In this document: piece after piece, positions 1 to 64,000 of the stretch | How positions within the stretch are numbered: the stretch's first letter is position 1 | How the letters are laid out: each line of letters starts with the position of its first letter | From: Candidatus Poribacteria bacterium | Lineage (GTDB): Bacteria > Poribacteria > WGA-4E > WGA-3G | Assembly: GCA_022827625.1 (NCBI GenBank) | Contig: JAJEIE010000025.1 | Coordinates: forward strand, 62,001 to 126,000 | Length of the DNA stretch: 64,000 nucleotides | Reading direction: 5' to 3' | Notes under the pieces: generated by a model | Database searches by the model: none | What the model was told of the DNA's origin: nothing | Seen by the model: only the letters and a program-made list of their open reading frames with translations | Made by a program: the position numbers and the translations under genes

Positions 1-622
1 CTGTCAACAGATCTAAGCCCTCGCGGGTCAAGGTCGGATGCGGCTGCACAGAGACCGTTACCAATAGATCACCCGACATGCCAATACCAAGAGGTTCGCC
101 CTGACCGCGTATGCGTAAAGTTTTTCCGTTCTCAATACCGGGTGGAATTGTAAGGGTGATCCGCTTCCCTCGGACAGTCACCTCTTTCTTATTACCCAAT
201 ACCGCATCCCCGAAAGGGATACTGATGTTCATACGGATGTCGCGTCCCCGTGTAGGTGCAGTTGTGCGTCGTTGGCCGAAGGCATCTCCGAAGGCATCTC
301 CGAACCCACCGAATCCACCAAACCCACCGCGCCCAAAAATATCGTCGAGGTTCAGGTTCGCGAAGATGTCGTCCATCGTCGTATAACCTTCAAACCCCAT
401 GTTATTCACGCCAGCATGCCCGCGTGTGTCATAGACGCGTCGCTTTTCTGGGTCGGAGAGGACCGAATAGGCATTCGATGCCTCTTTGAATCTCTCTTCC
501 GCCCCTTTGTCACCAGGGTTTTTGTCCGGATGATACTGAACTGCGAGTTTGCGATACGCTTTCTTAATTTCTTCTGGGGTCGCTCTTCGGTCTACACCGA
601 GGACTTCATAGTAGTCTCTCAT
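1..622 (-). CDS. DnaJ-family co-chaperone without zinc finger (3' end outside window)
   Basis: The minus-strand frame opens at ATG 622 and runs off the window start, so it is 3'-truncated here. It begins [10 protein letters not shown], a canonical J-domain, with the HPD motif that stimulates DnaK ATPase at residues 31-33. A Gly/Phe-rich linker follows at about residues 95-115. The sequence then passes directly into the first C-terminal substrate-binding beta-domain ([18 protein letters not shown]). The four CxxCxGxG zinc repeats of true DnaJ are absent, so this is a type II, CbpA-like J-protein. Its expected role is delivering unfolded substrates to DnaK in the cytoplasm. No grpE or dnaK is visible. 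Confidence 0.93.
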
Positions 623-630
623 AGTATTAG

Positions 631-661
631 TTGTCGGTTATCAGTTGTCGGTTATTGGTTA
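631..661. repeat. Short degenerate TTGTCGGTTAT tandem repeat
   Basis: Just upstream of the J-protein start, GTTGTCGGTTA is followed by TCAGTTGTCGGTTATTGG, so the unit TTGTCGGTTAT occurs twice with a short spacer. Related ATCAG/TCGGT-type repeats occur at about 14787 and 30860. It is intergenic and no function is evident. Confidence 0.5.
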
Positions 662-762
662 AAGAGAATTTTGTAACGCTGGTATTCCGTGATAATCCGA
701 AGCAATTTTGCCCTTCACAAGATACGTTTTCGTCATCAATTCTGGAAACAGATAATCAATAA

Positions 763-1905
763 TCATTTTGAAAGTATCGTCAAGACTGCTGCGACATCAT
801 GTAAAGATTGATGTTGTTTGACAAGTACCGTTCCGAATTGAAGTGCAGCCCTTTCCACAGATAATTTCCGAGATATATTACCGATACTCTCTATATCTTT
901 GACATGCGCGGCCCCGATGAGACGGCGTAGAATTTCTAATCCTGCAAACCCAACTGCATCGTGAAAGATATTCTGCAATACTTTTACTTTCAAATCCGCG
1001 TCAATCATTTTGAATTCAGCGGTATAGGCGTGCCATGTTTGCACAATCGCCATTTTAAGTGCCGATTGCACACGCAAGGCGTCCTGATGCGAAAAATAAG
1101 ATAAGAGATAATTCGCCCAAAATAATCCGAGGTCGAATCCTATAGGTCCGTAAAAGGCAAATTCAGCGTCAATAACTTTGGCAGTGTCGTCTTGAACCAG
1201 AACACTCCCCGTATGTAGGTCGCCGTGGGTGATACCCTGCTGCGCTGTTAAGAAAACCTGTTTAAGATGCGCTGCCTGCTCCAAAAAGTCCGTATCCGCT
1301 TTCAGCCGTTGAAGATCAGGTTCTAACCCGGGGGTCCAGAAGTTCGTCTCATGGTCAGTATACGGAAAGGTGAACACATAATCAGCCGTTATCGACTGCA
1401 TAGTAGTATTCGCAAACTGTTGTTTACAACGCTGCGCGGTCCCACTATCAAGGTTATCAAGATACGTCTGACTATGCACGACCGCCATAAACCGCCCAAT
1501 CTGTTCGGGAATTGCGATGTCCACAGTGCCAGCAATCAGATCATCTCGCAGCACACGTGCGTCTCGGAGGTCCTCCATCGCTATGACCGCCACATCTGCA
1601 TCAAAACTGTATTGTACAGGCACAGTCCCCCTCACCAACCGATTGTAAACATCCAGTGCGCGGGATTCATAAGTCAAACGTTCGACGGACAAGGGATAAT
1701 CGGGACCCAATATTTTTATGTAGGGTGGCGCGTGTTTCAAGACAAGAGAGTGCTCTGGGCGCGTTATATCCGAGACACGATAGACTGTATTAAGATTTCC
1801 ATCGCCAATCTCTTTTATATGGAACTCTGTGTCAGGTTCAAACACGCCTATCTCCGTCCGTTGTCTACGCAAGTAGTCTTGGAGAGTCGCAAGGTTGAGT
1901 TCCAT
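763..1905 (-). CDS. mtnK: S-methyl-5-thioribose kinase
   Basis: This 380-residue protein has the aminoglycoside-phosphotransferase/choline-kinase fold and resembles bacterial MtnK along its whole length. Recognisable segments are EIGDGNLNTVYRV near the N-terminus, VMED-like AMEDL, the catalytic loop HGDLHTGSVLV (Brenner motif HGDxxxxN-like) and the metal-binding segment IDAEFAFYGPIGFDLG. MtnK phosphorylates methylthioribose in methionine salvage after methylthioadenosine cleavage. It starts 15 nt after the stop of asd on the same strand, so the two are probably co-transcribed, linking the aspartate/methionine pathway with sulfur salvage. No other mtn genes are in the window. Confidence 0.9.
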   Translation of the reverse strand: MELNLATLQDYLRRQRTEIGVFEPDTEFHIKEIGDGNLNTVYRVSDITRPEHSLVLKHAPPYIKILGPDYPLSVERLTYESRALDVYNRLVRGTVPVQYSFDADVAVIAMEDLRDARVLRDDLIAGTVDIAIPEQIGRFMAVVHSQTYLDNLDSGTAQRCKQQFANTTMQSITADYVFTFPYTDHETNFWTPGLEPDLQRLKADTDFLEQAAHLKQVFLTAQQGITHGDLHTGSVLVQDDTAKVIDAEFAFYGPIGFDLGLFWANYLLSYFSHQDALRVQSALKMAIVQTWHAYTAEFKMIDADLKVKVLQNIFHDAVGFAGLEILRRLIGAAHVKDIESIGNISRKLSVERAALQFGTVLVKQHQSLHDVAAVLTILSK

Positions 1906-1920
1906 ATCTTTTTGAACCGA

Positions 1921-2922
1921 CTATAATAGCAGGTTCTCAGCTATCTGAATAGCGTTTAAGGCGGCACCTTTCCGCAGGTTGTCCGCGACTACCCAAAGAT
2001 TCAAGCCGTTTTCTATCGAGGCATCATCCCGGATCCTACCTACGTAAACATCGTCTTTGCCCGCGGCATCTATAGCAAGTGGGTACTGCTGATTGCTCGG
2101 AGCATCCAGAAGTTTCACCCCCGGTGCTGTGGCAAGACATTCTCTCGCTTCAGCTGCGGTGAGTTTCCCGTGTGTCTCGACGTTTATGGATTCAGAATGT
2201 GCGTAGAAAACCGGGACTCGAACGGTTGTCGCAGAGACACCAATTGTGTCATCCTCAAGTATTTTCCGAGTCTCATTGATCATCTTGACCTCTTCCTCAT
2301 TGTCTCCGCTGCCTAAAAAGGGCCAATCAAACGCGACATTGAACGCCATCTGGTGCGGAAATTTATCTAAAGTAACCGGTACACCTTCGAGAGCGTCCTT
2401 TGTTTGCTGCACCAATTCTATAACAGCGCGTCCACTTTTGCCAGAGACGCTCTGATAGGTAGAAACAACGATTCTCTTGATACCAACAGCGTCATAAATC
2501 GGTTTAAGTGCGACCATCATCTGAATGGTGGAACAATTCGGATTAGCAATGAGCCCATTGTGCGCCCGGGCAGCCTCCATATTGACTTCAGGGACAACCA
2601 ACGGGGTGGCTGGGTCCATACGGAAGGCACTTGTATTGTCAATGACGAGTGCGCCTTTTTTCACAGCTGTCGGCATGAACTCGCGACTCACAGACGCACC
2701 CGCCGATGAAAAGACGACATCCACATCTTCAAAGGAATCATGCGTTAATTCTTCAACGATAATCGGGGCATCTTTAAAGGACAGAATCTCACCAGCGGAA
2801 CGGTGCGATGCCAGAAGTTTCAAGGCGGCAATAGGGAAGCCTCGCTCTTCTAAAATTTGCAACATCGTGTTGCCGACAGCACCGGTCGCGCCTACAACCG
2901 CTACACGATAACTTTCATGCAT
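1921..2922 (-). CDS. asd: Aspartate-semialdehyde dehydrogenase
   Basis: At 333 residues it is typical of bacterial Asd. The N-terminus has the NADP-binding glycine motif VAVVGATGAVGNTM. The catalytic cysteine lies in NPNCSTIQM, the family signature. Asd reduces beta-aspartyl phosphate to aspartate semialdehyde, the branch point to lysine/diaminopimelate, threonine and methionine. It is the first gene of a two-gene minus-strand unit with mtnK. The ATG at 2922 has an AAAGGA sequence about 10 nt upstream. I saw no recognisable riboswitch in its leader. Confidence 0.95.
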   Translation of the reverse strand: MHESYRVAVVGATGAVGNTMLQILEERGFPIAALKLLASHRSAGEILSFKDAPIIVEELTHDSFEDVDVVFSSAGASVSREFMPTAVKKGALVIDNTSAFRMDPATPLVVPEVNMEAARAHNGLIANPNCSTIQMMVALKPIYDAVGIKRIVVSTYQSVSGKSGRAVIELVQQTKDALEGVPVTLDKFPHQMAFNVAFDWPFLGSGDNEEEVKMINETRKILEDDTIGVSATTVRVPVFYAHSESINVETHGKLTAAEARECLATAPGVKLLDAPSNQQYPLAIDAAGKDDVYVGRIRDDASIENGLNLWVVADNLRKGAALNAIQIAENLLL

Positions 2923-3518
2923 TTTTGATATTTTCCTTTATTATGTTATTCAAGCGGAATCTTCAGTAAACTCTATTTTATAATTTTACCACAAACATAC
3001 CGCTTAAAGCAAATATTTCGATAAAGCCACTCCGTATAGGCAGGTAAAGGAGTCGTTGAAAATTAAATCATTCCGCTAAAAATTTGATTTAATCAAATGC
3101 TTTACGGCTTTAAAGCAAAAAAATTTGACAAATTCCGCAATCTATGGTATTAATTTTAAGAAACCTTATGTATTATGTCAGGTTAACTTTGCTAAATGGC
3201 AGAATCATTTAGTTTTCAGTTAGCTCTCTTCCGAGCGTCAAAAAAATCGCTTCTATAGATAATTGAATAACTCCGGTTAGCTGAGTTTCTGTTTCTATAA
3301 GGCAGCTTCGGGGATAGTTCTTGATATTTTCGCCCCATAATTCTGGCTAATTCTGGCATTAACTGCATTTTATCTTGACATATCTATATTTGTATAGTAT
3401 AATATAATTACTACTATTAGTTTTTTGTTAAATCCAATTTACGCTCGATGTGGGAGAACCGTTGTTTGGCAGATGCCCTGTTTTCTTGCTCGGGCTGAAA
3501 ATTAGAGGAACATTTAAC
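2923..3518. other. AT-rich intergenic region between asd and HU gene
   Basis: This 596-bp gap between divergent genes has no credible ORF. It contains a perfect palindrome at 3082-3098 (ATTTGATT around a central T), a TTGACA at 3125-3130 followed after 17 bp by TATTAA, and the strong HU promoter at 3375-3403. The rest is A/T-rich without obvious structure. Confidence 0.6.
3375..3403 (+). promoter_or_regulatory. Consensus sigma70-type promoter for HU gene
   Basis: TTGACA at 3375-3380 and TATAAT at 3398-3403 are separated by 17 bp, which matches the housekeeping consensus in both boxes and spacing. Transcription would begin near 3410, leaving a leader of about 110 nt before the HU start at 3519. 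A strong promoter suits an abundant nucleoid protein. Confidence 0.85.
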
Positions 3519-3806
3519 ATGGCAAAATTAATGAAGAACGATGTCGTCAGCAGTATTGTCGAACAGGCCGGTCTTAGCAAGAAAGACGCAACCGCCGCTG
3601 TTGATGCTTTTGCTGCGACTGTTTGCGATGCTTTGAGTAACGGCGATTCTGTTGGGTTGATCGGTTTTGGAACATTTGAAGCCAAAGTTCGGCCAGCTCG
3701 TACAGGTCGTAATCCACAGACTGGCGAACCGCTCAGTATCCCCGAGAAGACAGTCCCTGTCTTCAAAGCTGGTAAGAAGCTTCGCGACGCTGCTGCCTCA
3801 GATTAG
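3519..3806 (+). CDS. HU-family histone-like DNA-binding protein
   Basis: This is a 95-residue protein from MAKLMKNDVV. The frame extends 23 residues further upstream, but AGAGGAA lies just before 3519 and family length supports this start. It has the HU helices (VSSIVEQAGLSKKDATAAVDAF), the GFGTFEAKVRPAR turn and the beta-arm with RNPQTGEP, whose proline intercalates into DNA. HU bends and compacts DNA as a dimer. It is monocistronic behind the promoter at 3375-3403 and is followed by a large hairpin. Confidence 0.96.
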   Translation: MAKLMKNDVVSSIVEQAGLSKKDATAAVDAFAATVCDALSNGDSVGLIGFGTFEAKVRPARTGRNPQTGEPLSIPEKTVPVFKAGKKLRDAAASD

Positions 3807-3828
3807 CGGTTATTTCGCTCAGTTTCTG

Positions 3829-3884
3829 GGAAAAGCCGCGGGGCTATGCCCCGTTTCCGAATCGGGGGTAGCTGCGGCTTTTCC
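3829..3884 (+). terminator. Large hairpin downstream of HU gene
   Basis: GGAAAAGCCGC at 3829-3839 pairs perfectly with GCGGCTTTTCC at 3874-3884, and GGGGC TAT GCCCC forms a nested hairpin inside. It starts 22 nt after the HU stop. There is no T-run after the stem, so it may be a 3'-protecting structure or weak terminator. Confidence 0.55.
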
Positions 3885-4123
3885 GCGTTACATCTATCAT
3901 CAACGCTTTTTAACCACTTTTTCGACAGAGACTGCCTTTGCAAGATATTTCAATACGATCACCGGCTCACTATTACCACAATTGTTGCTTTCATTATTCT
4001 TTGCAGGGGCACATGTCTATTTCCGGTTTGCCGGATCTGTAGTTTCGCTTGCCTATGCTTCCGCACTATTTATAGATATTCTTTGCAAGCGTGCTCATAA
4101 AACCCGATGTCAGGAGACTCGTC
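3885..4123. other. Intergenic region before sugar kinase, no gene seen
   Basis: About 240 bp lie between the HU hairpin and the kinase start. Overlapping open frames here begin inside the HU gene out of frame and have no ribosome-binding site. I see no RNA gene or clear promoter, only the AGGAG at 4112-4116 belonging to the kinase. Confidence 0.5.
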
Positions 4124-5182
4124 ATGCTAATCCGAGCGAGAGCTCCAGTCCGAATTGACTTTGCTGGAGGGTGGAGCGACGTAGCCTTATTCACCGAGCA
4201 TTCAAAGGGGTTGGTCGTTAACGGAGCGATCAATCGATATGCTTACGCAACGCTCCGCTGTGAACGCCAGACAACGCAGGACGATTCCGTTGAATTGCAG
4301 CGGATTTTAGATAAAAGTATTCGTATCTATTCCGCAGATTTCGATACCTTCATTGAAGCCGACGATGTCCGTCAACTCGAATACGATGGAAACATCGATT
4401 TAGTCAAGGCAGCGGTCCGGCGAATGTCCATACAGATCGGTGGATTTGACCTGATCACACAGTCCAACGCCCCTCCTGGAAGTGGATTGGGAACTTCGGC
4501 AGCAATGGGGGTCGCCCTCGTCAGCGTCCTCGGCGCACTCAAAGAAGTCACCTATCTCCCCTACGAATACGCCGAACTCGCCAGCACCATCGAACGCCAT
4601 GAACTCGGTATACTCGGTGGGAAGCAAGACCATTACGCCAGTGCCCTCGGTGGTCTTCACTTTATGGAATTTGAAGGGGAAGAAGTCAAAACCTCTCCGC
4701 TGAGACTCCCCCCCCAAGTTCGTTATGAACTTGAAAAAAACCTCGTTCTCTGTTATACCGGGAAATCGAGACTCTCGGGCAATATCCATCAGAACGTGAC
4801 AACCGCCTATAAAAGTGAAGATCCAAGTGTTCGCGACGCGTTAGAAACTCTCAAAACCACGGCTGAAGCGACAAAAACGGTACTGATGCGGGGCCGCTTA
4901 ACCGAATTCGGTGAACTGCTCACCCAAAATTGGCAGAATCAGAAAAAATTACACCCCTCTATTACAAACGAACAGATTGAGCAGCTTTTCAAAATCGCAA
5001 CAACACACGGGGCTATCGGCGGAAAAGCTTGTGGTGCCGGGGGTGGAGGGTGTCTCCTATTCTACTGTGAACCGACACGCGAACATAGTGTGCGCCAGAA
5101 ACTCGAAGACGCTGGTGCCCGCGTTATTGATGTTAACTTCGATTTCGATGGACTCCAAATGTGGAGAGTCTCAAACGACTAA
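4124..5182 (+). CDS. GHMP-family sugar kinase (heptose 7-phosphate kinase-like)
   Basis: This is a 352-residue protein from MLIRARAPVRIDFAGGWSD. I chose this ATG because AGGAG precedes it by 8 nt and the conserved N-terminal RIDFAGG strand begins there. The ATP-binding motif 2 of GHMP kinases is PPGSGLGTSAAMGVAL, and the C-terminal motif is GGKACGAGGGGCLLFY. It resembles D-glycero-D-manno-heptose 7-phosphate kinases and L-fucose kinase-like proteins, which phosphorylate sugars for nucleotide-sugar synthesis. The exact substrate cannot be read from sequence. It is followed after 11 nt by a MoxR ATPase, probably in one operon. Confidence 0.82.
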   Translation: MLIRARAPVRIDFAGGWSDVALFTEHSKGLVVNGAINRYAYATLRCERQTTQDDSVELQRILDKSIRIYSADFDTFIEADDVRQLEYDGNIDLVKAAVRRMSIQIGGFDLITQSNAPPGSGLGTSAAMGVALVSVLGALKEVTYLPYEYAELASTIERHELGILGGKQDHYASALGGLHFMEFEGEEVKTSPLRLPPQVRYELEKNLVLCYTGKSRLSGNIHQNVTTAYKSEDPSVRDALETLKTTAEATKTVLMRGRLTEFGELLTQNWQNQKKLHPSITNEQIEQLFKIATTHGAIGGKACGAGGGGCLLFYCEPTREHSVRQKLEDAGARVIDVNFDFDGLQMWRVSND

Positions 5183-5193
5183 ACCTTAAATAT

Positions 5194-6213
5194 ATGAAAA
5201 ACGACATGCCCGCCACGCAAGCTGCAACCGATATAGAAGTCGCTGAAACACTAAAAACAGCGAAAGAAAACATCCTAACCGAACTCAAAAAACGCATCAT
5301 TGGACAAAACGAGGTTATCGAGCAGCTCCTTATCGCGCTCTTTTCGCAGGGACACTGCTTACTCGTCGGGGTGCCCGGGTTGGCAAAAACGCTGTTAATT
5401 AGCACATTCGCACAGATTCTCAAATTGCCATTTAACCGCATCCAATTTACACCAGACCTCATGCCATCCGACATTATCGGGACCGATATTATTGAAGAAG
5501 ATGGAACAGGTAAGCGCGCTTTCCGATTCATTAAGGGTCCCGTGTTTGCCAATATCGTTCTCGCCGATGAAATCAACCGAACGCCCCCGAAAACGCAAGC
5601 CGCACTTTTACAAGCCATGCAAGAATATCAAGTCACCGCAGGCGGTAGGACCTATTTCTTGGAACGCCCCTTTTTTGTTTTAGCGACACAGAACCCAATT
5701 GAACAAGAAGGAACTTATCCACTCCCGGAAGCACAGCTTGACCGCTTTATGTTCCATATCACCCTTGACTATCCAGACAAAACTTCTGAAAAAGAGATTG
5801 TGATGACAACAACAGCGGCTTACGAACCCGAAATCAATGCTGTTATCACCGGAGAAGAGGTTCTACAAATACAACAGGTCGTCCGAAAAGTCCCTATTGC
5901 TGAGGCGATTGTGGAGTATGCCGTGGAATTGAATCGGCAGACGCGACCTGCCCCAGAGGCATACGACTTCATTCAGGATTGGGTCCAATGGGGTGCCGGA
6001 CCCCGAGCATCGCAATATTTGGTGCTGGGTGCGAAGGCGCGCGCCATTCTCCATGGACGCTATCATGTCGCTTATGAGGATATCAAGGCGGTTGCGATCC
6101 CCGTCCTACGCCATCGAATTTTGACGAACTTCAACGCTGAGGCTGACGGTATCACGAGTTTAGATATTATCAATAGGTTATTGGAAAACGTCGAACCCCC
6201 AGAGATTGAATAA
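5194..6213 (+). CDS. MoxR-family AAA+ ATPase
   Basis: It is 339 residues if started at ATG 5194; a GTG at 5161 would overlap the kinase stop and add 11 residues. Walker A is GVPGLAKT, Walker B lies in VLADEINR, followed by the MoxR-typical TPPKTQAALLQAMQEYQVT and the sensor ATQNPIEQEGTYPLPEAQLDRF. MoxR ATPases act as chaperones for maturation of enzyme complexes or surface proteins, usually with DUF58 and VWA partners. Those partners are not next to it, which is unusual: a nucleotidyltransferase pair follows instead. Confidence 0.93.
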   Translation: MKNDMPATQAATDIEVAETLKTAKENILTELKKRIIGQNEVIEQLLIALFSQGHCLLVGVPGLAKTLLISTFAQILKLPFNRIQFTPDLMPSDIIGTDIIEEDGTGKRAFRFIKGPVFANIVLADEINRTPPKTQAALLQAMQEYQVTAGGRTYFLERPFFVLATQNPIEQEGTYPLPEAQLDRFMFHITLDYPDKTSEKEIVMTTTAAYEPEINAVITGEEVLQIQQVVRKVPIAEAIVEYAVELNRQTRPAPEAYDFIQDWVQWGAGPRASQYLVLGAKARAILHGRYHVAYEDIKAVAIPVLRHRILTNFNAEADGITSLDIINRLLENVEPPEIE

Positions 6214-6222
6214 ATAAAGGAT

Positions 6223-6450
6223 ATGAAAGCAATGCGAGCGATCGATAGTTTTAGAGTGGATAAGGAAGCGTTTTCTGTGTTGTCGTCTTTTGAAGAAGCG
6301 GATGAAGTTGACAAAGCGTATTGGCATTCTAAAACGCCACAAGAGCGTATGGCAGCCCTCGAATTGATGCGGCAGATTAACTATGGCTACGATCCAACTA
6401 CCGAGCGACTTCAAAGAGTTCTTGAGATTGCTGAATTCACACCAAGTTGA
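6223..6450 (+). CDS. Small protein paired with nucleotidyltransferase
   Basis: This 75-residue acidic, helical protein (MKAMRAIDSFRVDKEAFSVL; later QERMAALELMRQINYGYDP) has AAGGA just before its ATG. Its 3' end overlaps the next gene by 68 nt in another frame. Small proteins of this form commonly precede AbiEii/DUF6036-like nucleotidyltransferases, so an antitoxin or partner role is plausible but inferred. It starts 9 nt after moxR. Confidence 0.65.
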   Translation: MKAMRAIDSFRVDKEAFSVLSSFEEADEVDKAYWHSKTPQERMAALELMRQINYGYDPTTERLQRVLEIAEFTPS

Positions 6451-6829
6451 GTATCTTCTCATCGGAGGATATGCTGTCAGCTACCATGGATATCCGAGGA
6501 CAACTGCTGACATAGATATATGGGTTGCAATTCAGAAAGAGAATGCCGAAAAAATGGTTGCTGTCTTGAAGGAATTTGGTTTTGACACACCGTCCTTAAC
6601 TGCTGACCTCTTTTTGAGGGAGAACCAAATTATCCGAATGGGGAACCCGCCTATGAGAATTGAACTTATGACAACAATCTCTGGAGTTCGTTTTGAAGAA
6701 TGCCATTCGGAGCGGATCATTGATGTTATAGATGATGTTGAGGTTCAAATTATCAATCTTGAACACTTGAGACGCAACAAACAAGCCAGCGGAAGACAGA
6801 AGGATTTGGACGATTTAGAACATCTTTGA
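6383..6829 (+). CDS. AbiEii/DUF6036-like nucleotidyltransferase
   Basis: At 148 residues it has the minimal nucleotidyltransferase signature: LLIGGYAVSYHGYPR followed by TADIDIWV, where GG and the DxD aspartates bind the nucleotide and metal. C-terminal VQIINLEHLRRNKQASGRQKD is also typical of this group. Members include toxin components that modify tRNA or other targets. Overlap with the upstream small gene suggests translational coupling of a toxin-antitoxin-like pair. Toxicity is not shown by sequence. Confidence 0.75.
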   Translation: MATIQLPSDFKEFLRLLNSHQVEYLLIGGYAVSYHGYPRTTADIDIWVAIQKENAEKMVAVLKEFGFDTPSLTADLFLRENQIIRMGNPPMRIELMTTISGVRFEECHSERIIDVIDDVEVQIINLEHLRRNKQASGRQKDLDDLEHL

Positions 6830-6945
6830 GATTCTAAATAAAATCTATCATCAAATAGTAAGTCAATTATCAAGCACCAGAACCTCGTCTATGACGCGAC
6901 CTTTGATAGAAAAGGTGGACACACGTTTTGTTGGATAGGAAAAAA

Positions 6946-8325
6946 ATGAAGATTGCAATTATAGGGGCAGGATATGTCGGCTTGACCACAGCCGTCGTCC
7001 TTGCCTATCTTAATCATGATGTCGCCGTAGTAGAAAAAGACAAAAACAAGTTAAACCTCCTGCACGAAGGGAAAAGCCCGATCCACGAACCCGGCATCCA
7101 AGGTCTTCTTGAAGAGGTGCAGCACACCATCCGTTTCACCCCAAACGTCGCTGAGGTTGTCCCGGAGGCAGAGCTGATTCTGATTGCTGTCGGAACGCCC
7201 CCGAAAAAGAACGGAGAAGCCGATACGCAGCACGTTGAACAAGCAGCGAGAGAGGTCGCAGAAGTCTGTCTGCCGGATAGACACTATACGCTTGTCGTTA
7301 AGTCCACGGTCCCCATCGGCACCAACCAACGTGTCGCTAAGGTTGTGGCGTCCGTTTTTTCAGCGCGTGGTATTCAGGGAAATGTGTCCGTTGCTTCAAA
7401 CCCGGAGTTCTTACAAGAAGGATTAGCGTTACAAGGTGCGCTGTATCCCGATCGGATCGTCGTCGGTGCAAATAGCGATGCAGCCGTTGATACACTCCGT
7501 CGCCTCTATAAACCGATCCTCGAACAGACGTTTGATCCACCGAGTGAATTCCCACGTCCATCGGCTTACCATCTCCCACCGATGATGACAACCGATCCAA
7601 ATAGTGCTGAGATGATTAAATACGCTGCGAACACATTCCTCGCGCTCAAAATCAGTTTTATCAATGAAATTGCGGGACTCTGTGAAAAGGTGAGTGCGGA
7701 CGTGACGGAGGTCGCGCGTGGTATTGGACTCGATACTCGTATCGGAAACCTTTTTCTCCGTGCCGGTCTCGGTTGGGGTGGAAGTTGTTACCCTAAAGAT
7801 ACTTCAGCGTTGTTAGGAGTCGCAGCGCAATCCGGATACGAGATGCCCATCACAGAAGCCGCACGCACCGTGAATTTTCGCCAACGCGCGCATATCATCG
7901 AAAAATTGCGAAGTGTCCTGAAGACGCTCAAAGGTAAAACTGTCGGTATCCTCGGTCTTGCCTTCAAGCCCAACACGGATGACGTTAGAGAGGCTCCGTC
8001 GCTTGACATTATTCGCGAACTCCTTGCTGCAGGCGCGACTGTTCGCGCACACGACCCGATCGCTATTGAAAATGCGCAGCGTGCTTTGAGTGGAAAGGAT
8101 CCATTTGCTAACACCAACCTGTATTTCACGGAAGATATAGACGCGCTCGCCTACGATGCAGACGCATTGGTGCTTGTCACTGAATGGGAGCTCTACCATA
8201 GACTTCAGCTCCGTAAACTCGCCAAGCAGATGAAGACCCCCATTCTCATTGATGGACGCAATGTCTATTCGCCAGCAGAAGCAAGAGCCGCGGGTTTTCA
8301 CTACATCGGGGTCGGCAGAATATAG
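6946..8325 (+). CDS. ugd: UDP-glucose 6-dehydrogenase family
   Basis: This is a 459-residue protein starting MKIAIIGAGYVGLTTA. A TTG at 6928 in frame is rejected because GGATAGGA precedes the ATG at 6946. The N-terminal NAD-binding Rossmann fold has GAGYVG. The catalytic cysteine is in GWGGSCYPKDT, preceded by the central-domain segment EMIKYAANTFLALKISFINE. The C-terminal domain has GLAFKPNTDDVREAPSLDI. It oxidises UDP-glucose to UDP-glucuronate for surface polysaccharide; a GDP-mannose or UDP-ManNAc substrate is less likely given GGSCYPKD. Confidence 0.93.
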   Translation: MKIAIIGAGYVGLTTAVVLAYLNHDVAVVEKDKNKLNLLHEGKSPIHEPGIQGLLEEVQHTIRFTPNVAEVVPEAELILIAVGTPPKKNGEADTQHVEQAAREVAEVCLPDRHYTLVVKSTVPIGTNQRVAKVVASVFSARGIQGNVSVASNPEFLQEGLALQGALYPDRIVVGANSDAAVDTLRRLYKPILEQTFDPPSEFPRPSAYHLPPMMTTDPNSAEMIKYAANTFLALKISFINEIAGLCEKVSADVTEVARGIGLDTRIGNLFLRAGLGWGGSCYPKDTSALLGVAAQSGYEMPITEAARTVNFRQRAHIIEKLRSVLKTLKGKTVGILGLAFKPNTDDVREAPSLDIIRELLAAGATVRAHDPIAIENAQRALSGKDPFANTNLYFTEDIDALAYDADALVLVTEWELYHRLQLRKLAKQMKTPILIDGRNVYSPAEARAAGFHYIGVGRI

Positions 8326-8340
8326 AATGCCGCTGACGAC

Positions 8341-8910
8341 ATGGACACTATTAAACAACCCGAACCTTTTGATGCAAATTGGTATCGATACTGTCCAGAA
8401 AAACCGTTCCCGCCGTATAGGCATATCCCTGGTGTCACACCGCACCCCATCCGAGATCCGCGCGGACACAGTTATGGACTCGAAGAAGAACACGATGATG
8501 ATCCCTTACCGCCAGAACGCTGGCAGGAAAATGAGGATTACCTCTACGGCGTAGATTTGTACAACTTCGCCTATTGGTGGGAAGCCCATGAAGCGTGGGA
8601 AGGATTATGGCACCAAGCGGAGGATACGTATCGTCTTTTTCTTCAAGGGCTGATTCAGGTGTCAGCATCCCTCATCAAATATCACATGCGAATGCTGCGT
8701 CCATTGCGCACACTTTCTACTGCGGGACGGGATAAATTACGGCAAGTTATTGTTGAATGTGACGATGCATCGGGAAATTATATGGGACTCAACTTGCCGG
8801 CGTTTTTGGACACCGCCGATGCGTTTTTTGATCCATTCTTTGAGAATACTGTTACGGAAGCAACCTTTCGTCAGAACTCGGTGAAACCGCTCATACTGTT
8901 GCAAGATTAA
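8341..8910 (+). CDS. DUF309-domain protein
   Basis: This 189-residue protein has the DUF309 hallmark FAYWWEAHEAWEGLWH followed by FLQGLIQVSASLIKYH. The conserved HEAWExLW helix has no assigned biochemical role. The N-terminal third is acidic and proline-rich without a recognisable domain. The ATG at 8341 is 15 nt after ugd, so it may be co-transcribed. Confidence 0.85.
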   Translation: MDTIKQPEPFDANWYRYCPEKPFPPYRHIPGVTPHPIRDPRGHSYGLEEEHDDDPLPPERWQENEDYLYGVDLYNFAYWWEAHEAWEGLWHQAEDTYRLFLQGLIQVSASLIKYHMRMLRPLRTLSTAGRDKLRQVIVECDDASGNYMGLNLPAFLDTADAFFDPFFENTVTEATFRQNSVKPLILLQD

Positions 8911-8932
8911 CGCATATATTGAGGAAAGCAAT

Positions 8933-9223
8933 ATGCCAACACTCTTGCCTTTTCTCATCTTTAGTTTTGTATGTGTTTTTATCGTTGTGTTGCTACTTAT
9001 TCTCTTTAAAATAAGTGCTTACTTTGGCAAAAGCGATGCCGATGAATTTCGTGCCGTTCGGTGTCCGCAATGTCAAACTCGAAGGAAACCCGAAAAAACA
9101 GGCACTGTCAGAAATCTCGTCGAACTTGAGATGCGATGCCCGCGCTGTGGACACATCTCATGGGACATCCCTCCAAAAACTAACCTTTCAACGCGCCCGA
9201 CGGATCGAAATAAAATGACCTGA
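8933..9223 (+). CDS. Single-pass membrane zinc-ribbon protein
   Basis: This is a 96-residue protein. Residues about 5-27 are a hydrophobic helix (LLPFLIFSFVCVFIVVLLLI), and the soluble part carries two CPxC knuckles (RCPQC and RCPRC), a likely structural zinc ribbon. AGGAAAG lies before the ATG. It follows DUF309 by 22 nt. Function unknown; it may be a membrane-tethered assembly factor. Confidence 0.7.
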   Translation: MPTLLPFLIFSFVCVFIVVLLLILFKISAYFGKSDADEFRAVRCPQCQTRRKPEKTGTVRNLVELEMRCPRCGHISWDIPPKTNLSTRPTDRNKMT

Positions 9224-9245
9224 AGTGTTACGCAAGGAGACACGA

Positions 9246-9329
9246 TTAGTAATCTGCGAAAGCGCCATCGTCTGCGTGCCAGAACATCCCACGCAACCGA
9301 AACGTCTCATCTCGACCGGTAATCTTCAT
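9246..9329 (-). CDS. Candidate small ORF downstream of copper monooxygenase gene
   Basis: The minus-strand ATG at 9329 opens 27 codons to a TAA at 9246, starting MKITGRDETFRLRG and ending HADDGAFADY. Composition is protein-like (charged and aromatic residues), and it sits 23 nt after the preceding gene on the same strand. The ribosome-binding site is weak. It may be a real small protein or a gene remnant. Confidence 0.25.
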   Translation of the reverse strand: MKITGRDETFRLRGMFWHADDGAFADY

Positions 9330-9352
9330 AATATTTTTTCCGTAGCCTTAAC

Positions 9353-10963
9353 TCATTGACCTGCTGTTTCAGCGTCTTCTGTTGAAATGTAATAGTAGCC
9401 TTGCATGATACACATCTCATCCTCAGAAGTTAATCCGAATCGAAGCGGGACATCCGTATCGTAGTTACCGTAAGTGCACTGAAAATGGAGTCCATCGTTG
9501 GAATCCAGTATTAAGGGCGGATCGAATAGACTTGGGTGCGAGGTGTCGTAAGAAATGCTCCGGTGCAGCAACTCCCCTGTTGATAGCTGAGTGATTTCAA
9601 AGAGTTCCCCATGCCGATGCATGTGAGAACTCACGGAGATCAGATGCGTACGGGCGTTAGGCGGAAATCCTTGTCGCGTCAGTTCATCTTTAACGTGCCA
9701 GTCTGCTGTTGTCACACGAGTTGTTCCAGGCGGAACGTTAATATCATAATTATGGGCAAGGAAAACCTTTGCTTCATATTTTACTTCTTCGGGCGGAATC
9801 GTATAGATATTCACATAAACCTCACCGTGCATCGTTTCGGTGCCGAGTAAATTGATGTAATGTGAATTGAGGTCGTAAACGCCATGCCCCGGCAGCCGAA
9901 GGGCTACACCTTCCGGAAATCGGAAACTCGTGTCAGCCGTTTGGGACCCAGCGATGAGGAAACGTTCAACACCAATTATGCCGAATGTCCCAATATGAGC
10001 GAGATCAAATATCCTGAAGGTATCGTTCGGATTAACACCGATCCCTGGTACCGCTCCAATGTCCAATAAGCCGCTTCCGACAGCGGCATCTGTCAGATGA
10101 AATATGGCGAAATGATGGCTCCCAACAGGATAGTATATCTCTATGCCATTTACGAAAATATCTTCCTGAACGGGTTGCCCGTTTTCATCAGCGATTTGTG
10201 TGGCATAGTAAATCTCGCGCTCTGTCCCGGGTTCAATTTTGAAAGGCGGCAAATGGAGTTGGTAGCCTTCTCCTGGCGGCGGTGGTGCCGGGGGTGCAAA
10301 GACTTCAAGCGGATCCCGTAGGACAGAGAGATCTCCAATTCCCTCCAGCACCGCTTCTTGTGGGGCACCCGCAGCAATCCAAGTCCAAATTGCCTCTATT
10401 TTCCCCGTATGCAGCGTCCCAGCGTTGAAAGGCATCTGAACGCCCTGTTCAGGAGTCGGGTCAGTCAGCTTTGTCAACAGGAAACTATTCTCAGGGTTCC
10501 CCGGGTCTATCAGTTTCATACCCGCTGCTGCAGCCGCAGGATTCTGCGGCACGCGTTCGACGAGATCTCGGTGAGAGAGACCATAAGTTAGATTTAAATT
10601 CCCAGCGTTCGCAGGCGCAGCATGACACGCACTGCTGGCACAACTCTTATCGAAGATATAGTCCTGAATCTCGTGATACGTTGAATTGTCATTTACTTCG
10701 GTTTTACCAAAACTGTTGCTCACCCGAACGAGGTCCAACACATTGATTGTCCCGTCGCGATTGACATCAGGGTTCTGTACAGCACTCCGATGACTCGGTT
10801 GTCCTAAAGCAGCAGCAACAAGCACCATATCTTGGATATTCACAGTACCGTCTTTGTTGACATCCTCTAACAGTGTGGAAGTCTCGTTATGTGCGAAGGT
10901 GGAGAAAGATATGCCACCTATCAGCAAAAGAAACAGGATGGAACGAATCATGTGCTTCAACAT
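9353..10963 (-). CDS. Secreted PHM-like copper monooxygenase with dockerin repeats and C-x4-CH motif
   Basis: This 536-residue protein has a signal peptide (about residues 1-24), two dockerin-type EF-hand repeats (VNKDGTVNIQDM at 35-46; VNRDGTINVLDL at 68-79), and a c-type-like C108-x4-C113-H114 motif. The rest resembles the copper type II monooxygenase fold of peptidylglycine hydroxylating enzymes. Every copper ligand has a counterpart: H283-H284, H368, H447-x-H449 and M517 in an EMC motif. Such enzymes hydroxylate C-H bonds using two coppers. The EF-hands probably bind calcium at the cell surface. Its substrate is unknown, and the PHM assignment rests on motif order. Confidence 0.78.
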   Translation of the reverse strand: MLKHMIRSILFLLLIGGISFSTFAHNETSTLLEDVNKDGTVNIQDMVLVAAALGQPSHRSAVQNPDVNRDGTINVLDLVRVSNSFGKTEVNDNSTYHEIQDYIFDKSCASSACHAAPANAGNLNLTYGLSHRDLVERVPQNPAAAAAGMKLIDPGNPENSFLLTKLTDPTPEQGVQMPFNAGTLHTGKIEAIWTWIAAGAPQEAVLEGIGDLSVLRDPLEVFAPPAPPPPGEGYQLHLPPFKIEPGTEREIYYATQIADENGQPVQEDIFVNGIEIYYPVGSHHFAIFHLTDAAVGSGLLDIGAVPGIGVNPNDTFRIFDLAHIGTFGIIGVERFLIAGSQTADTSFRFPEGVALRLPGHGVYDLNSHYINLLGTETMHGEVYVNIYTIPPEEVKYEAKVFLAHNYDINVPPGTTRVTTADWHVKDELTRQGFPPNARTHLISVSSHMHRHGELFEITQLSTGELLHRSISYDTSHPSLFDPPLILDSNDGLHFQCTYGNYDTDVPLRFGLTSEDEMCIMQGYYYISTEDAETAGQ

Positions 10964-11126
10964 GGCTAAATTTAACCTCCTATTCTTTTCTTCAGTGTGA
11001 ACAGATAAGTTAGAGACTTTTTTCTTTTTTCACATGATGAACTATGGTAAAATGTATGATATACTCTCTGCTAATTTACACTATCATACCAGACAATGCA
11101 AGCGATATTTGAAGGAAAAGAGACAC

Positions 11127-11819
11127 ATGAGCGTATTCAAGGCGACTCGGAAACATTACAACGCGGGGGGTGTCCACCCGACAACCGATCCTGACAATCC
11201 AAGATCACAATTCGCCGTTGACAGGTATGAAACCCACCTGCGTAAACTCATCAGACCCGGCATGCGTGCATTAGACTTGGGCTGCAACGCAGGACGGTTT
11301 ACCTTTGCTATGGAAGACATGGGCGCGATAGCAACAGGTATTGACTTCGCAGAGATTCCACTCCTTCATGCCAAAAAGGTGGCACAAAAAAGAAAGAGCA
11401 GATGTCAATTCAATATCGGGAATATAGCTGCGCTACCCTACAAAGAGAAATCTTTCGACCTCGCGCTGCTTCCTCAAAATAACATTTACTTATCATACCA
11501 GATGCTGGAGAACCTGTCAGTCCAGCTGAAACGGATTCTATCGGGTAAGGGTATGTTCGTTGTCATTATGCACGATGAATTAGTCAAAAGAGCGGGGGAG
11601 GAAGCACTTCCAGAGCGATACGACGTGCAGACGGGTTTGATAGGAGGAAGTAAGACAATTCCTGACAAAGGTACGTACGCGTATCCAACCTACTTTTGGA
11701 CAATTGCTTTTGCCAAGTACATCATTGAGAAGCATCTTGCTTTAGAAGAGATAGAACAGGTAGAAGAAAACAGGTTTATGTTGGTGTTCCGTAACAAAAA
11801 GAGAAACGGAGTTCAGTAG
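11127..11819 (+). CDS. Class I SAM-dependent methyltransferase
   Basis: It is 230 residues from MSVFKATRKHYN. The frame extends to 11034, but a TATACT at 11060-11065 and GAAGGAAAAG before 11127 favour the later start. SAM motif I is ALDLGCNAGRFTFAME. It continues with GIDFAEIPLLHAKKVA and the motif-IV-like SFDLALLPQNNIYL. The substrate is unclear. The stop TAG abuts the ATG of the next PhyH gene, so the two are translationally coupled and probably act on one small-molecule pathway. Confidence 0.85.
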   Translation: MSVFKATRKHYNAGGVHPTTDPDNPRSQFAVDRYETHLRKLIRPGMRALDLGCNAGRFTFAMEDMGAIATGIDFAEIPLLHAKKVAQKRKSRCQFNIGNIAALPYKEKSFDLALLPQNNIYLSYQMLENLSVQLKRILSGKGMFVVIMHDELVKRAGEEALPERYDVQTGLIGGSKTIPDKGTYAYPTYFWTIAFAKYIIEKHLALEEIEQVEENRFMLVFRNKKRNGVQ

Positions 11820-12572
11820 ATGCCACAACAAGACGCAATAGAACATCTTGAAACATTCGGCTATTGTCTAATTGAAGATGCAATCCCCACAGCACAAGCA
11901 GACGCGATGGCAGGAAAGTATTTCCAACTCCATCAAGACCCAGTAAACCGTGACGCTTTTCAAGATCCAAATGACGAATTATATCAAACGCTTTTTGGCG
12001 TGGTCAACCTCGATGAGATATGTTGGGACTGCGTCGCGCATCCACAGGTGCTGGAGGTCGTTCGTCATTTTCTTGGTGATAGTGCACGGTTAGGTGAGGC
12101 GTGTACAAAATGGGTCAAACCGCGTGCACCACAGGGCGGCATCCACTCCGACTCAACGCACGACTTGCCAGTGCGCCTCCCAGAAACACCGTGGATGATT
12201 AATTCAATTTGGATGATAACGGATTTTACCGTTGAGAACGGGGCGACGCTTGTTGTGCCGTTCAGTCACCGTGCACGGCGTAGACCTTCGCAATCCGATA
12301 TTGCAGAGAGTCATCCAGTGCCTGTCTGTGGACGGCGGGGTTCCGTACTGTTATGGCACGGTGGGACGTGGCACGGGCAGGGCGCAAACACGACTGACGA
12401 TCAACACCGTATGGCATTGAACATCGCCTATTACCCCGCATGGTGGAATCTGATGCGCGAGGGTGGGCATCAACCCGTTTTTCCCGAAACCTTTGCGCGA
12501 ATGCCGGGAAACCTCCAAGCACTCGTTCGTCATAAGATCGCGAAACGGCGCGAAGATATCTATGAATTTTGA
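11820..12572 (+). CDS. Phytanoyl-CoA dioxygenase family protein
   Basis: This 250-residue protein has the double-stranded beta-helix of Fe(II)/2-oxoglutarate oxygenases. Iron ligands are in GIHSDSTHD (H-x-D) and the distal H in GGTWHGQGAN. The 2-oxoglutarate arginine follows in the same strand (DDQHRMALNI). PhyH enzymes hydroxylate or halogenate diverse small molecules; the substrate cannot be assigned. The start directly follows the methyltransferase stop. Confidence 0.9.
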   Translation: MPQQDAIEHLETFGYCLIEDAIPTAQADAMAGKYFQLHQDPVNRDAFQDPNDELYQTLFGVVNLDEICWDCVAHPQVLEVVRHFLGDSARLGEACTKWVKPRAPQGGIHSDSTHDLPVRLPETPWMINSIWMITDFTVENGATLVVPFSHRARRRPSQSDIAESHPVPVCGRRGSVLLWHGGTWHGQGANTTDDQHRMALNIAYYPAWWNLMREGGHQPVFPETFARMPGNLQALVRHKIAKRREDIYEF

Positions 12573-12586
12573 CTGCATATCGTGCT

Positions 12587-13840
12587 TCATTTCACCCGCT
12601 GCCCTGCTTGAAACACAGCAACCACTCGGCTAAATGCACCAACATCGTTCGTCGGATCAGTCTCAAAAGCGACGAGATCAGCAATTTTGCCGGATGCGAT
12701 CGTCCCAACCTCATCTGCCATTCCGATTGCCTCGGCGGAGATGCGGGTCGCTGAGATGAGTGCCTCTGCTGGCGTAAACCCGACTTCAACGAGCAGTTGC
12801 AAATCGTAATCAAGATGACCGAATGCCAGATTGCCAACGCCTGAATCAGTGCCAGGAATAATCCGGTCTCGGAGGTCGTAATCGAGCATACGTCGCATCA
12901 CATCCAGACGGACTTCCGCCCGCGCCTCGCTTCGCTGCAATTCGGCTGTTTCATCTGCAGAGATCGTACCAGCATCCCGCTTTTCACGGAGTTCAACGAT
13001 GCGTGGATAGCCTGTCCACGCTTGGAGGGTTGGGCTAATCCAGATACCAGACTCCGCCATCATCTCCGCAATTTTCGGATCGAATCGGAGTTCACCGTCC
13101 GGATCAAGAAATTCTGCATGCTCCATCAGGTCAATACCCGCTTCAACGGCGCGCACCATCGACTCGCTCGCACGGCAGTGTGCCACTGTGAGCCGATGGA
13201 AATGATGCGCTTCATGGACAGCGGCGTGCAACTCAGCAACAGAATAACTGGCGCGTCCCGGAATCGTTCCGGCAGTCCCACCGCCTGATGCCATAATCTT
13301 GATATAATCCGCGCCTTCGTGAACCAAGCGACGAACAGAACGACGCATCTCCGCTTCACCATCTGCTGTTTCGTTACACATGTGGAAATGTCCACCTGTG
13401 CAGGTGATAGGTCGTCCACTGACTAAGGCACGTGGACCAGGAATGTAACCGCGTTCAAGCCCCTCTTTTAGCGTAAATCCTACCTTGTTCCGCGCGCCGT
13501 GCTCACGGATTGTCGTAATCCCCGCGGCGAGATGGCGTTGCAGGTTCATCGCACCAGTCAGCACCATCATCTCATCGGTTTCAGAGAACATCTGCACGTA
13601 GTTCCGTCCATCGCCTGCAAGGCTCAGATGTGTATGTCCGTCGATGAGACCCGGTGCGAGACACGCGTCACCGAGATCAATAACCTGTACGTCAGGCGGT
13701 GTTTTTTTTCCAATCTCTTCTTGAGGACCAACAGCGTCAATCCGTCCGTTGGTCACAAGGATTGCCTGATTCGCTTTGGCAGATGTGCTGATCCCATCAA
13801 CGAGCGAATTAGCGCGGATACAAATGATTTGATCTGACAT
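12587..13840 (-). CDS. Amidohydrolase (imidazolonepropionase-like)
   Basis: This 417-residue protein is of the amidohydrolase superfamily. The metal motif is H69-T-H71 in GLIDGHTHLSL, with later ligands in DYIKIMASGGG (Lys), VAHCRA (His), LMEHAEF (His) and the catalytic Asp in IPGTDSGVG. It hydrolyses C-N bonds in cyclic amides or dipeptides; related proteins act as Xaa-Pro or imidazolone-type hydrolases. AAGGAAGA lies near the start. A nitrilase precedes it on the same strand 26 nt upstream, suggesting a shared nitrogen-compound catabolic unit. The 14-nt gap to the convergent PhyH leaves no room for a terminator. Confidence 0.88.
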   Translation of the reverse strand: MSDQIICIRANSLVDGISTSAKANQAILVTNGRIDAVGPQEEIGKKTPPDVQVIDLGDACLAPGLIDGHTHLSLAGDGRNYVQMFSETDEMMVLTGAMNLQRHLAAGITTIREHGARNKVGFTLKEGLERGYIPGPRALVSGRPITCTGGHFHMCNETADGEAEMRRSVRRLVHEGADYIKIMASGGGTAGTIPGRASYSVAELHAAVHEAHHFHRLTVAHCRASESMVRAVEAGIDLMEHAEFLDPDGELRFDPKIAEMMAESGIWISPTLQAWTGYPRIVELREKRDAGTISADETAELQRSEARAEVRLDVMRRMLDYDLRDRIIPGTDSGVGNLAFGHLDYDLQLLVEVGFTPAEALISATRISAEAIGMADEVGTIASGKIADLVAFETDPTNDVGAFSRVVAVFQAGQRVK

Positions 13841-13866
13841 GAATCTTCTTCCTTAAATGTTTTGTT

Positions 13867-14709
13867 CTAAACCTTCACAACGGACTCACAGCCTTGTCGG
13901 AACCACTCCCGCAGGATAGTATCTTCATTATAGGTCCGTTTCGCTTGTGAACCTGTTGCTTGTGAAAGGTCTATTGTTTCAGCAATGATGGTGTCTCCAA
14001 AAAATCCCGCCTCTTTGATGACGTTGCCATCAGGATGGATAATCTTTGAGTTGCCGTGCGATGATCCAGCGGAGCGGATGTCCTCAGGATTCGCCGGTGT
14101 ATTCGCCATCAGGAGATAGATACCGTTTTCTGTGGCACGTGAAATCGGCATGGCGCGATAAGCAGAAAGTTTATATTCCGAGAGCAACCCCGATTCGCAC
14201 GAGCAAAAAAGGCAGAGTTGCGCACCCATTGCTGCTGGAAGCTTGACTAACTCAGGGTAGCGGACATCGTGGCAGATGATAAAACAACAGTCAACACCCG
14301 CAAGTTCAACGATCGGTAGTTTGCCACGGTTGTTGATACACCATTTTTCTCCTGCAAGAAAGGTCTTACCATAACGGTATTTGAGGAGTCCTTGCTGATC
14401 GAATACGGCGAGGTCGTTATGCCAATTTTCGCCATCGTGATGCGCTGAACCGACGACAACGGCTATTCCGTGCCGACGTGCCGCTTCGGCAATTTCTGCT
14501 TCAGCCTCTTTAAAAACCTGTGGCGAGATGCGGCTCCAATAATCCGTCCGACAGCAGTAGCCGAACAGACACCCTTCTGGGAATGCCGCAATCTGAACCC
14601 CAATTTCTGCACACGCTTCGATTTGCTCCAATACCTTGATGGTGTTGGCAGAAACATCTTCACCCGTCAATAACTGGCACGCTGCGATTTTAATCTGATT
14701 GTCAGTCAT
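13867..14709 (-). CDS. Carbon-nitrogen hydrolase (nitrilase superfamily)
   Basis: This 280-residue protein shows the E-K-C catalytic triad of nitrilases: E45 in AAFPEG, K115 in YRYGKTFL and C146 in CFIICHDVRYPEL. Family members are aliphatic amidases, N-carbamoyl amidases and omega-amidases. The ICHDxRYPE context is more omega-amidase- or amidase-like than true nitrilase. It leads the minus-strand pair with the amidohydrolase, with GGAGGACATTC before the ATG. Confidence 0.9.
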   Translation of the reverse strand: MTDNQIKIAACQLLTGEDVSANTIKVLEQIEACAEIGVQIAAFPEGCLFGYCCRTDYWSRISPQVFKEAEAEIAEAARRHGIAVVVGSAHHDGENWHNDLAVFDQQGLLKYRYGKTFLAGEKWCINNRGKLPIVELAGVDCCFIICHDVRYPELVKLPAAMGAQLCLFCSCESGLLSEYKLSAYRAMPISRATENGIYLLMANTPANPEDIRSAGSSHGNSKIIHPDGNVIKEAGFFGDTIIAETIDLSQATGSQAKRTYNEDTILREWFRQGCESVVKV

Positions 14710-14786
14710 CTGAATGTCCTCCTTTACGTTTTTGGCATTGTATCAGACTTGTTGATTCCATTCAAGTGCGATAATAGGATTTTTTG

Positions 14787-14814
14787 GCGATCAGCAGTCA
14801 GTAGCGATCAGCAG
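14787..14814. repeat. Direct repeat GCGATCAGCAG x2
   Basis: GCGATCAGCAG occurs at 14787-14797 and 14804-14814, joined by TCAGTA. Similar CGATCAGTAG text occurs at about 30880. It is a short dispersed intergenic repeat upstream of the dehydratase gene, with no clear function. Confidence 0.55.
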
Positions 14815-14894
14815 ACGCAAAAACCGATTGACAACTACCAACCGATTTGGTATAAGGATTAAGGACTCAGGATAAATTTAAGGAGAAATGCACT

Positions 14895-16055
14895 ATGAAA
14901 ATTACGGACATCAAACCGTTCCCTGTTTGGGTAGGACACAGGAATCAACACATCGTTAAAGTAGAGACCGATGAAGGCATTTACGGGTGGGGTGAATCTG
15001 GGCTTTCGAGTCGAGAATTGGCTGTTGTGGGTGCGGTCAGACACTACCGCGAATTCCTCATCGGACGTGACCCGATGCGGATCGGTGGCTTATGGCAGGA
15101 GATGTACCGGAGCCAATACTTCGAGGGCGGTCGTGCCTTAACAGGCGCGATCTCAGCAATTGACATCGCACTCCACGATATTGTAGGAAAGGCGTTGAAC
15201 GTTCCAGTTTATCAACTCCTCGGCGGGAAACAGCGAGACCGTGTGCCGTGTTTCGCCACAACGGGTGCAGCATCGGTTGAGCAATTGATTGAAAATGCCC
15301 AACTCTTGCTTGATAACGGTTGGAACGTCATCCGCACAAACGTACTGCATCGTGCGAAACCGGGTGAGGAGAACATCTTTGAACCGCGCGAGTCCATTAG
15401 TCTCGCAGCGGCGTGGTTAACCGCATTACGAGAAGCCATCGGCTCCGAACCCGTTCTCGGTATCGACTACCATCACCGACTCAGCGTTGCGGAAGCCGCG
15501 TCCTTTTGTCAGCGTATGCCGTCTGGTACGCTTGACTTTCTGGAAGAGCCAATCCGAGACGAAACCCCGGAGGCTTATGAATCCCTACGGACAATGACCG
15601 ATATACCATTCGCTATCGGAGAAGAGTTTTCGAGTAAGTGGCAGTTTCTCCCCTATCTGGCGCGCGGTATCACGAACTTTGCACGCCTTGATGTCTGTAA
15701 CGTCGGTGGTTTGACAGAATCAATGAAAGTCGCGAGTTTGGCAGAGACACACTATATTGACTTAATGCCCCATAACCCGTTAGGTCCTATATGCACGGCT
15801 GCGACAGTTCACCTCGCAGCAGCAGTGCCGAACTTCGCTTGGTTAGAAATCCGGGTTTCTCCAACAGAAGCATCTGGGCACTATGATGAAGATCTGTTTC
15901 CCGTCCAACACAAACTTGAAGGCGCAGTGATACCCGTCCCGGAAGGTCCCGGCTTGGGTGTCGAAGTTAATGAAGAACTTGTAGCAGCACAGACCTTCAA
16001 ATTCTCGGAGCCGCCACACCTTCGCCGACGGGACGGATCACATACGAACTGGTAG
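14895..16055 (+). CDS. Mandelate racemase/enolase-superfamily sugar acid dehydratase (galactonate dehydratase-like)
   Basis: This 386-residue protein has an N-terminal capping domain (MKITDIKPFPVWVG... ETDEGIYGWGESG) and a C-terminal barrel. Metal ligands follow the D-x-H pattern of galactonate dehydratases: GIDYHHRLS, then EEPIRDE, then GEEFSSKW. The general acid His lies in LMPHNPLGPI. These features match D-galactonate/D-gluconate-type dehydratases, which convert aldonates to 2-keto-3-deoxy acids. AAGGAG precedes the ATG by 8 nt. Substrate specificity is inferred from family only. Confidence 0.87.
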   Translation: MKITDIKPFPVWVGHRNQHIVKVETDEGIYGWGESGLSSRELAVVGAVRHYREFLIGRDPMRIGGLWQEMYRSQYFEGGRALTGAISAIDIALHDIVGKALNVPVYQLLGGKQRDRVPCFATTGAASVEQLIENAQLLLDNGWNVIRTNVLHRAKPGEENIFEPRESISLAAAWLTALREAIGSEPVLGIDYHHRLSVAEAASFCQRMPSGTLDFLEEPIRDETPEAYESLRTMTDIPFAIGEEFSSKWQFLPYLARGITNFARLDVCNVGGLTESMKVASLAETHYIDLMPHNPLGPICTAATVHLAAAVPNFAWLEIRVSPTEASGHYDEDLFPVQHKLEGAVIPVPEGPGLGVEVNEELVAAQTFKFSEPPHLRRRDGSHTNW

Positions 16056-16100
16056 CGCATCCCCACTAAGAGACACACCGAACGTGAGGCTGGTTTTTGT

Positions 16101-16122
16101 AGCATAAACTGTTAGTTTGTGT
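16101..16122. repeat. Degenerate short palindrome related to the CGCAAACT family
   Basis: TAGCATAAACTGTTAGTTTGTG is an imperfect palindrome resembling the intact short palindromes at 30698 and 30740. It lies between the dehydratase and the CPBP protease gene. Confidence 0.45.
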
Positions 16123-16178
16123 CAGAGACTCACCTAATTTCCCTGATTAGAGGACAGAGGCGTTAGATAAATATTAAC

Positions 16179-17117
16179 ATGTACATCAATCCTTTTGAAA
16201 GCATCCGGTTTAGAGCATTAGTCGGTTATGCTATCTTAGCGTTTATCGCGACTATGCTTAGTATTTTTATCCTCGGAGAACTCTTGCCTGCATGGTTCAA
16301 AGGGGATCCATTTCCACTTGGAGAGACTTTAATAAGCCTACTATTGTACGTTTTCTTTTTTCTTTTTACCCTCAGTATGCTTTCTCGTTCAGGCTTGTCT
16401 TACAATCGCTTGTTCGGTGTTCTCCCTAACTGGCGCACACTTGGACGATACAACTTGTGGGTCGTGCCGCTTGTTATCGTTTCTATAGCCTCCACCTATT
16501 TCTTGTTTTTTCCACTCTCGTTTCTTTTTCCCGAATTTGTCAAGTCGTGGTTCATTGAGTTTGACCCAACCCTGATTTGGACGAGTGGTAACAACTATAG
16601 GCTTGCGAATGTGTTAAATTTCCTTGATATTGTGCTTATCGCTCCGCTCCTTGAAGAGTTCTTCTTTCGTGGTATTCTGCTGACGCGATGGACTGTTAAG
16701 TGGAAGGTGCTGCCCGCTGTTATTGTATCCTCAGGTGTTTTTGCAATTTTGCACACCAATCTGATAGGTGGCTTCTGCTTTGGATGTGTCATGGCTATTT
16801 TCTATATCCGAACGCAGTCACTTTTTATTCCCATTAGTTTGCATATAGTAAATAACTTGACTGCGTGGCTTATGGTGTTCCTTGAAATGCAGTTTGGTAA
16901 CTCAGTTTCATACGGAACGCTTGCGGAATTTCAAGCATCTTGGTGGATAGGACTTGTGGGACTCATAGTGAGCATACCTTTTATTATCCACTTCTGGAGG
17001 CACTATATTCGGAACACCGACTGGCAGGTTCCCTATCTCATCGAACCTACTGACTGTGAAAACAAAACCACCGATGAGTCTCAAAAATTTCCCATATCTC
17101 GTCTAATTGTGCTATAA
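16179..17117 (+). CDS. CPBP-family intramembrane metalloprotease
   Basis: This 312-residue protein has about eight hydrophobic segments. The CPBP (Rce1/Abi) motifs are present in order: LLEEFFFRG (EExxxR), FAILHTN (FxxxH) and HIVNN (HxxxN). In eukaryotic Rce1 these form a glutamate/histidine catalytic site for CaaX processing; bacterial members act in bacteriocin immunity, signalling or protein maturation. It appears monocistronic. The 3' end contains a TATAAT (17113-17118) possibly used by the next gene. Confidence 0.88.
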   Translation: MYINPFESIRFRALVGYAILAFIATMLSIFILGELLPAWFKGDPFPLGETLISLLLYVFFFLFTLSMLSRSGLSYNRLFGVLPNWRTLGRYNLWVVPLVIVSIASTYFLFFPLSFLFPEFVKSWFIEFDPTLIWTSGNNYRLANVLNFLDIVLIAPLLEEFFFRGILLTRWTVKWKVLPAVIVSSGVFAILHTNLIGGFCFGCVMAIFYIRTQSLFIPISLHIVNNLTAWLMVFLEMQFGNSVSYGTLAEFQASWWIGLVGLIVSIPFIIHFWRHYIRNTDWQVPYLIEPTDCENKTTDESQKFPISRLIVL

Positions 17118-17175
17118 TTTGGGAAAATTGTATTATCGTTCGTTAATAAACTAACCCAAGGAGGGCGTAAAACTC

Positions 17176-18105
17176 ATGAAAACACAAACAATCAGGTATG
17201 GAGAAAACGGTGGCGTCGAGATTATTGATATTGATGTCTCTGATCCGCAGGCAGGTGAAGTACAAGTTCAGCGCGCCGCATGTGGGGTCTGCGCCTGGGA
17301 TTTAGCGACCTTTCGAGATGGCGGTTACGCGCCGCCGGGGCATGAAGGTATCGGCTATGTCACAAAAGTCGGGCGCGATGTTCAAGGTATTGAAGAGGGA
17401 ACGCGTGTGACGGGCACAGGATTGGGGTTCGACGGTATTAAGAACTGCCTCGCTGATAACGTATATGTCCTTCCAGAATCGGACATTGCAGACGAATACT
17501 GGTTAGTTGAACCGGTCTCATGTGTTGTAACAGGGCTTGACACGGCACCGCTGCTACCGGCTGATAACGTCGTAGTCATCGGGTGTGGTTTTATGGGGCT
17601 TATGTTCGTCCAAGCGCTGAGCCGATTTTACACGAATGCCCTCATCGCCATAGACCTCGTTGAGAAACGGCTAAATCTGGCGAAATCGCTCGGTGCTGAA
17701 ATCACCTATAATCCCAAGGAAATTGAGGCATCCGAACTGGTGCCAGCGTTGAAGGCACGTCCAATTGACGTGGTGTTCGACTGTTCTGGCAAGGGTGCCG
17801 GGTTAAACCTCGCCACTAAAATTGTGCGTAGGGGTGGACACATTAATCTCTTCGGTTGTGTTCGAGAAGAAGTGACAATCAACGGTCAAGAGTGGCATGG
17901 TGCCGCGTTTAATTTGGTGAGCTCCTCGCCGGGTGCAAAGATTCGGGATACGTTCCCACCAGCGATCCGAATGCTTGCGCGTGGTCACATCGACCTAAGA
18001 CCGCTTGTAACACACATCGTCCGGCTTGAAGATTATCCCTCACTTCTCAAAGAAGCAACAGATGGAGATGGCAGTTACATCAAAGGTGTCGTGAACGCGA
18101 CGTAA
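17176..18105 (+). CDS. Zinc-binding alcohol dehydrogenase (MDR family)
   Basis: This 309-residue protein has catalytic zinc ligands in CGVCAWDL and PGHEGIG, with the NAD(P)-binding motif VVIGCGFMGLMFV. It is shorter than typical 340-360-residue members and lacks the four-cysteine structural zinc lobe. It may act on polyols, aldehydes or threonine-like substrates. CAAGGAGGG precedes the ATG. It is separate from the following minus-strand gene. Confidence 0.88.
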   Translation: MKTQTIRYGENGGVEIIDIDVSDPQAGEVQVQRAACGVCAWDLATFRDGGYAPPGHEGIGYVTKVGRDVQGIEEGTRVTGTGLGFDGIKNCLADNVYVLPESDIADEYWLVEPVSCVVTGLDTAPLLPADNVVVIGCGFMGLMFVQALSRFYTNALIAIDLVEKRLNLAKSLGAEITYNPKEIEASELVPALKARPIDVVFDCSGKGAGLNLATKIVRRGGHINLFGCVREEVTINGQEWHGAAFNLVSSSPGAKIRDTFPPAIRMLARGHIDLRPLVTHIVRLEDYPSLLKEATDGDGSYIKGVVNAT

Positions 18106-18146
18106 TGGCACCATAGATGAGAAGGGCTGCCATTTTATTCAAACGC

Positions 18147-18992
18147 TCAATCAAAAAAATAGGGAGACGCTCTGGGATCCAAAGGTCGGGCAACTTCAAA
18201 CTTGCCCGTCATCGATTTTCGCGTCAAGACGATAATTCCATAAGAACTGTATGTGCCTTGTGTTACCCAATGTCCCTCATCCACCAAGACATCCTCAAGA
18301 CCGTCATTGTTAAAGTCGGCACGCACGATTTCCTGCAATGATTGCACCAGACCCTCATACTCTATCTCCAAAACATGCTGAGTTTTTTCTCTAACCACCA
18401 GCTCCCCAGTCTCTAACTTTTGCTGATACGTCGTTTGCAAATCTTTCGCGAACGCTTGACGGCTTTTGTACTCGCCAACATGCGGAAACACAGAGAAAGG
18501 CAACAGTTCTAAATTTGCAATGCCAACTTCGGCATCTGTGATAAAACTTTCTTCAGCAACAGACGCTATTTCAAGTGCGTTTAACAAGGCACAAGGATAT
18601 TTAAAAAATGATGCGAGTTTCCTCTCCATATTATTCGCTGGGGAATAGCCGCGTTTCAGCCCAGTATCATATTCTCGACACGTGCGTACTTCAATCTCGT
18701 CGCCCTTTTTCTTTCTGAGTCTGACACTCTCGATACCCTCATTCTCGCCAAAACTTACAGGCAGATCTCGAAGCCCATCAAGCTCAGACTTCGCAATAGA
18801 CTTCACTTCCGTGCCATCGGCAAAACGTATCGGTTCTATGAGCTGAAAGATAACTTCAGTATTTTGATCCGATTTTTCAACCGATGATGGTTTTTCGGCT
18901 GCAACAATAGAATAACTAAAGATAGAAAGCAGTAAACACAGGATGCTACAAAGCAGCGGCTTTCGGTCACTTCTCTTCGAGCGGTATTTCAT
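18147..18992 (-). CDS. Secreted protein with C-terminal FG-GAP-like calcium loop
   Basis: It is 281 residues from MKYRSKRSDRKPLLCS, with AAGGAG before this ATG and a signal peptide of about 35 residues ending SIVAAEK. An upstream in-frame ATG at 19103 would bury the signal peptide, so I rejected it. The only recognisable motif is C-terminal ADFNNDGLEDVLVDEG, an Asp/Asn-rich loop like FG-GAP/VCBS or EF-hand calcium sites, then a GTYSSYGIIVLTRK strand. I do not recognise the rest. Likely periplasmic or surface-exposed. Confidence 0.7.
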   Translation of the reverse strand: MKYRSKRSDRKPLLCSILCLLLSIFSYSIVAAEKPSSVEKSDQNTEVIFQLIEPIRFADGTEVKSIAKSELDGLRDLPVSFGENEGIESVRLRKKKGDEIEVRTCREYDTGLKRGYSPANNMERKLASFFKYPCALLNALEIASVAEESFITDAEVGIANLELLPFSVFPHVGEYKSRQAFAKDLQTTYQQKLETGELVVREKTQHVLEIEYEGLVQSLQEIVRADFNNDGLEDVLVDEGHWVTQGTYSSYGIIVLTRKSMTGKFEVARPLDPRASPYFFD

Positions 18993-19221
18993 TATTGACT
19001 CCTTAATCTCCTCACCGAAATGAAAACTGTGTTCACAGAATTCAAAGGAGGTTCCTGTTCGGATCTTTTTCGGTCTGTTCAATGTTGTCATATCTTTACA
19101 CAAAAAATAGTTTTGGACTTATCTATGAAAATTAATGAGAGAAAACATTTGACTGTTAGGGCATTAGGAAGGGCGACCTTAGGGGGCGATGTCAATCTTA
19201 ATGCCACGACTATGAATGCTA

Positions 19222-20049
19222 TTAGTACCGATTTGACGATGGACTACCCTTTCGATACGAGAAAACCAATGGCAGATGCGTATCGTCCGCTAACACGTCG
19301 TCGGTTTTCAACTTCGCAAACACTTCATCGGGCAATGCGCTTTTCTTCCCGTTGAATGTGGCATCCTCCGGCATAAAGAGCATCGCAAAAGCACGACGCG
19401 GGTGCGTCGTCATATTTGGACCCGCCGCGTGCGCGACCATCCCGCTGATGAATACACCATCTCCGGCTTTCATCTCAGCGGCGTAAGGTTCGATCTCTGC
19501 CCACTCTGGATATTCGCGGAACAGTTCGCCGATGCCTACCTCTCCGAGACTGCCGCCAACCTCAAAGCCGCTCGTTTTATGGGTGCCGGGGAGAAAATAC
19601 AGACAACCGTTCTGAACTGTTGTATCATCAAGTGCCACCCAGAACATGATTGCCTGATGAGAGTAAAATGGGTCATACGGATTATCAACATGGAAATTCG
19701 TCGGATTTGCCCACGGTTGTTTAACCATAGCGTGGTCATGATACAATCGCACGCCTGAAGTACCAGCGAGGTCTGTTGCCAATTTTCCTAATTTGGGGTC
19801 GAGAATCAACTGTTTAATCTTCTCGCTGGTCTTCCACAAATTGACGCATTGAACGAAGACGTTCTTGTAGTAACCATCTTCTCCTTTTTGATTATGATGG
19901 GTATCAGAACGACTTACGTGTTCTGCGACAGCCTCGTCAACAGCATCCTGCCACGTTGACAACTCCGCACCATTCAGAAAATCGTCAACAATCAGAAATC
20001 CATTTTCACGGTAATATTCAATCTGATCGCTCGTAATTTGTGTATTCAT
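19222..20049 (-). CDS. Phytanoyl-CoA dioxygenase family protein
   Basis: This is a 275-residue protein with HVD in TNFHVDNPYDPF as the first two iron ligands and the distal H in GMVAHAAGPNM, followed by PRRAFAMLF for the 2-oxoglutarate arginine. A PGTHKTSGFEVGG loop precedes the distal strand, typical of this family. Substrate unknown. It is monocistronic, with a GC-rich hairpin about 90 bp upstream. Confidence 0.9.
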   Translation of the reverse strand: MNTQITSDQIEYYRENGFLIVDDFLNGAELSTWQDAVDEAVAEHVSRSDTHHNQKGEDGYYKNVFVQCVNLWKTSEKIKQLILDPKLGKLATDLAGTSGVRLYHDHAMVKQPWANPTNFHVDNPYDPFYSHQAIMFWVALDDTTVQNGCLYFLPGTHKTSGFEVGGSLGEVGIGELFREYPEWAEIEPYAAEMKAGDGVFISGMVAHAAGPNMTTHPRRAFAMLFMPEDATFNGKKSALPDEVFAKLKTDDVLADDTHLPLVFSYRKGSPSSNRY

Positions 20050-20138
20050 TTTTTTTTACTATTGCTCCTGGTCCGCTTTCCATTACATTACGAGCGGGTT
20101 TCTGGTTAATCCGCGATTGGATTTGAGTTATATATCGT

Positions 20139-20160
20139 AGGGGCGAGGTCCCCTCGCCCG
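20139..20160. repeat. GGGGCGAGG / CCTCGCCC hairpin repeat
   Basis: GGGGCGAGG at 20140-20148 faces CCCTCGCCC at 20151-20159 with almost no loop. GGCGAGGT hairpins recur as terminators at 57997 and 62047, so this may be a member of the same dispersed family. It has no T-run here. Confidence 0.5.
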
Positions 20161-20210
20161 ATACCAAATCATTAGAGACTTTGCTAATACGACATTTAGG
20201 GCATTCTCTG

Positions 20211-20996
20211 CTAACTGAAGTTTTTCGTGCTGTGAAGCATTTCAAGCATAGTGTCAAGCTGAGCCTCGCTTGGATCATTGATGCCAAGTGTTTTCAGCAA
20301 CTGTTTCGCTTCTTCAAGTTTCTCAGATTCCTCTTTCTTTCGTTTCTCATCTATAGACTTAAAAATATGTTCAACCTCGGCTGGATTCGTCAGAAACCAT
20401 TCTGTTCCAACAGCATCTTCCAGATTCTCTCGTTTTAATTTTCCGTGTATTTTCTTCTCCAATGCCTCACAATCATCTGTTCTTATAATGAGGGCTATTT
20501 TGGGTTTCTCTGGAAGTTGCTGACCAATTTGTTGATTAACCCTATCTTTAACGTCGCCGATAGTCCTACCGATGTTGCATGGCCAATCGGTTGATCCTGT
20601 TAATTTAGCGTATAACCGATAAATAGGGAAATAATAGAGATAAACAGACTCGTTGCCGATGCCGATGCACTTCACATTAGACGTGTCAACGTGCTTTACA
20701 ACTTTCTCTATATCCCATCTTTCTTGAATCAGATCCTGACGCGCGTTCCAAACAACACTCTTCCCACCGCCTCCGGGATTATCCATACCTAACATCTCTG
20801 CCAGTTGTCTATCAGGGATATGACAAAATAGGTCAGGATTGTTTTCGTGCTTTTCCAGATTCATATGTGTCAAAACATGGCGTGCCGCCTCCCCTTTTTT
20901 ACCTTGTTTAACCATGAGCCTTGCTTCTTCAAGTAGCTTCTTAAACTCTGGAGACCTAAGATTCTCTTTAATTCGAGCGTTAGTGTCTTTTGCCAT
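20211..20996 (-). CDS. GIY-YIG nuclease-like protein
   Basis: This 261-residue protein has a central region with the pattern of T5orf172/GIY-YIG-type nucleases: YLYYFPIYRLYAKLTG, then WPCNIGRTIGDVKDRVNQQI, and later GTEWFLTNPAEVEHIF. The first Tyr pair and the IGRT-R element fit the GIY-YIG core, though the spacing is loose. The N-terminal part (EARLMVKQGKKGEAARHVL) is helical, and the C-terminus is a charged coiled-coil. It is unlinked to other mobile genes. Nuclease activity is not proven by the sequence. Confidence 0.62.
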   Translation of the reverse strand: MAKDTNARIKENLRSPEFKKLLEEARLMVKQGKKGEAARHVLTHMNLEKHENNPDLFCHIPDRQLAEMLGMDNPGGGGKSVVWNARQDLIQERWDIEKVVKHVDTSNVKCIGIGNESVYLYYFPIYRLYAKLTGSTDWPCNIGRTIGDVKDRVNQQIGQQLPEKPKIALIIRTDDCEALEKKIHGKLKRENLEDAVGTEWFLTNPAEVEHIFKSIDEKRKKEESEKLEEAKQLLKTLGINDPSEAQLDTMLEMLHSTKNFS

Positions 20997-21178
20997 AATT
21001 CTCCTTTAGTGTTTCTATCTCTCGTGTGAACTCATCAATTTTTTCGTTCTTGTTCCCGATCCCTTTTGCCTCGCCATACGGGGATACCGATGGGTACCAC
21101 ATTTATTAATTAGCCATTCAAGAAAAAGGAACTGTAATTTAAATCATTTCACTTACAAATTTAAAAATTGACAAAACA

Positions 21179-23947
21179 CTACTTCAAAATAACCATTTTT
21201 CGCAGTGGTGAAATTTCATTCGTTTGTAATTGATAAAAATAGATCCCGTTTGCAACAGGTTCTCCCAAGTTATTACAACCATCCCAATAAGCAGCTTGAT
21301 TTTTATTTGTGTAGTAGCCAGGGAGTTGATAGCCAAGCAGCAAAGTCCGGACCAAAGTACCATTTACCGCGTAAATACTCAACGTTACGTCTGCCGGTTC
21401 AGATAATTGGTAAGGAATCCACGTCTCCGGATTGAATGGATTTGGATAGTTTGGCAGAAGTGCAGTTTCTTCAGGGGGCAACGAAGCAAGAAGTTGCTCC
21501 AAGATAAAAATCCCACGTTGAAAAGCAGGATCCCTTCGGTTCAGCACTCGCACTTGATGTAGCCACCCTGCGACGGTGACCCTCGTAGGAACGATCCCCG
21601 AATCGTGACTCCACACAATAGGTGCTGATGCCGTGTTTCCAAACGCTGCAGCGACAAGTGCCAGATCAACGATATTAACAACCCCGTCAGAGTTGATATC
21701 CGCAGCGTTTTCGTCGCTTTTACCGAAGTTCGATGCGACCAAAGTGAGATCAACGATATTGACGACACCGTCCTTATTGACATCCTCCAGTTTGTGCGTG
21801 GTGTATGCGGGTTCAATTATCTCAGCTTTGCCTATTCGTGGTATAGAACTGCCCCCCGAACCATCCGTCAATAGCACGTCAGAGAGACTCACAGTAGAGG
21901 CTTTTACAGCAACCACCTCAAAAGTAAGGATCGCAAGTGTGCCATCCCCTTGACTTTTTCCCGAAAGAGATGTCGCCGCAAGAGTCAGAGCGTTTTCTGA
22001 CAAAACAGGGGGTAGAATATAAGCTCCCGCGGGCAGGTAATCCCCATTTAAACTCTCTACATAACGCAGTGCTGTCGTATCAAATGACACAGTTGCCTGA
22101 TAGCCTGCAATATTTTTTCCATTGTCAATTTTTAGGGACAACTTGAGTAGTTGACCGATATTAGGGGACTGCACACTTATAGGGAAGAGACTCACTGTCG
22201 TATCTAACGGGTCTCTTGTATTGTTATCAATAATTGGTTCAATAGAAGGCAACGAAACTTTGTCGTTATTTTCTAAAAGGAAGTTAACGATTAGTTCAGC
22301 AACAATCTTGCCTTTAGGGTTTACTTCGTTAAAGGTTTGATAAACAATACCAATCCTTCCAAGGTTGCCATCTCGCACAATAACCGGATCCGCTCTGGTG
22401 GCTTGTGAGGTACCTGTATCACTCGCAAGAACCTTTTCGGCAAACCAATTCCCGGTAAGTTCATCAAGGTGAAAGGCTCTATCAGATTTAAAATTCGTAA
22501 GACTTGGGGTAATCTCTTTGCCATCTTTCGTTACCATCATTGGTGTATTATTTTCCAGCCCACCGTCCCACATTGTGATATGTGGAATATCCATAATGGC
22601 TTGTAAAGCTTGGATACCATTTTGCCCTCCTAATTCTTCTCCATTACCGCCGGCCCAAAAACCAAAGTAATCACCATGGTTAATAATAGTATTACCATCA
22701 GTTGATTCAATCCAATTTTCCGCCACAGAACCATCCGGTTGACTATTAAAGGATGGATAAATGGAAATTGGCAGGGTCCCGTAAAGAATTAAAACATCCA
22801 CGTTACCATCTGAAGTTGTTTGAAGCATCCAGTCTCTAACAGCATCTTCGGTTTGAACGATTTCGGCTTGAATCCCTTTTGAAGAAAGCAATTGCTTTGT
22901 CAACTGAGATTGTAGATTGGCATCATCAAGACTTATCCAACTCACAGCCCCTGTATACATCAGAACGTTTACATTAGACAAATCTTGTGAATATGTGAGG
23001 GGGTCTATATCAGCAGGCACTTCTTCAGCGATGACATTTGGTATGTCAAGAGTCATATCAATCATCACATAATTGCCGCTGGTATCCATCACTTTTAGCA
23101 CAACTTCGCTATTCCAATTACGGCGATTCGCCTCAAGAGTTATTACGCTCCTTTTTTCGCCGTTCAAATAATCCCAATCTATAACTTGTATGTCGTGTTG
23201 CCTATAAATTTCCGCTTGATGTAGCCCTATATCAGAATTCGCAATCACTTCTAATCTGATATTATCAGTCCTTAGAGCAGTGAGTTTGGGATTCTGCCAT
23301 TCCACCTTCGGCAGGTTAAAGTTGTTTGTTCTATTGTTGAATTGGTAGTGCTTATCAAGCCATCGCGCCTCGTAATGTTCAAGTGCTTCCGGGTCCTTAC
23401 CTTCGGGTTTGTGATGTAAGCCAAAAGCGTGTCCTAATTCATGAAAAATAAGCCCTTCAGTGAAATGACCGCTATTTGTCGCGATTAAAACACCTCCACC
23501 ATACCTATTGCTGTGATATGGCCACCCCGCACCCCAAGATACTCCATTTGTTGCCTCTAAACCCCCAACTATAATCAGCCTCACTCTGTCTTGCTTGTCC
23601 CAGGGCGGTGTATCAGGGTTAAATCTATCCGGCAGCTCTGGTTGGATTTTCTCCCACGTGTTGAAGGTATAGTGCCGCCAGCCGTGTCTACCATTCACTC
23701 TATGAATTATGATATCGCGATTTGCGTCGCGTTCCAATCTAAAGGTTTTCTTGCCAAAGCCGTTACGATTCATCTCCATTTCATAGAGTATCTGTGCACC
23801 TTCTACCATTTCCTGTATTTTATCCATTCTATGATTACCGATGTCAGACGGCTTGAAATATATCGTCTCAACTATAAATCTGGCATGTGTTTCCATGTGG
23901 GAGGTTAGACACATCAACGTAAAAATTACGACCAAAACTTTTTTCAC
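21179..23947 (-). CDS. Secreted metzincin-like protein with cohesin-like, dockerin and FlgD-like domains
   Basis: This 922-residue protein has a signal peptide (about 1-22). The zinc motif HELGHAFGLHH at 169-179 fits HExxHxxGxxH of metzincin proteases. The middle region contains a ThuA-like segment (VNVLMYTG... VDVLILYGTLP). A cohesin-like domain (about 640-760: YQATVSFDTTALRYVE) is followed by two dockerin-type repeats (VNKDGVVNIVDLTLVA; INSDGVVNIVDLALVA). The C-terminus has PNPFNPETWIPY and GIYFYQL, a FlgD-like/sorting-type immunoglobulin domain. Expected location is cell surface or extracellular. A dispersed repeat lies within its coding region at 21585-21612. Confidence 0.8.
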   Translation of the reverse strand: MKKVLVVIFTLMCLTSHMETHARFIVETIYFKPSDIGNHRMDKIQEMVEGAQILYEMEMNRNGFGKKTFRLERDANRDIIIHRVNGRHGWRHYTFNTWEKIQPELPDRFNPDTPPWDKQDRVRLIIVGGLEATNGVSWGAGWPYHSNRYGGGVLIATNSGHFTEGLIFHELGHAFGLHHKPEGKDPEALEHYEARWLDKHYQFNNRTNNFNLPKVEWQNPKLTALRTDNIRLEVIANSDIGLHQAEIYRQHDIQVIDWDYLNGEKRSVITLEANRRNWNSEVVLKVMDTSGNYVMIDMTLDIPNVIAEEVPADIDPLTYSQDLSNVNVLMYTGAVSWISLDDANLQSQLTKQLLSSKGIQAEIVQTEDAVRDWMLQTTSDGNVDVLILYGTLPISIYPSFNSQPDGSVAENWIESTDGNTIINHGDYFGFWAGGNGEELGGQNGIQALQAIMDIPHITMWDGGLENNTPMMVTKDGKEITPSLTNFKSDRAFHLDELTGNWFAEKVLASDTGTSQATRADPVIVRDGNLGRIGIVYQTFNEVNPKGKIVAELIVNFLLENNDKVSLPSIEPIIDNNTRDPLDTTVSLFPISVQSPNIGQLLKLSLKIDNGKNIAGYQATVSFDTTALRYVESLNGDYLPAGAYILPPVLSENALTLAATSLSGKSQGDGTLAILTFEVVAVKASTVSLSDVLLTDGSGGSSIPRIGKAEIIEPAYTTHKLEDVNKDGVVNIVDLTLVASNFGKSDENAADINSDGVVNIVDLALVAAAFGNTASAPIVWSHDSGIVPTRVTVAGWLHQVRVLNRRDPAFQRGIFILEQLLASLPPEETALLPNYPNPFNPETWIPYQLSEPADVTLSIYAVNGTLVRTLLLGYQLPGYYTNKNQAAYWDGCNNLGEPVANGIYFYQLQTNEISPLRKMVILK
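21585..21612. repeat. Dispersed repeat copy inside the metzincin gene
   Basis: This 28-bp copy, starting GTAGGAACGATC and ending ATCGTGACTCC, is close to those at 51709 and 53245. It lies in frame inside the secreted metzincin, between the dockerins and the C-terminal domain. Confidence 0.7.
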
Positions 23948-24107
23948 GATTGCTCTCCATAAACTAACAATTTTTCAATTATGGTGAATTCTAAAAATAA
24001 ATAGGTTCTGTTTACCTTTTGATGCCGAATCCAGTCCTGACGAGATTCCATGGTTCTTCAGGAAGCTATCCCGTCTGCAGTGGTTTTTACCATATATTGA
24101 AGAAACT

Positions 24108-24911
24108 TCAATCATAATTGCTCGGTCGGTGATCACCAAGCAGCCGTCTCTGTCGAGGATTTGCTTGGGAGAGGATCGATGCATCAAACTGAAATTTATT
24201 CAGATAAGGCGGATATTTCTGTGTAATCATCCGCATGGCATAGTGCACTTGTAAAAGATAACGTGTCTCGTCACTCGTATTGGCAGAGCCACGATGCCAG
24301 ACTTCACTGCGGAAAAGCACTACGTCCCCCGCATTGCACAAGATACTTTCTTCTCCCCGATTATTCCACTCAGCTGCCCCGTTTGGGGAACACCCAGAGA
24401 AGTGACTACCCGGCACAAACTTCGTCGGTCCCAACGTTTCGTACATATCGTTGAGATAATAGTGGGCAGTGGTGATGAAGATCGGGATTTTGACGCGCGG
24501 ATCGGAACGGACATCTGCCGGTAATGAGATTGGGAGCCAATCGGTATGTAATCCCTGATCCGGCCGTCCCGGTCCCGTCAGCCACGAATGCATACCGATA
24601 CAATGACAATCCTCACCGTGCGCCGCCTCGGCGACCTCAATAACGGGTGATTTGTCGAGGAATTCGAGAAACAAAGGGTTGCGATTAAACGAATTGCTGA
24701 TGAGCTTGTGGCGGAATGCGTCGCCATTTTCCGGTGTTTCATCTCGGTCATGAGATTCTGGGATCGCTGGCAATCCATCCATGATGGCACGCAATTCAGC
24801 GATTTCATCGGCATCAAGCACACGGGGAAAATAGACATACCCATCCCTTTCCAATGCCTCAACTTGGCTTTCTAAATCGTTATAGGTGACGAGTGAGAGG
24901 GCTTTCGTCAT
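24108..24911 (-). CDS. Phytanoyl-CoA dioxygenase family protein
   Basis: It is 267 residues from MTKALSLVTYND. AAAGGAGT precedes this ATG, so the longer frame to 24950 is not favoured. Iron ligands are HTD in QGLHTDWLPI and H in SEVWHRGSANTSDETR, whose Arg would bind 2-oxoglutarate. An N-terminal GYVYFPRVLDADEI segment is typical. Substrate unknown. The gene has its own promoter with an embedded palindrome at 24970-24984. Confidence 0.9.
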   Translation of the reverse strand: MTKALSLVTYNDLESQVEALERDGYVYFPRVLDADEIAELRAIMDGLPAIPESHDRDETPENGDAFRHKLISNSFNRNPLFLEFLDKSPVIEVAEAAHGEDCHCIGMHSWLTGPGRPDQGLHTDWLPISLPADVRSDPRVKIPIFITTAHYYLNDMYETLGPTKFVPGSHFSGCSPNGAAEWNNRGEESILCNAGDVVLFRSEVWHRGSANTSDETRYLLQVHYAMRMITQKYPPYLNKFQFDASILSQANPRQRRLLGDHRPSNYD

Positions 24912-24959
24912 CTTCGGTACTCCTTTCGGACGATAGCAGCAGGTCAACATTTATCCGAT

Positions 24960-24989
24960 ATAATATGTTAACTTCTATGAAGTTGTCAA
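24960..24989 (-). promoter_or_regulatory. Promoter of PhyH gene with embedded operator-like palindrome
   Basis: Read on the minus strand, TTGACA (24989-24984) is followed after 18 bp by TATTAT (24965-24960). The palindrome AACTTCTATGAAGTT at 24970-24984 has two perfect 6-bp arms around TAT and occupies the spacer next to the -35 box. A bound repressor would block RNA polymerase. Confidence 0.65.
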
Positions 24990-25056
24990 AGGAAAAATAG
25001 GGCTGCGCAGGATTTCTTCTAAGGTCCACCACAAAGCGATTGCCCTAATACCTCAA

Positions 25057-27219
25057 CTATACTGTCTTGAGTTTTCGCCATAGGGTTGTACGACTGATAC
25101 CCAAACGTTGTGCAGCGAGTTGCGGCTTTCCATCAGATTCCTCCAAAACACGTTGGACTAACTCACGTTCCAATGCCGCAAGCGGGTTGCTTTCCCTGAG
25201 TGCTTTCGTAACAATATCGTCCCTCAACGCAATAAGGTCGAGCGGTAGATGTTGCTTTTCAATACTTCCACCCTGACATTTGACGAACGCGTGCTCTATG
25301 ATATTCTCCAACTCTCGTACATTGCCGGGGTAGGTATAATCCATTAAGATTTCAAGGGCATCGGGTAAGATGCGGTGAATAGATTTTTGTGTTTGTTGAC
25401 TGAATTTTTCGATGAAGTGTTCAATGAGGAGCGGGATGTCATCTCGTCTCTCACGGAGTGGTGGCGGCGTAATCGGGACGACGTTGAGCCTGTAGTATAA
25501 ATCCTCTCGGAAACGTCCGGCATCAATTTCTGTTTTTAAGATTCGGTTTGTCGCTGCAATGACGCGGACATCTACTTTTTTTGTCTCCGTCGAACCGACC
25601 ATCTCATATTCACCCTCTTGCAAGACGCGGAGCAACTTTGCTTGTGTTCCGGGACTTAACTCGCCGATTTCATCAAGAAAAAGCGTGCCGCTGTCCGCAG
25701 CTGCGAACCGTCCTTCGCGCGTTGCAATGGCATCCGTAAATGCACCTTTGACATGTCCAAAGAGTTCGCTCTCTAACAAATTATCAACCAAACCAGCGCA
25801 ATTGACGCGGATGAAGGGTTGTTTTGCCCGCTCGCTATTGTCGTGGATTGCCTGGGCGATCGGTTCCTTGCCAGTCCCGCTTTCGCCTTGAATCAGGACA
25901 GTCGTTTTCATGGGGGCGACGAGCTGAATCAACTCGAAAATCTCCTGCATTTTCCGATTTTTCCCGATGAGGTTCCCAAACGAATTGTGTTCCTTCAGTT
26001 TGGCATTGAGTGCCTTTACCTCCGAGAGATCACGGGCGAATCCTTGGATGAATTCCCTCCCGTCGTATGCAATGCGGATCGCGCGAATTTCCAATGGTAA
26101 GCGACTTTTGTTTTTACAGGACAGTTCGGTTTGGAAAGTAATAGGATTCTGTGGGGCGAGTCCTTTGAGTGTTTCGCAGGTGTTTTGAAATTTATCGGGA
26201 TGCATTAGGTCACGCAGCGACAGATTGACGAGTTCTTGATGTGTATAACCCAGCCATGTACAAAAATTTTCGTTTACGGTAACAAAAGCTTCTGTGAGTG
26301 AGGGACAAATGAAAATTGCGTCGTTGGACATCTCAAAAAGCGTGCGGTAGCGTCTGTTGTTTTCGGCGAGTTTGTCTGTCCAATTCCCTTTTTCGATCAG
26401 AATTGAGAGTTGTCCGGCAATAGGTTTCAGTCGTCTGATATGCGCCTCAGAGAATGCTCGGGGTTTTTCACTCGTAAAAAAGACGACCCCAATGGGTTTA
26501 CCCTGCACCTTGAGCGGAAGGGTCAGATTGGAGCGCATCCCTTCCTGGACCATCAATCTCGTCCAGTTTGTCGGTCTTTTTGCGAGAATTTCCTCGAAAT
26601 CGTCAATAATCCGGGCTTCACCTGAATTGAGAATGGGTTCAAGGCTGGACCCCTCGATTTTTGCTGAAAACCCGTTGTCCAGCAAGATTTTTTTGTTGGA
26701 TTTTGTTTTGCACTGCACTAAATTACCGGAAGATGTGTCAATGAGTGCGATGCCTAACCGATTATGGGGTACTATGTTCTGAAGTCCAGCGTGGATGTTC
26801 TCAAAGACTTCATCAAGTGTCTTGCCGAGTTGAATCTGCTCAAGGATTTCATAGATATGATCAGCTTCAACAGTTTGGTTAAAAATAGTATCTTCGAGTC
26901 TATCACGCATTGGTGCTTCAGGAGTGACTGCGATCTGAAGGGTATCTCCCTTAAGCCGGAGCGGATAGGTTCGGACATTCGGCGTGGTAATGGGACATCC
27001 ACTTTTCAGATCATATTGCCAACCGTGCCACGGACAGGTAACAACTTCACCCTCCAGTGTTCCTTCGTTGAGTGGCCCTCCCAGATGTGGACAGGCATTA
27101 TTGATAGCATAAAATCTTTTACCCGTGTTGAAGATTGCGATGCTTTTATTGTCTAATTTGATGACGATATTTTGTCCTGACTCAATTTCAGATGTTTGGG
27201 CGATGCTAATCCACTTCAC
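25057..27219 (-). CDS. Rieske-GAF-PAS sigma54-dependent activator with Fis-type HTH
   Basis: This is a 720-residue protein starting at GTG 27219, with GGAGG 9 nt before it. Domains in order: a Rieske-type [2Fe-2S] ferredoxin domain with C43-P-H45 and C62-P-W-H65; GAF (about 115-275); PAS (about 290-405); sigma54 AAA+ (about 415-655) with Walker A GESGTGKE, the sigma54-contact loop GAFTDA and Walker B TLFLDEIGE; then a Fis helix-turn-helix ending ISRTTLWRKLKTV. Such activators remodel sigma54 polymerase. The iron-sulfur domain suggests sensing of redox state, oxygen or NO, and the GAF/PAS a small ligand. I do not recognise this fusion as a named family. It is divergent from a sigma54 promoter at 27525. 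Confidence 0.9.
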   Translation of the reverse strand: MKWISIAQTSEIESGQNIVIKLDNKSIAIFNTGKRFYAINNACPHLGGPLNEGTLEGEVVTCPWHGWQYDLKSGCPITTPNVRTYPLRLKGDTLQIAVTPEAPMRDRLEDTIFNQTVEADHIYEILEQIQLGKTLDEVFENIHAGLQNIVPHNRLGIALIDTSSGNLVQCKTKSNKKILLDNGFSAKIEGSSLEPILNSGEARIIDDFEEILAKRPTNWTRLMVQEGMRSNLTLPLKVQGKPIGVVFFTSEKPRAFSEAHIRRLKPIAGQLSILIEKGNWTDKLAENNRRYRTLFEMSNDAIFICPSLTEAFVTVNENFCTWLGYTHQELVNLSLRDLMHPDKFQNTCETLKGLAPQNPITFQTELSCKNKSRLPLEIRAIRIAYDGREFIQGFARDLSEVKALNAKLKEHNSFGNLIGKNRKMQEIFELIQLVAPMKTTVLIQGESGTGKEPIAQAIHDNSERAKQPFIRVNCAGLVDNLLESELFGHVKGAFTDAIATREGRFAAADSGTLFLDEIGELSPGTQAKLLRVLQEGEYEMVGSTETKKVDVRVIAATNRILKTEIDAGRFREDLYYRLNVVPITPPPLRERRDDIPLLIEHFIEKFSQQTQKSIHRILPDALEILMDYTYPGNVRELENIIEHAFVKCQGGSIEKQHLPLDLIALRDDIVTKALRESNPLAALERELVQRVLEESDGKPQLAAQRLGISRTTLWRKLKTV

Positions 27220-27263
27220 TGTTTTCCTCCAGGCGTGAATAGGAGTTGTTATCTATGGATTAC

Positions 27264-27292
27264 AGATTATCATATAGTGAAGCGGATGTCAA
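27264..27292 (-). promoter_or_regulatory. Candidate sigma70-type promoter of the activator gene
   Basis: On the minus strand TTGACA (27292-27287) precedes TAATCT (27269-27264) by 17 bp. Start of transcription would be about 27257, leaving a leader of roughly 38 nt. The palindromes at 27301-27332 sit directly upstream, where they could also mediate autoregulation. Confidence 0.55.
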
Positions 27293-27300
27293 GAACTTTG

Positions 27301-27332
27301 TTTCATAAATGAAATTCGTTTCATTTATGAAA
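27301..27332. promoter_or_regulatory. Paired palindromic sites, candidate enhancer for sigma54 activator
   Basis: TTTCATAAATGAAA (27301-27314) and its exact reverse complement TTTCATTTATGAAA (27319-27332) are separated by TTCG. Each arm is itself nearly palindromic, so this is two adjacent dimer sites 18 bp apart centre to centre. They lie about 190-225 bp upstream of the sigma54 promoter, a usual enhancer distance. Confidence 0.65.
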
Positions 27333-27371
27333 TAAGCCTTCATTTTTTAACACTTACGCACTCCGCTGGTA

Positions 27372-27392
27372 GGTGTGGTTTGTAACCGCACC
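27372..27392. repeat. Inverted repeat in the sigma54 intergenic region
   Basis: GGTGTGGTT at 27372-27380 and AACCGCACC at 27384-27392 form 9-bp arms with one mismatch around TGT. It may be a dispersed hairpin element or a binding site; I cannot decide. Confidence 0.5.
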
Positions 27393-27434
27393 GGGCCCGT
27401 GATAGTAACCCTTTATACTGTCCGAAGATAGGCG

Positions 27435-27473
27435 TTTCAATTTTGAAATACGTAGGCAAAATCTGAAATTTCA
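27435..27473. promoter_or_regulatory. Further TTTCA/TGAAA palindromes near sigma54 promoter
   Basis: TTTCAATTTTGAAA at 27435-27448 resembles the two sites at 27301, and TGAAATTTCA at 27464-27473 is a perfect 10-bp palindrome of the same half-site. They are about 50-90 bp upstream of the sigma54 -24 box and could bind the same activator. Confidence 0.5.
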
Positions 27474-27524
27474 TTTTAGCCCGTAAAACGCTGATATATC
27501 TCAATTGGACAGATGCTGAACATT

Positions 27525-27540
27525 TGGCATGAAATTTGCA
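27525..27540 (+). promoter_or_regulatory. Sigma54 (-24/-12) promoter
   Basis: TGGCATGAAATTTGCA fits the RpoN consensus TGGCAyr-N4-TTGCw. The invariant GG (27526-27527) and GC (27538-27539) are separated by exactly 10 bp. The start site would be near 27551, 47 nt before the ATG of the M24-fold gene. It lies across the intergenic region from the sigma54 activator. Confidence 0.85.
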
Positions 27541-27597
27541 ATACTATGCTTTAATACGACCAGAGCAAGGTAACTATCCTAACAGGAGGAAATTACG

Positions 27598-28716
27598 ATG
27601 GTAAATAGAAAGAGGATTCAGAAAGCGCAGGACAGGATGAAGCAGCAAGGGATTGATGCCTATCTCATTCTGACGCACGACGATTATATCTACTTTTTCG
27701 GAGAGGATCGGTATCAACCGCGCGCCATTATCCCCGCACACGGGGTGCCAATTGTTGTCACTTTTGCTGGAGAAGAGGCAGAGGTTAAAGAATCATTGGG
27801 GGTCGAAGATGTCCGGATTTTCGGCTCTGTCGGTCAACAGATTAAGGACGTTGTTCAGGTGATGCGTGGTATGATAGGAGATAAGGAGAAACTCAAAATT
27901 GGGGTCCAGATGTGGTTCGGCACCCCTGCCTTCCTATTGAACATGTTCCAAAGAGCGAATCCGATTGTTGATGTCATGGACATCGCCCCGGTTATGGATG
28001 TCCTCCGTATGGTGAAAGATCACGCCGAGATAGCACTCATGCAGCGTGCCGCAGAAATTGCTGGCATCGGCATGGAGACGGCAGTCAAAACGCTTAGACC
28101 GGGTATAACGGAAAATGAGGTCGCAGCGGAAGTTGAGTACGCTATGCGGAAAGCCGGTGGACATGGTGTTGCAACGCCTGTGTTTGTGAATTCGGGAGTC
28201 CGTTCGGGATGGCTACACGGCACTGCTTCTGACAAAGTTATTGAGACGGGGGACCTGGTCGTGCTGGATTTGGTGCCGCGGTATAAAGGGTATTGCGCAA
28301 ATCTCTGTCGGACATTTGTGATTGGGACACCGACAGCGAAACAGATGGATATGTTCGAGACCTATAAAAGTGCCCAAGCCGCAGGGATCGCAGCGTTGAG
28401 ACCTGGGAGGAAGATGCGAGATATTGACGCAGCGGCAAAGAAAGTTTACACTGAAAACGGTTATGGTGAATTCTACGTCGCGGGGATCAGTCATAGCATC
28501 GGACTTAGTTTTGAGGAGACACCGGCACCAACGATCCATCCCGGTGATTCTGGTATCCAGATTTCTGACGGAATGACGGTGACCATCGGACATCCCGTAC
28601 TTTCTGTTCCGGGAACGGGAGGCGTGCGCTTGGAGGATACTTTCCATATTTCGGGGAGCGTTGCGAAGCCGTTGACGGCTTTCCCTGCCGAATTAGAATT
28701 GCCACTCGGATCGTGA
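27598..28716 (+). CDS. Creatinase/M24-fold hydrolase with altered metal site
   Basis: This 372-residue protein has an N-terminal creatinase-like domain (about 1-135) and a C-terminal pita-bread domain. Of the five M24 metal ligands, D224 (VVLDL), H299 (ISHSIG) and E346 (GVRLEDT) are present. N235 replaces the second Asp (ANLCRTF), and the Glu of the TIEP motif is replaced (TIGHP, about 331-332). It is therefore probably not an ordinary Xaa-Pro aminopeptidase; it may be a creatinase-like C-N hydrolase or another derivative. AGGAGGA precedes the ATG, and it is first in the sigma54-driven unit. Confidence 0.85.
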   Translation: MVNRKRIQKAQDRMKQQGIDAYLILTHDDYIYFFGEDRYQPRAIIPAHGVPIVVTFAGEEAEVKESLGVEDVRIFGSVGQQIKDVVQVMRGMIGDKEKLKIGVQMWFGTPAFLLNMFQRANPIVDVMDIAPVMDVLRMVKDHAEIALMQRAAEIAGIGMETAVKTLRPGITENEVAAEVEYAMRKAGGHGVATPVFVNSGVRSGWLHGTASDKVIETGDLVVLDLVPRYKGYCANLCRTFVIGTPTAKQMDMFETYKSAQAAGIAALRPGRKMRDIDAAAKKVYTENGYGEFYVAGISHSIGLSFEETPAPTIHPGDSGIQISDGMTVTIGHPVLSVPGTGGVRLEDTFHISGSVAKPLTAFPAELELPLGS

Positions 28717-28763
28717 TAGTACCTAAACCACTATAACTCTCAATTTTTCAGGAGGACTCAGAA

Positions 28764-29174
28764 ATGAGCCGTTATCTTGAACACGCCAATATGACCGTGA
28801 ACGACCTTGAAAAAGCGATCGATTTTCTAACAACTGCCTTTCCAGATTTTCGAGTCAGAGGCGGTGGCGATAATGCGAACGGAACGAAATGGTGTCATCT
28901 TGGGACTGACGATTTTTACATTGCATTGTCAGACCGCGAGCATCCCTTCACAGGGGACCGTAAGGGTACCTATGTGAACCATCTCGGTTTTGCTGTTGAT
29001 GACGCTGAAGGTATCAGAGAACGCTTGTTGGCTGCTGGATATAAGGAAGGTTTTAAAGTTGAACCGCATCCTTACCGAAAACGCCTCTATTTCATTGATG
29101 CAGACGGCTTTGAATGGGAGTTCGTCGAATACTTCACGGAGGATCCAGCGAAGCGGAACGATTATTCACAATAA
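28764..29174 (+). CDS. VOC-family (glyoxalase/dioxygenase-fold) protein
   Basis: This 136-residue protein consists of two beta-alpha-beta-beta-beta modules. Possible metal ligands are H7 in YLEHANMTV, H in VNHLGFAVDD and E in EWEFVEYF. VOC proteins include glyoxalase I, epimerases, extradiol dioxygenases and resistance proteins. AGGAGG lies 8 nt before the ATG. It is 47 nt after the M24-fold gene and likely co-transcribed from the sigma54 promoter, so it probably acts on the same substrate series. A strong bidirectional terminator follows. Confidence 0.85.
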   Translation: MSRYLEHANMTVNDLEKAIDFLTTAFPDFRVRGGGDNANGTKWCHLGTDDFYIALSDREHPFTGDRKGTYVNHLGFAVDDAEGIRERLLAAGYKEGFKVEPHPYRKRLYFIDADGFEWEFVEYFTEDPAKRNDYSQ

Positions 29175-29208
29175 AGAGAATCGTTTGGGACACAATGCTT
29201 GCTAAAAC

Positions 29209-29253
29209 AAAACTTGTAGGGTTAAGGCGTAATGCTTGCCCTACAAGTTTTTT
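29209..29253. terminator. Bidirectional rho-independent terminator
   Basis: AAAACTTGTAGGG (29209-29221) pairs perfectly with CCCTACAAGTTTT (29239-29251) and is followed by more T. Read on the other strand it is also followed by a T-run. It lies between the convergent VOC gene and the membrane protein gene, overlapping the last codons of the latter. Confidence 0.85.
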
Positions 29254-30616
29254 GTCTATCTCTTTTTTCCCATGCCATAACGGCAGCTCCGAACACAGCA
29301 AAGCCGAAGAGTGTAAAGGGCATCTGCCAGAGAAGGAAACTCATGTGCGTATGGATATACGAGTGAGCCTTGAAGATGACAAACCATGATAACGGCGCCA
29401 GAATTGAAAACCATGTTGCACAGATTAAGGCGATATAATGGGATCGTCGTTCGGCATTACTACACCGCAACAGCAACACAGACATCAGAATAAAGAAAAC
29501 TATCAAATAATAATAGCGAATTTTGAATAAGAAGTTAGAGAGGAAGGTGTTTGTGAGGGAGATATAGTTGTTAAGATCAAAGAAAACACCGTTCATGTAG
29601 GTGGCGACTACGCTTATCGTACCGGCTTCGAGGCTGGCAGCATATACAGCCGGGTAGTCTCCCACCTCTCCATACGTGCGCTTCCCAAAAGACCAGATTA
29701 CATGCGTAACCCCATCTATGAATCCGCCCTTGGCAGCACCGATCTGGAAACATAACATGATGAGACTGAAAAAAATTGCGACCCCTGATCCGAGCCCGGC
29801 TACAAGCGTCCCCTTCACGCATTGGTGGCGGCTCCACTTGTCAAGGATAGCGTAATAGGCGAACGGCACCAGCATCATCACCAACGTGGTTGTAATGTAC
29901 TCATAACCGTTGATGAAACACTTAATAGAAACCGCAATAAAGATTAGGATGCCAACCCTGATGAACTGACGGTTCGCCGGGACTCTGTGGTGTTTAAGGA
30001 AGTACAGGACGATAACCATCGGCAAGTAGAATGCCCACAGACTCCACCAAAGGTTCTTCCCGAAGACTGTCAACCATTGCGAGAACACCGCTGAACCTAC
30101 AACAAATATCGCGACCCACCCGCCAAACTCATCATAGAACCAACCCATAATTGCAGTCAATGCGATTGCCGAAAGCAGTGCTGTTAGCACATAGAATGAC
30201 CATAATTTGATTTGGGGCGATAGAGGAATGATCTTGTCCAGTAGACTGAAGATAATTCCTTGTCCACCGGGTTGTGACATGTACGGTGAGAATTCAGCAA
30301 AAGCACCTCTGTTGAGATAGGCTGCGTATTGATTGTCAATCTGATTTTCAGATATCCAGTCCTGTTGAATATTCGTCGTAATGCCCGCGCCCGTCAGTCC
30401 CCCTACTGAAAAGATGCCGTCTTGGCGAGATTTGACCATTCTTCCGACAATAAGGCTCTCAGTATCTCGCTGATGCGTGTCAAACCATTCCTGTTCGGCG
30501 ACATGCCATACGTTAAAGAGAAATCCGAAAAATAGGAGACCGATGGATAGAGTCCATAAGGCTATCTTCTTCGCGAGTGCTGATTGACTGAGATGTTTAA
30601 GTTGTAGAATAAGCAT
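29222..30616 (-). CDS. Polytopic membrane protein of unknown function
   Basis: This 464-residue protein starts with a hydrophobic helix (ALWTLSIGLLFFGFLFN), followed by a roughly 130-residue extracytoplasmic loop and then about nine transmembrane helices. The layout resembles GT-C type membrane glycosyltransferases or DUF2029-like proteins. The large first loop (EQEWFDTHQRDTESLIVGRM...) lacks an obvious DD/DE catalytic motif, so I leave it as unknown. It is monocistronic. Confidence 0.7.
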   Translation of the reverse strand: MLILQLKHLSQSALAKKIALWTLSIGLLFFGFLFNVWHVAEQEWFDTHQRDTESLIVGRMVKSRQDGIFSVGGLTGAGITTNIQQDWISENQIDNQYAAYLNRGAFAEFSPYMSQPGGQGIIFSLLDKIIPLSPQIKLWSFYVLTALLSAIALTAIMGWFYDEFGGWVAIFVVGSAVFSQWLTVFGKNLWWSLWAFYLPMVIVLYFLKHHRVPANRQFIRVGILIFIAVSIKCFINGYEYITTTLVMMLVPFAYYAILDKWSRHQCVKGTLVAGLGSGVAIFFSLIMLCFQIGAAKGGFIDGVTHVIWSFGKRTYGEVGDYPAVYAASLEAGTISVVATYMNGVFFDLNNYISLTNTFLSNFLFKIRYYYLIVFFILMSVLLLRCSNAERRSHYIALICATWFSILAPLSWFVIFKAHSYIHTHMSFLLWQMPFTLFGFAVFGAAVMAWEKRDRQKTCRASITP

Positions 30617-30679
30617 GTCGGTGTGTTCGTCGTTTCCTTATAGTGAATTCCATACTTAATTGGACCTTCCTATCGTACA

Positions 30680-30759
30680 TTGGACGCTCCTACCGTACCG
30701 CAAACTGTTAGTTTGCGTGAATTAGACGCTCCTATTGTACCGCAAACTGTTAGTTTGCG
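30680..30759. repeat. Tandem repeats carrying short CGCAAACT palindromes
   Basis: Two roughly 42-bp tandem units each contain a GACGCTCCTA box and the 20-bp palindrome CCGCAAACTGTTAGTTTGCG (30698-30717, 30740-30759). A third partial unit (GGACCTTCCTATCGTAC) begins at 30662. The palindrome is the short form of the long elements at 37919, 50185 and 62166, in which about 145-165 bp are inserted at its centre. Confidence 0.8.
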
Positions 30760-30763
30760 TGCC

Positions 30764-30795
30764 AAGTGTTCACATATTTTTCGGCTTTACTATAT
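30764..30795. repeat. 32-bp dispersed repeat, copy 1
   Basis: The segment beginning AAGTGTTCACATATTTT and ending CTTTACTATAT is repeated with two or three differences at 50397-50428. In both places it follows a CGCAAACT palindrome, with the 50397 copy displaced by a short extra sequence. Confidence 0.7.
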
Positions 30796-30983
30796 CTAAT
30801 ATGCGGGTTATGTTATCACGATTCTTTCGTTTTTAGCAATCTTTTTGGTGTGGAAATAGCTATCAGCCATCGGTTTTCAGCGATCAGTAGCCTTTCATGA
30901 AAATTTACTGACGATCGACCTCCGATGTATGTTATAATCTGGGGCAATTACATTAAGGTTTAAAATCTCTAAATAGGCGAAAA

Positions 30984-32990
30984 ATGGACAAAAATAGGGG
31001 CATGGCATACCATCAAGCCAGTAACGAGGGTAACGTGTCAGCAGCACAAACCCCATATCAAACCCTATGGTCAAAAAGGGCGTTGGTTATCGGCATCGCC
31101 TTGGCGGTCTTAGAGTGTTTGATTGCGCCCTATAACGATTTTGTCATTCGTAACACCTTTCTGGCGGGTGGTCATTTTCCGCTTGCCCCGTTTTTTGTCT
31201 TGACGACCTTGGCGTTGGTTGTTAATTCCGTTCTAAGACTCCTGCATCCGAAACTTGCACTCTCCGCTCAAGAACTCATCGTTATCTGGTGCATCATGAT
31301 TGCCGTCGCCGGTATCCCCTCATCCGGCATGATGCGGGATGCGTTGTCTACTTTCGCGGCTTATCACTATTTCGCCACACCCGAGAACGAATGGAGATCG
31401 CTTTTCTTTCAATATATCCCCGAATGGCGTGTCGTGCGAGATGAGACCGCGATTGTCTCTTTCTACGAAGGCTTATCCGTCGGCGAGCAGATCCCTTGGG
31501 GTGCGTGGCTGAAACCCCTCTCCGTATGGGCGTTGTACGTTTTAACCGCCTATTTCGTTATGGTCTGCCTCGCTGTGGTACTCCGAAAACAGTGGATCGA
31601 ATATGAGAAATGCACATTTCCACTCGTTCAACTGCCCGTAGAGATCTCCGTGCATCAATCAGGTATTGTCAATTCATTTTTCAAAAATAGGAAGATGTGG
31701 GTCGGTTTCGCGATACCAGCGTTTATTCACACCCTGAACGGGCTGCATGCGTATTTCCCTACACTCCCAAATATCCCCATCCGATTTTGGCTCGACCCGT
31801 TTCTCGTCGGTAGACCGCTCAACGCCTTGAGACCTTTTCAGATTGTAGTCTTGATGTCGATGGTCGGATTTAGCTATCTTCTCACACTTGAGGTCGCCTT
31901 TAGTCTCTGGTTTTTCTTTCTATTTTTCAAACTACAATGTCTCATCGGCAGCATGCTCGGCTTCTTCATAACCAAGGGTCCTGGTGTAAAATGGACGGCG
32001 TATTCGTTCAGTGCAGCGCAGGAAGCAGGCGCGTGTCTGACGCTTGGGGCTTGGGCACTCTTCAAAGCCAGAGCGCACATCAAGCACCTATTTTTAGGAG
32101 GCTTCGGACGCGGTACCCACCCATCTGACGCTCAGAACGAACCGATGCCCGCCGGGTTGACAGTTTTTGGGTTGCTCGGCGGTTTATCCCTCTTGATATA
32201 CCTCAGTGTCTTGATGGGAATGTCGCTCGGATTTGCGGTGCTCTTTGTGGTCTTTTCGGTGGGCGTGTTCGTTGCCTTAACATGGCAGATTATCAACGGT
32301 GGTATCCCTTTTATCAATCCTTCATTTTCACCCCAAAGTTTCTTCCTCACAACACTTGGAACGGCACGCCTGACACCCGCAACGACAACATGGCTGTTCA
32401 TGCAACCCACCGGCTTAACCTCACACCTGAGAGAGTTTATGATGCCGAATGTGATGAACGGGTTGAAGGCAGCGGATGCAGTCAGAGCCAACCGGCGACG
32501 ACTCCTTACAGCGATGGGAGTGGCGATGGTGCTTGGGTTGTTTGTCTCCTATTATGCCGTGCTGAAAGTCAGCTACCAACACGGCGCACTATTCGTGCAT
32601 ACAGGCGGTAGCGGCGGGGTACGCTGGTTGAGTGCCGTCCTCACCAGTCCTACGGAGGGAACCGACTGGGCAAATACGGGTTGGACGCTTTTCGGGAGCG
32701 CGTTTACGATTGGGTTGATGTGGATACGAAAAGTTTTTGTCTGGTGGCCGATTCATCCGATCGGGTACACAATGTTAAGCTCTTGGGCATCGTTTAAGCT
32801 CTGGTTCTCTATCATGCTCGGTTATTTTCTGAAATATGGGGTCGTAAAATATGGCGGACTCAGAGCATATAGAGAAGCACGCCCCCTGTTTCTTGGATTG
32901 ATTCTCGGTGAGATGACGTGTGCGGGACTCTGGTCGATCGTCGGAATGATAACCGGCGTTCAAACCGGCTATCGCATCTTGTTGGATTGA
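30984..32990 (+). CDS. Large polytopic membrane protein (DUF6785/DUF6784-like)
   Basis: This 668-residue protein has about a dozen transmembrane helices beginning at ALVIGIALAVLECLIAPYND. Conserved-looking blocks include VIWCIMIAVAGIPSSGMM, WIEYEKCTFPLVQLPVEI and FMQPTGLTSHLREFMMPN. It resembles the DUF6785/DUF6784 proteins common in Poribacteria and Planctomycetes and is distantly reminiscent of oligopeptide-type transporters. That link is from memory of the family, not from a search. A downstream GH32-like hydrolase starts 50 nt later on the same strand, suggesting uptake plus breakdown of a carbohydrate. Confidence 0.72.
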   Translation: MDKNRGMAYHQASNEGNVSAAQTPYQTLWSKRALVIGIALAVLECLIAPYNDFVIRNTFLAGGHFPLAPFFVLTTLALVVNSVLRLLHPKLALSAQELIVIWCIMIAVAGIPSSGMMRDALSTFAAYHYFATPENEWRSLFFQYIPEWRVVRDETAIVSFYEGLSVGEQIPWGAWLKPLSVWALYVLTAYFVMVCLAVVLRKQWIEYEKCTFPLVQLPVEISVHQSGIVNSFFKNRKMWVGFAIPAFIHTLNGLHAYFPTLPNIPIRFWLDPFLVGRPLNALRPFQIVVLMSMVGFSYLLTLEVAFSLWFFFLFFKLQCLIGSMLGFFITKGPGVKWTAYSFSAAQEAGACLTLGAWALFKARAHIKHLFLGGFGRGTHPSDAQNEPMPAGLTVFGLLGGLSLLIYLSVLMGMSLGFAVLFVVFSVGVFVALTWQIINGGIPFINPSFSPQSFFLTTLGTARLTPATTTWLFMQPTGLTSHLREFMMPNVMNGLKAADAVRANRRRLLTAMGVAMVLGLFVSYYAVLKVSYQHGALFVHTGGSGGVRWLSAVLTSPTEGTDWANTGWTLFGSAFTIGLMWIRKVFVWWPIHPIGYTMLSSWASFKLWFSIMLGYFLKYGVVKYGGLRAYREARPLFLGLILGEMTCAGLWSIVGMITGVQTGYRILLD

Positions 32991-33040
32991 GATATGAAAG
33001 GTTCGTAGACGTGTGGAAATCACACAAAGGAAGGTGAGTT

Positions 33041-34531
33041 ATGCGGAATCATGACGATTTTTTAATGGAGTCGTATCAGTTTAGGGAAAAGATGGTCGCC
33101 GATAAATTTCGACCGAAATATCACTTCTTACCACCATACGGACGCTGGAATGACATCAATGGGGCAATGTTCTTCAAGGGCAGGTATCACCTCGGCTACC
33201 TTCAGAAGATAAGAAACGGACCCAATGAGAGAGACTTTTCCAGTTGGCAACATATTTCGAGTCGGGATCTGCTGCATTGGCAATATCGCACAGCCTACCT
33301 CGACGAGCCGCTTGAAGGAAAAAAAGGCGACTATTTCAACAGCGGCGACATTATGGAAGGAATGGAAATTCCGACAATTATCACCAATATGCCCAGAAGG
33401 GGGATCTGTATCTACCAATGCCACGATGCCAATCTCTCACACTGGACACCGTTGGCAGAAAACCCAGTAATCCCAATCGATACCGACCAATTCCCCGAAT
33501 GTGTGATTTTTGATCCGAGCGGCTGGAAAGAGGGAGACACTTACTACGCTTTAATCGGAAATAAAAACCATCGTCCCGGCTACGAGGGCGATTCGACGAG
33601 CCTGTTTAAGTCGGAAGATCTCAAGCGATGGAATTACATCGGTCCCTTCTATAAATCCTCGCGCCAGTGGACAGCGGAAATTGAAGATTGCGCCTGCTCC
33701 GACTTCTTCCGTTTCGGCGAGAAATACATGCTCCTGATGCACACGCATTTCCCCTTCAACAAGTGCCAGTATTACATTGGACACTACGAAAGTGAGACCT
33801 TCTATCCCGAAGCTAACGGACAACTTAGCCATCTCGGCAGTATGCTCTCCGGTCCCGAAACCCTCATCGACGATAAAGGTAGACGACTCTTTTGGGGGTG
33901 GATCGCCGATGCCCACGATGCAGATAGACACGGTTGGCAGAGCATTATGACGCTCCCTTGGCACCTGAAGCCGACTTCGGACAACCGCTTAAACATTGAA
34001 CCGGTTCCAGAATTACAATCCTTGAGATATAATGAATGCCAAGTCGAAGACCTGTTTTTAGAAGCCGGGCAGGAGATCACCGTTGAAGGGCTTGCTTCGG
34101 ACTGTATGGAATTGAAACTGACGATAGAACCACATGCGGCGCAACGATTCGGGTTGAAACTGTTCTGTTCACCAGATCTTGAGGAGGAAACGGTGATTTG
34201 CTACGATGTGGGGCAGCAAGCCTTTATTGTCGATTTTGAAAAAGCGAGTAACGACTGGACGCTTTCATATCGTTGTGGACGTGAAGTGCTGAAACCCGGC
34301 AGGTTCAAGCAAACAGTGCCTTACACCCTGGGAGCCGACCAACCACTCGAACTCGATATTTTCGTTGACAGATCGGTCATTGAAATGTTCGTCAACACTG
34401 AGATGTGCATTGTTCAACGGGTTTATCCGACCCGATCCGACAGCAAACAGGTACGGTTGTTTTGCGAAGATGGGCGAATTGCGGTCAGAAATATCGTCAA
34501 ATGGGAGATGGACGCAACCAATCCTTGGTAG
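33041..34531 (+). CDS. GH32-like glycoside hydrolase
   Basis: This 496-residue protein has a five-bladed propeller followed by a beta-sandwich. The nucleophile Asp lies in GRWNDINGAMFF, equivalent to WMNDPNG; FDPSGW matches the RDP motif. The acid/base region reads EIEDCACSDFFRFG: the residue before CSD is Ala where classical GH32 has Glu (ECPD), so the acid/base may be the Glu three to five residues earlier. The C-terminal DIFVDRSVIEMFV is typical of GH32. The protein has no signal peptide, so it is probably cytoplasmic, acting on fructosides or related sugars imported by the upstream membrane protein. AAGGAAGG precedes the ATG. Confidence 0.84.
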   Translation: MRNHDDFLMESYQFREKMVADKFRPKYHFLPPYGRWNDINGAMFFKGRYHLGYLQKIRNGPNERDFSSWQHISSRDLLHWQYRTAYLDEPLEGKKGDYFNSGDIMEGMEIPTIITNMPRRGICIYQCHDANLSHWTPLAENPVIPIDTDQFPECVIFDPSGWKEGDTYYALIGNKNHRPGYEGDSTSLFKSEDLKRWNYIGPFYKSSRQWTAEIEDCACSDFFRFGEKYMLLMHTHFPFNKCQYYIGHYESETFYPEANGQLSHLGSMLSGPETLIDDKGRRLFWGWIADAHDADRHGWQSIMTLPWHLKPTSDNRLNIEPVPELQSLRYNECQVEDLFLEAGQEITVEGLASDCMELKLTIEPHAAQRFGLKLFCSPDLEEETVICYDVGQQAFIVDFEKASNDWTLSYRCGREVLKPGRFKQTVPYTLGADQPLELDIFVDRSVIEMFVNTEMCIVQRVYPTRSDSKQVRLFCEDGRIAVRNIVKWEMDATNPW

Positions 34532-34538
34532 ATTCTGG

Positions 34539-35963
34539 TTACGAACACCACACATAGGGACCAGGACCTGTCCGGCGAACCATCTCGGTGATCTGTTGAC
34601 GCATCTGGGCGATACGGTTCTGGTGTTCTGGACGATTTGCAACGTTTTGCATCTCGCCCGGATCGGTCTTCAGGTCGTACAATTCATCAATATCAAAGCG
34701 GTTGCGAACATATTTCCAATCTCTATCCAGAATCATCACATGCGCCGCCAACGCTTCGGGTTCATTGGCGTTGTGATAGATGGCATTGAGGCTGGCGATT
34801 TCGGCGAAGATGGGTTGGTGTTCCGGTTCTTGACCGTTCAAAATCGACGCCGCAACGGATCGTCCGTCAATTGGCGTTTCCGGGACCTGACCGGCGAAAT
34901 TCAGTAAAGTCGGCATCAGATCCACACCGGCGAGGGGGGTTGTGACTCGAAAACCTGATGGCAAATGATCCTGCCATGAAAGTAGACACGGCACCCGGAC
35001 CGAACCCTCATACATCAGACACTTCTCAGTATAGCCGTGGTCGCCGAGCAATTCACCGTGATCACTCATAAAAGCGACAACCGTGTTTGTTCCCTCAAGC
35101 GCACGCAGTAGCCTCCCAACTTGCGCATCAATGTGTGTGATTAGGGCATAATAGTAAGTCATCATTCGGCGGAATTCATCGTCAGTGACTGTTGAAGGGA
35201 TGCGAAATTTCCCGCGCTTCTGAAACTCGGGTTTCCCATCAAGCCGATCGCGTAACGAAAGGGATAGCGGCATCTCTTCTTCGCGATAGCGTCCCGGCAG
35301 GTCCGGCGGGACTAAGATGAGCGGGTGTGGGTCTTTGATGCTCGCAAATAGGAAGAACGGGTCATCACTTTGCTGCTGCACAAATTCGAGCGACCGGTCA
35401 ATTGTCCAAGTTGTACGCTGCTGTCGAGGATCTGAGATTGTGCCGAATGCCAAGATATTTCCGTACTGCGTCATTCCTGGGGCACCTGAGCGATAGAGGT
35501 TTTCAACGTCTTCTGTGTCAAAATAATCAAACAACGGGTCTGGATAATCTCCAAGATAGCGATAGGTAGACCAGAAATCTGTAAATCCGTGTTGTGGTCG
35601 ATGGTCGTCTCCCAAATGCCACGGTCCAACAATACCACAACGATAGCCAGCACGTTTCAACACATCTCCGATAGTAGTTTGGTCGTGAGGCAGATAGCCC
35701 CCGAACTCGCCCATCCTTTGGGGTCCATAATTCCGCATCTGCAGGTGGGCATGCGGATAGAGTCCAGTCAACCAACTTGCCCGTGCGGGTGAGCAGACTG
35801 GCGAGGCACAGTAAGCGTTCTCGAAACAGACACCGCTCGCTGCCAACCGATCCAAATGAGGCGTTTGAGCGATTGGACTACCGGCGAATCCGGCGGCGTC
35901 CCATCGCATCTGATCACACATGATGAGGACGATATTGGGTCGAGATGTCCTTGCACTATTCAT
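34539..35963 (-). CDS. Cys-type sulfatase
   Basis: This 474-residue protein starts MNSARTSRPNIVLIMCDQMRWD with the metal-binding Asp. The maturation motif C-S-P-A-R lies in SPVCSPARASWLTGLYP, whose Cys would become formylglycine. VAFMSDHGELLGDHG supplies further calcium/active-site residues. It hydrolyses sulfate esters, and no signal peptide is evident. It is the second gene of a minus-strand pair with the NTF2-like gene and converges with the GH32-like gene with a 7-nt gap. A formylglycine-generating enzyme must be encoded elsewhere. Confidence 0.93.
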   Translation of the reverse strand: MNSARTSRPNIVLIMCDQMRWDAAGFAGSPIAQTPHLDRLAASGVCFENAYCASPVCSPARASWLTGLYPHAHLQMRNYGPQRMGEFGGYLPHDQTTIGDVLKRAGYRCGIVGPWHLGDDHRPQHGFTDFWSTYRYLGDYPDPLFDYFDTEDVENLYRSGAPGMTQYGNILAFGTISDPRQQRTTWTIDRSLEFVQQQSDDPFFLFASIKDPHPLILVPPDLPGRYREEEMPLSLSLRDRLDGKPEFQKRGKFRIPSTVTDDEFRRMMTYYYALITHIDAQVGRLLRALEGTNTVVAFMSDHGELLGDHGYTEKCLMYEGSVRVPCLLSWQDHLPSGFRVTTPLAGVDLMPTLLNFAGQVPETPIDGRSVAASILNGQEPEHQPIFAEIASLNAIYHNANEPEALAAHVMILDRDWKYVRNRFDIDELYDLKTDPGEMQNVANRPEHQNRIAQMRQQITEMVRRTGPGPYVWCS

Positions 35964-35988
35964 CCTTAACTAAACTGTCCTTTGTCTA

Positions 35989-36372
35989 TTACGGAGCGAA
36001 ACTCGATCGCAGTTTGATGCCCCAGCGTCCGGCTTCGTAGGTTAAGACGTAGAGCGATTCGTAGGCGGCAATGGCTGTGCCATCGGCGCGATAGCGTGTG
36101 AATTGCGTGTCAACGTGTACTTTGGACTCTGACACATGGACAATGTTGCGTCTGTCCCAACCACTATAGTGCCAACCCCTTGCTGTTAGGTTTTTTCGTA
36201 TTCTCTCCACATCCTGCTCACCCGGTTTGTTGAGTATCCGCATATTGCCAGAAGCGAGGCGATAGTGCGGAAAGTGAAACGTCTTTTCCCATGCGACTAT
36301 ATCAAGACGGTTGAAGGCATCCATCCACGTGTCAAGCACTTCCATGATTTCGGCTTCGATTGTTTCTTTCAT
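35989..36372 (-). CDS. NTF2-like/SnoaL-type protein
   Basis: This 127-residue alpha+beta cone protein begins with helix EAEIMEVLDTWMDAFNRLDIVAWEKTF and has later strands VHVDTQFTRYRADGTAIAAYESLYVLTYEAGRWGI-type (positions about 80-115). This fold serves small-molecule binding or isomerase/dehydratase functions. It precedes the sulfatase by 25 nt on the same strand. No catalytic motif is clear. Confidence 0.78.
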   Translation of the reverse strand: MKETIEAEIMEVLDTWMDAFNRLDIVAWEKTFHFPHYRLASGNMRILNKPGEQDVERIRKNLTARGWHYSGWDRRNIVHVSESKVHVDTQFTRYRADGTAIAAYESLYVLTYEAGRWGIKLRSSFAP

Positions 36373-36534
36373 TTTTTTTCCTCAATAGATATTATCATAT
36401 ACCCATTATTCTAACATAAATGCCCCAATAGAATAAAAAAAATTATCGCTTTCTTTCCCAATATCAGATATACTATCATAGAGTCTTATTGAATATTGTG
36501 CGGCTTTGTAACAAACGGAGTATCATAGGTATCA

Positions 36535-37887
36535 ATGAACATCGTCTTTCTATTCTCAGATGAACACGCCGGGGCTGTGATGGGTAACAGTGGGCATCCC
36601 GTTGTCCAGACCCCGCATCTGGATCGCCTCGCCGAACAGAGTTACGCATTCGATAACGCTTATTGCAATTACCCAATCTGTACGCCTTCACGCCTGTCCA
36701 TGCTCACAGGACGCTACCCGCATCAGATTGAAGCTTGGGATTTGGGGGCGATCGCCGATCGAAGGTATGAAACATGGGGTGACCATTTGGCGAAGGCGGG
36801 GTATGAGACCGTGCTGTGTGGACGGACGCATTTCAACGGAGCGGATCGATTACTCGGATTCTCTTATCGCTTGTTAGAGGATCTACATCGGTGGCGACAC
36901 ACAACAGGGAGACCGCCACGTCGCGGACCGGATGCCCGGCGCGGTTCTAACTCACACGTTACCGAGTGCGGACCTGGAGACCACGAACACACGAGATACG
37001 ACAGAAAAGTTACAGACTTAGCAGTAGACTTTCTTCGGGAAAAAGCTGCATCATCTGATGAGAAACCGTTTTTACTCTACTGCGGGTTCATGCACCCCCA
37101 CTTTCCACTGATTGCCCCGCCCGAATTCTACGCACTATACGACCCAGACACACTTGAACTACCCGATACATGGAACGAACGGCTTGAATCCCAACACCCC
37201 ATCATTCAACACCACCGTTGGGCATGGCGGAACGACATTCCACCACCTGAGGCAACCGTGCGCTGTGCGTTAGCCGCCTACTATGCCCTTGTTTCGGCTC
37301 TCGATGCCCAAATCAGTAGGATATTGGAGGCGATTGATACATCACCACTGCTTGAAAATACGGTTGTTATCTATACGAGTGACCACGGCGAGATGGCAGG
37401 GCACCACGGCATCTGGCAGAAGCAGTGTTTCTACGAACCGGCAGTGAGAGTGCCATTAATGCTGCGCCTACCTTCAGGGGAGACCGGTCGTGTCGCGCAA
37501 AACGTCTCGCTGGTAGATGTCTTGCCGACCCTATTAGAAGCCGCTGGTCTGGAAATACCCTCTGATTTACCGGGAGATAGCCTACTGGAGATAGCCCGAA
37601 ACCAACCGGGTGAAACAACGCGCGCCGTTTTTTCAGAGTACCATCACATGGGTATGCTTAACGCCGGTTTCATGCTCAAGCGTGGAGATTACAAATTGTG
37701 TCATTACGTCGGGAGCGAACCGCAGCTGTTCAACGTGGACATTGACCCATTAGAGAACGACGATTTAGCATCAAAACCTGAATATGCAGCAAGACGGAGC
37801 GAATTGGAAACCGCCTTGCGCGCGGTGCTCGATCCAGAACGAGAAGATGCCCGAGCCAAAGAAAATCAGCGGATCCGTAGATTATAG
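36535..37887 (+). CDS. Cys-type sulfatase
   Basis: This 450-residue protein starts MNIVFLFSDEHAGAVMGNSG. The formylglycine motif C-T-P-S-R is in NYPICTPSRLSMLTGRYP. VVIYTSDHGEMAGHHGIWQK provides the distal metal/active-site residues. The frame has no signal peptide, so it may be cytoplasmic. It diverges from the NTF2-like/sulfatase pair, with about 160 bp of A/T-rich DNA between them. Substrate is not readable from sequence. Confidence 0.93.
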   Translation: MNIVFLFSDEHAGAVMGNSGHPVVQTPHLDRLAEQSYAFDNAYCNYPICTPSRLSMLTGRYPHQIEAWDLGAIADRRYETWGDHLAKAGYETVLCGRTHFNGADRLLGFSYRLLEDLHRWRHTTGRPPRRGPDARRGSNSHVTECGPGDHEHTRYDRKVTDLAVDFLREKAASSDEKPFLLYCGFMHPHFPLIAPPEFYALYDPDTLELPDTWNERLESQHPIIQHHRWAWRNDIPPPEATVRCALAAYYALVSALDAQISRILEAIDTSPLLENTVVIYTSDHGEMAGHHGIWQKQCFYEPAVRVPLMLRLPSGETGRVAQNVSLVDVLPTLLEAAGLEIPSDLPGDSLLEIARNQPGETTRAVFSEYHHMGMLNAGFMLKRGDYKLCHYVGSEPQLFNVDIDPLENDDLASKPEYAARRSELETALRAVLDPEREDARAKENQRIRRL

Positions 37888-37918
37888 TATAGGAACACCT
37901 AAACAAAGAGGATTTGTA

Positions 37919-38103
37919 CCGCAAACTGTATGAAGTTTAAGAAAATAATTCGGTAATAGACGGGAGACCATGAATGGTTTCCCTACTACAAACGAGTCTG
38001 TTCGTAGTAGTGCGATTTTGCGGCGTACTCGCTCAAATGCGACGTGCATTATCGCACGTTCAGAAATTACCGAATTAGTAAATTAATCTTCATTTAGTTT
38101 GCG
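37919..38103. repeat. Long nested hairpin repeat element, copy 1
   Basis: This 185-bp element lies between CGCAAACT (37920-37927) and AGTTTGCG (38096-38103). Inside are ATGAAG/CTTCAT, the perfect 11-bp pair AATTCGGTAAT (37947-37957) / ATTACCGAATT (38066-38076), a GGGAGACC/GGTTTCCC hairpin, a CTACTAC/GTAGTAG hairpin and TGCGAT/ATCGCA. The loop of the last contains the module starting GCGGCGTACTCG (38020-38050). It is non-coding and lies between the sulfatase and creatininase genes. Confidence 0.85.
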
Positions 38104-38127
38104 ATTTGTTTTAGCGTCCTTTGCCTG

Positions 38128-39018
38128 CTACAAGACGCGTCCTTTCGGAGGTTGCGAGTTCGGATACCACCGAGAATCAGCCGGTGGTGCCGGATCGGGA
38201 GGCTGCAGAGAGGCAAACTCCGCCAACTTCGGTCGGATCTCGTCTTCCCAAATCCCTTCGACATCATCAAACGTCAACGGCGTACGATTCGACGCCTCCG
38301 CTTTGTATGCCGCCAGCAACGCCGTCGTCTTTTCACCAAAATGTGTCACAATATCTGCGACCATCTGTTCCCCGACGAGACGGCTCGAGGACTCGTTGAA
38401 AGATCCCATTGCAAAATCCGGGGCGCGCCTATCATCTGTCGGCATCCGCGACATATCCACACAATCAGGTGCCACTGCCCAGAGCACAGAGGTTTCGCCG
38501 CGTCCGGCGTGTCCGCCCAATCCTTTACCGTCCTCAAAACGCTCGATATCCGCACCTATGCTCATCGTCGAATACATCCGAACCCCGACATGTGCCTGCA
38601 TGATGTCAATCACTATCGGTACGTCTAACCGATGCGGACCCGAATGCCCCGAAAACAGAATTGCGCCTTGAAACCCTAACGCGTCTACCGCTCGAATGTG
38701 ATAACAGATGTTTTTCAAAAACATCCACGGCGGTATTGCTGTTAGCCACGGTCGTTCTTGATTAACTTGCTTGTGTCCCCACGACCCGTAGCCGCTAATC
38801 TCATGGCAGTGCCAGTAGAACGGCGGCGCGACAATCCCACCGTGTGCTTTCGCCGCCTCACAGGAACATTCGTGTGCCCGAATCGCATCCATCCCGACGG
38901 CATTGTGCCAACCGTGCGGCTCGCACAACCCATAAGGGAGATACACCATGGGACACGCCGCTAATGCCGCTTCTAACTCATCAGGAAACATCCGTTCCCA
39001 CCGTACTTCGCGTCTCAT
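38128..39018 (-). CDS. Creatininase-family amidohydrolase
   Basis: This 296-residue protein starts MRREVRWERMFPDE; AGAGGTGTT precedes this ATG, and an upstream ATG at 39036 is less favoured. Metal-binding residues fit the creatininase pattern: YGLCEPHGWHNAVGMDA (E, H and D) and later GGHAGRGETS (H and E). The ILFSGHSGPH segment is also typical. Members hydrolyse cyclic amides or formamides, such as creatinine or mycofactocin precursors. It is monocistronic, flanked by the repeat and by LamG on the other strand. Confidence 0.9.
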   Translation of the reverse strand: MRREVRWERMFPDELEAALAACPMVYLPYGLCEPHGWHNAVGMDAIRAHECSCEAAKAHGGIVAPPFYWHCHEISGYGSWGHKQVNQERPWLTAIPPWMFLKNICYHIRAVDALGFQGAILFSGHSGPHRLDVPIVIDIMQAHVGVRMYSTMSIGADIERFEDGKGLGGHAGRGETSVLWAVAPDCVDMSRMPTDDRRAPDFAMGSFNESSSRLVGEQMVADIVTHFGEKTTALLAAYKAEASNRTPLTFDDVEGIWEDEIRPKLAEFASLQPPDPAPPADSRWYPNSQPPKGRVL

Positions 39019-39163
39019 ACAACACCTCTTTTCCACGCGTTTGCATAAATCTACGGAATGTGTAATAATATCAAAAGTCTAACAGATTTTTTAACTTGAT
39101 GTCCACTCATTTTCATTAGGGTCCGTCAGTCTTCCGAAACTGGAGACTATGGAGGTAAACTCA

Positions 39164-39973
39164 ATGATACGTCTAACAGTAATCGCTTTCTGTATGCTGT
39201 GCTGCCTTGCTGTGCTTGTGAGCCACAGCAACGCCGAAATCGATCCGACAACTGCCGTTGGCGTGTGGCTCTTTAATGAGACAGATGGCGACACGGCATC
39301 CGACGCCTCTGAAAACGGCAACGATGGCACACTGGAGGGCGACCCAGAATGGGTCCCCGGCGGCAAATTTGGCAATGCCCTGGAATTGGACGGTGCAGGT
39401 GATTATGTGAGTGTCCCTGACCATAAAACCTTGGATACCGAACTCAGTGAGGCACTCACAATCGTCATCTGGGTTCAAGGCACTTACAGACCCAACGACT
39501 GGCACGGGTTAGTGACAAAAGCACAGGGATGGCAAGTCGATATGTGTTACCTGTTGCAACGGGCTGCTAATGGCAAATTCGAGTTCGCGCCTTTCGGGGA
39601 AGCAGGCAATACCGTCTGGACAGCATCCGACATCCTACCCGAAGACGATACATGGTATCATGTAGCTGGTGTCTATACCGGCGAAGAAGCACAGATTTAC
39701 GTTGACGGCGTGCTTGCTGGCACGCGGGTCTTTTCTGCGGAAATCGCCGACACGAACGCCCCTGTGGTTATCGGAACCAATTACCCAACCGGCATTCAGC
39801 CAGTAGATGGCCTTATTGATGAAGCCGCGATTTTTAGTGTTGCTCTGGAAGAAGAAGACATCAACGCCATCATGAACGACGGTTTGGAAGAGACCCTCGG
39901 TATACTCGCCGTCGAACCCTCAGACAAATTGGCTTTGACGTGGGGCGACTTAAAATTGGAAAATAATCAATGA
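39164..39973 (+). CDS. Secreted LamG-domain protein
   Basis: It is 269 residues from MIRLTVIAFCML, with GGAGG before the start, and a signal peptide ending HSNAEID. A single concanavalin A/LamG domain runs from AVGVWLFNETDGD to DEAAIFSVALEEEDINAI. The C-terminal tail GILAVEPSDKLALTWGDLK is shared in pattern with the other LamG protein at 58055. LamG domains bind carbohydrates or proteins. No catalytic residues are expected. Confidence 0.85.
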   Translation: MIRLTVIAFCMLCCLAVLVSHSNAEIDPTTAVGVWLFNETDGDTASDASENGNDGTLEGDPEWVPGGKFGNALELDGAGDYVSVPDHKTLDTELSEALTIVIWVQGTYRPNDWHGLVTKAQGWQVDMCYLLQRAANGKFEFAPFGEAGNTVWTASDILPEDDTWYHVAGVYTGEEAQIYVDGVLAGTRVFSAEIADTNAPVVIGTNYPTGIQPVDGLIDEAAIFSVALEEEDINAIMNDGLEETLGILAVEPSDKLALTWGDLKLENNQ

Positions 39974-40015
39974 GGTCTCGGCTGATTCAATCCGGCGCGA
40001 AACACAATTACTATC

Positions 40016-40052
40016 ACCTACCGTTCTCGGATTTGGTCCGGGAACGATAGGT
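40016..40052. terminator. Bidirectional hairpin between convergent genes
   Basis: ACCTACCGTTCTCGGA (40016-40031) faces TCCGGGAACGATAGGT (40037-40052) with two or three mismatches around TTTGG. It sits between the LamG stop and the convergent double-PhyH stop and is a likely shared terminator, though T-runs are weak. Confidence 0.6.
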
Positions 40053-40063
40053 AATAAAGCCCA

Positions 40064-41797
40064 TTATTTGCGTTTTTCACCCGGTTTTCGATACTTCGAC
40101 GAATAACTATCCCCTTCTGCATCGTACGAAACGAACACCTGTCCATCGTGCACAACGAGTCGCGGGACAGTGCGGTGGCGACCATCACGTTCGGGACCTC
40201 GCATAACAGCGAATTGCGCCTCAGTCATATCCTCAACCATATCGCCCCAGCGGTCCTGCGGGTCAATCACACCGCCGCCCCAATTGGAATTTTTCGACTG
40301 ATACTTAATCAGAACGCCGCGTCTGGGGATTGGATTCTTCCACGCTAAAGCACCGTGTGTGCAACCGCCGTCCATGAAGAAGAGGACATCCCCGGCTTTC
40401 ATAACCGGTTGTACCACCAACCCCATCGTGTCATCACATGTCCGAATCCCGCGAGGCGTAGAATACTGCGTTTTATGGGAACCCGGCACACATGCGAAAC
40501 CGCCGAGCCCTGGCTCGACATCGCGCAATTGCCATGTAATCGTGACCGTCTCACAGTAACTCCGTCCGTTCTTAAAATAATAACCGCGCGATGGACTCAT
40601 CGGTTCGTTTCCATCGTGGAGTGAGTGCCCCGATGTGCCTTGAACGGCACAGAACACCGTCGCACCGCCTGTGCGATAGCCGCTACCGCCCATCCAATTG
40701 AGTCGATGCACGACAGATGGATGCGCAATCATCCGTCGAAACGGTTCGTTATACGGGTCCGGTAGGTCTAACAAGCCCGGCAGAAGCGGGCGTCCTGTAC
40801 CGGCTTGGCTCACAGAACCGCCTGCCAGTTCACTACCAACAACGATGCGATCTTGGAATTTATCCACGGCTTCATTCGCGGCCGCCAACCACTCCGCATC
40901 CATCACACCGCGCACCACGAGATACCCGTTCAAATCCCAGAAGTAAAACTCTTTTTCATCGATCCCTGAAATCGGGTCGCGCGTATAAATTGATGGATGA
41001 ATGACGGACGTATCTGCCTCAACCCACGTCTCCTCGCCATCCGTATTTAGGACTGGTGGTGGACTTGAATTCTTAAATCCTGGCACATACATAACCGCTT
41101 TTTGTGCAGGGGTTGCCTCGTCCGCCCACCTCGGCAGTGCCTCAGTTTCTGCGTTAGGTCCATCTGGATTTGACTGAATTGCAGCACGTCCGGCATACCA
41201 ATAAGTTAGCAATCTTTTCGGTTCATCTTTCCACGGTCGCACGCCTTGAAGCGTAGCGGATGCGACTAAAAACAGATCGCCTGCCTTGAGTTCAGGTTGT
41301 ATCACTAACCCCATATCATCGACACCCGTTGCTAAGTCGCGCGGGGTTTCAACGTTGCTCTTGTGGCTCGCCTGCACGACAACCAACCCACCGTCCCCTT
41401 CTGCAATATCGTCCAACACCCAGATCGCTTCCACACCTTGAGAACTCCTGCGTCCGTTCTGTTGGAAGTATGCCTCGGAAGGATTTCTCGGCTCATCGCC
41501 GCCGGTGAGCGTCATACCGGTCTCACCTTCTCGATTTCCCAACAATCGTGGGGCTTGATCGAGTCGAAAACCGTGTCCGACGATCTGGTTGAGATACCAC
41601 ACCGCTTTAGGGTGTACGAGTAGGTCGCGGAACAATTCACGATGTAGACCCCCTAAGAGCATCTCACTATCCGCAACGGCATCTAACGCCTTGTTGAGTG
41701 ACGCGACCTCTTCCTGAGTGAGAACACCTGGGACGTGTAAGTAGCCTGCCACATCAAAAGCGTAATTCTCTTCATTGCTCATTAATTCGTTGTCCAT
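40064..41797 (-). CDS. Tandem PhyH-domain protein with degenerate N-terminal copy
   Basis: This 577-residue protein has two homologous PhyH-like domains, residues about 10-240 and 285-560. The second keeps HSLHDGNEP and the distal GCTHGALAW histidine. At the matching places the first has TLTGGDEP (His to Thr) and ATLQGVRPW (His to Gln), so the first domain is probably catalytically inactive and structural or substrate-binding. Both share AYFQQNGR/GYYFKNGR and the DDMGLVIQPELKAGD block. It starts 15 nt before the stop-facing cupin fusion gene on the same strand. Confidence 0.88.
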   Translation of the reverse strand: MDNELMSNEENYAFDVAGYLHVPGVLTQEEVASLNKALDAVADSEMLLGGLHRELFRDLLVHPKAVWYLNQIVGHGFRLDQAPRLLGNREGETGMTLTGGDEPRNPSEAYFQQNGRRSSQGVEAIWVLDDIAEGDGGLVVVQASHKSNVETPRDLATGVDDMGLVIQPELKAGDLFLVASATLQGVRPWKDEPKRLLTYWYAGRAAIQSNPDGPNAETEALPRWADEATPAQKAVMYVPGFKNSSPPPVLNTDGEETWVEADTSVIHPSIYTRDPISGIDEKEFYFWDLNGYLVVRGVMDAEWLAAANEAVDKFQDRIVVGSELAGGSVSQAGTGRPLLPGLLDLPDPYNEPFRRMIAHPSVVHRLNWMGGSGYRTGGATVFCAVQGTSGHSLHDGNEPMSPSRGYYFKNGRSYCETVTITWQLRDVEPGLGGFACVPGSHKTQYSTPRGIRTCDDTMGLVVQPVMKAGDVLFFMDGGCTHGALAWKNPIPRRGVLIKYQSKNSNWGGGVIDPQDRWGDMVEDMTEAQFAVMRGPERDGRHRTVPRLVVHDGQVFVSYDAEGDSYSSKYRKPGEKRK

Positions 41798-41812
41798 GTG
41801 TTCCTCCTTTTA

Positions 41813-42874
41813 TTAGACTTCGCCGTCCCAATAACTCAGACTTGGATTCTTACGGTAAATCTTTCCGACGACATAGGGCAATACTTTATTGGAATCTGGA
41901 TATTCGCTGACATCATGCGGTGTAGTGGTTCCGAGTATAAATAATACAACCGGAGCATCGCTATCATTTACAAACTTATGCGCGCCGATTGTGCCGGGTG
42001 GAAATGCAATGAAATCGCCTTCTCGCACTTTCGCATCGCCGCGTGGGGTTTTCAGTGTACAAGTACCTTCCATCACATAGCACATCTCCTCGCCGAAATT
42101 GTGAAAATGCATCGGGAAACTCATTTTACCCGGCAGGAGACGGATAACGCGATACCCCAAATTCTTGCCACCGATGAGCGGATCAATGTCCTTGTCCTCA
42201 AAATCATAAGGATGCGGCGCATTTTTATACTGCCACTCTATTTCATCGATATGGATACGATTGATGTAGATGTCGCGTCGCGCTTGGAGGCAGTCAACAA
42301 GGTGTTGGCGGGCATCTTTAAAGATAGAGTGTCCATCGCCAACGAGAATCGTGCTAAAGCGGAGTGCCAAAACCTTACGGAGTTCGAGTGCCGCTTTCGG
42401 CGGGTCGCTTAATTTTTCGTCGGCGAGTAGCGTCAACGCCCCCATCGGCTCGCCTACTACCAGATCGCCGAAGAGAACAGTCCCTTTCTCTGGAAAATAG
42501 AGGGCAATCTCGCCAGGGCTTTTTCCATGACTGAGATGGATAGCATGTAAGCCCGGCACAATCGCCTCTCTGTCCTGCACGGTCCTTGTCGGTCTGATGC
42601 TTAGCGCGTCGGCATCCGCTTCATGCACAATCATCTCTGCGCCTGTCTGCTCCTGAAGTGCAGCGGCTTCGCGTTCATGATCGGCATTCGTGAGTACGAT
42701 CGACTTCACGCCGCCGAGTGCCCCCAGGTGCTCACGGTCAGCATCGGACATCGCAACGGGGTCTATGAGGATATTTCCATCAGGACGTACCCACAAATGC
42801 CCGTTAAAGTCTACCTGCCGCTCCGGACTAAAGACGCTCCAACTGTATAAATCTTCAAAAATCAAACGTTTCAT
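41813..42874 (-). CDS. Metallo-beta-lactamase-like domain fused to cupin
   Basis: It is 353 residues from MKRLIFEDLYSW; GAGG precedes this ATG, and a longer frame to 42949 overlaps the upstream gene. The N-terminal MBL-like domain (about 1-190) has NADHERE in place of the HxHxDH metal motif, so it is degenerate, although later VLFGDLVVG and GDGHSIF remain. The C-terminal cupin (about 240-330) has HFHNFGEEM and EGDFIAFPPGTIGAHKF, with intact metal-binding histidines and Glu. It lies between the lipoprotein and the double-PhyH gene on the same strand, with 25- and 15-nt gaps, suggesting one operon. Confidence 0.83.
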   Translation of the reverse strand: MKRLIFEDLYSWSVFSPERQVDFNGHLWVRPDGNILIDPVAMSDADREHLGALGGVKSIVLTNADHEREAAALQEQTGAEMIVHEADADALSIRPTRTVQDREAIVPGLHAIHLSHGKSPGEIALYFPEKGTVLFGDLVVGEPMGALTLLADEKLSDPPKAALELRKVLALRFSTILVGDGHSIFKDARQHLVDCLQARRDIYINRIHIDEIEWQYKNAPHPYDFEDKDIDPLIGGKNLGYRVIRLLPGKMSFPMHFHNFGEEMCYVMEGTCTLKTPRGDAKVREGDFIAFPPGTIGAHKFVNDSDAPVVLFILGTTTPHDVSEYPDSNKVLPYVVGKIYRKNPSLSYWDGEV

Positions 42875-42899
42875 TACGCTATGCCTCACACGTTGGTTG

Positions 42900-43442
42900 C
42901 TATGGGACGGCTTCGGTTTTCTCCTTTGAGACGAACCCGTAAACTTCAAGTTCGTGTATAAAGGCTTTGCCTAACACTGTATAGGCGACAATCCCGCCAC
43001 GCCTTGGATCCCATTCTCCCGCTTTCTTTTCATCTTCGGTGGTACCGCTGATGTAAATACGGATTGTATCCGTCACAACACCACTGACGCGTGCTTCAAT
43101 GACTGGACTGTCGTTGTTCTGAACCTGCAGAATTGCACGCCAATGTCCTTCACCCTCTAATTTCTCGTATATCATACAATTTATGATGTTAGTCCCGCGG
43201 ATAGCGATCCGATGAATCGCCTTTTGCGCTGGCAGGTTTAGGTGAATCCATCTGCCATCCGCATATCCTTTCGTCTGTACATCACCGTCTATCATCTCTG
43301 GGGACGTACAGGTGACCCCTTCCGTGACGGCGTAGTTGTAAAACTCTTGCGGTTCAAATAACATTTGCACGACCTTGGATTGGCATCCTGAAAAGGCTAC
43401 AACCGCGCAAAGTACTGGTAAGATATAGAGGTAACGTCGCAT
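42900..43442 (-). CDS. Lipoprotein with F5/8 type C-like domain
   Basis: This 180-residue protein has an N-terminal lipobox AFSGC at about residue 20. The remainder resembles a discoidin/F5-8C carbohydrate-binding domain: MIDGDVQTKGYADGRWIHLNLP, then HRIAIRGTNI and TIRIYISG. It would be anchored in the envelope and bind sugar or peptide ligands. It is first in the minus-strand operon with the MBL-cupin and double-PhyH genes. AGGAGGAGAG precedes the ATG. Confidence 0.78.
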   Translation of the reverse strand: MRRYLYILPVLCAVVAFSGCQSKVVQMLFEPQEFYNYAVTEGVTCTSPEMIDGDVQTKGYADGRWIHLNLPAQKAIHRIAIRGTNIINCMIYEKLEGEGHWRAILQVQNNDSPVIEARVSGVVTDTIRIYISGTTEDEKKAGEWDPRRGGIVAYTVLGKAFIHELEVYGFVSKEKTEAVP

Positions 43443-43529
43443 CTCTCTCCTCCTGTTCGCTGCTTCCGCTTTTGGGGACTATCATAGCACATTTTTATTC
43501 TTCTTTGAACCAGAATTTTCTGAAAAGCG

Positions 43530-43558
43530 TTGCTTTAAAACCGCATCCGACATATAAT
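43530..43558 (+). promoter_or_regulatory. Candidate sigma70-type promoter of the oxidoreductase gene
   Basis: TTGCTT (43530-43535) and TATAAT (43553-43558) are 17 bp apart. Transcription would start near 43565, giving a short leader with AAAGGAG before the ATG at 43595. Confidence 0.65.
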
Positions 43559-43594
43559 TGCACTATCTGCATCTAAAAATAAAAGGAGAAAATT

Positions 43595-44632
43595 ATGTAC
43601 AAAAGCGCGATTTTAGGATGTCGGGGACGTGCACGCGGGCACGCTCGCGCCTATCAACACGTCAAGGGCGGTAAACTCGCTGCGATCTGCGATATGAAAG
43701 AAGATCTGCTCAACGACTTCGGCGATGAATTTGGGGTTGATGCCCGTTATACCGACCTTGATGAAATGCTTTCAAAGGAAAAACCGGATCTGCTACACAT
43801 CGTTACCGCACCCGTCTTACGCGGCAGCAACGAACGCATTCGTTACCCACTCATGAATCAAGCCTCAGATGCTGGTGTACCTGCAGCAATCGTCGAAAAA
43901 CCGATCGCAGTAGAAAGCGAAGATTGGCGGCAGATTTCCGAGCTCGCTGAACGCACGAAAACGAAGTTTGTTGTTAACACACAACTCAATTTCCACCCGC
44001 AGAACCTCGCGCTCAAGCGGGATGTCGCTGAAGGAAAAATCGGTGCGATTAAATTTATCGAGGCGAGCGCACGCAACCCGCCCGTCGATCAGGCACCACA
44101 CGTCCTGCAACTCGTGTCCTCTTATATCGATAATTCCCGTCCGGTGAAGGTGCAAGGACAAATCTCTGGCGCAGAGCAGCTTGATTCAGCACAACCCTCG
44201 CCTGCAAATGCCACAGCACTCGCTACCTACGCCAACGGCGTGCAAGCCTCACTGGCATTCGGTCCAGAGATGGCACCCCGCGTGCTACCGGATACCTCAA
44301 ACAACAGACACAAACGCGTCTGCGTCTTCGGTGAGACAGGGTTCGTCCATTGGCGATTTGAAAGTTGGGAGCGGAATCTACCGGGAACCGGTTATGAAGG
44401 CGGAGACCTGAGTTACGGTGCACAGGATGTCATTGCACAAGGTGGACTAACTGACGCAGTCTTTGAATGGCTTGACGACGAGAGCAAGGTGCATCCGACA
44501 CACCTCAAGCAATCCCTCGCTGAGTTCAACCTGCTTTTGGGTATTTACTACAGCGGATTGACAAACACCGTCGTTGAATTGCCGTTTGACCCACCTGACG
44601 GTATGATTGACATGTTCCGCGAGCGGCTTTAA
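43595..44632 (+). CDS. Gfo/Idh/MocA-family oxidoreductase
   Basis: This 345-residue protein has an N-terminal Rossmann fold starting MYKSAILGCRGRARGHARAY. The usual GxGxxG is GCRGRARG. The sugar-binding motif EKPIAVE matches the conserved EKP, and the Lys is the catalytic/substrate residue. Members oxidise sugars or inositols with NAD(P). Next to sulfatase, GH32 and creatininase genes, a sugar substrate is likely but unproven. AAAGGAG precedes the ATG. A cysteine desulfurase follows after 46 nt. Confidence 0.9.
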   Translation: MYKSAILGCRGRARGHARAYQHVKGGKLAAICDMKEDLLNDFGDEFGVDARYTDLDEMLSKEKPDLLHIVTAPVLRGSNERIRYPLMNQASDAGVPAAIVEKPIAVESEDWRQISELAERTKTKFVVNTQLNFHPQNLALKRDVAEGKIGAIKFIEASARNPPVDQAPHVLQLVSSYIDNSRPVKVQGQISGAEQLDSAQPSPANATALATYANGVQASLAFGPEMAPRVLPDTSNNRHKRVCVFGETGFVHWRFESWERNLPGTGYEGGDLSYGAQDVIAQGGLTDAVFEWLDDESKVHPTHLKQSLAEFNLLLGIYYSGLTNTVVELPFDPPDGMIDMFRERL

Positions 44633-44678
44633 AATAGTAGACACGCGCCACCGTGCCGTCCATAGAAGGAGCGCCCGC

Positions 44679-45830
44679 ATGAACAACATCATCTACATGG
44701 ATAACCATGCCACAACGCCGATCGCACCCGAAGTGCTGGAAGCCATGATGCCTTACCTCACGACACATTTCGGCAACGCTTCCAGTACGCACGCATTCGG
44801 CACAACAGCGAAGGATGCCGTAGAGAAGGCACGCCAGCAAGTCGCTGAACTCCTTGGATGCTCAGCAGAAGAAATATGTTTCACAAGTGGAGCGACCGAG
44901 TCGGATAACCTCGCTGTAAGGGGCATCGCCTACGCGTGTAGAGACAAGGGAAATCACATTATTACAAGCGCAGCCGAACACCACGCAATCCTTGATACCT
45001 GCCATGCCTTGGAGGCTGAAGGGTTTGAGACGACATATCTTCCCGTGGACAAACACGGGATGGTCAGTCCTGATGATGTTGAAGCAGCGATAACGCCAAA
45101 AACGATTCTGATGAGTTTCATGTACGCCAACAACGAGGTCGGCACGATAAATCCCATATCTGATATTGCGGCTGTGGCTGCCAAACACGGCGTGCTTTTC
45201 CATTCAGATGCGGTGCAAGGAATCGGGCAGCTGCCCTCGAATATGGAGAAGCTCGGTGTGGATCTCGCCTCCTTGACAGCACACAAAATTTACGGTCCGA
45301 AGGGGATTGGCACGCTTTACATCCGTCAAGACTCCTCTCAGCCTCTCTCGCTTTTTTACGGCGGCGGACAGGAGTCAGGTGTTCGACCCGGCACACTGAA
45401 TGTCGCAGGGATTGTCGGCTTAGGTGCGGCGTGCGAACTGTCTCAAAATTATATGGCGTCGGGAAAAAGTCGTGTGTCTACCTTGCGCGATACGCTGCAT
45501 GAGAAGCTAAATGCGCGTTTGGAAGATATTCATCTCAACGGGCATCCCGAACAGCGGCTGCCGGGCAATCTGAACCTCTGTTTTGCGGGTGTCCAAAGCC
45601 ACGCTTTACTGATGGGATTGAAGCGCGTTTCGGTGTCAACAGGGTCGGCATGCGATTCGGAGTCGGTGAAGGCATCACACGTCTTGGTTGCGATGGGAGT
45701 CCCGACTGAGTTAGCGGTAACTGCTGTCCGTTTCGGCTTGGGACGCTATAATACGGCTGAAGAGGTGGATATTGTTGCGGATGAAGTTCTAAAGGTCGTT
45801 AAGCGGTTACGGGCGTTAGCACCTGAATAG
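44679..45830 (+). CDS. Cysteine desulfurase (NifS/IscS family)
   Basis: It is 383 residues from MNNIIYMDNHATTPIAPE; an earlier ATG at 44607 overlaps the preceding gene, and AGAAGGAG precedes this start. The PLP lysine is in LTAHKIYGPKG and the catalytic cysteine in VSTGSACDSES. PLP-binding motifs FTSGATESDN and FHSDAVQ are present. It mobilises sulfur from cysteine for iron-sulfur cluster or thiouridine synthesis. No iscU or scaffold gene is adjacent. It would supply clusters such as that of the Rieske activator, although the link is circumstantial. Confidence 0.93.
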   Translation: MNNIIYMDNHATTPIAPEVLEAMMPYLTTHFGNASSTHAFGTTAKDAVEKARQQVAELLGCSAEEICFTSGATESDNLAVRGIAYACRDKGNHIITSAAEHHAILDTCHALEAEGFETTYLPVDKHGMVSPDDVEAAITPKTILMSFMYANNEVGTINPISDIAAVAAKHGVLFHSDAVQGIGQLPSNMEKLGVDLASLTAHKIYGPKGIGTLYIRQDSSQPLSLFYGGGQESGVRPGTLNVAGIVGLGAACELSQNYMASGKSRVSTLRDTLHEKLNARLEDIHLNGHPEQRLPGNLNLCFAGVQSHALLMGLKRVSVSTGSACDSESVKASHVLVAMGVPTELAVTAVRFGLGRYNTAEEVDIVADEVLKVVKRLRALAPE

Positions 45831-45837
45831 CAAGGCG

Positions 45838-46068
45838 TTAGGAGCTTTGCTCCGTCTGCAGTGGATTTTCTGCGGCGTGCTTAGCAATCAATTCACGCAC
45901 GGCAGGGACCAATTCTATGGGGACTTCTATTAGCATGCTCGACTCACGCGCGAATGCCGCTTCATCTTCGGCAACGGCTTCGTCCTCTGTCTGCTGCTCA
46001 TAGTGTGCGATAACGCTCTGGACGCGTTCTTCATCCCAACCGGGTGGAAATTCGTTCAGTTTTTTCAT
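45838..46068 (-). CDS. Antitoxin-like small protein
   Basis: This 76-residue acidic protein (MKKLNEFPPGWDEERVQSVI...) follows a DUF4258/BrnT-like toxin gene with a 4-nt ATGA overlap. The N-terminal PPGWDEERV helix is like BrnA/RHH-type antitoxins, and the central part is very Glu/Ala-rich. Toxin-first gene order is unusual but known for BrnT and HigB types. Confidence 0.65.
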   Translation of the reverse strand: MKKLNEFPPGWDEERVQSVIAHYEQQTEDEAVAEDEAAFARESSMLIEVPIELVPAVRELIAKHAAENPLQTEQSS

Positions 46069-46352
46069 CGGCTACCTCTCCTCCTTTGTCTTCGGCGGTA
46101 TGCTCTCAAGGGTTTCCCGCTCAATTCATAAGCTGTAACCACAAAAACACTATTAGGTCGTTGATCCTCAACATAGACTATTCGTAAGTAACGACCACTT
46201 TGTGTTTGACCTATGACAATCTTTGATCGTCTGCTTCCTGATCTCTTTTCACCAGGATTCAGTAAGACCTCTTCTACCTCGTCCTCGGTAATCCCATGGT
46301 CATAAATATGAGGCAAACCAGTTTCAGGATCGCTATAAAAGCGAATATTCAT
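46065..46352 (-). CDS. DUF4258/BrnT-like toxin candidate
   Basis: This 95-residue basic protein is RelE-like in pattern: HIYDHGITEDEVEEVLLNPG, then RYLRIVYVEDQRPNSVFVVTAYEL. The DHGIT-E/VxxVL start and strand-final VVTAYEL are characteristic of the DUF4258/BrnT group of ribonuclease toxins. The C-terminus is arginine-rich. It overlaps the antitoxin-like gene by 4 nt, indicating translational coupling. Toxin function is inferred. Confidence 0.7.
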   Translation of the reverse strand: MNIRFYSDPETGLPHIYDHGITEDEVEEVLLNPGEKRSGSRRSKIVIGQTQSGRYLRIVYVEDQRPNSVFVVTAYELSGKPLRAYRRRQRRRGSR

Positions 46353-46451
46353 TTGTTACCTAACCATTTATTTGTTGATAAGCTAAAGTAATTATAGCAC
46401 AGATTAGATTCAATTGCCAAAGATATTTTAAAGATAGTGTCTGTAAGACCG

Positions 46452-46480
46452 TTGCAATTTTTCTGACAATATGCTATACT
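46452..46480 (+). promoter_or_regulatory. Candidate sigma70-type promoter of Uma2 gene
   Basis: TTGCAA (46452-46457) and TATACT (46475-46480) are 17 bp apart. The start would be near 46487. CAGGAGAC precedes the Uma2 ATG at 46522. Confidence 0.65.
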
Positions 46481-46521
46481 TCTATCGTCAAGTTTAACGC
46501 CTATAACAGCAGGAGACACGC

Positions 46522-47103
46522 ATGTCATCTATCGCAGCCCGAACCTATCTGACCCCCGAAGAATACATCGCTGCCGAACGAAAGGCGACACGCAAAAGCG
46601 AATATCTGAGTGGTGAGATCGTTGCAATGTCCGGTGCCAGTAACGAACATAATCTTATCACAGTGAATACATTAACTGTCCTTTACAATCAATTGGCAGA
46701 CCGAGGATGCAGAGTCTACGCCAGTGATATGCGTGTTGGTATTGGTGCGGGAGTCTCCTACTTCTATCCAGACGTTTCCGTTGTTTGTGATAGACCCCGT
46801 TTTGAAGACGACGCTCTTGACATACTCACTAATCCGCAAGTCATTATTGAAGTGCTTTCTGACTCGACCGAAAGCTACGACCGAGGCGAGAAATTCGCAC
46901 ACTATAGACAATTGGAATCGTTGCAAGAATATATCTTGATTTCACAAGATCGGGTCCGAGTTGAACATTATCTTCGTCAAGGCAAACAGTGGCTACTCAG
47001 CGAATTCAGTGCACTTGAAGATGTGCTACCGCTCATTTCCATCAGTGCGGAACTCCCTTTAAATCAAATCTATAGATTCGTTGAATTGGAAATGGCTTCT
47101 TAA
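46522..47103 (+). CDS. Uma2-family PD-(D/E)xK endonuclease-like protein
   Basis: This 193-residue protein starts with the family LTPEEYIAAERKATRKSEYLSGEI. Its active-site pattern is YFYPDVSVVCD ... PQVIIEVLSDST ... YDRGEKFAHYR, with D and E for metal and K in the last block. Uma2 proteins are restriction-like nuclease folds of unknown biological target, abundant in cyanobacteria and Poribacteria. It is monocistronic behind the promoter at 46452. Confidence 0.88.
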   Translation: MSSIAARTYLTPEEYIAAERKATRKSEYLSGEIVAMSGASNEHNLITVNTLTVLYNQLADRGCRVYASDMRVGIGAGVSYFYPDVSVVCDRPRFEDDALDILTNPQVIIEVLSDSTESYDRGEKFAHYRQLESLQEYILISQDRVRVEHYLRQGKQWLLSEFSALEDVLPLISISAELPLNQIYRFVELEMAS

Positions 47104-47220
47104 CTCTTAACCTTGGGTGCTGCGCTCCGTTGTCGCTTGTGGTTTTTTGACGAAGCTATCAAATATTTTACTATTCAGAATCAAAAAAACAGAATCTGTT
47201 AGGATTAACCAAAAACCATC

Positions 47221-49278
47221 GTGAAACGAAGTGGAACGATGCCCAGATTTAATAGTTTAAAAAAACAGATCATCGCTTGTGGATTGAAAAAAGCAGAGGC
47301 ATTGAGGATAACTGAAGCCCTCAGTCGGATATTGGTGACACAATCCGCGACAGCCTGTTGGCACGAAATTTCGAGCGACATCCTCACACCAGAACACCCC
47401 TTTGTCCTCCACCAACTCCTTTACGATACCGTGTACGCCGACTTCAATATCGCAACGCACGGGCCACCACCCGCATGGTTTCCCACTGACGAAGACATCA
47501 CCGCAGCGAATATCACGCACCTAATGACAGAATTATCCATCAAAACCTATCCCGAATTCCATGCGTGGTCGGTTGCCAACCGAGACACGTTCTGGCAGAT
47601 GATGATTGATAAACTGCGCATTAAAGCGATAGACACAAACGCCAAACCACAAAAAGACGCAACAGGCATCGCAACACACCTATCTAAACTCAATATCGTC
47701 GATAGCTGCTTCAGTGCCCCCGATGATGCCATCGCGATTATTGCGCAACGCGAAGGCGACGATACCCTCCTAACGCTCACCTATCACGAATTGGCATGCC
47801 TGACCAACCGAGTCGCAAATGGACTTGTAAATATTGGACTCAAACCGGGAGATGCAGTAGCGATTGATATGCCCATGAACGCCGAATCTGTTGCGATCTA
47901 TCTCGGAATCGTCAAGGCAGGGTGTGTTGTTGTGGGAATTGCCGATAGTTTTGCTCCTGATGAGATAGCCACGCGCCTCCGTATCGGTAAAGCGAAAGCG
48001 ATCTTCACGCAGAATTATATCAATAGAGCAGACAAACGTTTGCCTTTATATGAGAAAGTGATGGCTGCGAACGCACCAAAGGCAATTGTCTCCTCCTGTG
48101 AAAGCAACATCACCAGCGCACAGGTCGAACGCGAAGGGGATATAACGTGGATCGACTTTCTGAGCGACGTGGAGACCTTCACCGCTATCCCGTGCGATCC
48201 AGACGCACATACGAATATCTTGTTTTCCTCTGGCACCACCGGCGAACCGAAGGCGATTCCGTGGACGCATACCACCCCAATCAAATGTGCTGCGGATGCC
48301 TATCTACACCACGACATTCATCCCAGCGATGTACTTGCGTGGTATACAAACCTCGGTTGGATGATGGGACCGTGGCTCATTTATGCCAGTCTCATCAACA
48401 AAGCAACCATCGCCTTGTATGACGGCGTACCGACCGGACGCGACTTTGGGGTCTTTGTGCAGAAGGCGAAGGTGAGTATGCTCGGTGTCGTGCCTACCCT
48501 CGTCCGGGCGTGGAAGAATACAGACTGTATGCATGGACTCGACTGGCACGCGATCCGGGCGTTCAGTTCAACGGGTGAATGCTCCAATCCTGAAGAGATG
48601 CTATACCTAATGTCTCTGGCGGGGTATAAGCCGGTGATTGAGTATTGCGGGGGCACTGAAATCGGAGGGGGTTATGTCACCGGGACACGGGTTCAACCCG
48701 CTGCACCTTCGACGTTCACAACCCCGGCACTCGGCTTGGATTTCTTGCTCTGTGATGATGACGGAAACCCAGTTGACAACGGCGAAGTCTTTATTATGCC
48801 ACCTTCCCTCGGTCTCTCAACAACGCTTCTCAACGCCGACCACAAGGAGATCTACTTTGCAGGAACCCCCGGACCGAATCTACGCCGCCACGGCGATGCG
48901 CTTGAACGATTAGCAGAAGGCTATTACCGCATTCACGGACGCGTCGATGATACGATGAACCTGAGTGGCATCAAAGTGAGTTCCGCAGAGATTGAGGAAG
49001 TGCTTAATGGCGTCAGAGGGGTCCAAGAGACAGCAGCGGTTGCAGTTTCACCGACAGGTGGCGGTCCCAGCCAACTCGTCGTTTACGCAGTACCGGCAAC
49101 ATCAGAAGGTGTATCTACAAAACAGGAACTTCACGCGGCTTTGCAAACAGCGCTTTCTGCCCATCTCAATCCGTTGTTCAGGATTCACGATGTCGTCATT
49201 GTAGATGCTTTACCGCGAACTGCCTCTAACAAAATCATGCGCCGTCTTTTGCGCGCCGGAAATTCTACTAAAGATTGA
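47221..49278 (+). CDS. AMP-binding acyl/acetyl-CoA synthetase-like enzyme
   Basis: This 685-residue protein uses GTG 47221 or ATG 47239. The N-terminal roughly 130-residue extension precedes the adenylation domain. Core motifs are NILFSSGTTGEPKAIPWTH, AFSSTGECSNPEE, IEYCGGTEIGGGY and RVDDTMNLSGIKVSSAEIE. The C-terminal Lys lies in LPRTASNKIMRR. The layout resembles the plant acyl-activating enzymes 17/18 and acetoacetyl-CoA synthetases. It forms acyl-adenylate then acyl-CoA. It is not obviously in an operon with its neighbours. Confidence 0.88.
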   Translation: MKRSGTMPRFNSLKKQIIACGLKKAEALRITEALSRILVTQSATACWHEISSDILTPEHPFVLHQLLYDTVYADFNIATHGPPPAWFPTDEDITAANITHLMTELSIKTYPEFHAWSVANRDTFWQMMIDKLRIKAIDTNAKPQKDATGIATHLSKLNIVDSCFSAPDDAIAIIAQREGDDTLLTLTYHELACLTNRVANGLVNIGLKPGDAVAIDMPMNAESVAIYLGIVKAGCVVVGIADSFAPDEIATRLRIGKAKAIFTQNYINRADKRLPLYEKVMAANAPKAIVSSCESNITSAQVEREGDITWIDFLSDVETFTAIPCDPDAHTNILFSSGTTGEPKAIPWTHTTPIKCAADAYLHHDIHPSDVLAWYTNLGWMMGPWLIYASLINKATIALYDGVPTGRDFGVFVQKAKVSMLGVVPTLVRAWKNTDCMHGLDWHAIRAFSSTGECSNPEEMLYLMSLAGYKPVIEYCGGTEIGGGYVTGTRVQPAAPSTFTTPALGLDFLLCDDDGNPVDNGEVFIMPPSLGLSTTLLNADHKEIYFAGTPGPNLRRHGDALERLAEGYYRIHGRVDDTMNLSGIKVSSAEIEEVLNGVRGVQETAAVAVSPTGGGPSQLVVYAVPATSEGVSTKQELHAALQTALSAHLNPLFRIHDVVIVDALPRTASNKIMRRLLRAGNSTKD

Positions 49279-49365
49279 CATCTGTCGTTTTTTTAGGTAT
49301 ACTTAACGAACACCCAAGTGACATACACTTGTTTTTTATCACCTTGTGGAAAAGGAGATGTTCTC

Positions 49366-50100
49366 ATGGAAACGTATCCAAACTCACGCCACATCCCTTA
49401 CGCTCCCACAGAAACTGCTGATCTATACCCTGAATCGGATGGCAAACCTATGGCTGAGACGGATATGCACGCAGTGGCTATCATCGATTTGCGGCACCGT
49501 TTTGACAACTTCTTCGCGAATAACCCGGATACTTATGTCTCCGGGACTCTCATGATGTATGATGTAGAGGGCCCCGGCCGCACCGCCGTCTCGCCCGATA
49601 TTCTCGTCTCTTTCGGCATAGGTAAGAAACTCCGCCGCACCTATAAGGTCTGGGAAGAGGGGAAGCCGCCGGACTTCGTGATGGAGTTTTCGAGCAAAGG
49701 AACGTTTCAAAATGACTTGGGGCATAAAAAGGCACATTACGCGTCAATGGGGATACCAGAGTATTTTCTCTGCGATATAGATAGACGCTATTTGCCCACG
49801 CCGCTGATGGGGTTTCGCCTCAAAGGTGGGACTTATGAACGGATACCGGAGAGCGTCGATGGCAGTATTCCATCTGTGACGTTAGGTGTATCGTTCCACC
49901 TGCTGGATGAGGGATTGGCTGTTTATGATGAGGCAACGGAAGACTGGCTGCAAACGCCTGCAGAAGCGGCAGAGCAGCGTGCAGAACAAGAAGCCGCCGC
50001 ACGCGCACATGAAGCCGCCGCACGCGCCGAAGCAGAAGCAGAAGCCTCGCGTCTGCGTGAAGAACTCGAGCGTCTCAAAGCACGCTTGTCAGATGACTAA
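49366..50100 (+). CDS. Uma2-family PD-(D/E)xK protein with coiled-coil tail
   Basis: It is 244 residues from METYPNSRHIPYAP; AAGGAG precedes this ATG, and a GTG at 49318 would add 16 residues of non-conserved sequence. Core motifs are VSPDILVSFG and PDFVMEFSSKGT, followed by DLGHKKAHYASMGIPEYFL. The C-terminal 45 residues are a charged Ala/Glu/Arg coiled coil (EAAARAHEAAARAEAEAEAS). Nuclease fold likely; target unknown. Confidence 0.87.
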   Translation: METYPNSRHIPYAPTETADLYPESDGKPMAETDMHAVAIIDLRHRFDNFFANNPDTYVSGTLMMYDVEGPGRTAVSPDILVSFGIGKKLRRTYKVWEEGKPPDFVMEFSSKGTFQNDLGHKKAHYASMGIPEYFLCDIDRRYLPTPLMGFRLKGGTYERIPESVDGSIPSVTLGVSFHLLDEGLAVYDEATEDWLQTPAEAAEQRAEQEAAARAHEAAARAEAEAEASRLREELERLKARLSDD

Positions 50101-50184
50101 CACTGCGTAGGTGAGGACCCAAAATTGTCCAAAACTTCATACTATAGTAGATTTTAGAATTACCCGAACACCTCTTTAGATGTA

Positions 50185-50363
50185 CCGCAAACTGTATGAA
50201 GATTAATTTATTAATTCGGTAATTTCTCAACGTGCGATGAATCGCACTACTACGAACCAAACCGTTTGTAGTAGGGCAATTCTGCGGCGTACTCGACCAA
50301 ATGCGAAGTGCATTATTGCCCGTCTATTACCGAATTATTTTCTGAAACTTCATTTAGTTTGCG
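50185..50363. repeat. Long nested hairpin repeat element, copy 2 (core inverted)
   Basis: This 179-bp element has the same outer ends as copy 1 (CCGCAAACTGTATGAAG left, CTTCATTTAGTTTGCG right). The core between ATGAAG and CTTCAT is reverse-complemented relative to copies 1 and 3. The module starting GCGGCGTACTCG (50284-50314) sits in the GGGCAAT/ATTGCCC loop here, not in the TGCGAT/ATCGCA loop. Confidence 0.85.
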
Positions 50364-50396
50364 TGCCACTTCGCATAAACTGACAGTTTCTGCTAC

Positions 50397-50428
50397 AAGT
50401 GTCCACATATTTTCTGGCTTTACTATAT
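50397..50428. repeat. 32-bp dispersed repeat, copy 2
   Basis: The segment beginning AAGTGTCCACATATTTT and ending CTTTACTATAT matches 30764-30795 with two or three differences. It lies downstream of the long repeat copy and upstream of the DUF362 gene. Confidence 0.7.
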
Positions 50429-50464
50429 TTCAGAAAATCATGTCCTTAGCAATGGAGACCACAC

Positions 50465-51679
50465 ATGGAAAAACAGTTCAAAGTTAGAGCAGCGCATTGC
50501 GATTATCGTGCCACGGAAGAGGAAATCTACCAGACCCTCCGCCGCATCACTGACCCGCTCACCCGCGCTTGGAAACCGATTGAAACCGCTAAGAAGGTGG
50601 TCATGAAATTCAATATGATGAAACCACCCGAGCGGATTATCTACTACGAGGGACGCCGCCGAGAATTAGTAGACGATGCCACCTGCCGCGCTGTCCTGCG
50701 ACTCATCAAGGAACACACCACGGCGCAGCTGGTCGCTACGGATACGAACCCGTATACCCACGGGCATCGGATGCCTCCCAACTTCAACTATCTACACCAC
50801 CTGAAAGAATTCGACGTGCAATTTGTCGATTCCAACTTGCCGCCGTTTAAGACTTACGACGTTCCGGGTGGCGGTTCCATGTTCGATCGCTATACGTTGA
50901 GTGCCTGCTTCGACGATGCAGATGCAGTCGTCTCGGTAGCGAAAATGAAGAACCACGCTTTCATGGGCATCACGCTATGCACAAAGAATCTCTTTGGGCT
51001 GCCACCGATGATCCTTCCCGAAGGCAGGACCCGAAGCTATTACCACCACCTCATCCGTCTCTCCTACGTACTCCCCGATTTGGCACTCATCACGAAGCCG
51101 TGCCTCAACATCATCGACGCGTTGACGGGACAGTGGGGACGCGAGTGGGGTGGGGTCGGCAGGATTTGTAATGCGCTCGTTGTTGGCGATCACCCAATTA
51201 CAACTGATGCTGTCGGTATGCACCTGATGGGACACGATCCGCAGTCCGACTGGCCCACACCGCCGTTCAAGCGCGATCGCAACCATATCCTTATCGCTGC
51301 ACAGCGCGGATATGGCACTGTCAATCTTGATGAAATTGATTGGGAGAGCGAAGTTACGGCACCTCTGGCGGAGTTTGATTCGGTCGAAACGGACACACCC
51401 GAAACGGTCGCAAACTGGCGACGCACGACGTGTGAACAAGGGTTAGTCTATCAAGAAAACCAGAAAGATCTCATTGACCGGTATCGTGATAACTTTATCT
51501 ATATGCAAGACGGTCAAGTCGTCTGGAGCGGACCGGATCCCTCGAACCTCGGCAGCCGTCGGCAGCTGAGTGGCGACAAGAAGGACAGCGCGCTCTGGCT
51601 GAAACTCGTCGATGCCGAAGAACACGAAGGCGAACATTTTAACGTCTATGAGGACTGCCTGAAACCCTTCGCGGCATAA
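50465..51679 (+). CDS. DUF362-family protein
   Basis: This 404-residue protein carries the DUF362 domain: KKVVMKFNMM, then ACFDDADAVVSVAKMKNHAFMGITLCTKNLFGL and the C-terminal ALVVGDHPITTDAVGMHLMG. Its function is not established, and it lacks a 4Fe-4S ferredoxin tail. It is preceded by GGAGAC and followed after about 170 nt by PhyH. Confidence 0.83.
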   Translation: MEKQFKVRAAHCDYRATEEEIYQTLRRITDPLTRAWKPIETAKKVVMKFNMMKPPERIIYYEGRRRELVDDATCRAVLRLIKEHTTAQLVATDTNPYTHGHRMPPNFNYLHHLKEFDVQFVDSNLPPFKTYDVPGGGSMFDRYTLSACFDDADAVVSVAKMKNHAFMGITLCTKNLFGLPPMILPEGRTRSYYHHLIRLSYVLPDLALITKPCLNIIDALTGQWGREWGGVGRICNALVVGDHPITTDAVGMHLMGHDPQSDWPTPPFKRDRNHILIAAQRGYGTVNLDEIDWESEVTAPLAEFDSVETDTPETVANWRRTTCEQGLVYQENQKDLIDRYRDNFIYMQDGQVVWSGPDPSNLGSRRQLSGDKKDSALWLKLVDAEEHEGEHFNVYEDCLKPFAA

Positions 51680-51708
51680 TTTCCGCAATCCGGACGCAGC
51701 CTCTCCCT

Positions 51709-51737
51709 GTAGGAGCGATCTCCGAATCGCGACTCCT
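51709..51737. repeat. Dispersed repeat with GGAGCGAT/ATCGCGACTCC
   Basis: This 29-bp element beginning GTAGGAGCGATC and ending CGCGACTCCT folds as an imperfect hairpin. Close copies lie inside coding sequence at 53245-53273 and 21585-21612. It lies between the DUF362 and PhyH genes. Confidence 0.8.
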
Positions 51738-51853
51738 GCCCAATCGCTGGCGAGGTTTTGCAGCGTACACGCTCCGGGGAATGCCATACGGCATTCATAC
51801 CGTTGATTCATGCGACGTGCATTCCTAACCTCGCCTATTATAAGGAGAACAAA

Positions 51854-52606
51854 ATGGGTATCACCGACGCGCAAAAGCAACAGTTAGACGAACAGGGATG
51901 CATCGTCATTCCAGATGTGCTCTCCGATGCCGAGATCGAGGTCTACAGAGCCGATATACTCAGGTTGGCAGCAGCGGAAAAACAGAACGGGTTGGCACGT
52001 CAACACACTAACGGCTACGGGCAGCACGTCCGCTGGTTGGTAAACAAGGGACAGATGTATGAAAAACTCGTTGCCCATCCCAAGGTGATGCCGTTCTTTG
52101 AACACCTGCTCGGTCCTGATTACACGCTCAGTACACTCACCTCTAACATCATCGACCCCGGCGCAGCCGATGGCGGCTACCACGTGGATCATATCGTAGG
52201 GACGATGCCGGAGCCGTTACCGAGTTTTCCAGTCGTCGCCAACAGTCTCTGGCTTCTCGACGATTTCACGCCTGAAAACGGCGGCACACGCCATGTTCCG
52301 GGCATCCATCTCCAGCGGAAGAAACCGCCTCCCGGCACGACACACCACCCCGATGAAGTCCGGTTGTCCGCTCCAAAAGGTTCTGTGTTTCTGTTCAACG
52401 GTGCGATTTGGCACTCTGCCGGTGCTAACAAAACCGACACGCAGCGCATTGCGTTGATTTGTTTCTGTTGTCGTTCCTTTGTGAAGCCGATGTTTGACTT
52501 TGTACATCACCTTAAGCCGGAAGTCGTCGAACGCGCGACACCGACGATGCGTCGGATTTATGGATTCGATTCCCAGCCACAACCACCGGATGAACCTACA
52601 CAATAA
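51854..52606 (+). CDS. Phytanoyl-CoA dioxygenase family protein
   Basis: It is 250 residues from MGITDAQKQQLDEQG; TAAGGAG precedes this ATG, while a longer frame from 51758 crosses non-conserved sequence. Iron ligands are H-V-D in GGYHVDHIVG and H in GAIWHSAGANKTDTQR. It ends 11 nt before a restriction-modification gene, suggesting co-transcription. Whether the oxygenase is functionally linked to DNA modification is unknown; it looks like an ordinary PhyH. Confidence 0.9.
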   Translation: MGITDAQKQQLDEQGCIVIPDVLSDAEIEVYRADILRLAAAEKQNGLARQHTNGYGQHVRWLVNKGQMYEKLVAHPKVMPFFEHLLGPDYTLSTLTSNIIDPGAADGGYHVDHIVGTMPEPLPSFPVVANSLWLLDDFTPENGGTRHVPGIHLQRKKPPPGTTHHPDEVRLSAPKGSVFLFNGAIWHSAGANKTDTQRIALICFCCRSFVKPMFDFVHHLKPEVVERATPTMRRIYGFDSQPQPPDEPTQ

Positions 52607-52617
52607 CAGGAAAAATT

Positions 52618-55590
52618 ATGCCCAACCGACGCGAAACAACAATCACTAACGAATTGGTGAACATCTTACGGAACATGCGTCACGGGTGGGAACTCGAAAC
52701 AGAAGTCAACGCCTTCATCAAAGGCAACAGCGAACTCGATGCCCTCGTAATTGCGCGCGGACGTGAACCTATCGGCATCGAAGCCAAATTCGCTACGACC
52801 ACCAACGCGAAAAACCTCATCAAACAAGCCGAGACCAGACTCGTCTATGAGCTCGAAGCAGAATACCATACCGCCACGAAAACCCTCAACAACGTCATGG
52901 CAATCTTGTATCCCGACCGTTTTAAGACGATGCCGGGACGCGACATCAACCCACAATTACGCGAAGCAGACGACTTGCAGTACAAACTCATCAGTACACT
53001 CAGGGGCACCGTTGGACACTTCCCAGAAAACGGATGGGCAACTGGGACAGTAGGTGACATTGCGAATGCGCTACACGTTGGCGCAATGCCTAACTCTCAG
53101 CTGGAACAGGCAGCAACAGACCTGGAATATAGCATTGACAGCGCAGCCCGCCTCCTTGAAGACGCAATCATCGATCACCGTGCCATCGGCACCAAAATTG
53201 AGACAATTCTTCACCAAGAAGTCTTTCCCAAAGATTCCGTCTCTGTAGGAGCGATCTCCGAATCGCGACACCTCAATCTACAGACCCTCCGCATGGCAGC
53301 CCTGATTATCACGGATGCCTTCGTCTTTCAGAGCTCGCTTGCTGGGAAAGCAGAGATGGAATCTGTCCGATCACTTAGGCAACTCCTACCGACAATTGAC
53401 TACGCCGATGTCATTGCTGATTGGAACACTATCCTCAAAGTTAATTACCGCCCCATTTTTGAGGATGCCCGCAATCTCGTTGAGGCACTCGCTACCGATG
53501 ATAGATTGGTCAAACCCGTCTTAACCCTTCTCTGTGAAGCAGCCAGAGACCTTGTGGACACCGGGATCGCACAGATTCACGAACTCTCAGGCATCGTCTT
53601 CCAAAAGCTCATCACCGACAGGAAATACGTAAAGGCGAATTATACACTGCCAGAGAGTGCCGTGCTACTGTCTACGCTTGTACTGCCTGAACTGCCCAAA
53701 GGTGAACTCCCAAAAGTAGCGGATTTTGCCTGTGGGACAGGCGCGCTCCTTAACGGTGTATATCAACGTATCTTATCGCTCTATGAACAATCAGGCGGAA
53801 ACGGGCGGGATATTCACCAAAAGATGCTGGAACAGAACATCGGTGGTGTAGATATTATGCCCAATGCAACACATTTAACGGCGGCTGCACTCGCCAGCAC
53901 ACATGCAGATACCAAAATCGCTGGCACCCGGATACTCAACGCACCATACGGACTTATGGATGATGGGAGTTACGCGATTGGCTCATTGGAATTGCTTGAT
54001 GATGTGTCGCTACTGGACATTGATGCTGAACAAATCGGGGGCGAGGAAAATACGGTAGTTAAACTCCAGCAGGCGTTCCAACACGGTGAATTCGATGTGG
54101 TGATTCAAAACCCGCCTTTCACGAGACCAGGGGCAGATAGCAACACTGAAGTTCCAAAGTCTACGTTCCAAGGGTATGATCGTCCAAACGAAGACCAGAA
54201 AGCAATGCAGGCTGCCTTGAAGCCTAAAGATAGAAGAGTAGCAGCGGGAATTTCTGAATTCGCACCTAATTTCGTTGACCTTGCGGACAAGAAACTTAAG
54301 CGTGGTGGGACGATGGGGTTTATTCTACTATTGACAGTATTGAGGTCACCTATTACACAGAAAATTAGGGATATGTGGGCAACCGAATATCACAATGTAG
54401 TTGTGATTACTATACCTAAGAGGAAGGCGGAGGATTGTGCCTTCTCTGCCGACACCAAAAAGGCGGAGTGTATTGTCGTCGCAACGAAGGGTATCGGAAA
54501 AAATACAGGTCGCGGGAAATTTGTTTGTCTAAAACAGCGCCCCCAAAAACCACTTGAAGCCATGGAAATCGCAAATCAGATCCTTCGGAGTAAAAGCATT
54601 CGGAAACTCGAAGATGCTCCAAACGGTGGTGATATTATCAACATGGGAGATACAAACAATGGGCAAATGCTAGATTGCCCTATCAAAGATGGCGTAGAGT
54701 GGGTTGCAACACGGGCGCGATCGATGGCACTACTACAGAGTGCCCACAAACTCGCTGCTGGAGAGTTACATCTTCCTATGGAAAGAGAACCTATTCCGAT
54801 TGACATCTGCAGAATGCAAGATATAGCAAAAATTGGATCAGCTGACTTGTACAGAAAAGACGGACCATTTATTATGGTAGAAGGATGGGAACCGAACAGT
54901 GATGGTTACGATGCATTATGGAAAGTTAAGGCGCCTTTACAACGAACTATAGTTGCCTTGCCAGACTCTAAAGCGATACCTCGTTCAACTGAAAACGCTA
55001 CGGTTAAACGAGCCTTAGACTGCATGAGCAAAACCCACTATCATATCAATCTGAGATTCACCTCAAACTCTATGATTTCTTCCTTCACTGAGAAACCATC
55101 CCTTGGCATCCGTTCAATGATAAATGTTTTACTCAACGACTTGCAACACGAAATTGCGTGGACATTGTGGTGCAACTCAACATTAGGCTTTTTCTGCCAC
55201 TGGTTACACAGCAGTAAACAGGATATGGGACGTGGAACACTGCGCCAGCAGACATTAAAAACACTACCAACGTTAGATGTTCGTAAACTCTCCGAAAAAC
55301 AATTGGCAAACGCTAATACGCTTTTTGAACAATTAAAGTATAAGCGGATGCTGCCTGTCAATGAGTGTGCCCACGACCCTGTCCGACACGAATTGGATAC
55401 CGACTTGCTGACGGAGGTACTTGGCATCAAGGATATAGGTGTTCTCGCATCCATACAGACTTTGCGTGAGATGCTTTGCGCTGAACCAAGTATCCAAGGG
55501 GAAAAAAAGAAGCCATGCAATTTTGACGCAGAATTGGCGAAGCTTAAATTGAAGGGGGTTCCTTTTCCGAGTTGGTATGTTGACGAGTAA
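52618..55590 (+). CDS. Fused restriction-modification protein (PD-(D/E)xK + N6-adenine MTase + TRD)
   Basis: This is a 990-residue protein. The N-terminus has a nuclease-like D41 ... E55-A-K57 pattern (SELDALVIARG ... PIGIEAKF). The methyltransferase has motif I VADFACGTGALL (about residue 370) and motif IV NPPFTRPG (about 498). The C-terminal region (about 700-960) is the presumed target recognition domain. The layout fits single-chain type IIG/type I-like R-M enzymes. A dispersed repeat adds residues at about 209-219 (SVGAISESRH) inside it. Target site unknown. It follows PhyH by 11 nt and precedes a trypsin-like protease. Confidence 0.85.
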   Translation: MPNRRETTITNELVNILRNMRHGWELETEVNAFIKGNSELDALVIARGREPIGIEAKFATTTNAKNLIKQAETRLVYELEAEYHTATKTLNNVMAILYPDRFKTMPGRDINPQLREADDLQYKLISTLRGTVGHFPENGWATGTVGDIANALHVGAMPNSQLEQAATDLEYSIDSAARLLEDAIIDHRAIGTKIETILHQEVFPKDSVSVGAISESRHLNLQTLRMAALIITDAFVFQSSLAGKAEMESVRSLRQLLPTIDYADVIADWNTILKVNYRPIFEDARNLVEALATDDRLVKPVLTLLCEAARDLVDTGIAQIHELSGIVFQKLITDRKYVKANYTLPESAVLLSTLVLPELPKGELPKVADFACGTGALLNGVYQRILSLYEQSGGNGRDIHQKMLEQNIGGVDIMPNATHLTAAALASTHADTKIAGTRILNAPYGLMDDGSYAIGSLELLDDVSLLDIDAEQIGGEENTVVKLQQAFQHGEFDVVIQNPPFTRPGADSNTEVPKSTFQGYDRPNEDQKAMQAALKPKDRRVAAGISEFAPNFVDLADKKLKRGGTMGFILLLTVLRSPITQKIRDMWATEYHNVVVITIPKRKAEDCAFSADTKKAECIVVATKGIGKNTGRGKFVCLKQRPQKPLEAMEIANQILRSKSIRKLEDAPNGGDIINMGDTNNGQMLDCPIKDGVEWVATRARSMALLQSAHKLAAGELHLPMEREPIPIDICRMQDIAKIGSADLYRKDGPFIMVEGWEPNSDGYDALWKVKAPLQRTIVALPDSKAIPRSTENATVKRALDCMSKTHYHINLRFTSNSMISSFTEKPSLGIRSMINVLLNDLQHEIAWTLWCNSTLGFFCHWLHSSKQDMGRGTLRQQTLKTLPTLDVRKLSEKQLANANTLFEQLKYKRMLPVNECAHDPVRHELDTDLLTEVLGIKDIGVLASIQTLREMLCAEPSIQGEKKKPCNFDAELAKLKLKGVPFPSWYVDE
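53245..53273. repeat. Dispersed repeat copy inside the R-M gene
   Basis: This copy of the GTAGGAGCGATC repeat matches 51709-51737 almost exactly and is in frame, coding within residues 209-219 of the R-M protein. It shows insertion without frameshift into a presumably tolerant linker. Confidence 0.8.
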
Positions 55591-55761
55591 TCCTAAAATG
55601 TAGAAAGAAATTTAAGCAAAAACGAAATAATAACGACATTTGCTACCATGATACCTCTGAATGGGTTGGTATTGATAAACCAGGCAGACTATAATACTGT
55701 TTAACAGTATAGTTGCACAGCCACATTGGATGTTGGTAGCAATTTTAAGGAGATTTTAAAC

Positions 55762-56463
55762 ATGTTTCCTACTACAAATATTTTGTACAGGACTTTTAAA
55801 TTATGGATACAACGAGAGGGCCCTACGTTTTCACATGCTGGTACTTGTTTTACGATTGATGTAGATAATAGAGAATACATTATTACCGCTCGCCACCTTT
55901 TACCGAAGGGAGTTCTGGGTAAAGACATTATGATTTCATTCGGCAGTAATCTGGAAAATTTTCAATTTGAAATCGTTGGCCATTGTGAATCATCCGATGT
56001 CTCAGTACTAACAGGAAAATTCCCTATTTCATTTCAAAATTCATCAGATCGATTTTACTTAGGAACAAGCTCCAATGGTATAATACTTGGGCAGAAAATG
56101 TTATTCCTCGGATATCCTCATGCAGTTTTTAAAACAGATAACCGTGATCCTAACAGACATGTCCATGAGGTTCCTAATGTAAGAGAAGCAACATTATCAG
56201 GATTTTCTAGATTTAAAATTACTATGAACGGTGATAATATTTCAGGATTTTCTGGAGCTCCTGTTATTTTCCAACCTGAAAAAGGGAACAATGGTTTTTC
56301 AGTTGCAGGAGTAGTAACTGGATATTCAAGCGAATTGCAACCTTCTCCTGACGATCCAAATGTACTTATAGAAATCAACAAAGGAACTATGTACGCTCAT
56401 ACACTCGATGAAGCCATAAACTTAATATATGAAAAAAAACTGCCGCCCCATTGGAAAAACTAA
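55762..56463 (+). CDS. Trypsin-like serine protease
   Basis: It is 233 residues from MFPTTNILYRTF, with AAGGAG before this ATG. The catalytic triad is H45 (ITARHL), D79 (SSDVSVL) and S164 (GFSGAPV). It has no signal peptide, so it is probably cytoplasmic, which is unlike secreted HtrA-type proteases. The DNA is more A/T-rich than its neighbours, hinting at a separate origin. It is 171 nt after the R-M gene and could be a defence-associated protease; that is inference. Confidence 0.82.
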   Translation: MFPTTNILYRTFKLWIQREGPTFSHAGTCFTIDVDNREYIITARHLLPKGVLGKDIMISFGSNLENFQFEIVGHCESSDVSVLTGKFPISFQNSSDRFYLGTSSNGIILGQKMLFLGYPHAVFKTDNRDPNRHVHEVPNVREATLSGFSRFKITMNGDNISGFSGAPVIFQPEKGNNGFSVAGVVTGYSSELQPSPDDPNVLIEINKGTMYAHTLDEAINLIYEKKLPPHWKN

Positions 56464-56534
56464 AATGACGGGTGAAACCGGCAGCCCCTACAGAATTAAA
56501 AAGTAGCACATTTTTCTATAAACATGCCTCCCCA

Positions 56535-56571
56535 TGGGGCTAAAGAATGGAAAACCAAACGCCTCGGTAAA
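56535..56571. repeat. Direct repeat flanking the DUF433/PIN-like pair, copy 1
   Basis: This 37-bp segment, TGGGGCTAAAGAATGG followed by the CCAAACGCCTCGGTAAA end, is repeated at 57481-57517 with one mismatch. The preceding TAAACAT and TCCC are also shared. The copies are 946 bp apart and bracket the two small genes. Confidence 0.85.
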
Positions 56572-56584
56572 GTAACATTCCAAC

Positions 56585-56614
56585 TTGACGCTCCTATATC
56601 GTGCGTGTTATAAT
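56585..56614 (+). promoter_or_regulatory. Sigma70-type promoter of the DUF433/PIN-like pair
   Basis: TTGACG (56585-56590) and TATAAT (56609-56614) are 18 bp apart, just after the first direct repeat. The start would be near 56622, about 80 nt before the ATG at 56701. Confidence 0.7.
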
Positions 56615-56700
56615 TCCAAAATAATCATCAATCTTGTTCAAGCCGGAAGGTTATCCGAAACAAAATCGTGTCAGACTTCACTCTCAACGGAGATTTAGAT

Positions 56701-57084
56701 ATGCAAATTGAAGACTATTTCAACTTTTTAGCAGAAGATGACATTCGTATCAAGGGAACGCGCATAGGCATCGAAACTGTGCTGGACGAGTATATTCACA
56801 ACGGCAAAACAGCAGAGGCAATCGCTGATCGCTACCATACAGTCACACTGGAACAGGTTTACGCGACAATCCTATATTATCTACAAAACCGAGAAAAAGT
56901 TGGGGCATATTTGGAGGATTATTTGGAATACTGCCGAAAAGCACGAGAAGAATACGAGAAAAATCCGCCACCGGGTGTTGTTCGCCTTCGCAAACTTCTA
57001 AAGGAGAGGGAAAAGACCAGACAAATGGCAAAAACAGACACACTGGCAGCGCGTTCGCCCAACGCGCAATCCGATGAAATTTAA
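56701..57084 (+). CDS. DUF433 antitoxin-like protein
   Basis: It is 127 residues from MQIEDYFNFLAEDDIRI; a GTG at 56668 would add 11 residues. The DUF433 signature is DIRIKGTRIGIETVLDEYIHNGKTAEAIADRYHTVTLEQVYATILYYL (residues about 11-58), a helix-turn-helix-like fold. DUF433 proteins pair with DUF5615 PIN-like proteins. The C-terminal tail is basic. It probably represses its own promoter at 56585. Confidence 0.83.
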   Translation: MQIEDYFNFLAEDDIRIKGTRIGIETVLDEYIHNGKTAEAIADRYHTVTLEQVYATILYYLQNREKVGAYLEDYLEYCRKAREEYEKNPPPGVVRLRKLLKEREKTRQMAKTDTLAARSPNAQSDEI

Positions 57085-57101
57085 AACAGACAGGAACAAA
57101 A

Positions 57102-57458
57102 ATGCGTCGGTATCTGTTAGACGAACATATTCCGCCAGTCTACCAAACGCAATTACTTTACCATGAACCATCATTAATGGTCCTGATGGTTGGCAATGAG
57201 AGGACACCTGCGAGAGGGACACCGGACCCTGAAATCCTGCACTGGTGTGAGCAGAACGATTTTAGTTTGATAACAAACAATCGGAAAAGTATGCCTCGGC
57301 ATCTTGACGATCATCTGGCAGCAGGCCATCATGTGCCGGGTATCTTCACGATTAATCTCAATGTGTCAATAGGATTAATTATTGAACAGATAATTCTCAT
57401 CACTGGTGCATCCCACGAAGACGAATATAGGGACCAGATTGTCTATATCCCACTTTAA
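57102..57458 (+). CDS. DUF5615 PIN-like toxin candidate
   Basis: This 118-residue protein has the truncated PIN-like pattern: YLLDEHIPP (first Asp), PDPEILHWCEQND and FSLITNNRKSMPRHLD. It lies 17 nt after the DUF433 gene, forming a VapBC-like pair. PIN-domain proteins are metal-dependent RNases; activity is inferred. Confidence 0.8.
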   Translation: MRRYLLDEHIPPVYQTQLLYHEPSLMVLMVGNERTPARGTPDPEILHWCEQNDFSLITNNRKSMPRHLDDHLAAGHHVPGIFTINLNVSIGLIIEQIILITGASHEDEYRDQIVYIPL

Positions 57459-57480
57459 TGCTGTAAACATATCGTCCCTA

Positions 57481-57517
57481 TGGGGCTAAAAAATGGAAAA
57501 CCAAACGCCTCGGTAAA
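57481..57517. repeat. Direct repeat flanking the DUF433/PIN-like pair, copy 2
   Basis: This matches 56535-56571 with one mismatch (TGGGGCTAAAAAATGG start). It lies 22 bp after the PIN-like stop, so the pair is framed by repeats and could be gained or lost by recombination. Confidence 0.85.
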
Positions 57518-57660
57518 ACGACAGAGCGCGTAAAGTTTTTGACACCAAATCCTCGAGAACACCGAATGAAACATAACGTCCGGGCAAGGTCTCTCAATCC
57601 GTCTTGTAGTGCCGCAATCCTGAAAAATCCTAATTCCGACAAAAAACAACACATTTTAAC

Positions 57661-57689
57661 TTGACATTTGTTAGCAAAAATAGTATAAT
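57661..57689 (+). promoter_or_regulatory. Orphan consensus sigma70-type promoter
   Basis: TTGACA (57661-57666) and TATAAT (57684-57689) are 17 bp apart, a perfect match to the consensus. Transcription would begin near 57696. No supported ORF follows on the plus strand before the LamG terminator, so a small RNA is a candidate. Confidence 0.75.
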
Positions 57690-57858
57690 ATATCATAAGA
57701 CTTTCCAAACGGGTGAATATTATATCAATCTACAAACAATGGTTTCCCACAACCAATAGCCATAAAAAATTATTTTTTTTCACAACAGAAAATCGGGAAT
57801 GGAACATCAACGGACCCTTACGGCCACTGGGTTCTCTGACGTTCCACACCGCACACAA

Positions 57859-57880
57859 AATGTTACACCAGTGTAACATT
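57859..57880. other. Perfect palindrome GTTACAC..GTGTAAC
   Basis: AATGTTACAC and GTGTAACATT are perfect 10-bp arms separated by CA. It may be a terminator hairpin of the orphan transcript, or a protein-binding site. Confidence 0.6.
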
Positions 57881-57988
57881 ATTAAGGGAAAATTACTAAA
57901 AAATATACCGTTAAGTTAAAACCATATTCACGTCCATTTCACGAAGGGCAGGTTTATTCAACATCGCGAATTGCATAATACCTATTTG

Positions 57989-58020
57989 AAAAAAAATGGC
58001 GAGGTTGGAAAACCTCGCCA
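57989..58020 (-). terminator. Rho-independent terminator of LamG/PhyH operon
   Basis: On the minus strand TGGCGAGGTT and AACCTCGCCA form a perfect 10-bp stem with a 4-nt loop, followed by eight T (57996-57989). It lies 35 nt after the LamG stop. Confidence 0.9.
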
Positions 58021-58054
58021 GCGGAGAAAGGAGAAAAGAACAGGAATTTTTGAG

Positions 58055-58852
58055 TTAGTGCCGTTCAGCCACGGATTGCTTTATCCCGCCCCACGTCACC
58101 GCAAGCTTACCAGACGCCTCAACCGCCAACGCATCCCGCATATTCATCGTGATGCCCTGGATCTCATCTTCAGTTAACGCCTGATTGAACATAGCAACCT
58201 CATCAAGCACACCCGACCAGAAATCACCCCGCGGATTCCCCCAGCGTCCGATGCGGACAGGTTCCGTATTGTGGTCAGGCGGAATCTCCGTTCTGGTTTC
58301 ACCTTCCATCACACCGTCAAAATATGCCCGAAGGAACTCGCCATCAAAGGTTGCAGCGACGTGATGCCATTTGTTATCGGCAGCGACTGTCTTGCTAAAG
58401 GCGGTCTTCCACGCACCCGCAGTCGTGTAGTTCACACCGAGCAGATTTGTATTACCGGCAACGAAGATACCGTAATTTCTGGGATTTCCCTCGACAGGTT
58501 CTTTCCCAATCACGGTTTGCCAGAGACCCGTGGGTTCCGTTTTGATCCACGCCGATATTGTGTATTCCGTGAGATCGAATACCTTATCATGCGCAATCTC
58601 CACGATATTACCATCACCGTTGAATTCGAGACCCGTCCCTATTTTGCCCTGAACCCATTTCGCACCCTTAATATCGCCATCATGACCGTTACCAGAAGCG
58701 TCCTTCGCCTCAATACCTTGGTCCTCGTCAAAAAGCCATACAGCAACGAGAGCCTCTTCCAATACATCCGCTGGGCAAATCGAAATACTGTAAAGCACCC
58801 CTATTAACACCATCAACGTTATCGCAGTTGATTTCCATATAGTTGTAAGCAT
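58055..58852 (-). CDS. Secreted LamG-domain protein
   Basis: It is 265 residues from MLTTIWKSTAITLMV; AAAGGAG precedes this ATG, and a signal peptide ends near ICPADVLEE. A single LamG domain starts ALVAVWLFDEDQGIEAKDASGNGHDG. The tail DALAVEASGKLAVTWGGIK matches the pattern AVExSxKLAxTWGxxK of the protein at 39164. It is the third gene of a minus-strand unit with two PhyH genes and ends at the terminator at 57989. Confidence 0.85.
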   Translation of the reverse strand: MLTTIWKSTAITLMVLIGVLYSISICPADVLEEALVAVWLFDEDQGIEAKDASGNGHDGDIKGAKWVQGKIGTGLEFNGDGNIVEIAHDKVFDLTEYTISAWIKTEPTGLWQTVIGKEPVEGNPRNYGIFVAGNTNLLGVNYTTAGAWKTAFSKTVAADNKWHHVAATFDGEFLRAYFDGVMEGETRTEIPPDHNTEPVRIGRWGNPRGDFWSGVLDEVAMFNQALTEDEIQGITMNMRDALAVEASGKLAVTWGGIKQSVAERH

Positions 58853-58875
58853 TGTTTGCTCCTTTAGCAGTCTTG

Positions 58876-59739
58876 TCATTCAGATTCGGAAATGGGCAGC
58901 ACATCGCGCGCAACTTCATGAACCTTGTTAGGGTAGGTCTGACCGCGAATCCACATGACGGGTTGTCGCTTCCTGCTATTGAGTGCCTCAGGGCGTGACC
59001 ATTCCGCCTGCGCACTGAGGTAGTGGATGACATAACTCCGTCGGAACCGTAGACTGTGGTTGTCCGTGCTCTTGTGTAAGAGATGGCTGTGGAACCAGAT
59101 CACCGCACCCGGCGGCACCTCTACCGGAACACCGTCTGCGTCGCACACACCGCGCGCCAATTTGAACTCCTGTTGTTGTGAACCCTCGATATCGTCGTGC
59201 TGAAAAATATCCCATTTGTGGCTACCCGGGACAACATAGAGACACCCGTTCCCCGTATCTGCTGCGTCAATCGCCGTCCACGTTCCCACTGTCGTCTCCG
59301 TTTTAAACCGATTGCGGAAGTAGAACTTATCCTGATGCCACGGGAAACCGAGACCTATCTTCGGTGCTTTCCAAATAAACAGATTGTTGATACCAAGGAT
59401 GTCTGGACCGAGGATGTCAACGAGTGGGTCGGTGAGACGCGGGTCGCGGACACGTGCGAGGAACTCTGGGCAGTAACAACTCGGATGGTGGATTTTGTGC
59501 ATCGCATAGATGCCTTGTTCTTCTATTTTTCCGTCTCTGACGAGTGCGTTCTCATTAATGTTTGTGGAAGGATATGGACGTTTCTTATCCACAACGTCTT
59601 CGGCGACTTGACGGAGTACGTTGTTCTCTTCAGCAGAAAATACGCCTAAACGGACGAGGTATCCGTTCTCGTTCCAATGTGCGAACTCGTCAGCACTCAA
59701 GCCAAAGCGGCGTTTTTGTGGTATCGATGCTGTGTGCAT
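58876..59739 (-). CDS. Phytanoyl-CoA dioxygenase family protein (tandem duplicate b)
   Basis: This 287-residue protein begins MHTASIPQKRRFGLSADEFAHWNENGYLV. Iron ligands are H-Q-D in FPWHQDKFYF and H in HSHLLHKSTDNHSLRF, with Arg following. It is close to the next upstream PhyH (59758): DPRLTDPLVDILGPDILGIN and PGSHKWDIFQHDDIEG are near-identical in both. A recent duplication is likely. It is followed by LamG. Confidence 0.93.
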   Translation of the reverse strand: MHTASIPQKRRFGLSADEFAHWNENGYLVRLGVFSAEENNVLRQVAEDVVDKKRPYPSTNINENALVRDGKIEEQGIYAMHKIHHPSCYCPEFLARVRDPRLTDPLVDILGPDILGINNLFIWKAPKIGLGFPWHQDKFYFRNRFKTETTVGTWTAIDAADTGNGCLYVVPGSHKWDIFQHDDIEGSQQQEFKLARGVCDADGVPVEVPPGAVIWFHSHLLHKSTDNHSLRFRRSYVIHYLSAQAEWSRPEALNSRKRQPVMWIRGQTYPNKVHEVARDVLPISESE

Positions 59740-59757
59740 TGCTGTCTCCTGTTAAAT

Positions 59758-60606
59758 TCACGCCGATTCAGAGATGGGGATGACATCGCGTCTCACTTCG
59801 TTAACCTTACCGGGGAAAGTCTGACCGCGAACCCACATGACCGGTTGCCCTCTCCTACCATTCGACCACTCCGCCTGCGCGCTGAGATAATGAGAAACGA
59901 AACTCCGTCGGAAACGCAGGCTATGATTGTCCGTACTCTTATGCAAGAGGTGGCTGTGGAACCAGATTACCGCACCCGGCGCTGCCTCTATCGCAACACC
60001 GTCTGCGTCGCGCACACCGCGTGCCAATTTGAACTCCTGTTGTTGTGAACCTTCAATATCATCGTGCTGAAAAATATCCCATTTGTGGCTACCCGGAATA
60101 ACGTAGAGACACCCGTTCCCCGTATCTGCCGGATCAATCGCCGTCCACGTTCCTACTGTCGTTTCGGTTTTGAACCGAGAACGGAAGTAGAACTTGTCCT
60201 GATGCCACGGGAAACCGAGACCTATCTTCGGTGCTTTCCAGATAAAAAGCGTGTTAATACCGAGGATGTCCGGCCCAAGGATGTCAACGATCGGATCGGT
60301 GAGACGCGGATCCCGGACACGGGCAAGGAATTCTGGATCGTAGCAGCTCGGAAAATGGATTTTGTGCATCGCATAGATGCCTTGCTCCTCAGCTTTTCCG
60401 TCTCTGACAAGCGCGTTCCGATCAATGTGTTGCGGTGGAAACGGACGTTTGCCATCAACAATATCTTCAGCAACTTGACGGAACGCGTCGTTCTCTTCAT
60501 CGGAAAATACGTTCGAGCGGACGAGATAACCGTTCTCGGTCCAGTATGCCAGCTCATCGGTACTTAGCGCGAAACGCCGCTCCTGTTGTACTGACTCTGT
60601 GCCCAT
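59758..60606 (-). CDS. Phytanoyl-CoA dioxygenase family protein (tandem duplicate a)
   Basis: This 282-residue protein is the first gene of the minus-strand unit. It shares the H-Q-D and H-S-H-LLH ligands and most other residues with duplicate b. Differences concentrate at the N-terminus and in C-terminal linker residues. It has its own promoter at 60669-60697. Retention of two copies suggests divergent substrates or dosage. Confidence 0.93.
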   Translation of the reverse strand: MGTESVQQERRFALSTDELAYWTENGYLVRSNVFSDEENDAFRQVAEDIVDGKRPFPPQHIDRNALVRDGKAEEQGIYAMHKIHFPSCYDPEFLARVRDPRLTDPIVDILGPDILGINTLFIWKAPKIGLGFPWHQDKFYFRSRFKTETTVGTWTAIDPADTGNGCLYVIPGSHKWDIFQHDDIEGSQQQEFKLARGVRDADGVAIEAAPGAVIWFHSHLLHKSTDNHSLRFRRSFVSHYLSAQAEWSNGRRGQPVMWVRGQTFPGKVNEVRRDVIPISESA

Positions 60607-60668
60607 TACTCTCTCCTATCTGTGATTTTTTCGGGAATGGTGTGTTGTGCTATTGACGTGCTGCAGAT

Positions 60669-60697
60669 AATATAACACATCAGATAAATAAAGTCAA
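60669..60697 (-). promoter_or_regulatory. Candidate promoter of tandem PhyH-LamG operon
   Basis: On the minus strand TTGACT (60697-60692) is followed after 17 bp by TATATT (60674-60669), a good sigma70-type match. The start would be near 60662, about 55 nt before the first PhyH. Confidence 0.65.
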
Positions 60698-60826
60698 ACC
60701 GATTCCTTCCAACGATAGGGCTATTCAGTCGGGCATCCGCATTAAATTTTTTTTGGAAATACGCGAAATGTGCTAAAATAGTGTCGTTACGCGTCCAAAG
60801 TTACTGTCTAACACGGAGGAATTACA

Positions 60827-62005
60827 ATGAGCACGAATGAATCACCAGTGAAAGAAACTTACCGCGCGACTGCGTTTGCAGATTTCCAACCCGAACTTTC
60901 GGCACCGGGTGCTACACCCGAAAGGTTGGCATACCTGAAGGAGCACGGTTTTGTTATTATCAACGACTTTGTTGATAACCCTTGGATTCCTATTCTTCGA
61001 GAGGCAGGTCGCCGTGTTACCGAAGCATGTGCACCCGAACACGTTTACGATAAAATCGACTGTTCAAAGGGCTATGTCCATCGCGCAGCGGAAGACGAAC
61101 CGTGGGCAATCCGAGGCCTCATCCACCCCGCTTTCGAGGAACCGAGTTTCGCCGAGTTCCACGGATCTTCGGATTTTTTAGACTTTGTTGCTTCATGGTG
61201 CCACGGGCTTCAGCCTGAGGATATGACATTTAGTGGGATGCTCCTGTGGGCGAATCCTCGGCGGAACGAGAATGGTCCGAGTTGGCATAGAGATGTGACG
61301 TGGTGGGGCGACGGAGCGGGCTACTTCTCACAGCGCGAAGTCCGCGGCGATACCCCTGAAGACTATTCCGAAGAGGTCGAACGGATCCGCTGGAAAGAAA
61401 TTCAAGAAAGCAATGAGAAACGAATTACCGAACGAAACGGGGTGAGCATGTTTTTGGCACTCACAGACGACGAATGCCATGAACTCATTCCGGGTAGCCA
61501 CCATCGATGGCGCACCCCTTTTGAACACGACGTGCTACTTCCACAGGCGATGAAGGATCAGGGTGTCCCGCATACACCGAGTTGGAACGGAAAGGATCCG
61601 TTGCCCGATCAGGTCGCCATTCGGCTCAAGCCCGGCGAGGCACTCATCCGCAACGGCAACAACATCCACACAGGACACACCGTGCCTGAGCGCGAGCGCA
61701 ACACCTTGTCAATCGGTTGGTCGAAATGGTCGGGCGAGTCCACCGGTGAACCGTCGGTTGCAGATGCACGAAACGCTTGGCAGCTCGATCCGGCTGTTCG
61801 AGAGGCACTCCCGCACGCCTGGATGCAAACAGCGTGGGATCGCTGGGCAGCGACCCAGAAACTCGGAGATACGCTCGAAGACCGATACGCCGGTTATGAC
61901 GTTCGGCAGATTAAATCCGGGAAAGTTGCCGGGTGGCGTACGGAGTTGGAACGTCAAGCGGCAGCAGCAGGGGATGCATGGGAAGCCTTCCAGACGGCTG
62001 TCTAA
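60827..62005 (+). CDS. Phytanoyl-CoA dioxygenase family protein
   Basis: This is a 392-residue, longer variant of the family. Iron ligands are H-R-D in SWHRDVTWWGDG and H in NNIHTGHTVPERERNT. An extended insertion and C-terminus (VREALPHAWMQTAWDRWAATQ) distinguish it from the shorter paralogues. GGAGG precedes the ATG. It is monocistronic, ending at the hairpin at 62047. Confidence 0.9.
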   Translation: MSTNESPVKETYRATAFADFQPELSAPGATPERLAYLKEHGFVIINDFVDNPWIPILREAGRRVTEACAPEHVYDKIDCSKGYVHRAAEDEPWAIRGLIHPAFEEPSFAEFHGSSDFLDFVASWCHGLQPEDMTFSGMLLWANPRRNENGPSWHRDVTWWGDGAGYFSQREVRGDTPEDYSEEVERIRWKEIQESNEKRITERNGVSMFLALTDDECHELIPGSHHRWRTPFEHDVLLPQAMKDQGVPHTPSWNGKDPLPDQVAIRLKPGEALIRNGNNIHTGHTVPERERNTLSIGWSKWSGESTGEPSVADARNAWQLDPAVREALPHAWMQTAWDRWAATQKLGDTLEDRYAGYDVRQIKSGKVAGWRTELERQAAAAGDAWEAFQTAV

Positions 62006-62046
62006 ATCCATGCAGTTAATTTTAGGATTATTGGATACATGCTGAC

Positions 62047-62077
62047 AGGCGAGGTGTCTGAACCTCGCCTACTTATT
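62047..62077 (+). terminator. Hairpin terminator downstream of PhyH
   Basis: AGGCGAGGT (62047-62055) pairs with ACCTCGCCT (62062-62070), followed by ACTTATTTT. It lies 42 nt after the PhyH stop. The GGCGAGGT stem resembles the one at 57997. Confidence 0.75.
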
Positions 62078-62165
62078 TTAGAGAAAATTTGAAAGCAACT
62101 AAAGTTTGGACAAATATACCGAGGTATGATAAAATAACGTGAACTCGATAAAAGTCTGACTTGTA

Positions 62166-62312
62166 CCGCAAACTGTATGAAATTTCAGAAAATAATTGGG
62201 TAATAGACGGGCAATGAATTGCCCTACTACAAACGGGTTTGTTCGTAGTAGTGCGATTTATCGCACGTTCAGAAATTACTGAATTAATAAATTAATCTTC
62301 ATTTAGTTTGCG
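62166..62312. repeat. Long nested hairpin repeat element, copy 3 (core without module)
   Basis: This 147-bp element has the same CGCAAACT/AGTTTGCG ends and core order as copy 1, but hairpins GGGCAAT/ATTGCCC and TGCGAT/ATCGCA have plain loops. It is therefore the uninterrupted core. A free copy of the module lies 28 bp further at 62340. Confidence 0.85.
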
Positions 62313-62339
62313 AAGCGCACGCCATCCCCTAAAAGTTTT

Positions 62340-62372
62340 GCGGCGTACTCGCCCAGATGCGATGTGCATCGT
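62340..62372. repeat. Free copy of the GCGGCGTACTCG module
   Basis: The sequence GCGGCGTACTCG followed by CCCAGATGCGATGTGCAT is the same module found inside hairpin loops at 38020 (copy 1) and 50284 (copy 2). Here it lies outside the core, near the ATP-grasp gene. Confidence 0.75.
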
Positions 62373-62469
62373 GCTACAATTTATGGCGCTGAGAGAAAAA
62401 AATACAACCTTTAGCATTGCGGAATCATCAGATTCTTAGCGGCATCAAGGTAGAGGAGGTTCATCGCTA

Positions 62470-63912
62470 ATGACAGGACTTGATGGATATAACACTGAAG
62501 GATTTTACGACGAAATGTTCGCGCCCGATGGGAGCGCGCGGCCTGCCGCTCAGATATTGATGGAGCGGATTGAAAGTTTTCCTGATGGCGAACTCAACCG
62601 TCGTCAAATTGCTGCCGAATACGCTTTGCTTCGGATGGGCATCACCTTCAATGTCTATGCCGACGAACAGGGCATCGAAAAAATCTTTCCTTTTGATCTT
62701 ATCCCGCGGATTATTGGGGCAAATGAATGGAACTGGATAGAACGCGGCCTCAAACAGCGTATCCACGCACTCAACCTATTCATCGATGACGTTTACCACG
62801 ACCAGAAAATCCTTAAAGACGGCGTGGTCCCCTCTGATATCGTGCTTTCATCAGAACGCTACCTTAAGCAGGGCATCGGTTTAGACCCGCCACGCGGCAT
62901 TTGGTGTCATATTACCGGCACAGATTTGGTGCGCGACAGCGATGGACAAATCTACGTCTTGGAAGATAATCTGGGTTGCCCATCTGGTGTTTCTTATGTA
63001 GTGGAAAACCGGCAGTTAATGAAGCGGACGTTTCCGCAGCTTTTCGGGATGTCACAGATCCAACCTGTGGAAGATTATCCGAGCCATCTGTTAAATACGC
63101 TGCGCTACCTTGTAACCGATAGAGTGTCTTCCCCTGAAGTTGCTCTCCTCACACCCGGCATCTATAATTCTGCGTACTTTGAGCACTCCTTCCTCGCGCA
63201 ACAGATGGGGGTCGAATTAGTGGAGGGGCGCGATCTCGTCGTGATGGACGGATTTGTTCACGCCCGAACAACAAAAGGTTTTGAACGCGTCGATGTCCTC
63301 TACCGCCGAATCAATGACGACTTCCTCGACCCGAAAGCGTTCAAATCCGAATCAATGCTCGGTGTACCCGGTCTAATGGATGTATACAAAGCAGGACGCA
63401 TCGCGCTCGTCAATGCTCCCGGCACCTGTGTCGCTGACGACAAAGTCGTCTGCTCGTTCGTGCCACAGATTATCAAGTACTATCTTGATGAAGATATTAT
63501 CGTCCCAAACGTCCCGACCTTTATGTGCTGGGAAGATTCAGATCGGAAATATGTACTCGAGCATCTCGATGAACTCGTTGTGAAGGAAGCGAACCAGTCT
63601 GGCGGGTATGGGATGCTAATTGGTCCACACTCGACCCGGGCAGAGCAGGAAGAGTTTGCCCGTCGCATTAAAGACAATCCGCGTAACTACATCGCGCAAC
63701 CGACGCTCTCGCTTTCACGCGTCCCCGTTCTTATTGAGGACCATCTTGAAGGACGACACGTTGACTTACGTCCGTTTATCCTTTACGGCGAAGACATCTA
63801 TGTGCTTCCGGGTGGACTAACACGGGTCGCTCTTAAGAAAGGCTCGTTGGTCGTTAATTCGTCCCAAGGGGGCGGTAGTAAGGATACATGGGTCTTGTCA
63901 GGTCCGGTATAG
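62470..63912 (+). CDS. Circularly permuted ATP-grasp protein (DUF404/DUF407)
   Basis: This 480-residue protein begins MTGLDGYNTEGFYDEMF and has the family blocks FNVYADEQGIEKIFPFDLIPRIIG, YVLEDNLGCPSGVSYVVENR, and the C-terminal GGYGMLIGP and RPFILYGEDIYVLPGGLTRVAL. The fold is an ATP-grasp with permuted order and predicted peptide-ligase activity. It is adjacent to an alpha-E domain protein, a well-known pairing, often with a transglutaminase-like protease. AGAGGAGG precedes the ATG. Confidence 0.93.
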   Translation: MTGLDGYNTEGFYDEMFAPDGSARPAAQILMERIESFPDGELNRRQIAAEYALLRMGITFNVYADEQGIEKIFPFDLIPRIIGANEWNWIERGLKQRIHALNLFIDDVYHDQKILKDGVVPSDIVLSSERYLKQGIGLDPPRGIWCHITGTDLVRDSDGQIYVLEDNLGCPSGVSYVVENRQLMKRTFPQLFGMSQIQPVEDYPSHLLNTLRYLVTDRVSSPEVALLTPGIYNSAYFEHSFLAQQMGVELVEGRDLVVMDGFVHARTTKGFERVDVLYRRINDDFLDPKAFKSESMLGVPGLMDVYKAGRIALVNAPGTCVADDKVVCSFVPQIIKYYLDEDIIVPNVPTFMCWEDSDRKYVLEHLDELVVKEANQSGGYGMLIGPHSTRAEQEEFARRIKDNPRNYIAQPTLSLSRVPVLIEDHLEGRHVDLRPFILYGEDIYVLPGGLTRVALKKGSLVVNSSQGGGSKDTWVLSGPV

Positions 63913-63921
63913 GAGGGTATA

Positions 63922-64000
63922 ATGCTCAGTCGCGTTGCAGAATCAATTTATTGGATGAGCCGCTATATCGAACGCGCCGAAAACGTTGCCCGTTTCGTTG
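63922..64000 (+). CDS. Alpha-E domain protein (5' end only)
   Basis: The window ends 26 codons into this gene. It begins MLSRVAESIYWMSRYIERAE, the invariant start of alpha-E (DUF403) proteins. AGGAGG lies just before the ATG, 9 nt after the ATP-grasp stop, so the two form an operon. Confidence 0.93.
   Translation, partial: MLSRVAESIYWMSRYIERAENVARFV

Follow-up and report, generated by a model that had tools for sequence, protein, structure and literature searches.

The window analyzed here, a 64,000-nucleotide stretch from the genome of a Candidatus Poribacteria bacterium, contains an intergenic region that separates the gene of a putative transcriptional activator from two genes on the opposite strand. 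The activator, a protein of 720 amino acids identified by its Pfam domains and its orthologues, is encoded on the negative strand (positions 25057 to 27219). On the positive strand, an AGGAGG motif at 27584-27589 precedes a gene for an M24 metallopeptidase of the creatinase/prolidase fold (27598 to 28716), assigned by Pfam and by PDB matches to Xaa-Pro dipeptidases. It is followed by a gene for a VOC-superfamily protein of 136 amino acids (28764 to 29174), assigned by Pfam, whose structural model (pLDDT of 84) folds like glyoxalase or methylmalonyl-CoA epimerase.

At positions 27525 to 27540 of the positive strand, the sequence TGGCATGAAATTTGCA provides the −24 and −12 elements of a candidate sigma54 promoter. 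The exact GG-N10-GC spacing that the first-pass annotation had reported for this element was borne out, and its TGGCA and TTGC are invariant in the alignment of all 15 same-genus loci. The pattern TGGCAY-N5-TTGCW matches once in the window, where 0.18 matches were expected, and 39 times genome-wide, compared with 12 matches for the reversed control. The genome also carries a single rpoN gene (one match, E value of 2.2e-58). By its consensus and spacing, and with rpoN encoded in the genome, the element fits the class of sigma54 (RpoN)-dependent promoters, and the transcription start is predicted at approximately position 27551. The activator gene has a putative sigma70 promoter of its own on the negative strand (27266 to 27292), composed of a −35 element TTGACA at 27287-27292, a 15-bp spacer, and GATAAT at 27266-27271. 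A simple sigma70 scan with spacers of 16 to 18 bp omits this promoter because its spacer is 15 bp; its TTGACA is nevertheless invariant in 15/15 same-genus loci, and the activator promoter in family f4 reads TTGACA-17/18-TATAAA.

Three putative enhancer sites lie between the two promoters. Site 1 (GTTTCATAAATGAAA, 27300 to 27314), whose core TTTCATAAATGAAA at 27301-27314 is a perfect palindrome, has its center 15 bp upstream of the activator −35, at about −243 when counted from the predicted start of sigma54 transcription; its half-site columns are 99% conserved, compared with 84% for the remaining intergenic columns. Site 2 (GTTTCATTTATGAAA, 27318 to 27332; half-sites 97% conserved) likewise has a perfectly palindromic core, TTTCATTTATGAAA at 27319-27332, and is centered at about −225, 18 bp from the center of site 1, a spacing that is constant in the genus alignment. 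Site 3 (GTTTCAATTTTGAAA, 27434 to 27448) has the core TTTCAATTTTGAAA at 27435-27448, is centered at about −110, and takes the form GTTTCAGATTTGAAA in most relatives; its half-sites are invariant in all 15 loci. The sites are anchored differently. Site 3 and the sigma54 promoter are 90 to 92 bp apart, start to start, at every locus of the genus, whereas site 3 and the activator can be as little as 155 bp or as much as 387 bp apart. Sites 1 and 2, in contrast, keep a fixed distance to the activator −35 TTGACA and not to the sigma54 promoter, in agreement with the earlier remark that the two leftmost sites adjoin the promoter of the activator.

All sequences quoted in the first-pass annotation were found where it had placed them, but the number and form of the sites had to be corrected. 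TTTCAT-N2-ATGAAA had been put forward as the recognition unit, but its inner T and A are absent from site 3, and the putative unit is instead GTTTCA-N4-TGAAAC. Furthermore, three to four sites had been counted; three are conserved, whereas the proposed fourth, TGAAATTTCA (27464 to 27473), was rejected as an equivalent site, having reversed half-sites and poor conservation (exact in 5/15 aligned relatives). In the 5.0-Mb genome, TTTCATNNATGAAA occurs in two places only, both at this locus and 18 bp apart. Since the reversed control of this pattern also gives genome matches, single sites of this kind can be due to chance, but the tandem pair cannot. When two mismatches were allowed, TTTCATNNATGAAA showed no excess in the window (9 matches versus 5.6 in shuffles), and the case for the sites therefore rests on their clustering and conservation. 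The pattern GTTTCANNNNTGAAA is found in three copies at the locus and in seven scattered places elsewhere; a whole-genome comparison placed none of these seven near any of the 39 sigma54 matches, and thus revealed no wider regulon.

Conservation was analyzed in an alignment of 15 same-genus intergenic regions, which comprised all the testable ones. The half-sites of the three palindromes exhibited a mean column conservation of 98.7% (0.987), compared with 84% (0.841) for the rest of the alignment, and the sigma54 core was conserved at 100%. The value for the half-sites was matched by none of 20,000 random column sets and by none of 253 circular shifts. It should be noted that the 15 loci are not independent, as they come from a closely related genus with a background conservation of 84%, and that the outgroups weigh most. 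We also searched 60 genomes, with a reversed control, for a palindrome separated by 60 to 90 bp from a sigma54 promoter. This search returned exactly one match in each of the 15 same-genus genomes, always at this locus, and in all 15 testable genomes the pair adjoins the same divergent activator. The only stray matches were one in G033 and one in G045, and the reversed control gave 0. The comparison of orthologous intergenic regions, which the first-pass annotation had proposed as a check, thus found both sites and spacing conserved in 15/15 loci. Collectively, phylogenetic footprinting confirmed that the intergenic element constitutes a real, evolutionarily conserved element with the predicted makeup of a sigma54 switch in these sponge bacteria.

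Between sites 2 and 3, the window contains an inserted copy of a dispersed hairpin repeat (27344 to 27436, core GGTGTGGTTTGTAACCGCACC) with 16 matches in the genome, which widens the distance between these sites from about 58 to 116 bp. The repeat is missing from most relatives; a related copy occupies the same place in L007 (G023), L008 carries different DNA there, and the whole stretch is variable across the genus alignment. The repeat in the window extends as far as site 3, with the site retained as TTTCAATTTTGAAA in place of TTTCAGATTTGAAA. One reading of this junction might be a deletion that brought together two GTTTCA copies, one from the repeat and one from site 3.

The same arrangement was observed outside the genus. 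In G064, a member of another genus whose activator shares 77% identity over the N-terminal 401 amino acids, all three sites and the promoter are present; sites 2 and 3 are 286 bp apart, and site 3 lies at its usual distance of 91 bp from the promoter. In another family, f4, whose activators show 67 to 72% identity, the same half-site recurs in three sites, the two halves standing mostly 3 bp apart (GTTTCAAAYTGAAAC), and the promoter reads TGGCAYCAAAYTTGCC or closely resembles it. In G059 (56% identity), GTTTCATAATTGAAAC lies upstream of the activator, and an unlinked VOC gene on a different contig is preceded by GTTTCAATGGTGAAAC and TGGCACGACCGTTGCC, that is, by a site and a sigma54 promoter. 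Upstream of the most diverged activator, that of G057 (52% identity), we found no sites and no convincing sigma54 promoter. The distribution of the activator is patchy: a search of 85 genomes of the phylum found it in 26 genomes from 7 of 22 genera, and orthologues occur in 16/36 same-genus genomes, with two further remnants, as well as in other families.

A complete local regulon of activator, enhancer sites, promoter, and target enzymes had been claimed for this locus. Conservation upheld the first three components, while the target had to be revised. The M24 gene at 27598 was considered as the conserved target and rejected as a lineage-specific insertion, because it is absent from the interval between promoter and VOC gene in most relatives; it occupies this position only in G000, G031, and the L120 record, and a remnant of it is found in G022. 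In most members of the genus, the VOC gene (at 28764 in the window) comes directly first after the promoter and is thus the predicted conserved target. All 16 genus genomes that encode the activator also have the VOC gene, as do 7 of the 20 that lack an intact activator; in those activator-less genomes with readable upstream DNA, the VOC gene has neither sites nor a sigma54 promoter. The pattern indicates that the activator, the sites, and the sigma54 promoter disappear jointly and that the VOC gene can remain. A decayed locus, L084 of G022, retains residues 389 to 720 of the activator and the 3′ end of the M24 gene alone before the VOC gene, the promoter being gone.

The gene served by the promoter in G044, G049, and G064 encodes a Rieske-domain protein 615 to 631 amino acids long, and in G049 the order is promoter, Rieske-domain protein, FMN reductase, and VOC. 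Nearly all members of the group have this Rieske-domain protein, and outside these three genomes its gene lacks the sites; in G000, the gene for the 615-amino-acid form lies elsewhere (C37), with neither sites nor promoter. A separate observation concerns the 615-amino-acid protein at L081:7692-9539, of which approximately 480 C-terminal residues match no Pfam family.

The activator comprises a Rieske [2Fe-2S] domain (residues 2 to 84), a GAF domain (133 to 276), a PAS domain (300 to 400), a sigma54-activating AAA+ domain (417 to 583; PF00158, E value of 1.1e-69), and a Fis-type helix-turn-helix (680 to 718; PF02954). Its AAA+ domain, its Fis-type helix-turn-helix, and the palindromes upstream of the promoter place it, as a predicted member, among the bacterial enhancer-binding proteins of the NtrC/NifA type. 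The recognition helix GISRTTLWR(K/R)L is common to the genus and family f4, and G049 has GVSRTTLWRKL. The loop that contacts sigma54 reads GAFTDA and departs from the canonical GAFTGA; GAFTDA is found in G064 and in all genus orthologues in which the loop is covered, whereas families f4 and f5 have GAFTGA or GAYTGA. The Rieske ligands are C43/H45 and C62/H65, and the motifs CPH and CPWH are invariant in the aligned Rieske-bearing orthologues. The activators of G012, G031, and G083 (L015, L016, L120, and L215) lack the Rieske domain and show a clean in-frame junction, VKWIN/TDQVY. On the tree, this loss requires two changes, both within the GAFTDA clade. In the Rieske-less loci that were read (L015, L016, and L120), promoter and sites are intact; as G012 and G031 keep them, the DNA side of the system does not depend on the Rieske domain.

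Among the 79 loci found by scanning two peptide patterns, no fusion of a Rieske domain to a sigma54 activator occurred outside Poribacteria, and the literature searched by full-text terms yielded no description of Rieske-type sigma54 activators. In L134, L128, and L165 (Nitrospirota/Nitrospinota), an AAA+ activator homologue is encoded about 1.8 kb away from a Rieske gene, and the two seem to be separate genes. L085 (G048:C503) encodes an activator paralogue with a Rieske-like N terminus that is devoid of the ligand motifs, and no sites were found upstream of it.

We consider it very likely that these elements form a sigma54 regulon of a single operon, consisting of the activator, three sites, the promoter, and the VOC target. 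The activator would be expressed from the sigma70 promoter of its own gene and would bind the three GTTTCA-N4-TGAAAC sites through its Fis-type helix-turn-helix. Site 3, centered some 110 bp ahead of the start, is held in register with the sigma54 promoter, and the 18-bp tandem of sites 1 and 2 is tied to the activator promoter. The bound sites would scaffold an AAA+ hexamer that loops to the sigma54-RNA polymerase at 27525-27540, and ATP hydrolysis would then open the promoter and switch on the VOC gene, here with the M24 gene inserted ahead of it. The proximity of sites 1 and 2 to the activator −35 makes autoregulation, as suggested earlier, plausible. These sites lie at least 15 bp above the −35, a position from which bound activator would plausibly repress, and the autoregulation may well be negative.

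Could the role of the palindromes be confined to the sigma70 promoter of the activator, as repressor or autoregulatory sites, with another activator driving the sigma54 promoter? The spacing of sites 1 and 2, set to the activator TTGACA and not to the sigma54 promoter, would suit such a division, and candidates for the second role are numerous, with 19 sigma54 activator matches in the genome. Nevertheless, site 3 holds its distance to the sigma54 promoter and not to the activator, the joint loss of activator, sites, and promoter binds the three together, and the unlinked VOC gene of G059 carries a site-promoter pair, so that this explanation is improbable. Far less probable still is a coincidence of chance palindromes with a chance sigma54-like sequence. 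The intergenic DNA is AT-rich, and matches with two mismatches are no commoner than in shuffles, but invariance over 15 species and the recurrence of the three-site plan in other genera and in another family refute this reading.

Another alternative, unlikely though less so than these, touches the signal only and holds that GAFTDA renders the activator largely constitutive in the genus, its level and autoregulation setting the switch in place of a Rieske or GAF signal. The fixation of GAFTDA in the covered genus orthologues and G064, against GAFTGA or GAYTGA in f4 and f5, speaks for it, as does the loss of the Rieske domain at least twice on the tree and in the GAFTDA clade only. In addition, the same change in NorR, the laboratory variant G266D (GAFTGA to GAFTDA), fully bypasses repression by the GAF domain (PMC2941729). 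On the other hand, GAFTDA is found in DVU2106 of Desulfovibrio with no sign of constitutive action and is listed as a variant compatible with activity (PMC4641369), suppressors in the GAF domain can restore repression, like the R81 variants of NorR, and the invariance of the Rieske ligands in most GAFTDA orthologues argues for their use. Within the single-operon regulon that we favor, the Rieske cluster may supply the input through its redox or oxygen state, together with ligands of the GAF and PAS domains; we regard the redox signal as possible, at somewhat below even chances. More tentatively still, these proteins could represent a hitherto undescribed class of Rieske-gated, redox- or oxygen-responsive sigma54 activators, so far seen in Poribacteria only, in which one clade with fixed GAFTDA is now shedding the Rieske domain and passing from sensor to constitutive activator. 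That the natural GAFTDA is tied to Rieske loss is put forward as a hypothesis, because the same loop also occurs in DVU2106, an ordinary activator.

In summary, the first-pass annotation observed a real feature and was right in its main reading, apart from how many sites there are and which gene is the target. The proposed regulon is fully delimited, with each element defined to the base, and can thus be rebuilt in a laboratory host. The natural variants, with or without the Rieske domain, with GAFTGA or GAFTDA, and with a 3- or 4-bp spacer, constitute a ready experiment that bears on how sensory domains restrain sigma54 activators and on whether a Rieske cluster can be a transcriptional sensor. 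The plan of the switch is ordinary for sigma54, and the Rieske-bearing activator appears to be an undescribed variant of it; the literature searched contained no sigma54 study of the uncultured phylum Poribacteria.

The system most resembles NorR/norVW of Escherichia coli, which likewise combines a divergent single-component sigma54 activator having GAF, AAA+, and Fis domains with a single sigma54 promoter preceded by three enhancer sites, and which uses iron-based sensing, a putative feature here. In NorR, the three sites scaffold the hexamer (PMC2941729). NorR senses NO by a mononuclear nonheme iron in its GAF domain, whereas the Poribacteria activator adds a Rieske [2Fe-2S] domain and a PAS domain, and further differs in its natural GAFTDA loop, its GTTTCA-N4-TGAAAC sites, and its VOC target. 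The orthology test for NorR failed (NCBIfam NF003451, 339.6 bits versus a cutoff of 476, matching the AAA+ and helix-turn-helix region only). Judged from its sequence, the Poribacteria activator is predicted to work like NorR but is not NorR. PrpR is also divergent from a single local operon, prpBCDE. In Salmonella, the PrpR enhancer CGTTTCATGAAACG is composed of the same half-site, GTTTCA/TGAAAC (PMC4987338). The PrpR half-sites have no spacer, in contrast to the 4 bp in Poribacteria (3 bp in f4); moreover, PrpR senses 2-methylcitrate via an unrelated N-terminal domain, its target differs, and orthology with it failed as well (TIGR02329, 283.6 bits versus a cutoff of 499, again over the AAA+ and helix-turn-helix region only). 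The single-operon activators described by comparative genomics in Clostridiales and Desulfovibrio belong to other phyla and have other sites and targets, and the main texts make no mention of Rieske domains (PMC6615313, PMC4641369). In Clostridiales, 65% of the activators control one operon, usually an adjacent one, from multiple sites located mostly 100 to 250 bp upstream (PMC6615313), and these activators thus share with the locus described here the same plan of one adjacent operon controlled from several sites.

Follow-up and report, generated by a model that had tools for sequence, protein, structure and literature searches.

What becomes of an M24 enzyme whose peptidase metal site has departed from the canonical form, and does such an enzyme form an inducible pathway with the VOC protein encoded behind it? 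These questions are raised by a locus in a 64 kb stretch of DNA from Candidatus Poribacteria (hereafter the window), the features of which are collected in Table 1. The VOC gene does lie downstream of the M24 gene on the same strand, with a gap of 47 bp, as a first-pass annotation of the sequence had described; that annotation regarded the metal site as broken and the two genes as one unit under sigma54 control.

Table 1. Features of the locus, with positions in the window
Feature	Position	Strand	Basis
PhyH-type dioxygenase gene, adjoining the activator in most relatives	24108..24950	-	Pfam, synteny
Rieske-GAF-PAS-AAA(sigma54)-Fis activator gene, divergent	25057..27219	-	Pfam, motif table
Upstream-activator palindrome 1, TTTCATAAATGAAA	27301-27314	no strand	pattern search; conserved in relatives
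Upstream-activator palindrome 2, TTTCATTTATGAAA	27319-27332	no strand	pattern search
Insertion of ~110 bp between palindromes and promoter	27336..27445		dispersed-repeat relative
Sigma54 -24/-12 promoter, TGGCATGAAATTTGCA	27525-27540	+	TGGCAY-N5-TTGCW match
M24-fold enzyme gene, H/E-exchanged clade	27598..28716	+	Pfam, ligand columns, tree, model
M24 residue set in the window: H207, D224, N235, H299, E306, H332, E346
VOC protein gene	28764..29174	+	Pfam Glyoxalase, 45 bits

Active-site residues of the M24 protein

The M24 product of 372 residues belongs to the M24 superfamily according to Pfam (Peptidase_M24, 187 bits against a cut-off of 23, E 4.8e-55) and also carries a Creatinase_N match (41 bits, E 3.2e-10). 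The closest relatives are Candidatus Poribacteria. The M24 protein has the LHG/PHG and GGVR(L/I)ED motifs in common with M24B prolidases (P. furiosus 1pv9, P. horikoshii 1wy2 and Bacillus 3q6d), as well as fold and length, and differs from them in the second Asp, the fourth Glu and the substrate His. For a dipeptidase from P. horikoshii, PMC2814137 gives D215, D226, H290, E319 and E333 as five conserved active-site residues, and His198 as corresponding to His79 of methionine aminopeptidase. The five-ligand set of M24B prolidases and PepQ (D, D, H, E, E) is departed from in the window protein at N235 and H332. Alignment places D224, N235, H299, E346 and the TIGHP motif (residues 329-333) where the first-pass annotation had read them; TIGHP, with its inserted GH, stands where TIEP is canonical.

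The residues were compared across a family alignment of 39 rows drawn from Poribacteria, Chloroflexota, Nitrospirota, Acidobacteriota and Bacteroidota, of which 36 are distinct records and three repeat a record already present (L025 was excluded from the counts for its frame breaks, and L003 because its ORF was wrong), and against 15 other M24 rows, which include only some of the Bacillota loci. H27, D28, R38, Q40, P41, R42, Q104, H207, H299, F305, E306 and E307 are invariant in 39/39 family rows, and H332 and E346 in all 37 rows that reach them. Position 332 is Glu in 15/15 of the other M24 rows versus His in the 37 family rows, while position 306, which we take to be equivalent to His178 of MAP, is His in 14 of the 15 versus Glu throughout the family. 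Asp is found at 235 in all 15 comparison rows; Asn replaces it in 33 of the 39 family rows, and in the remaining six (four distinct Dehalococcoidia sequences) it is position 224 that differs, being Gly or Thr, with Asp235 kept. Every family row thus has one of the two Asp residues and has lost the other. Once a one-residue insertion is counted, a detail overlooked earlier, His332 aligns with the absent canonical Glu. A group defined here by E306 and G331-H332 together with H207, H299 and E346, the H/E-exchanged clade, includes the window protein and forms one side of a tree branch (support 91/78, in 93% of bootstrap trees; the second copies L078, L205 and L215 were left out of the tree). In the literature searched, no prior description of this residue set as that of a group was found; the fold itself is known.

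The "broken metal site" of the first-pass annotation thus stands as a departure from the canonical prolidase site and finds no support as simple breakage, since His332 (37/37) and Glu306 (39/39) fill the exchanged positions; that the lost ligands might be supplied nearby, which the annotation had named as what would overturn it, is largely what the alignment gives. To judge from these columns, the site has been rewired, and its ligand residues seem exchanged rather than lost. The dinuclear DDHEE peptidase site would have lost one Asp, usually the second (Asn235), exchanged its fourth-ligand Glu for His332 and the neighbouring substrate-binding His for Glu306, and kept H207, H299 and E346. A decaying pseudoenzyme caught in passing might be suspected from the patchy distribution of the gene (15/84 genomes of the phylum, E 1e-60) and from a shortened copy in genome G068, but the gene is under purifying selection (dN/dS 0.05-0.16) and invariant residues are numerous in 19 sequences of five phyla, which makes decay very improbable.

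Metal binding and relation to known M24 enzymes

The AlphaFold model of the M24 protein (pLDDT 90.4) finds its best structural match in a protein from P. furiosus (9kw9/9kwa; Z 42.1, rmsd 1.5 Å over 345 residues, 29% identity), followed by prolidases (Z about 37-40), creatinase (Z 36.8-37.1) and EutD (Z 36.0-37.5), the last two over ~350-360 residues. The P. furiosus protein joins the H/E-exchanged clade with support 100/97, on a branch that the tree marks as long. It is like the window protein in fold and in Asn235, His299, Glu306, His332 and Glu346, and unlike it in having Val for Asp224 and in missing the N-terminal HDD...R...QPR motif. The ligand set is not fixed, because residue 224 is Gly or Thr in the four Dehalococcoidia sequences and Val in Pyrococcus. 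In the PDB the protein is annotated as a proline dipeptidase, and, by their entry titles, 9kw9 and 9kwa are complexes with Co and Mn. The literature searches returned no paper on 9KW9, none since 2022 combining prolidase, Thermococcus, creatinase and metal, and, in looser form, nothing on a protein of the clade or on the Rieske-type activator described below.

Creatinase and EutD/DoeA are metal-free. A metal-free hydrolase of their kind, with acid-base residues at the ligand positions, would account for the two changed ligands, and the model superposes on creatinase (1chm, 7yto) and EutD/DoeA (6twk), which have the same pita-bread fold and a non-peptidase-type site; R38 and R42, invariant in 39/39 rows and presumably comparable to Arg64 of creatinase, could bind a carboxylate. 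However, identity to these enzymes is just 18-20%, with the H/E-exchanged clade nearer to prolidases, and the NCBIfam scores lie far under their cut-offs (DoeA_2, 136.5 against 575; eutD, 64 against 613; DddP, the DMSP lyase, 51.5 against 600). A metal-free, creatinase-like enzyme is not favoured, because the P. furiosus relative, the best match in structure and sequence, has most of the residues and is titled as a Co and Mn complex, and we consider it unlikely.

An ordinary prolidase or aminopeptidase in which the ligand changes are tolerated would be in line with PepQ and YpdF-like proteins as the nearest canonical families and with the fold match to prolidases (Z about 38-40). Against it, the NCBIfam model PepQ_Arch gives 186.3 bits where its cut-off is 630, substitutions of both the fourth-ligand Glu and the substrate His run through the whole clade with one Asp always lost, and M24 genes with canonical sites are already present elsewhere in the genome; such an enzyme is quite improbable here.

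By a modest preference, the reading that we adopt overall is a metal-using M24 variant, not a prolidase, which has captured a sigma54 promoter that is probably redox-regulated. In such a variant metal would most likely still be bound, probably as a single ion with H299, H332, E346 and residue 224 or 235 as its ligands, while Glu306 and H207 may handle the substrate; the substrate might be a small C-N or carboxylate compound, hydrolysed or otherwise cleaved, rather than an Xaa-Pro peptide. A more specific proposal, offered tentatively, is that the cross-phylum clade has a mononuclear site of two His and one carboxylate (H299, H332, E346), derived from a His/Glu exchange across the pocket that also made Glu306 a new acid/base; this could be a new pita-bread chemistry, perhaps a redox reaction and not a hydrolysis, and in Poribacteria transcription of the gene would depend on an iron-sulfur (Rieske) activator of sigma54.

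Sigma54 promoter, Rieske-type activator and the conserved unit

The promoter TGGCATGAAATTTGCA is the sole TGGCAY-N5-TTGCW match in the 64 kb window (0.18 expected) and ends 57 bp upstream of the M24 gene. Two perfect TTTCATNNATGAAA palindromes occupy 27301-27332 (0.00 expected), and the pair is unique in the genome of 5.02 Mb even with up to 3 mismatches. Since RpoN is encoded in the genome, the sequence features of a sigma54 unit (promoter, RpoN, cognate activator and upstream sites) are all present, and the promoter, palindromes, RpoN and activator domains together support the earlier proposal of sigma54 control by the divergent activator. Elements related to the insertion downstream of the palindromes occur at 16 places in the genome including this one, mostly partial, and a similar insert is found in L149.

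Among gaps in which the activator adjoins a VOC or M24 gene, a -24/-12 site is present in 19/19, the window included, and a perfect palindrome in 14, with degenerate forms alone in the other five. Where the activator is missing upstream of VOC, none of the 5 usable regions contains the promoter; L168 (145 bp) and L170 (42 bp) were too short and were left out. Therefore, the promoter belongs to the activator-VOC pair.

The activator is similar to those of the NifA/NorR kind in its AAA domain, Walker motifs, GAFTGA-type loop, Fis HTH and paired palindromic upstream sites, and differs from them in an N-terminal Rieske [2Fe-2S] domain, which is lost in three relatives. In the window activator the Rieske motif is intact (CPH, 43-45; CPWH, 62-65), and the sigma54 loop at 492 reads GAFTDA. 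The same loop is found in all genus-level activators, with GAFTGA or GAYTGA in more distant ones. Across the 26 activators aligned, the window's among them, the CxH/CxxH motif is intact in 22; the Rieske domain is missing in L005, L169 and L156, and the motif is lost in L173. In L005 and L169 the loss is an in-frame deletion directly after the first three codons. Rieske-domain proteins are encoded next to the activator or close by in more distant Poribacteria, and in L157 so is an FMN reductase, which is consistent with an oxidative-metabolism regulon. Near the distant homologues in L157 (3918-5762) and L171 (192-2039), proteins of ~615 aa combine an N-terminal Rieske domain with ~500 residues that have no Pfam match.

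Bound to the twin TTTCAT-ATGAAA palindromes, and answering a redox or ligand signal, the activator would turn on M24. The literature searched contained no paper combining Rieske and bEBP and no description of a Rieske-type sigma54 activator as a sensor type. At 1e-40 the activator was found in 0/396 genomes of the Acidobacteria phylum (searched for L024) and 0/395 of the Nitrospirae phylum (for L018), both weak negatives with at most four candidates per genome scored and no positive control.

Three candidate metal residues of the VOC product (136 aa), H7, H73 and E119, are unchanged across the 20 aligned sequences, which makes this protein a probable metal enzyme with a substrate of its own. 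At genus level the gene order is PhyH - activator - VOC, with PhyH beside the activator at 16/18 loci and VOC on the opposite side at 17/18 (the incomplete locus L162/L039 was left out). The PhyH gene probably has its own promoter; its gap contains no -24/-12 match, and a TTGACA hexamer was read there by eye.

The co-occurrence check that the first-pass annotation had proposed was run in 84 genomes of the phylum, where VOC is found in 32 (E 1e-15) and the activator was counted in 25, that is, 33 genomes with matches minus eight with short or Rieske-only ones. It bears out an association between activator and VOC (OR 36, p 9e-10) and none between M24 and VOC (OR 0.53, Fisher p 0.39) or between M24 and activator (OR 0.53, p 0.54). 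The proposal of an inducible pathway in which M24 and VOC would catalyse two steps in the breakdown of a C-N or carboxylate compound has on its side the shared strand, the short spacing and the single sigma54 promoter. It fails to find support in these counts: VOC occurs with the activator but without M24 in most genomes, VOC was found in 0/12 non-poribacterial M24 genomes (a set without a positive control), and the M24 segment arrived recently, as set out below. Such a pathway is a remote prospect. What is conserved as a unit is VOC together with the divergently oriented Rieske-GAF-PAS-sigma54 activator, and M24-VOC is no inherited pair.

Recent arrival of the M24 gene

Three of the 84 genomes (that of the window, G055 and G056) have M24 in the slot from promoter to VOC, and G068 retains a remnant. 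In G068 (L039/L162), a deletion joins activator residues 389-720 to M24 residues 291-372 and leaves VOC intact. The other 12 Poribacteria that carry M24 have no activator or VOC in the flanks available (mostly ~6 kb, less for some), and of 25 other M24 loci, in the remaining Poribacteria and outside the phylum, 24 lack any -24/-12 match in a 400-bp range, the one exception having its match at -361. The sequence of the locus agrees with that of VOC-only loci as far as the promoter and then once more at the VOC ribosome-binding site, and the M24 gene was inserted recently between these two points.

Between the window and G056, dS of M24 is 0.091, far below that of the flanking genes (activator 0.453, VOC 0.444, DUF6785 0.478, GH32 0.603, a 464-aa membrane protein 0.610 and PhyH 0.711), yet M24 dS to L006 is 1.25, so its synonymous sites are not slow in general; the segment of promoter and M24 has therefore moved recently by recombination. 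Over the stretch of roughly 27450-28950, DNA identity is ~0.92-0.99; outside it, values are mostly 0.74-0.93, with the flanks at about 88%. Homologous recombination of the segment between strains after their divergence is the simplest account.

The slot between sigma54 promoter and VOC is occupied in G065 and G071 (L142:3659-4048, L143) by a cupin gene, as by M24 in the window. The cupin was considered as the true partner of M24, a 24-residue remnant also following M24 in G082, and was dropped, the cupin family being present in 43/84 genomes.

Around 26 M24 loci (L005-L030), no cluster of neighbour genes is common to more than four, and no pathway emerged when 20 neighbours, and another 20 from Chloroflexota, Acidobacteriota and related loci, were scanned with Pfam. 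In the Dehalococcoidia loci L026, L027 and L028 the order is sucC-M24-sucD, with M24 between the subunit genes of a succinyl-CoA-ligase-like enzyme; sucC and sucD were identified in L026, and L029 has a sucC-like but no sucD-like gene. An isocitrate/isopropylmalate dehydrogenase gene lies downstream of M24 in L024. As a clue to carboxylate metabolism these neighbours are suggestive and too thin to use.

It can be seen that an enzyme gene from elsewhere can settle behind a dedicated sigma54 promoter; M24 slipped behind the promoter of an unrelated gene, so operon neighbours are no guide to its pathway here. With one putative binding site in the genome and natural Rieske-less versions, the activator offers a clean system for the question of whether an iron-sulfur ferredoxin fold gates sigma54 transcription. 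Members of the M24 clade are likely labelled as prolidases, a name that the P. furiosus relative carries in the PDB; the His/Glu exchange is a simple sequence test that separates the clade from prolidases, and, as Co and Mn structures (9kw9/9kwa) already exist, the metal question can be checked at once.
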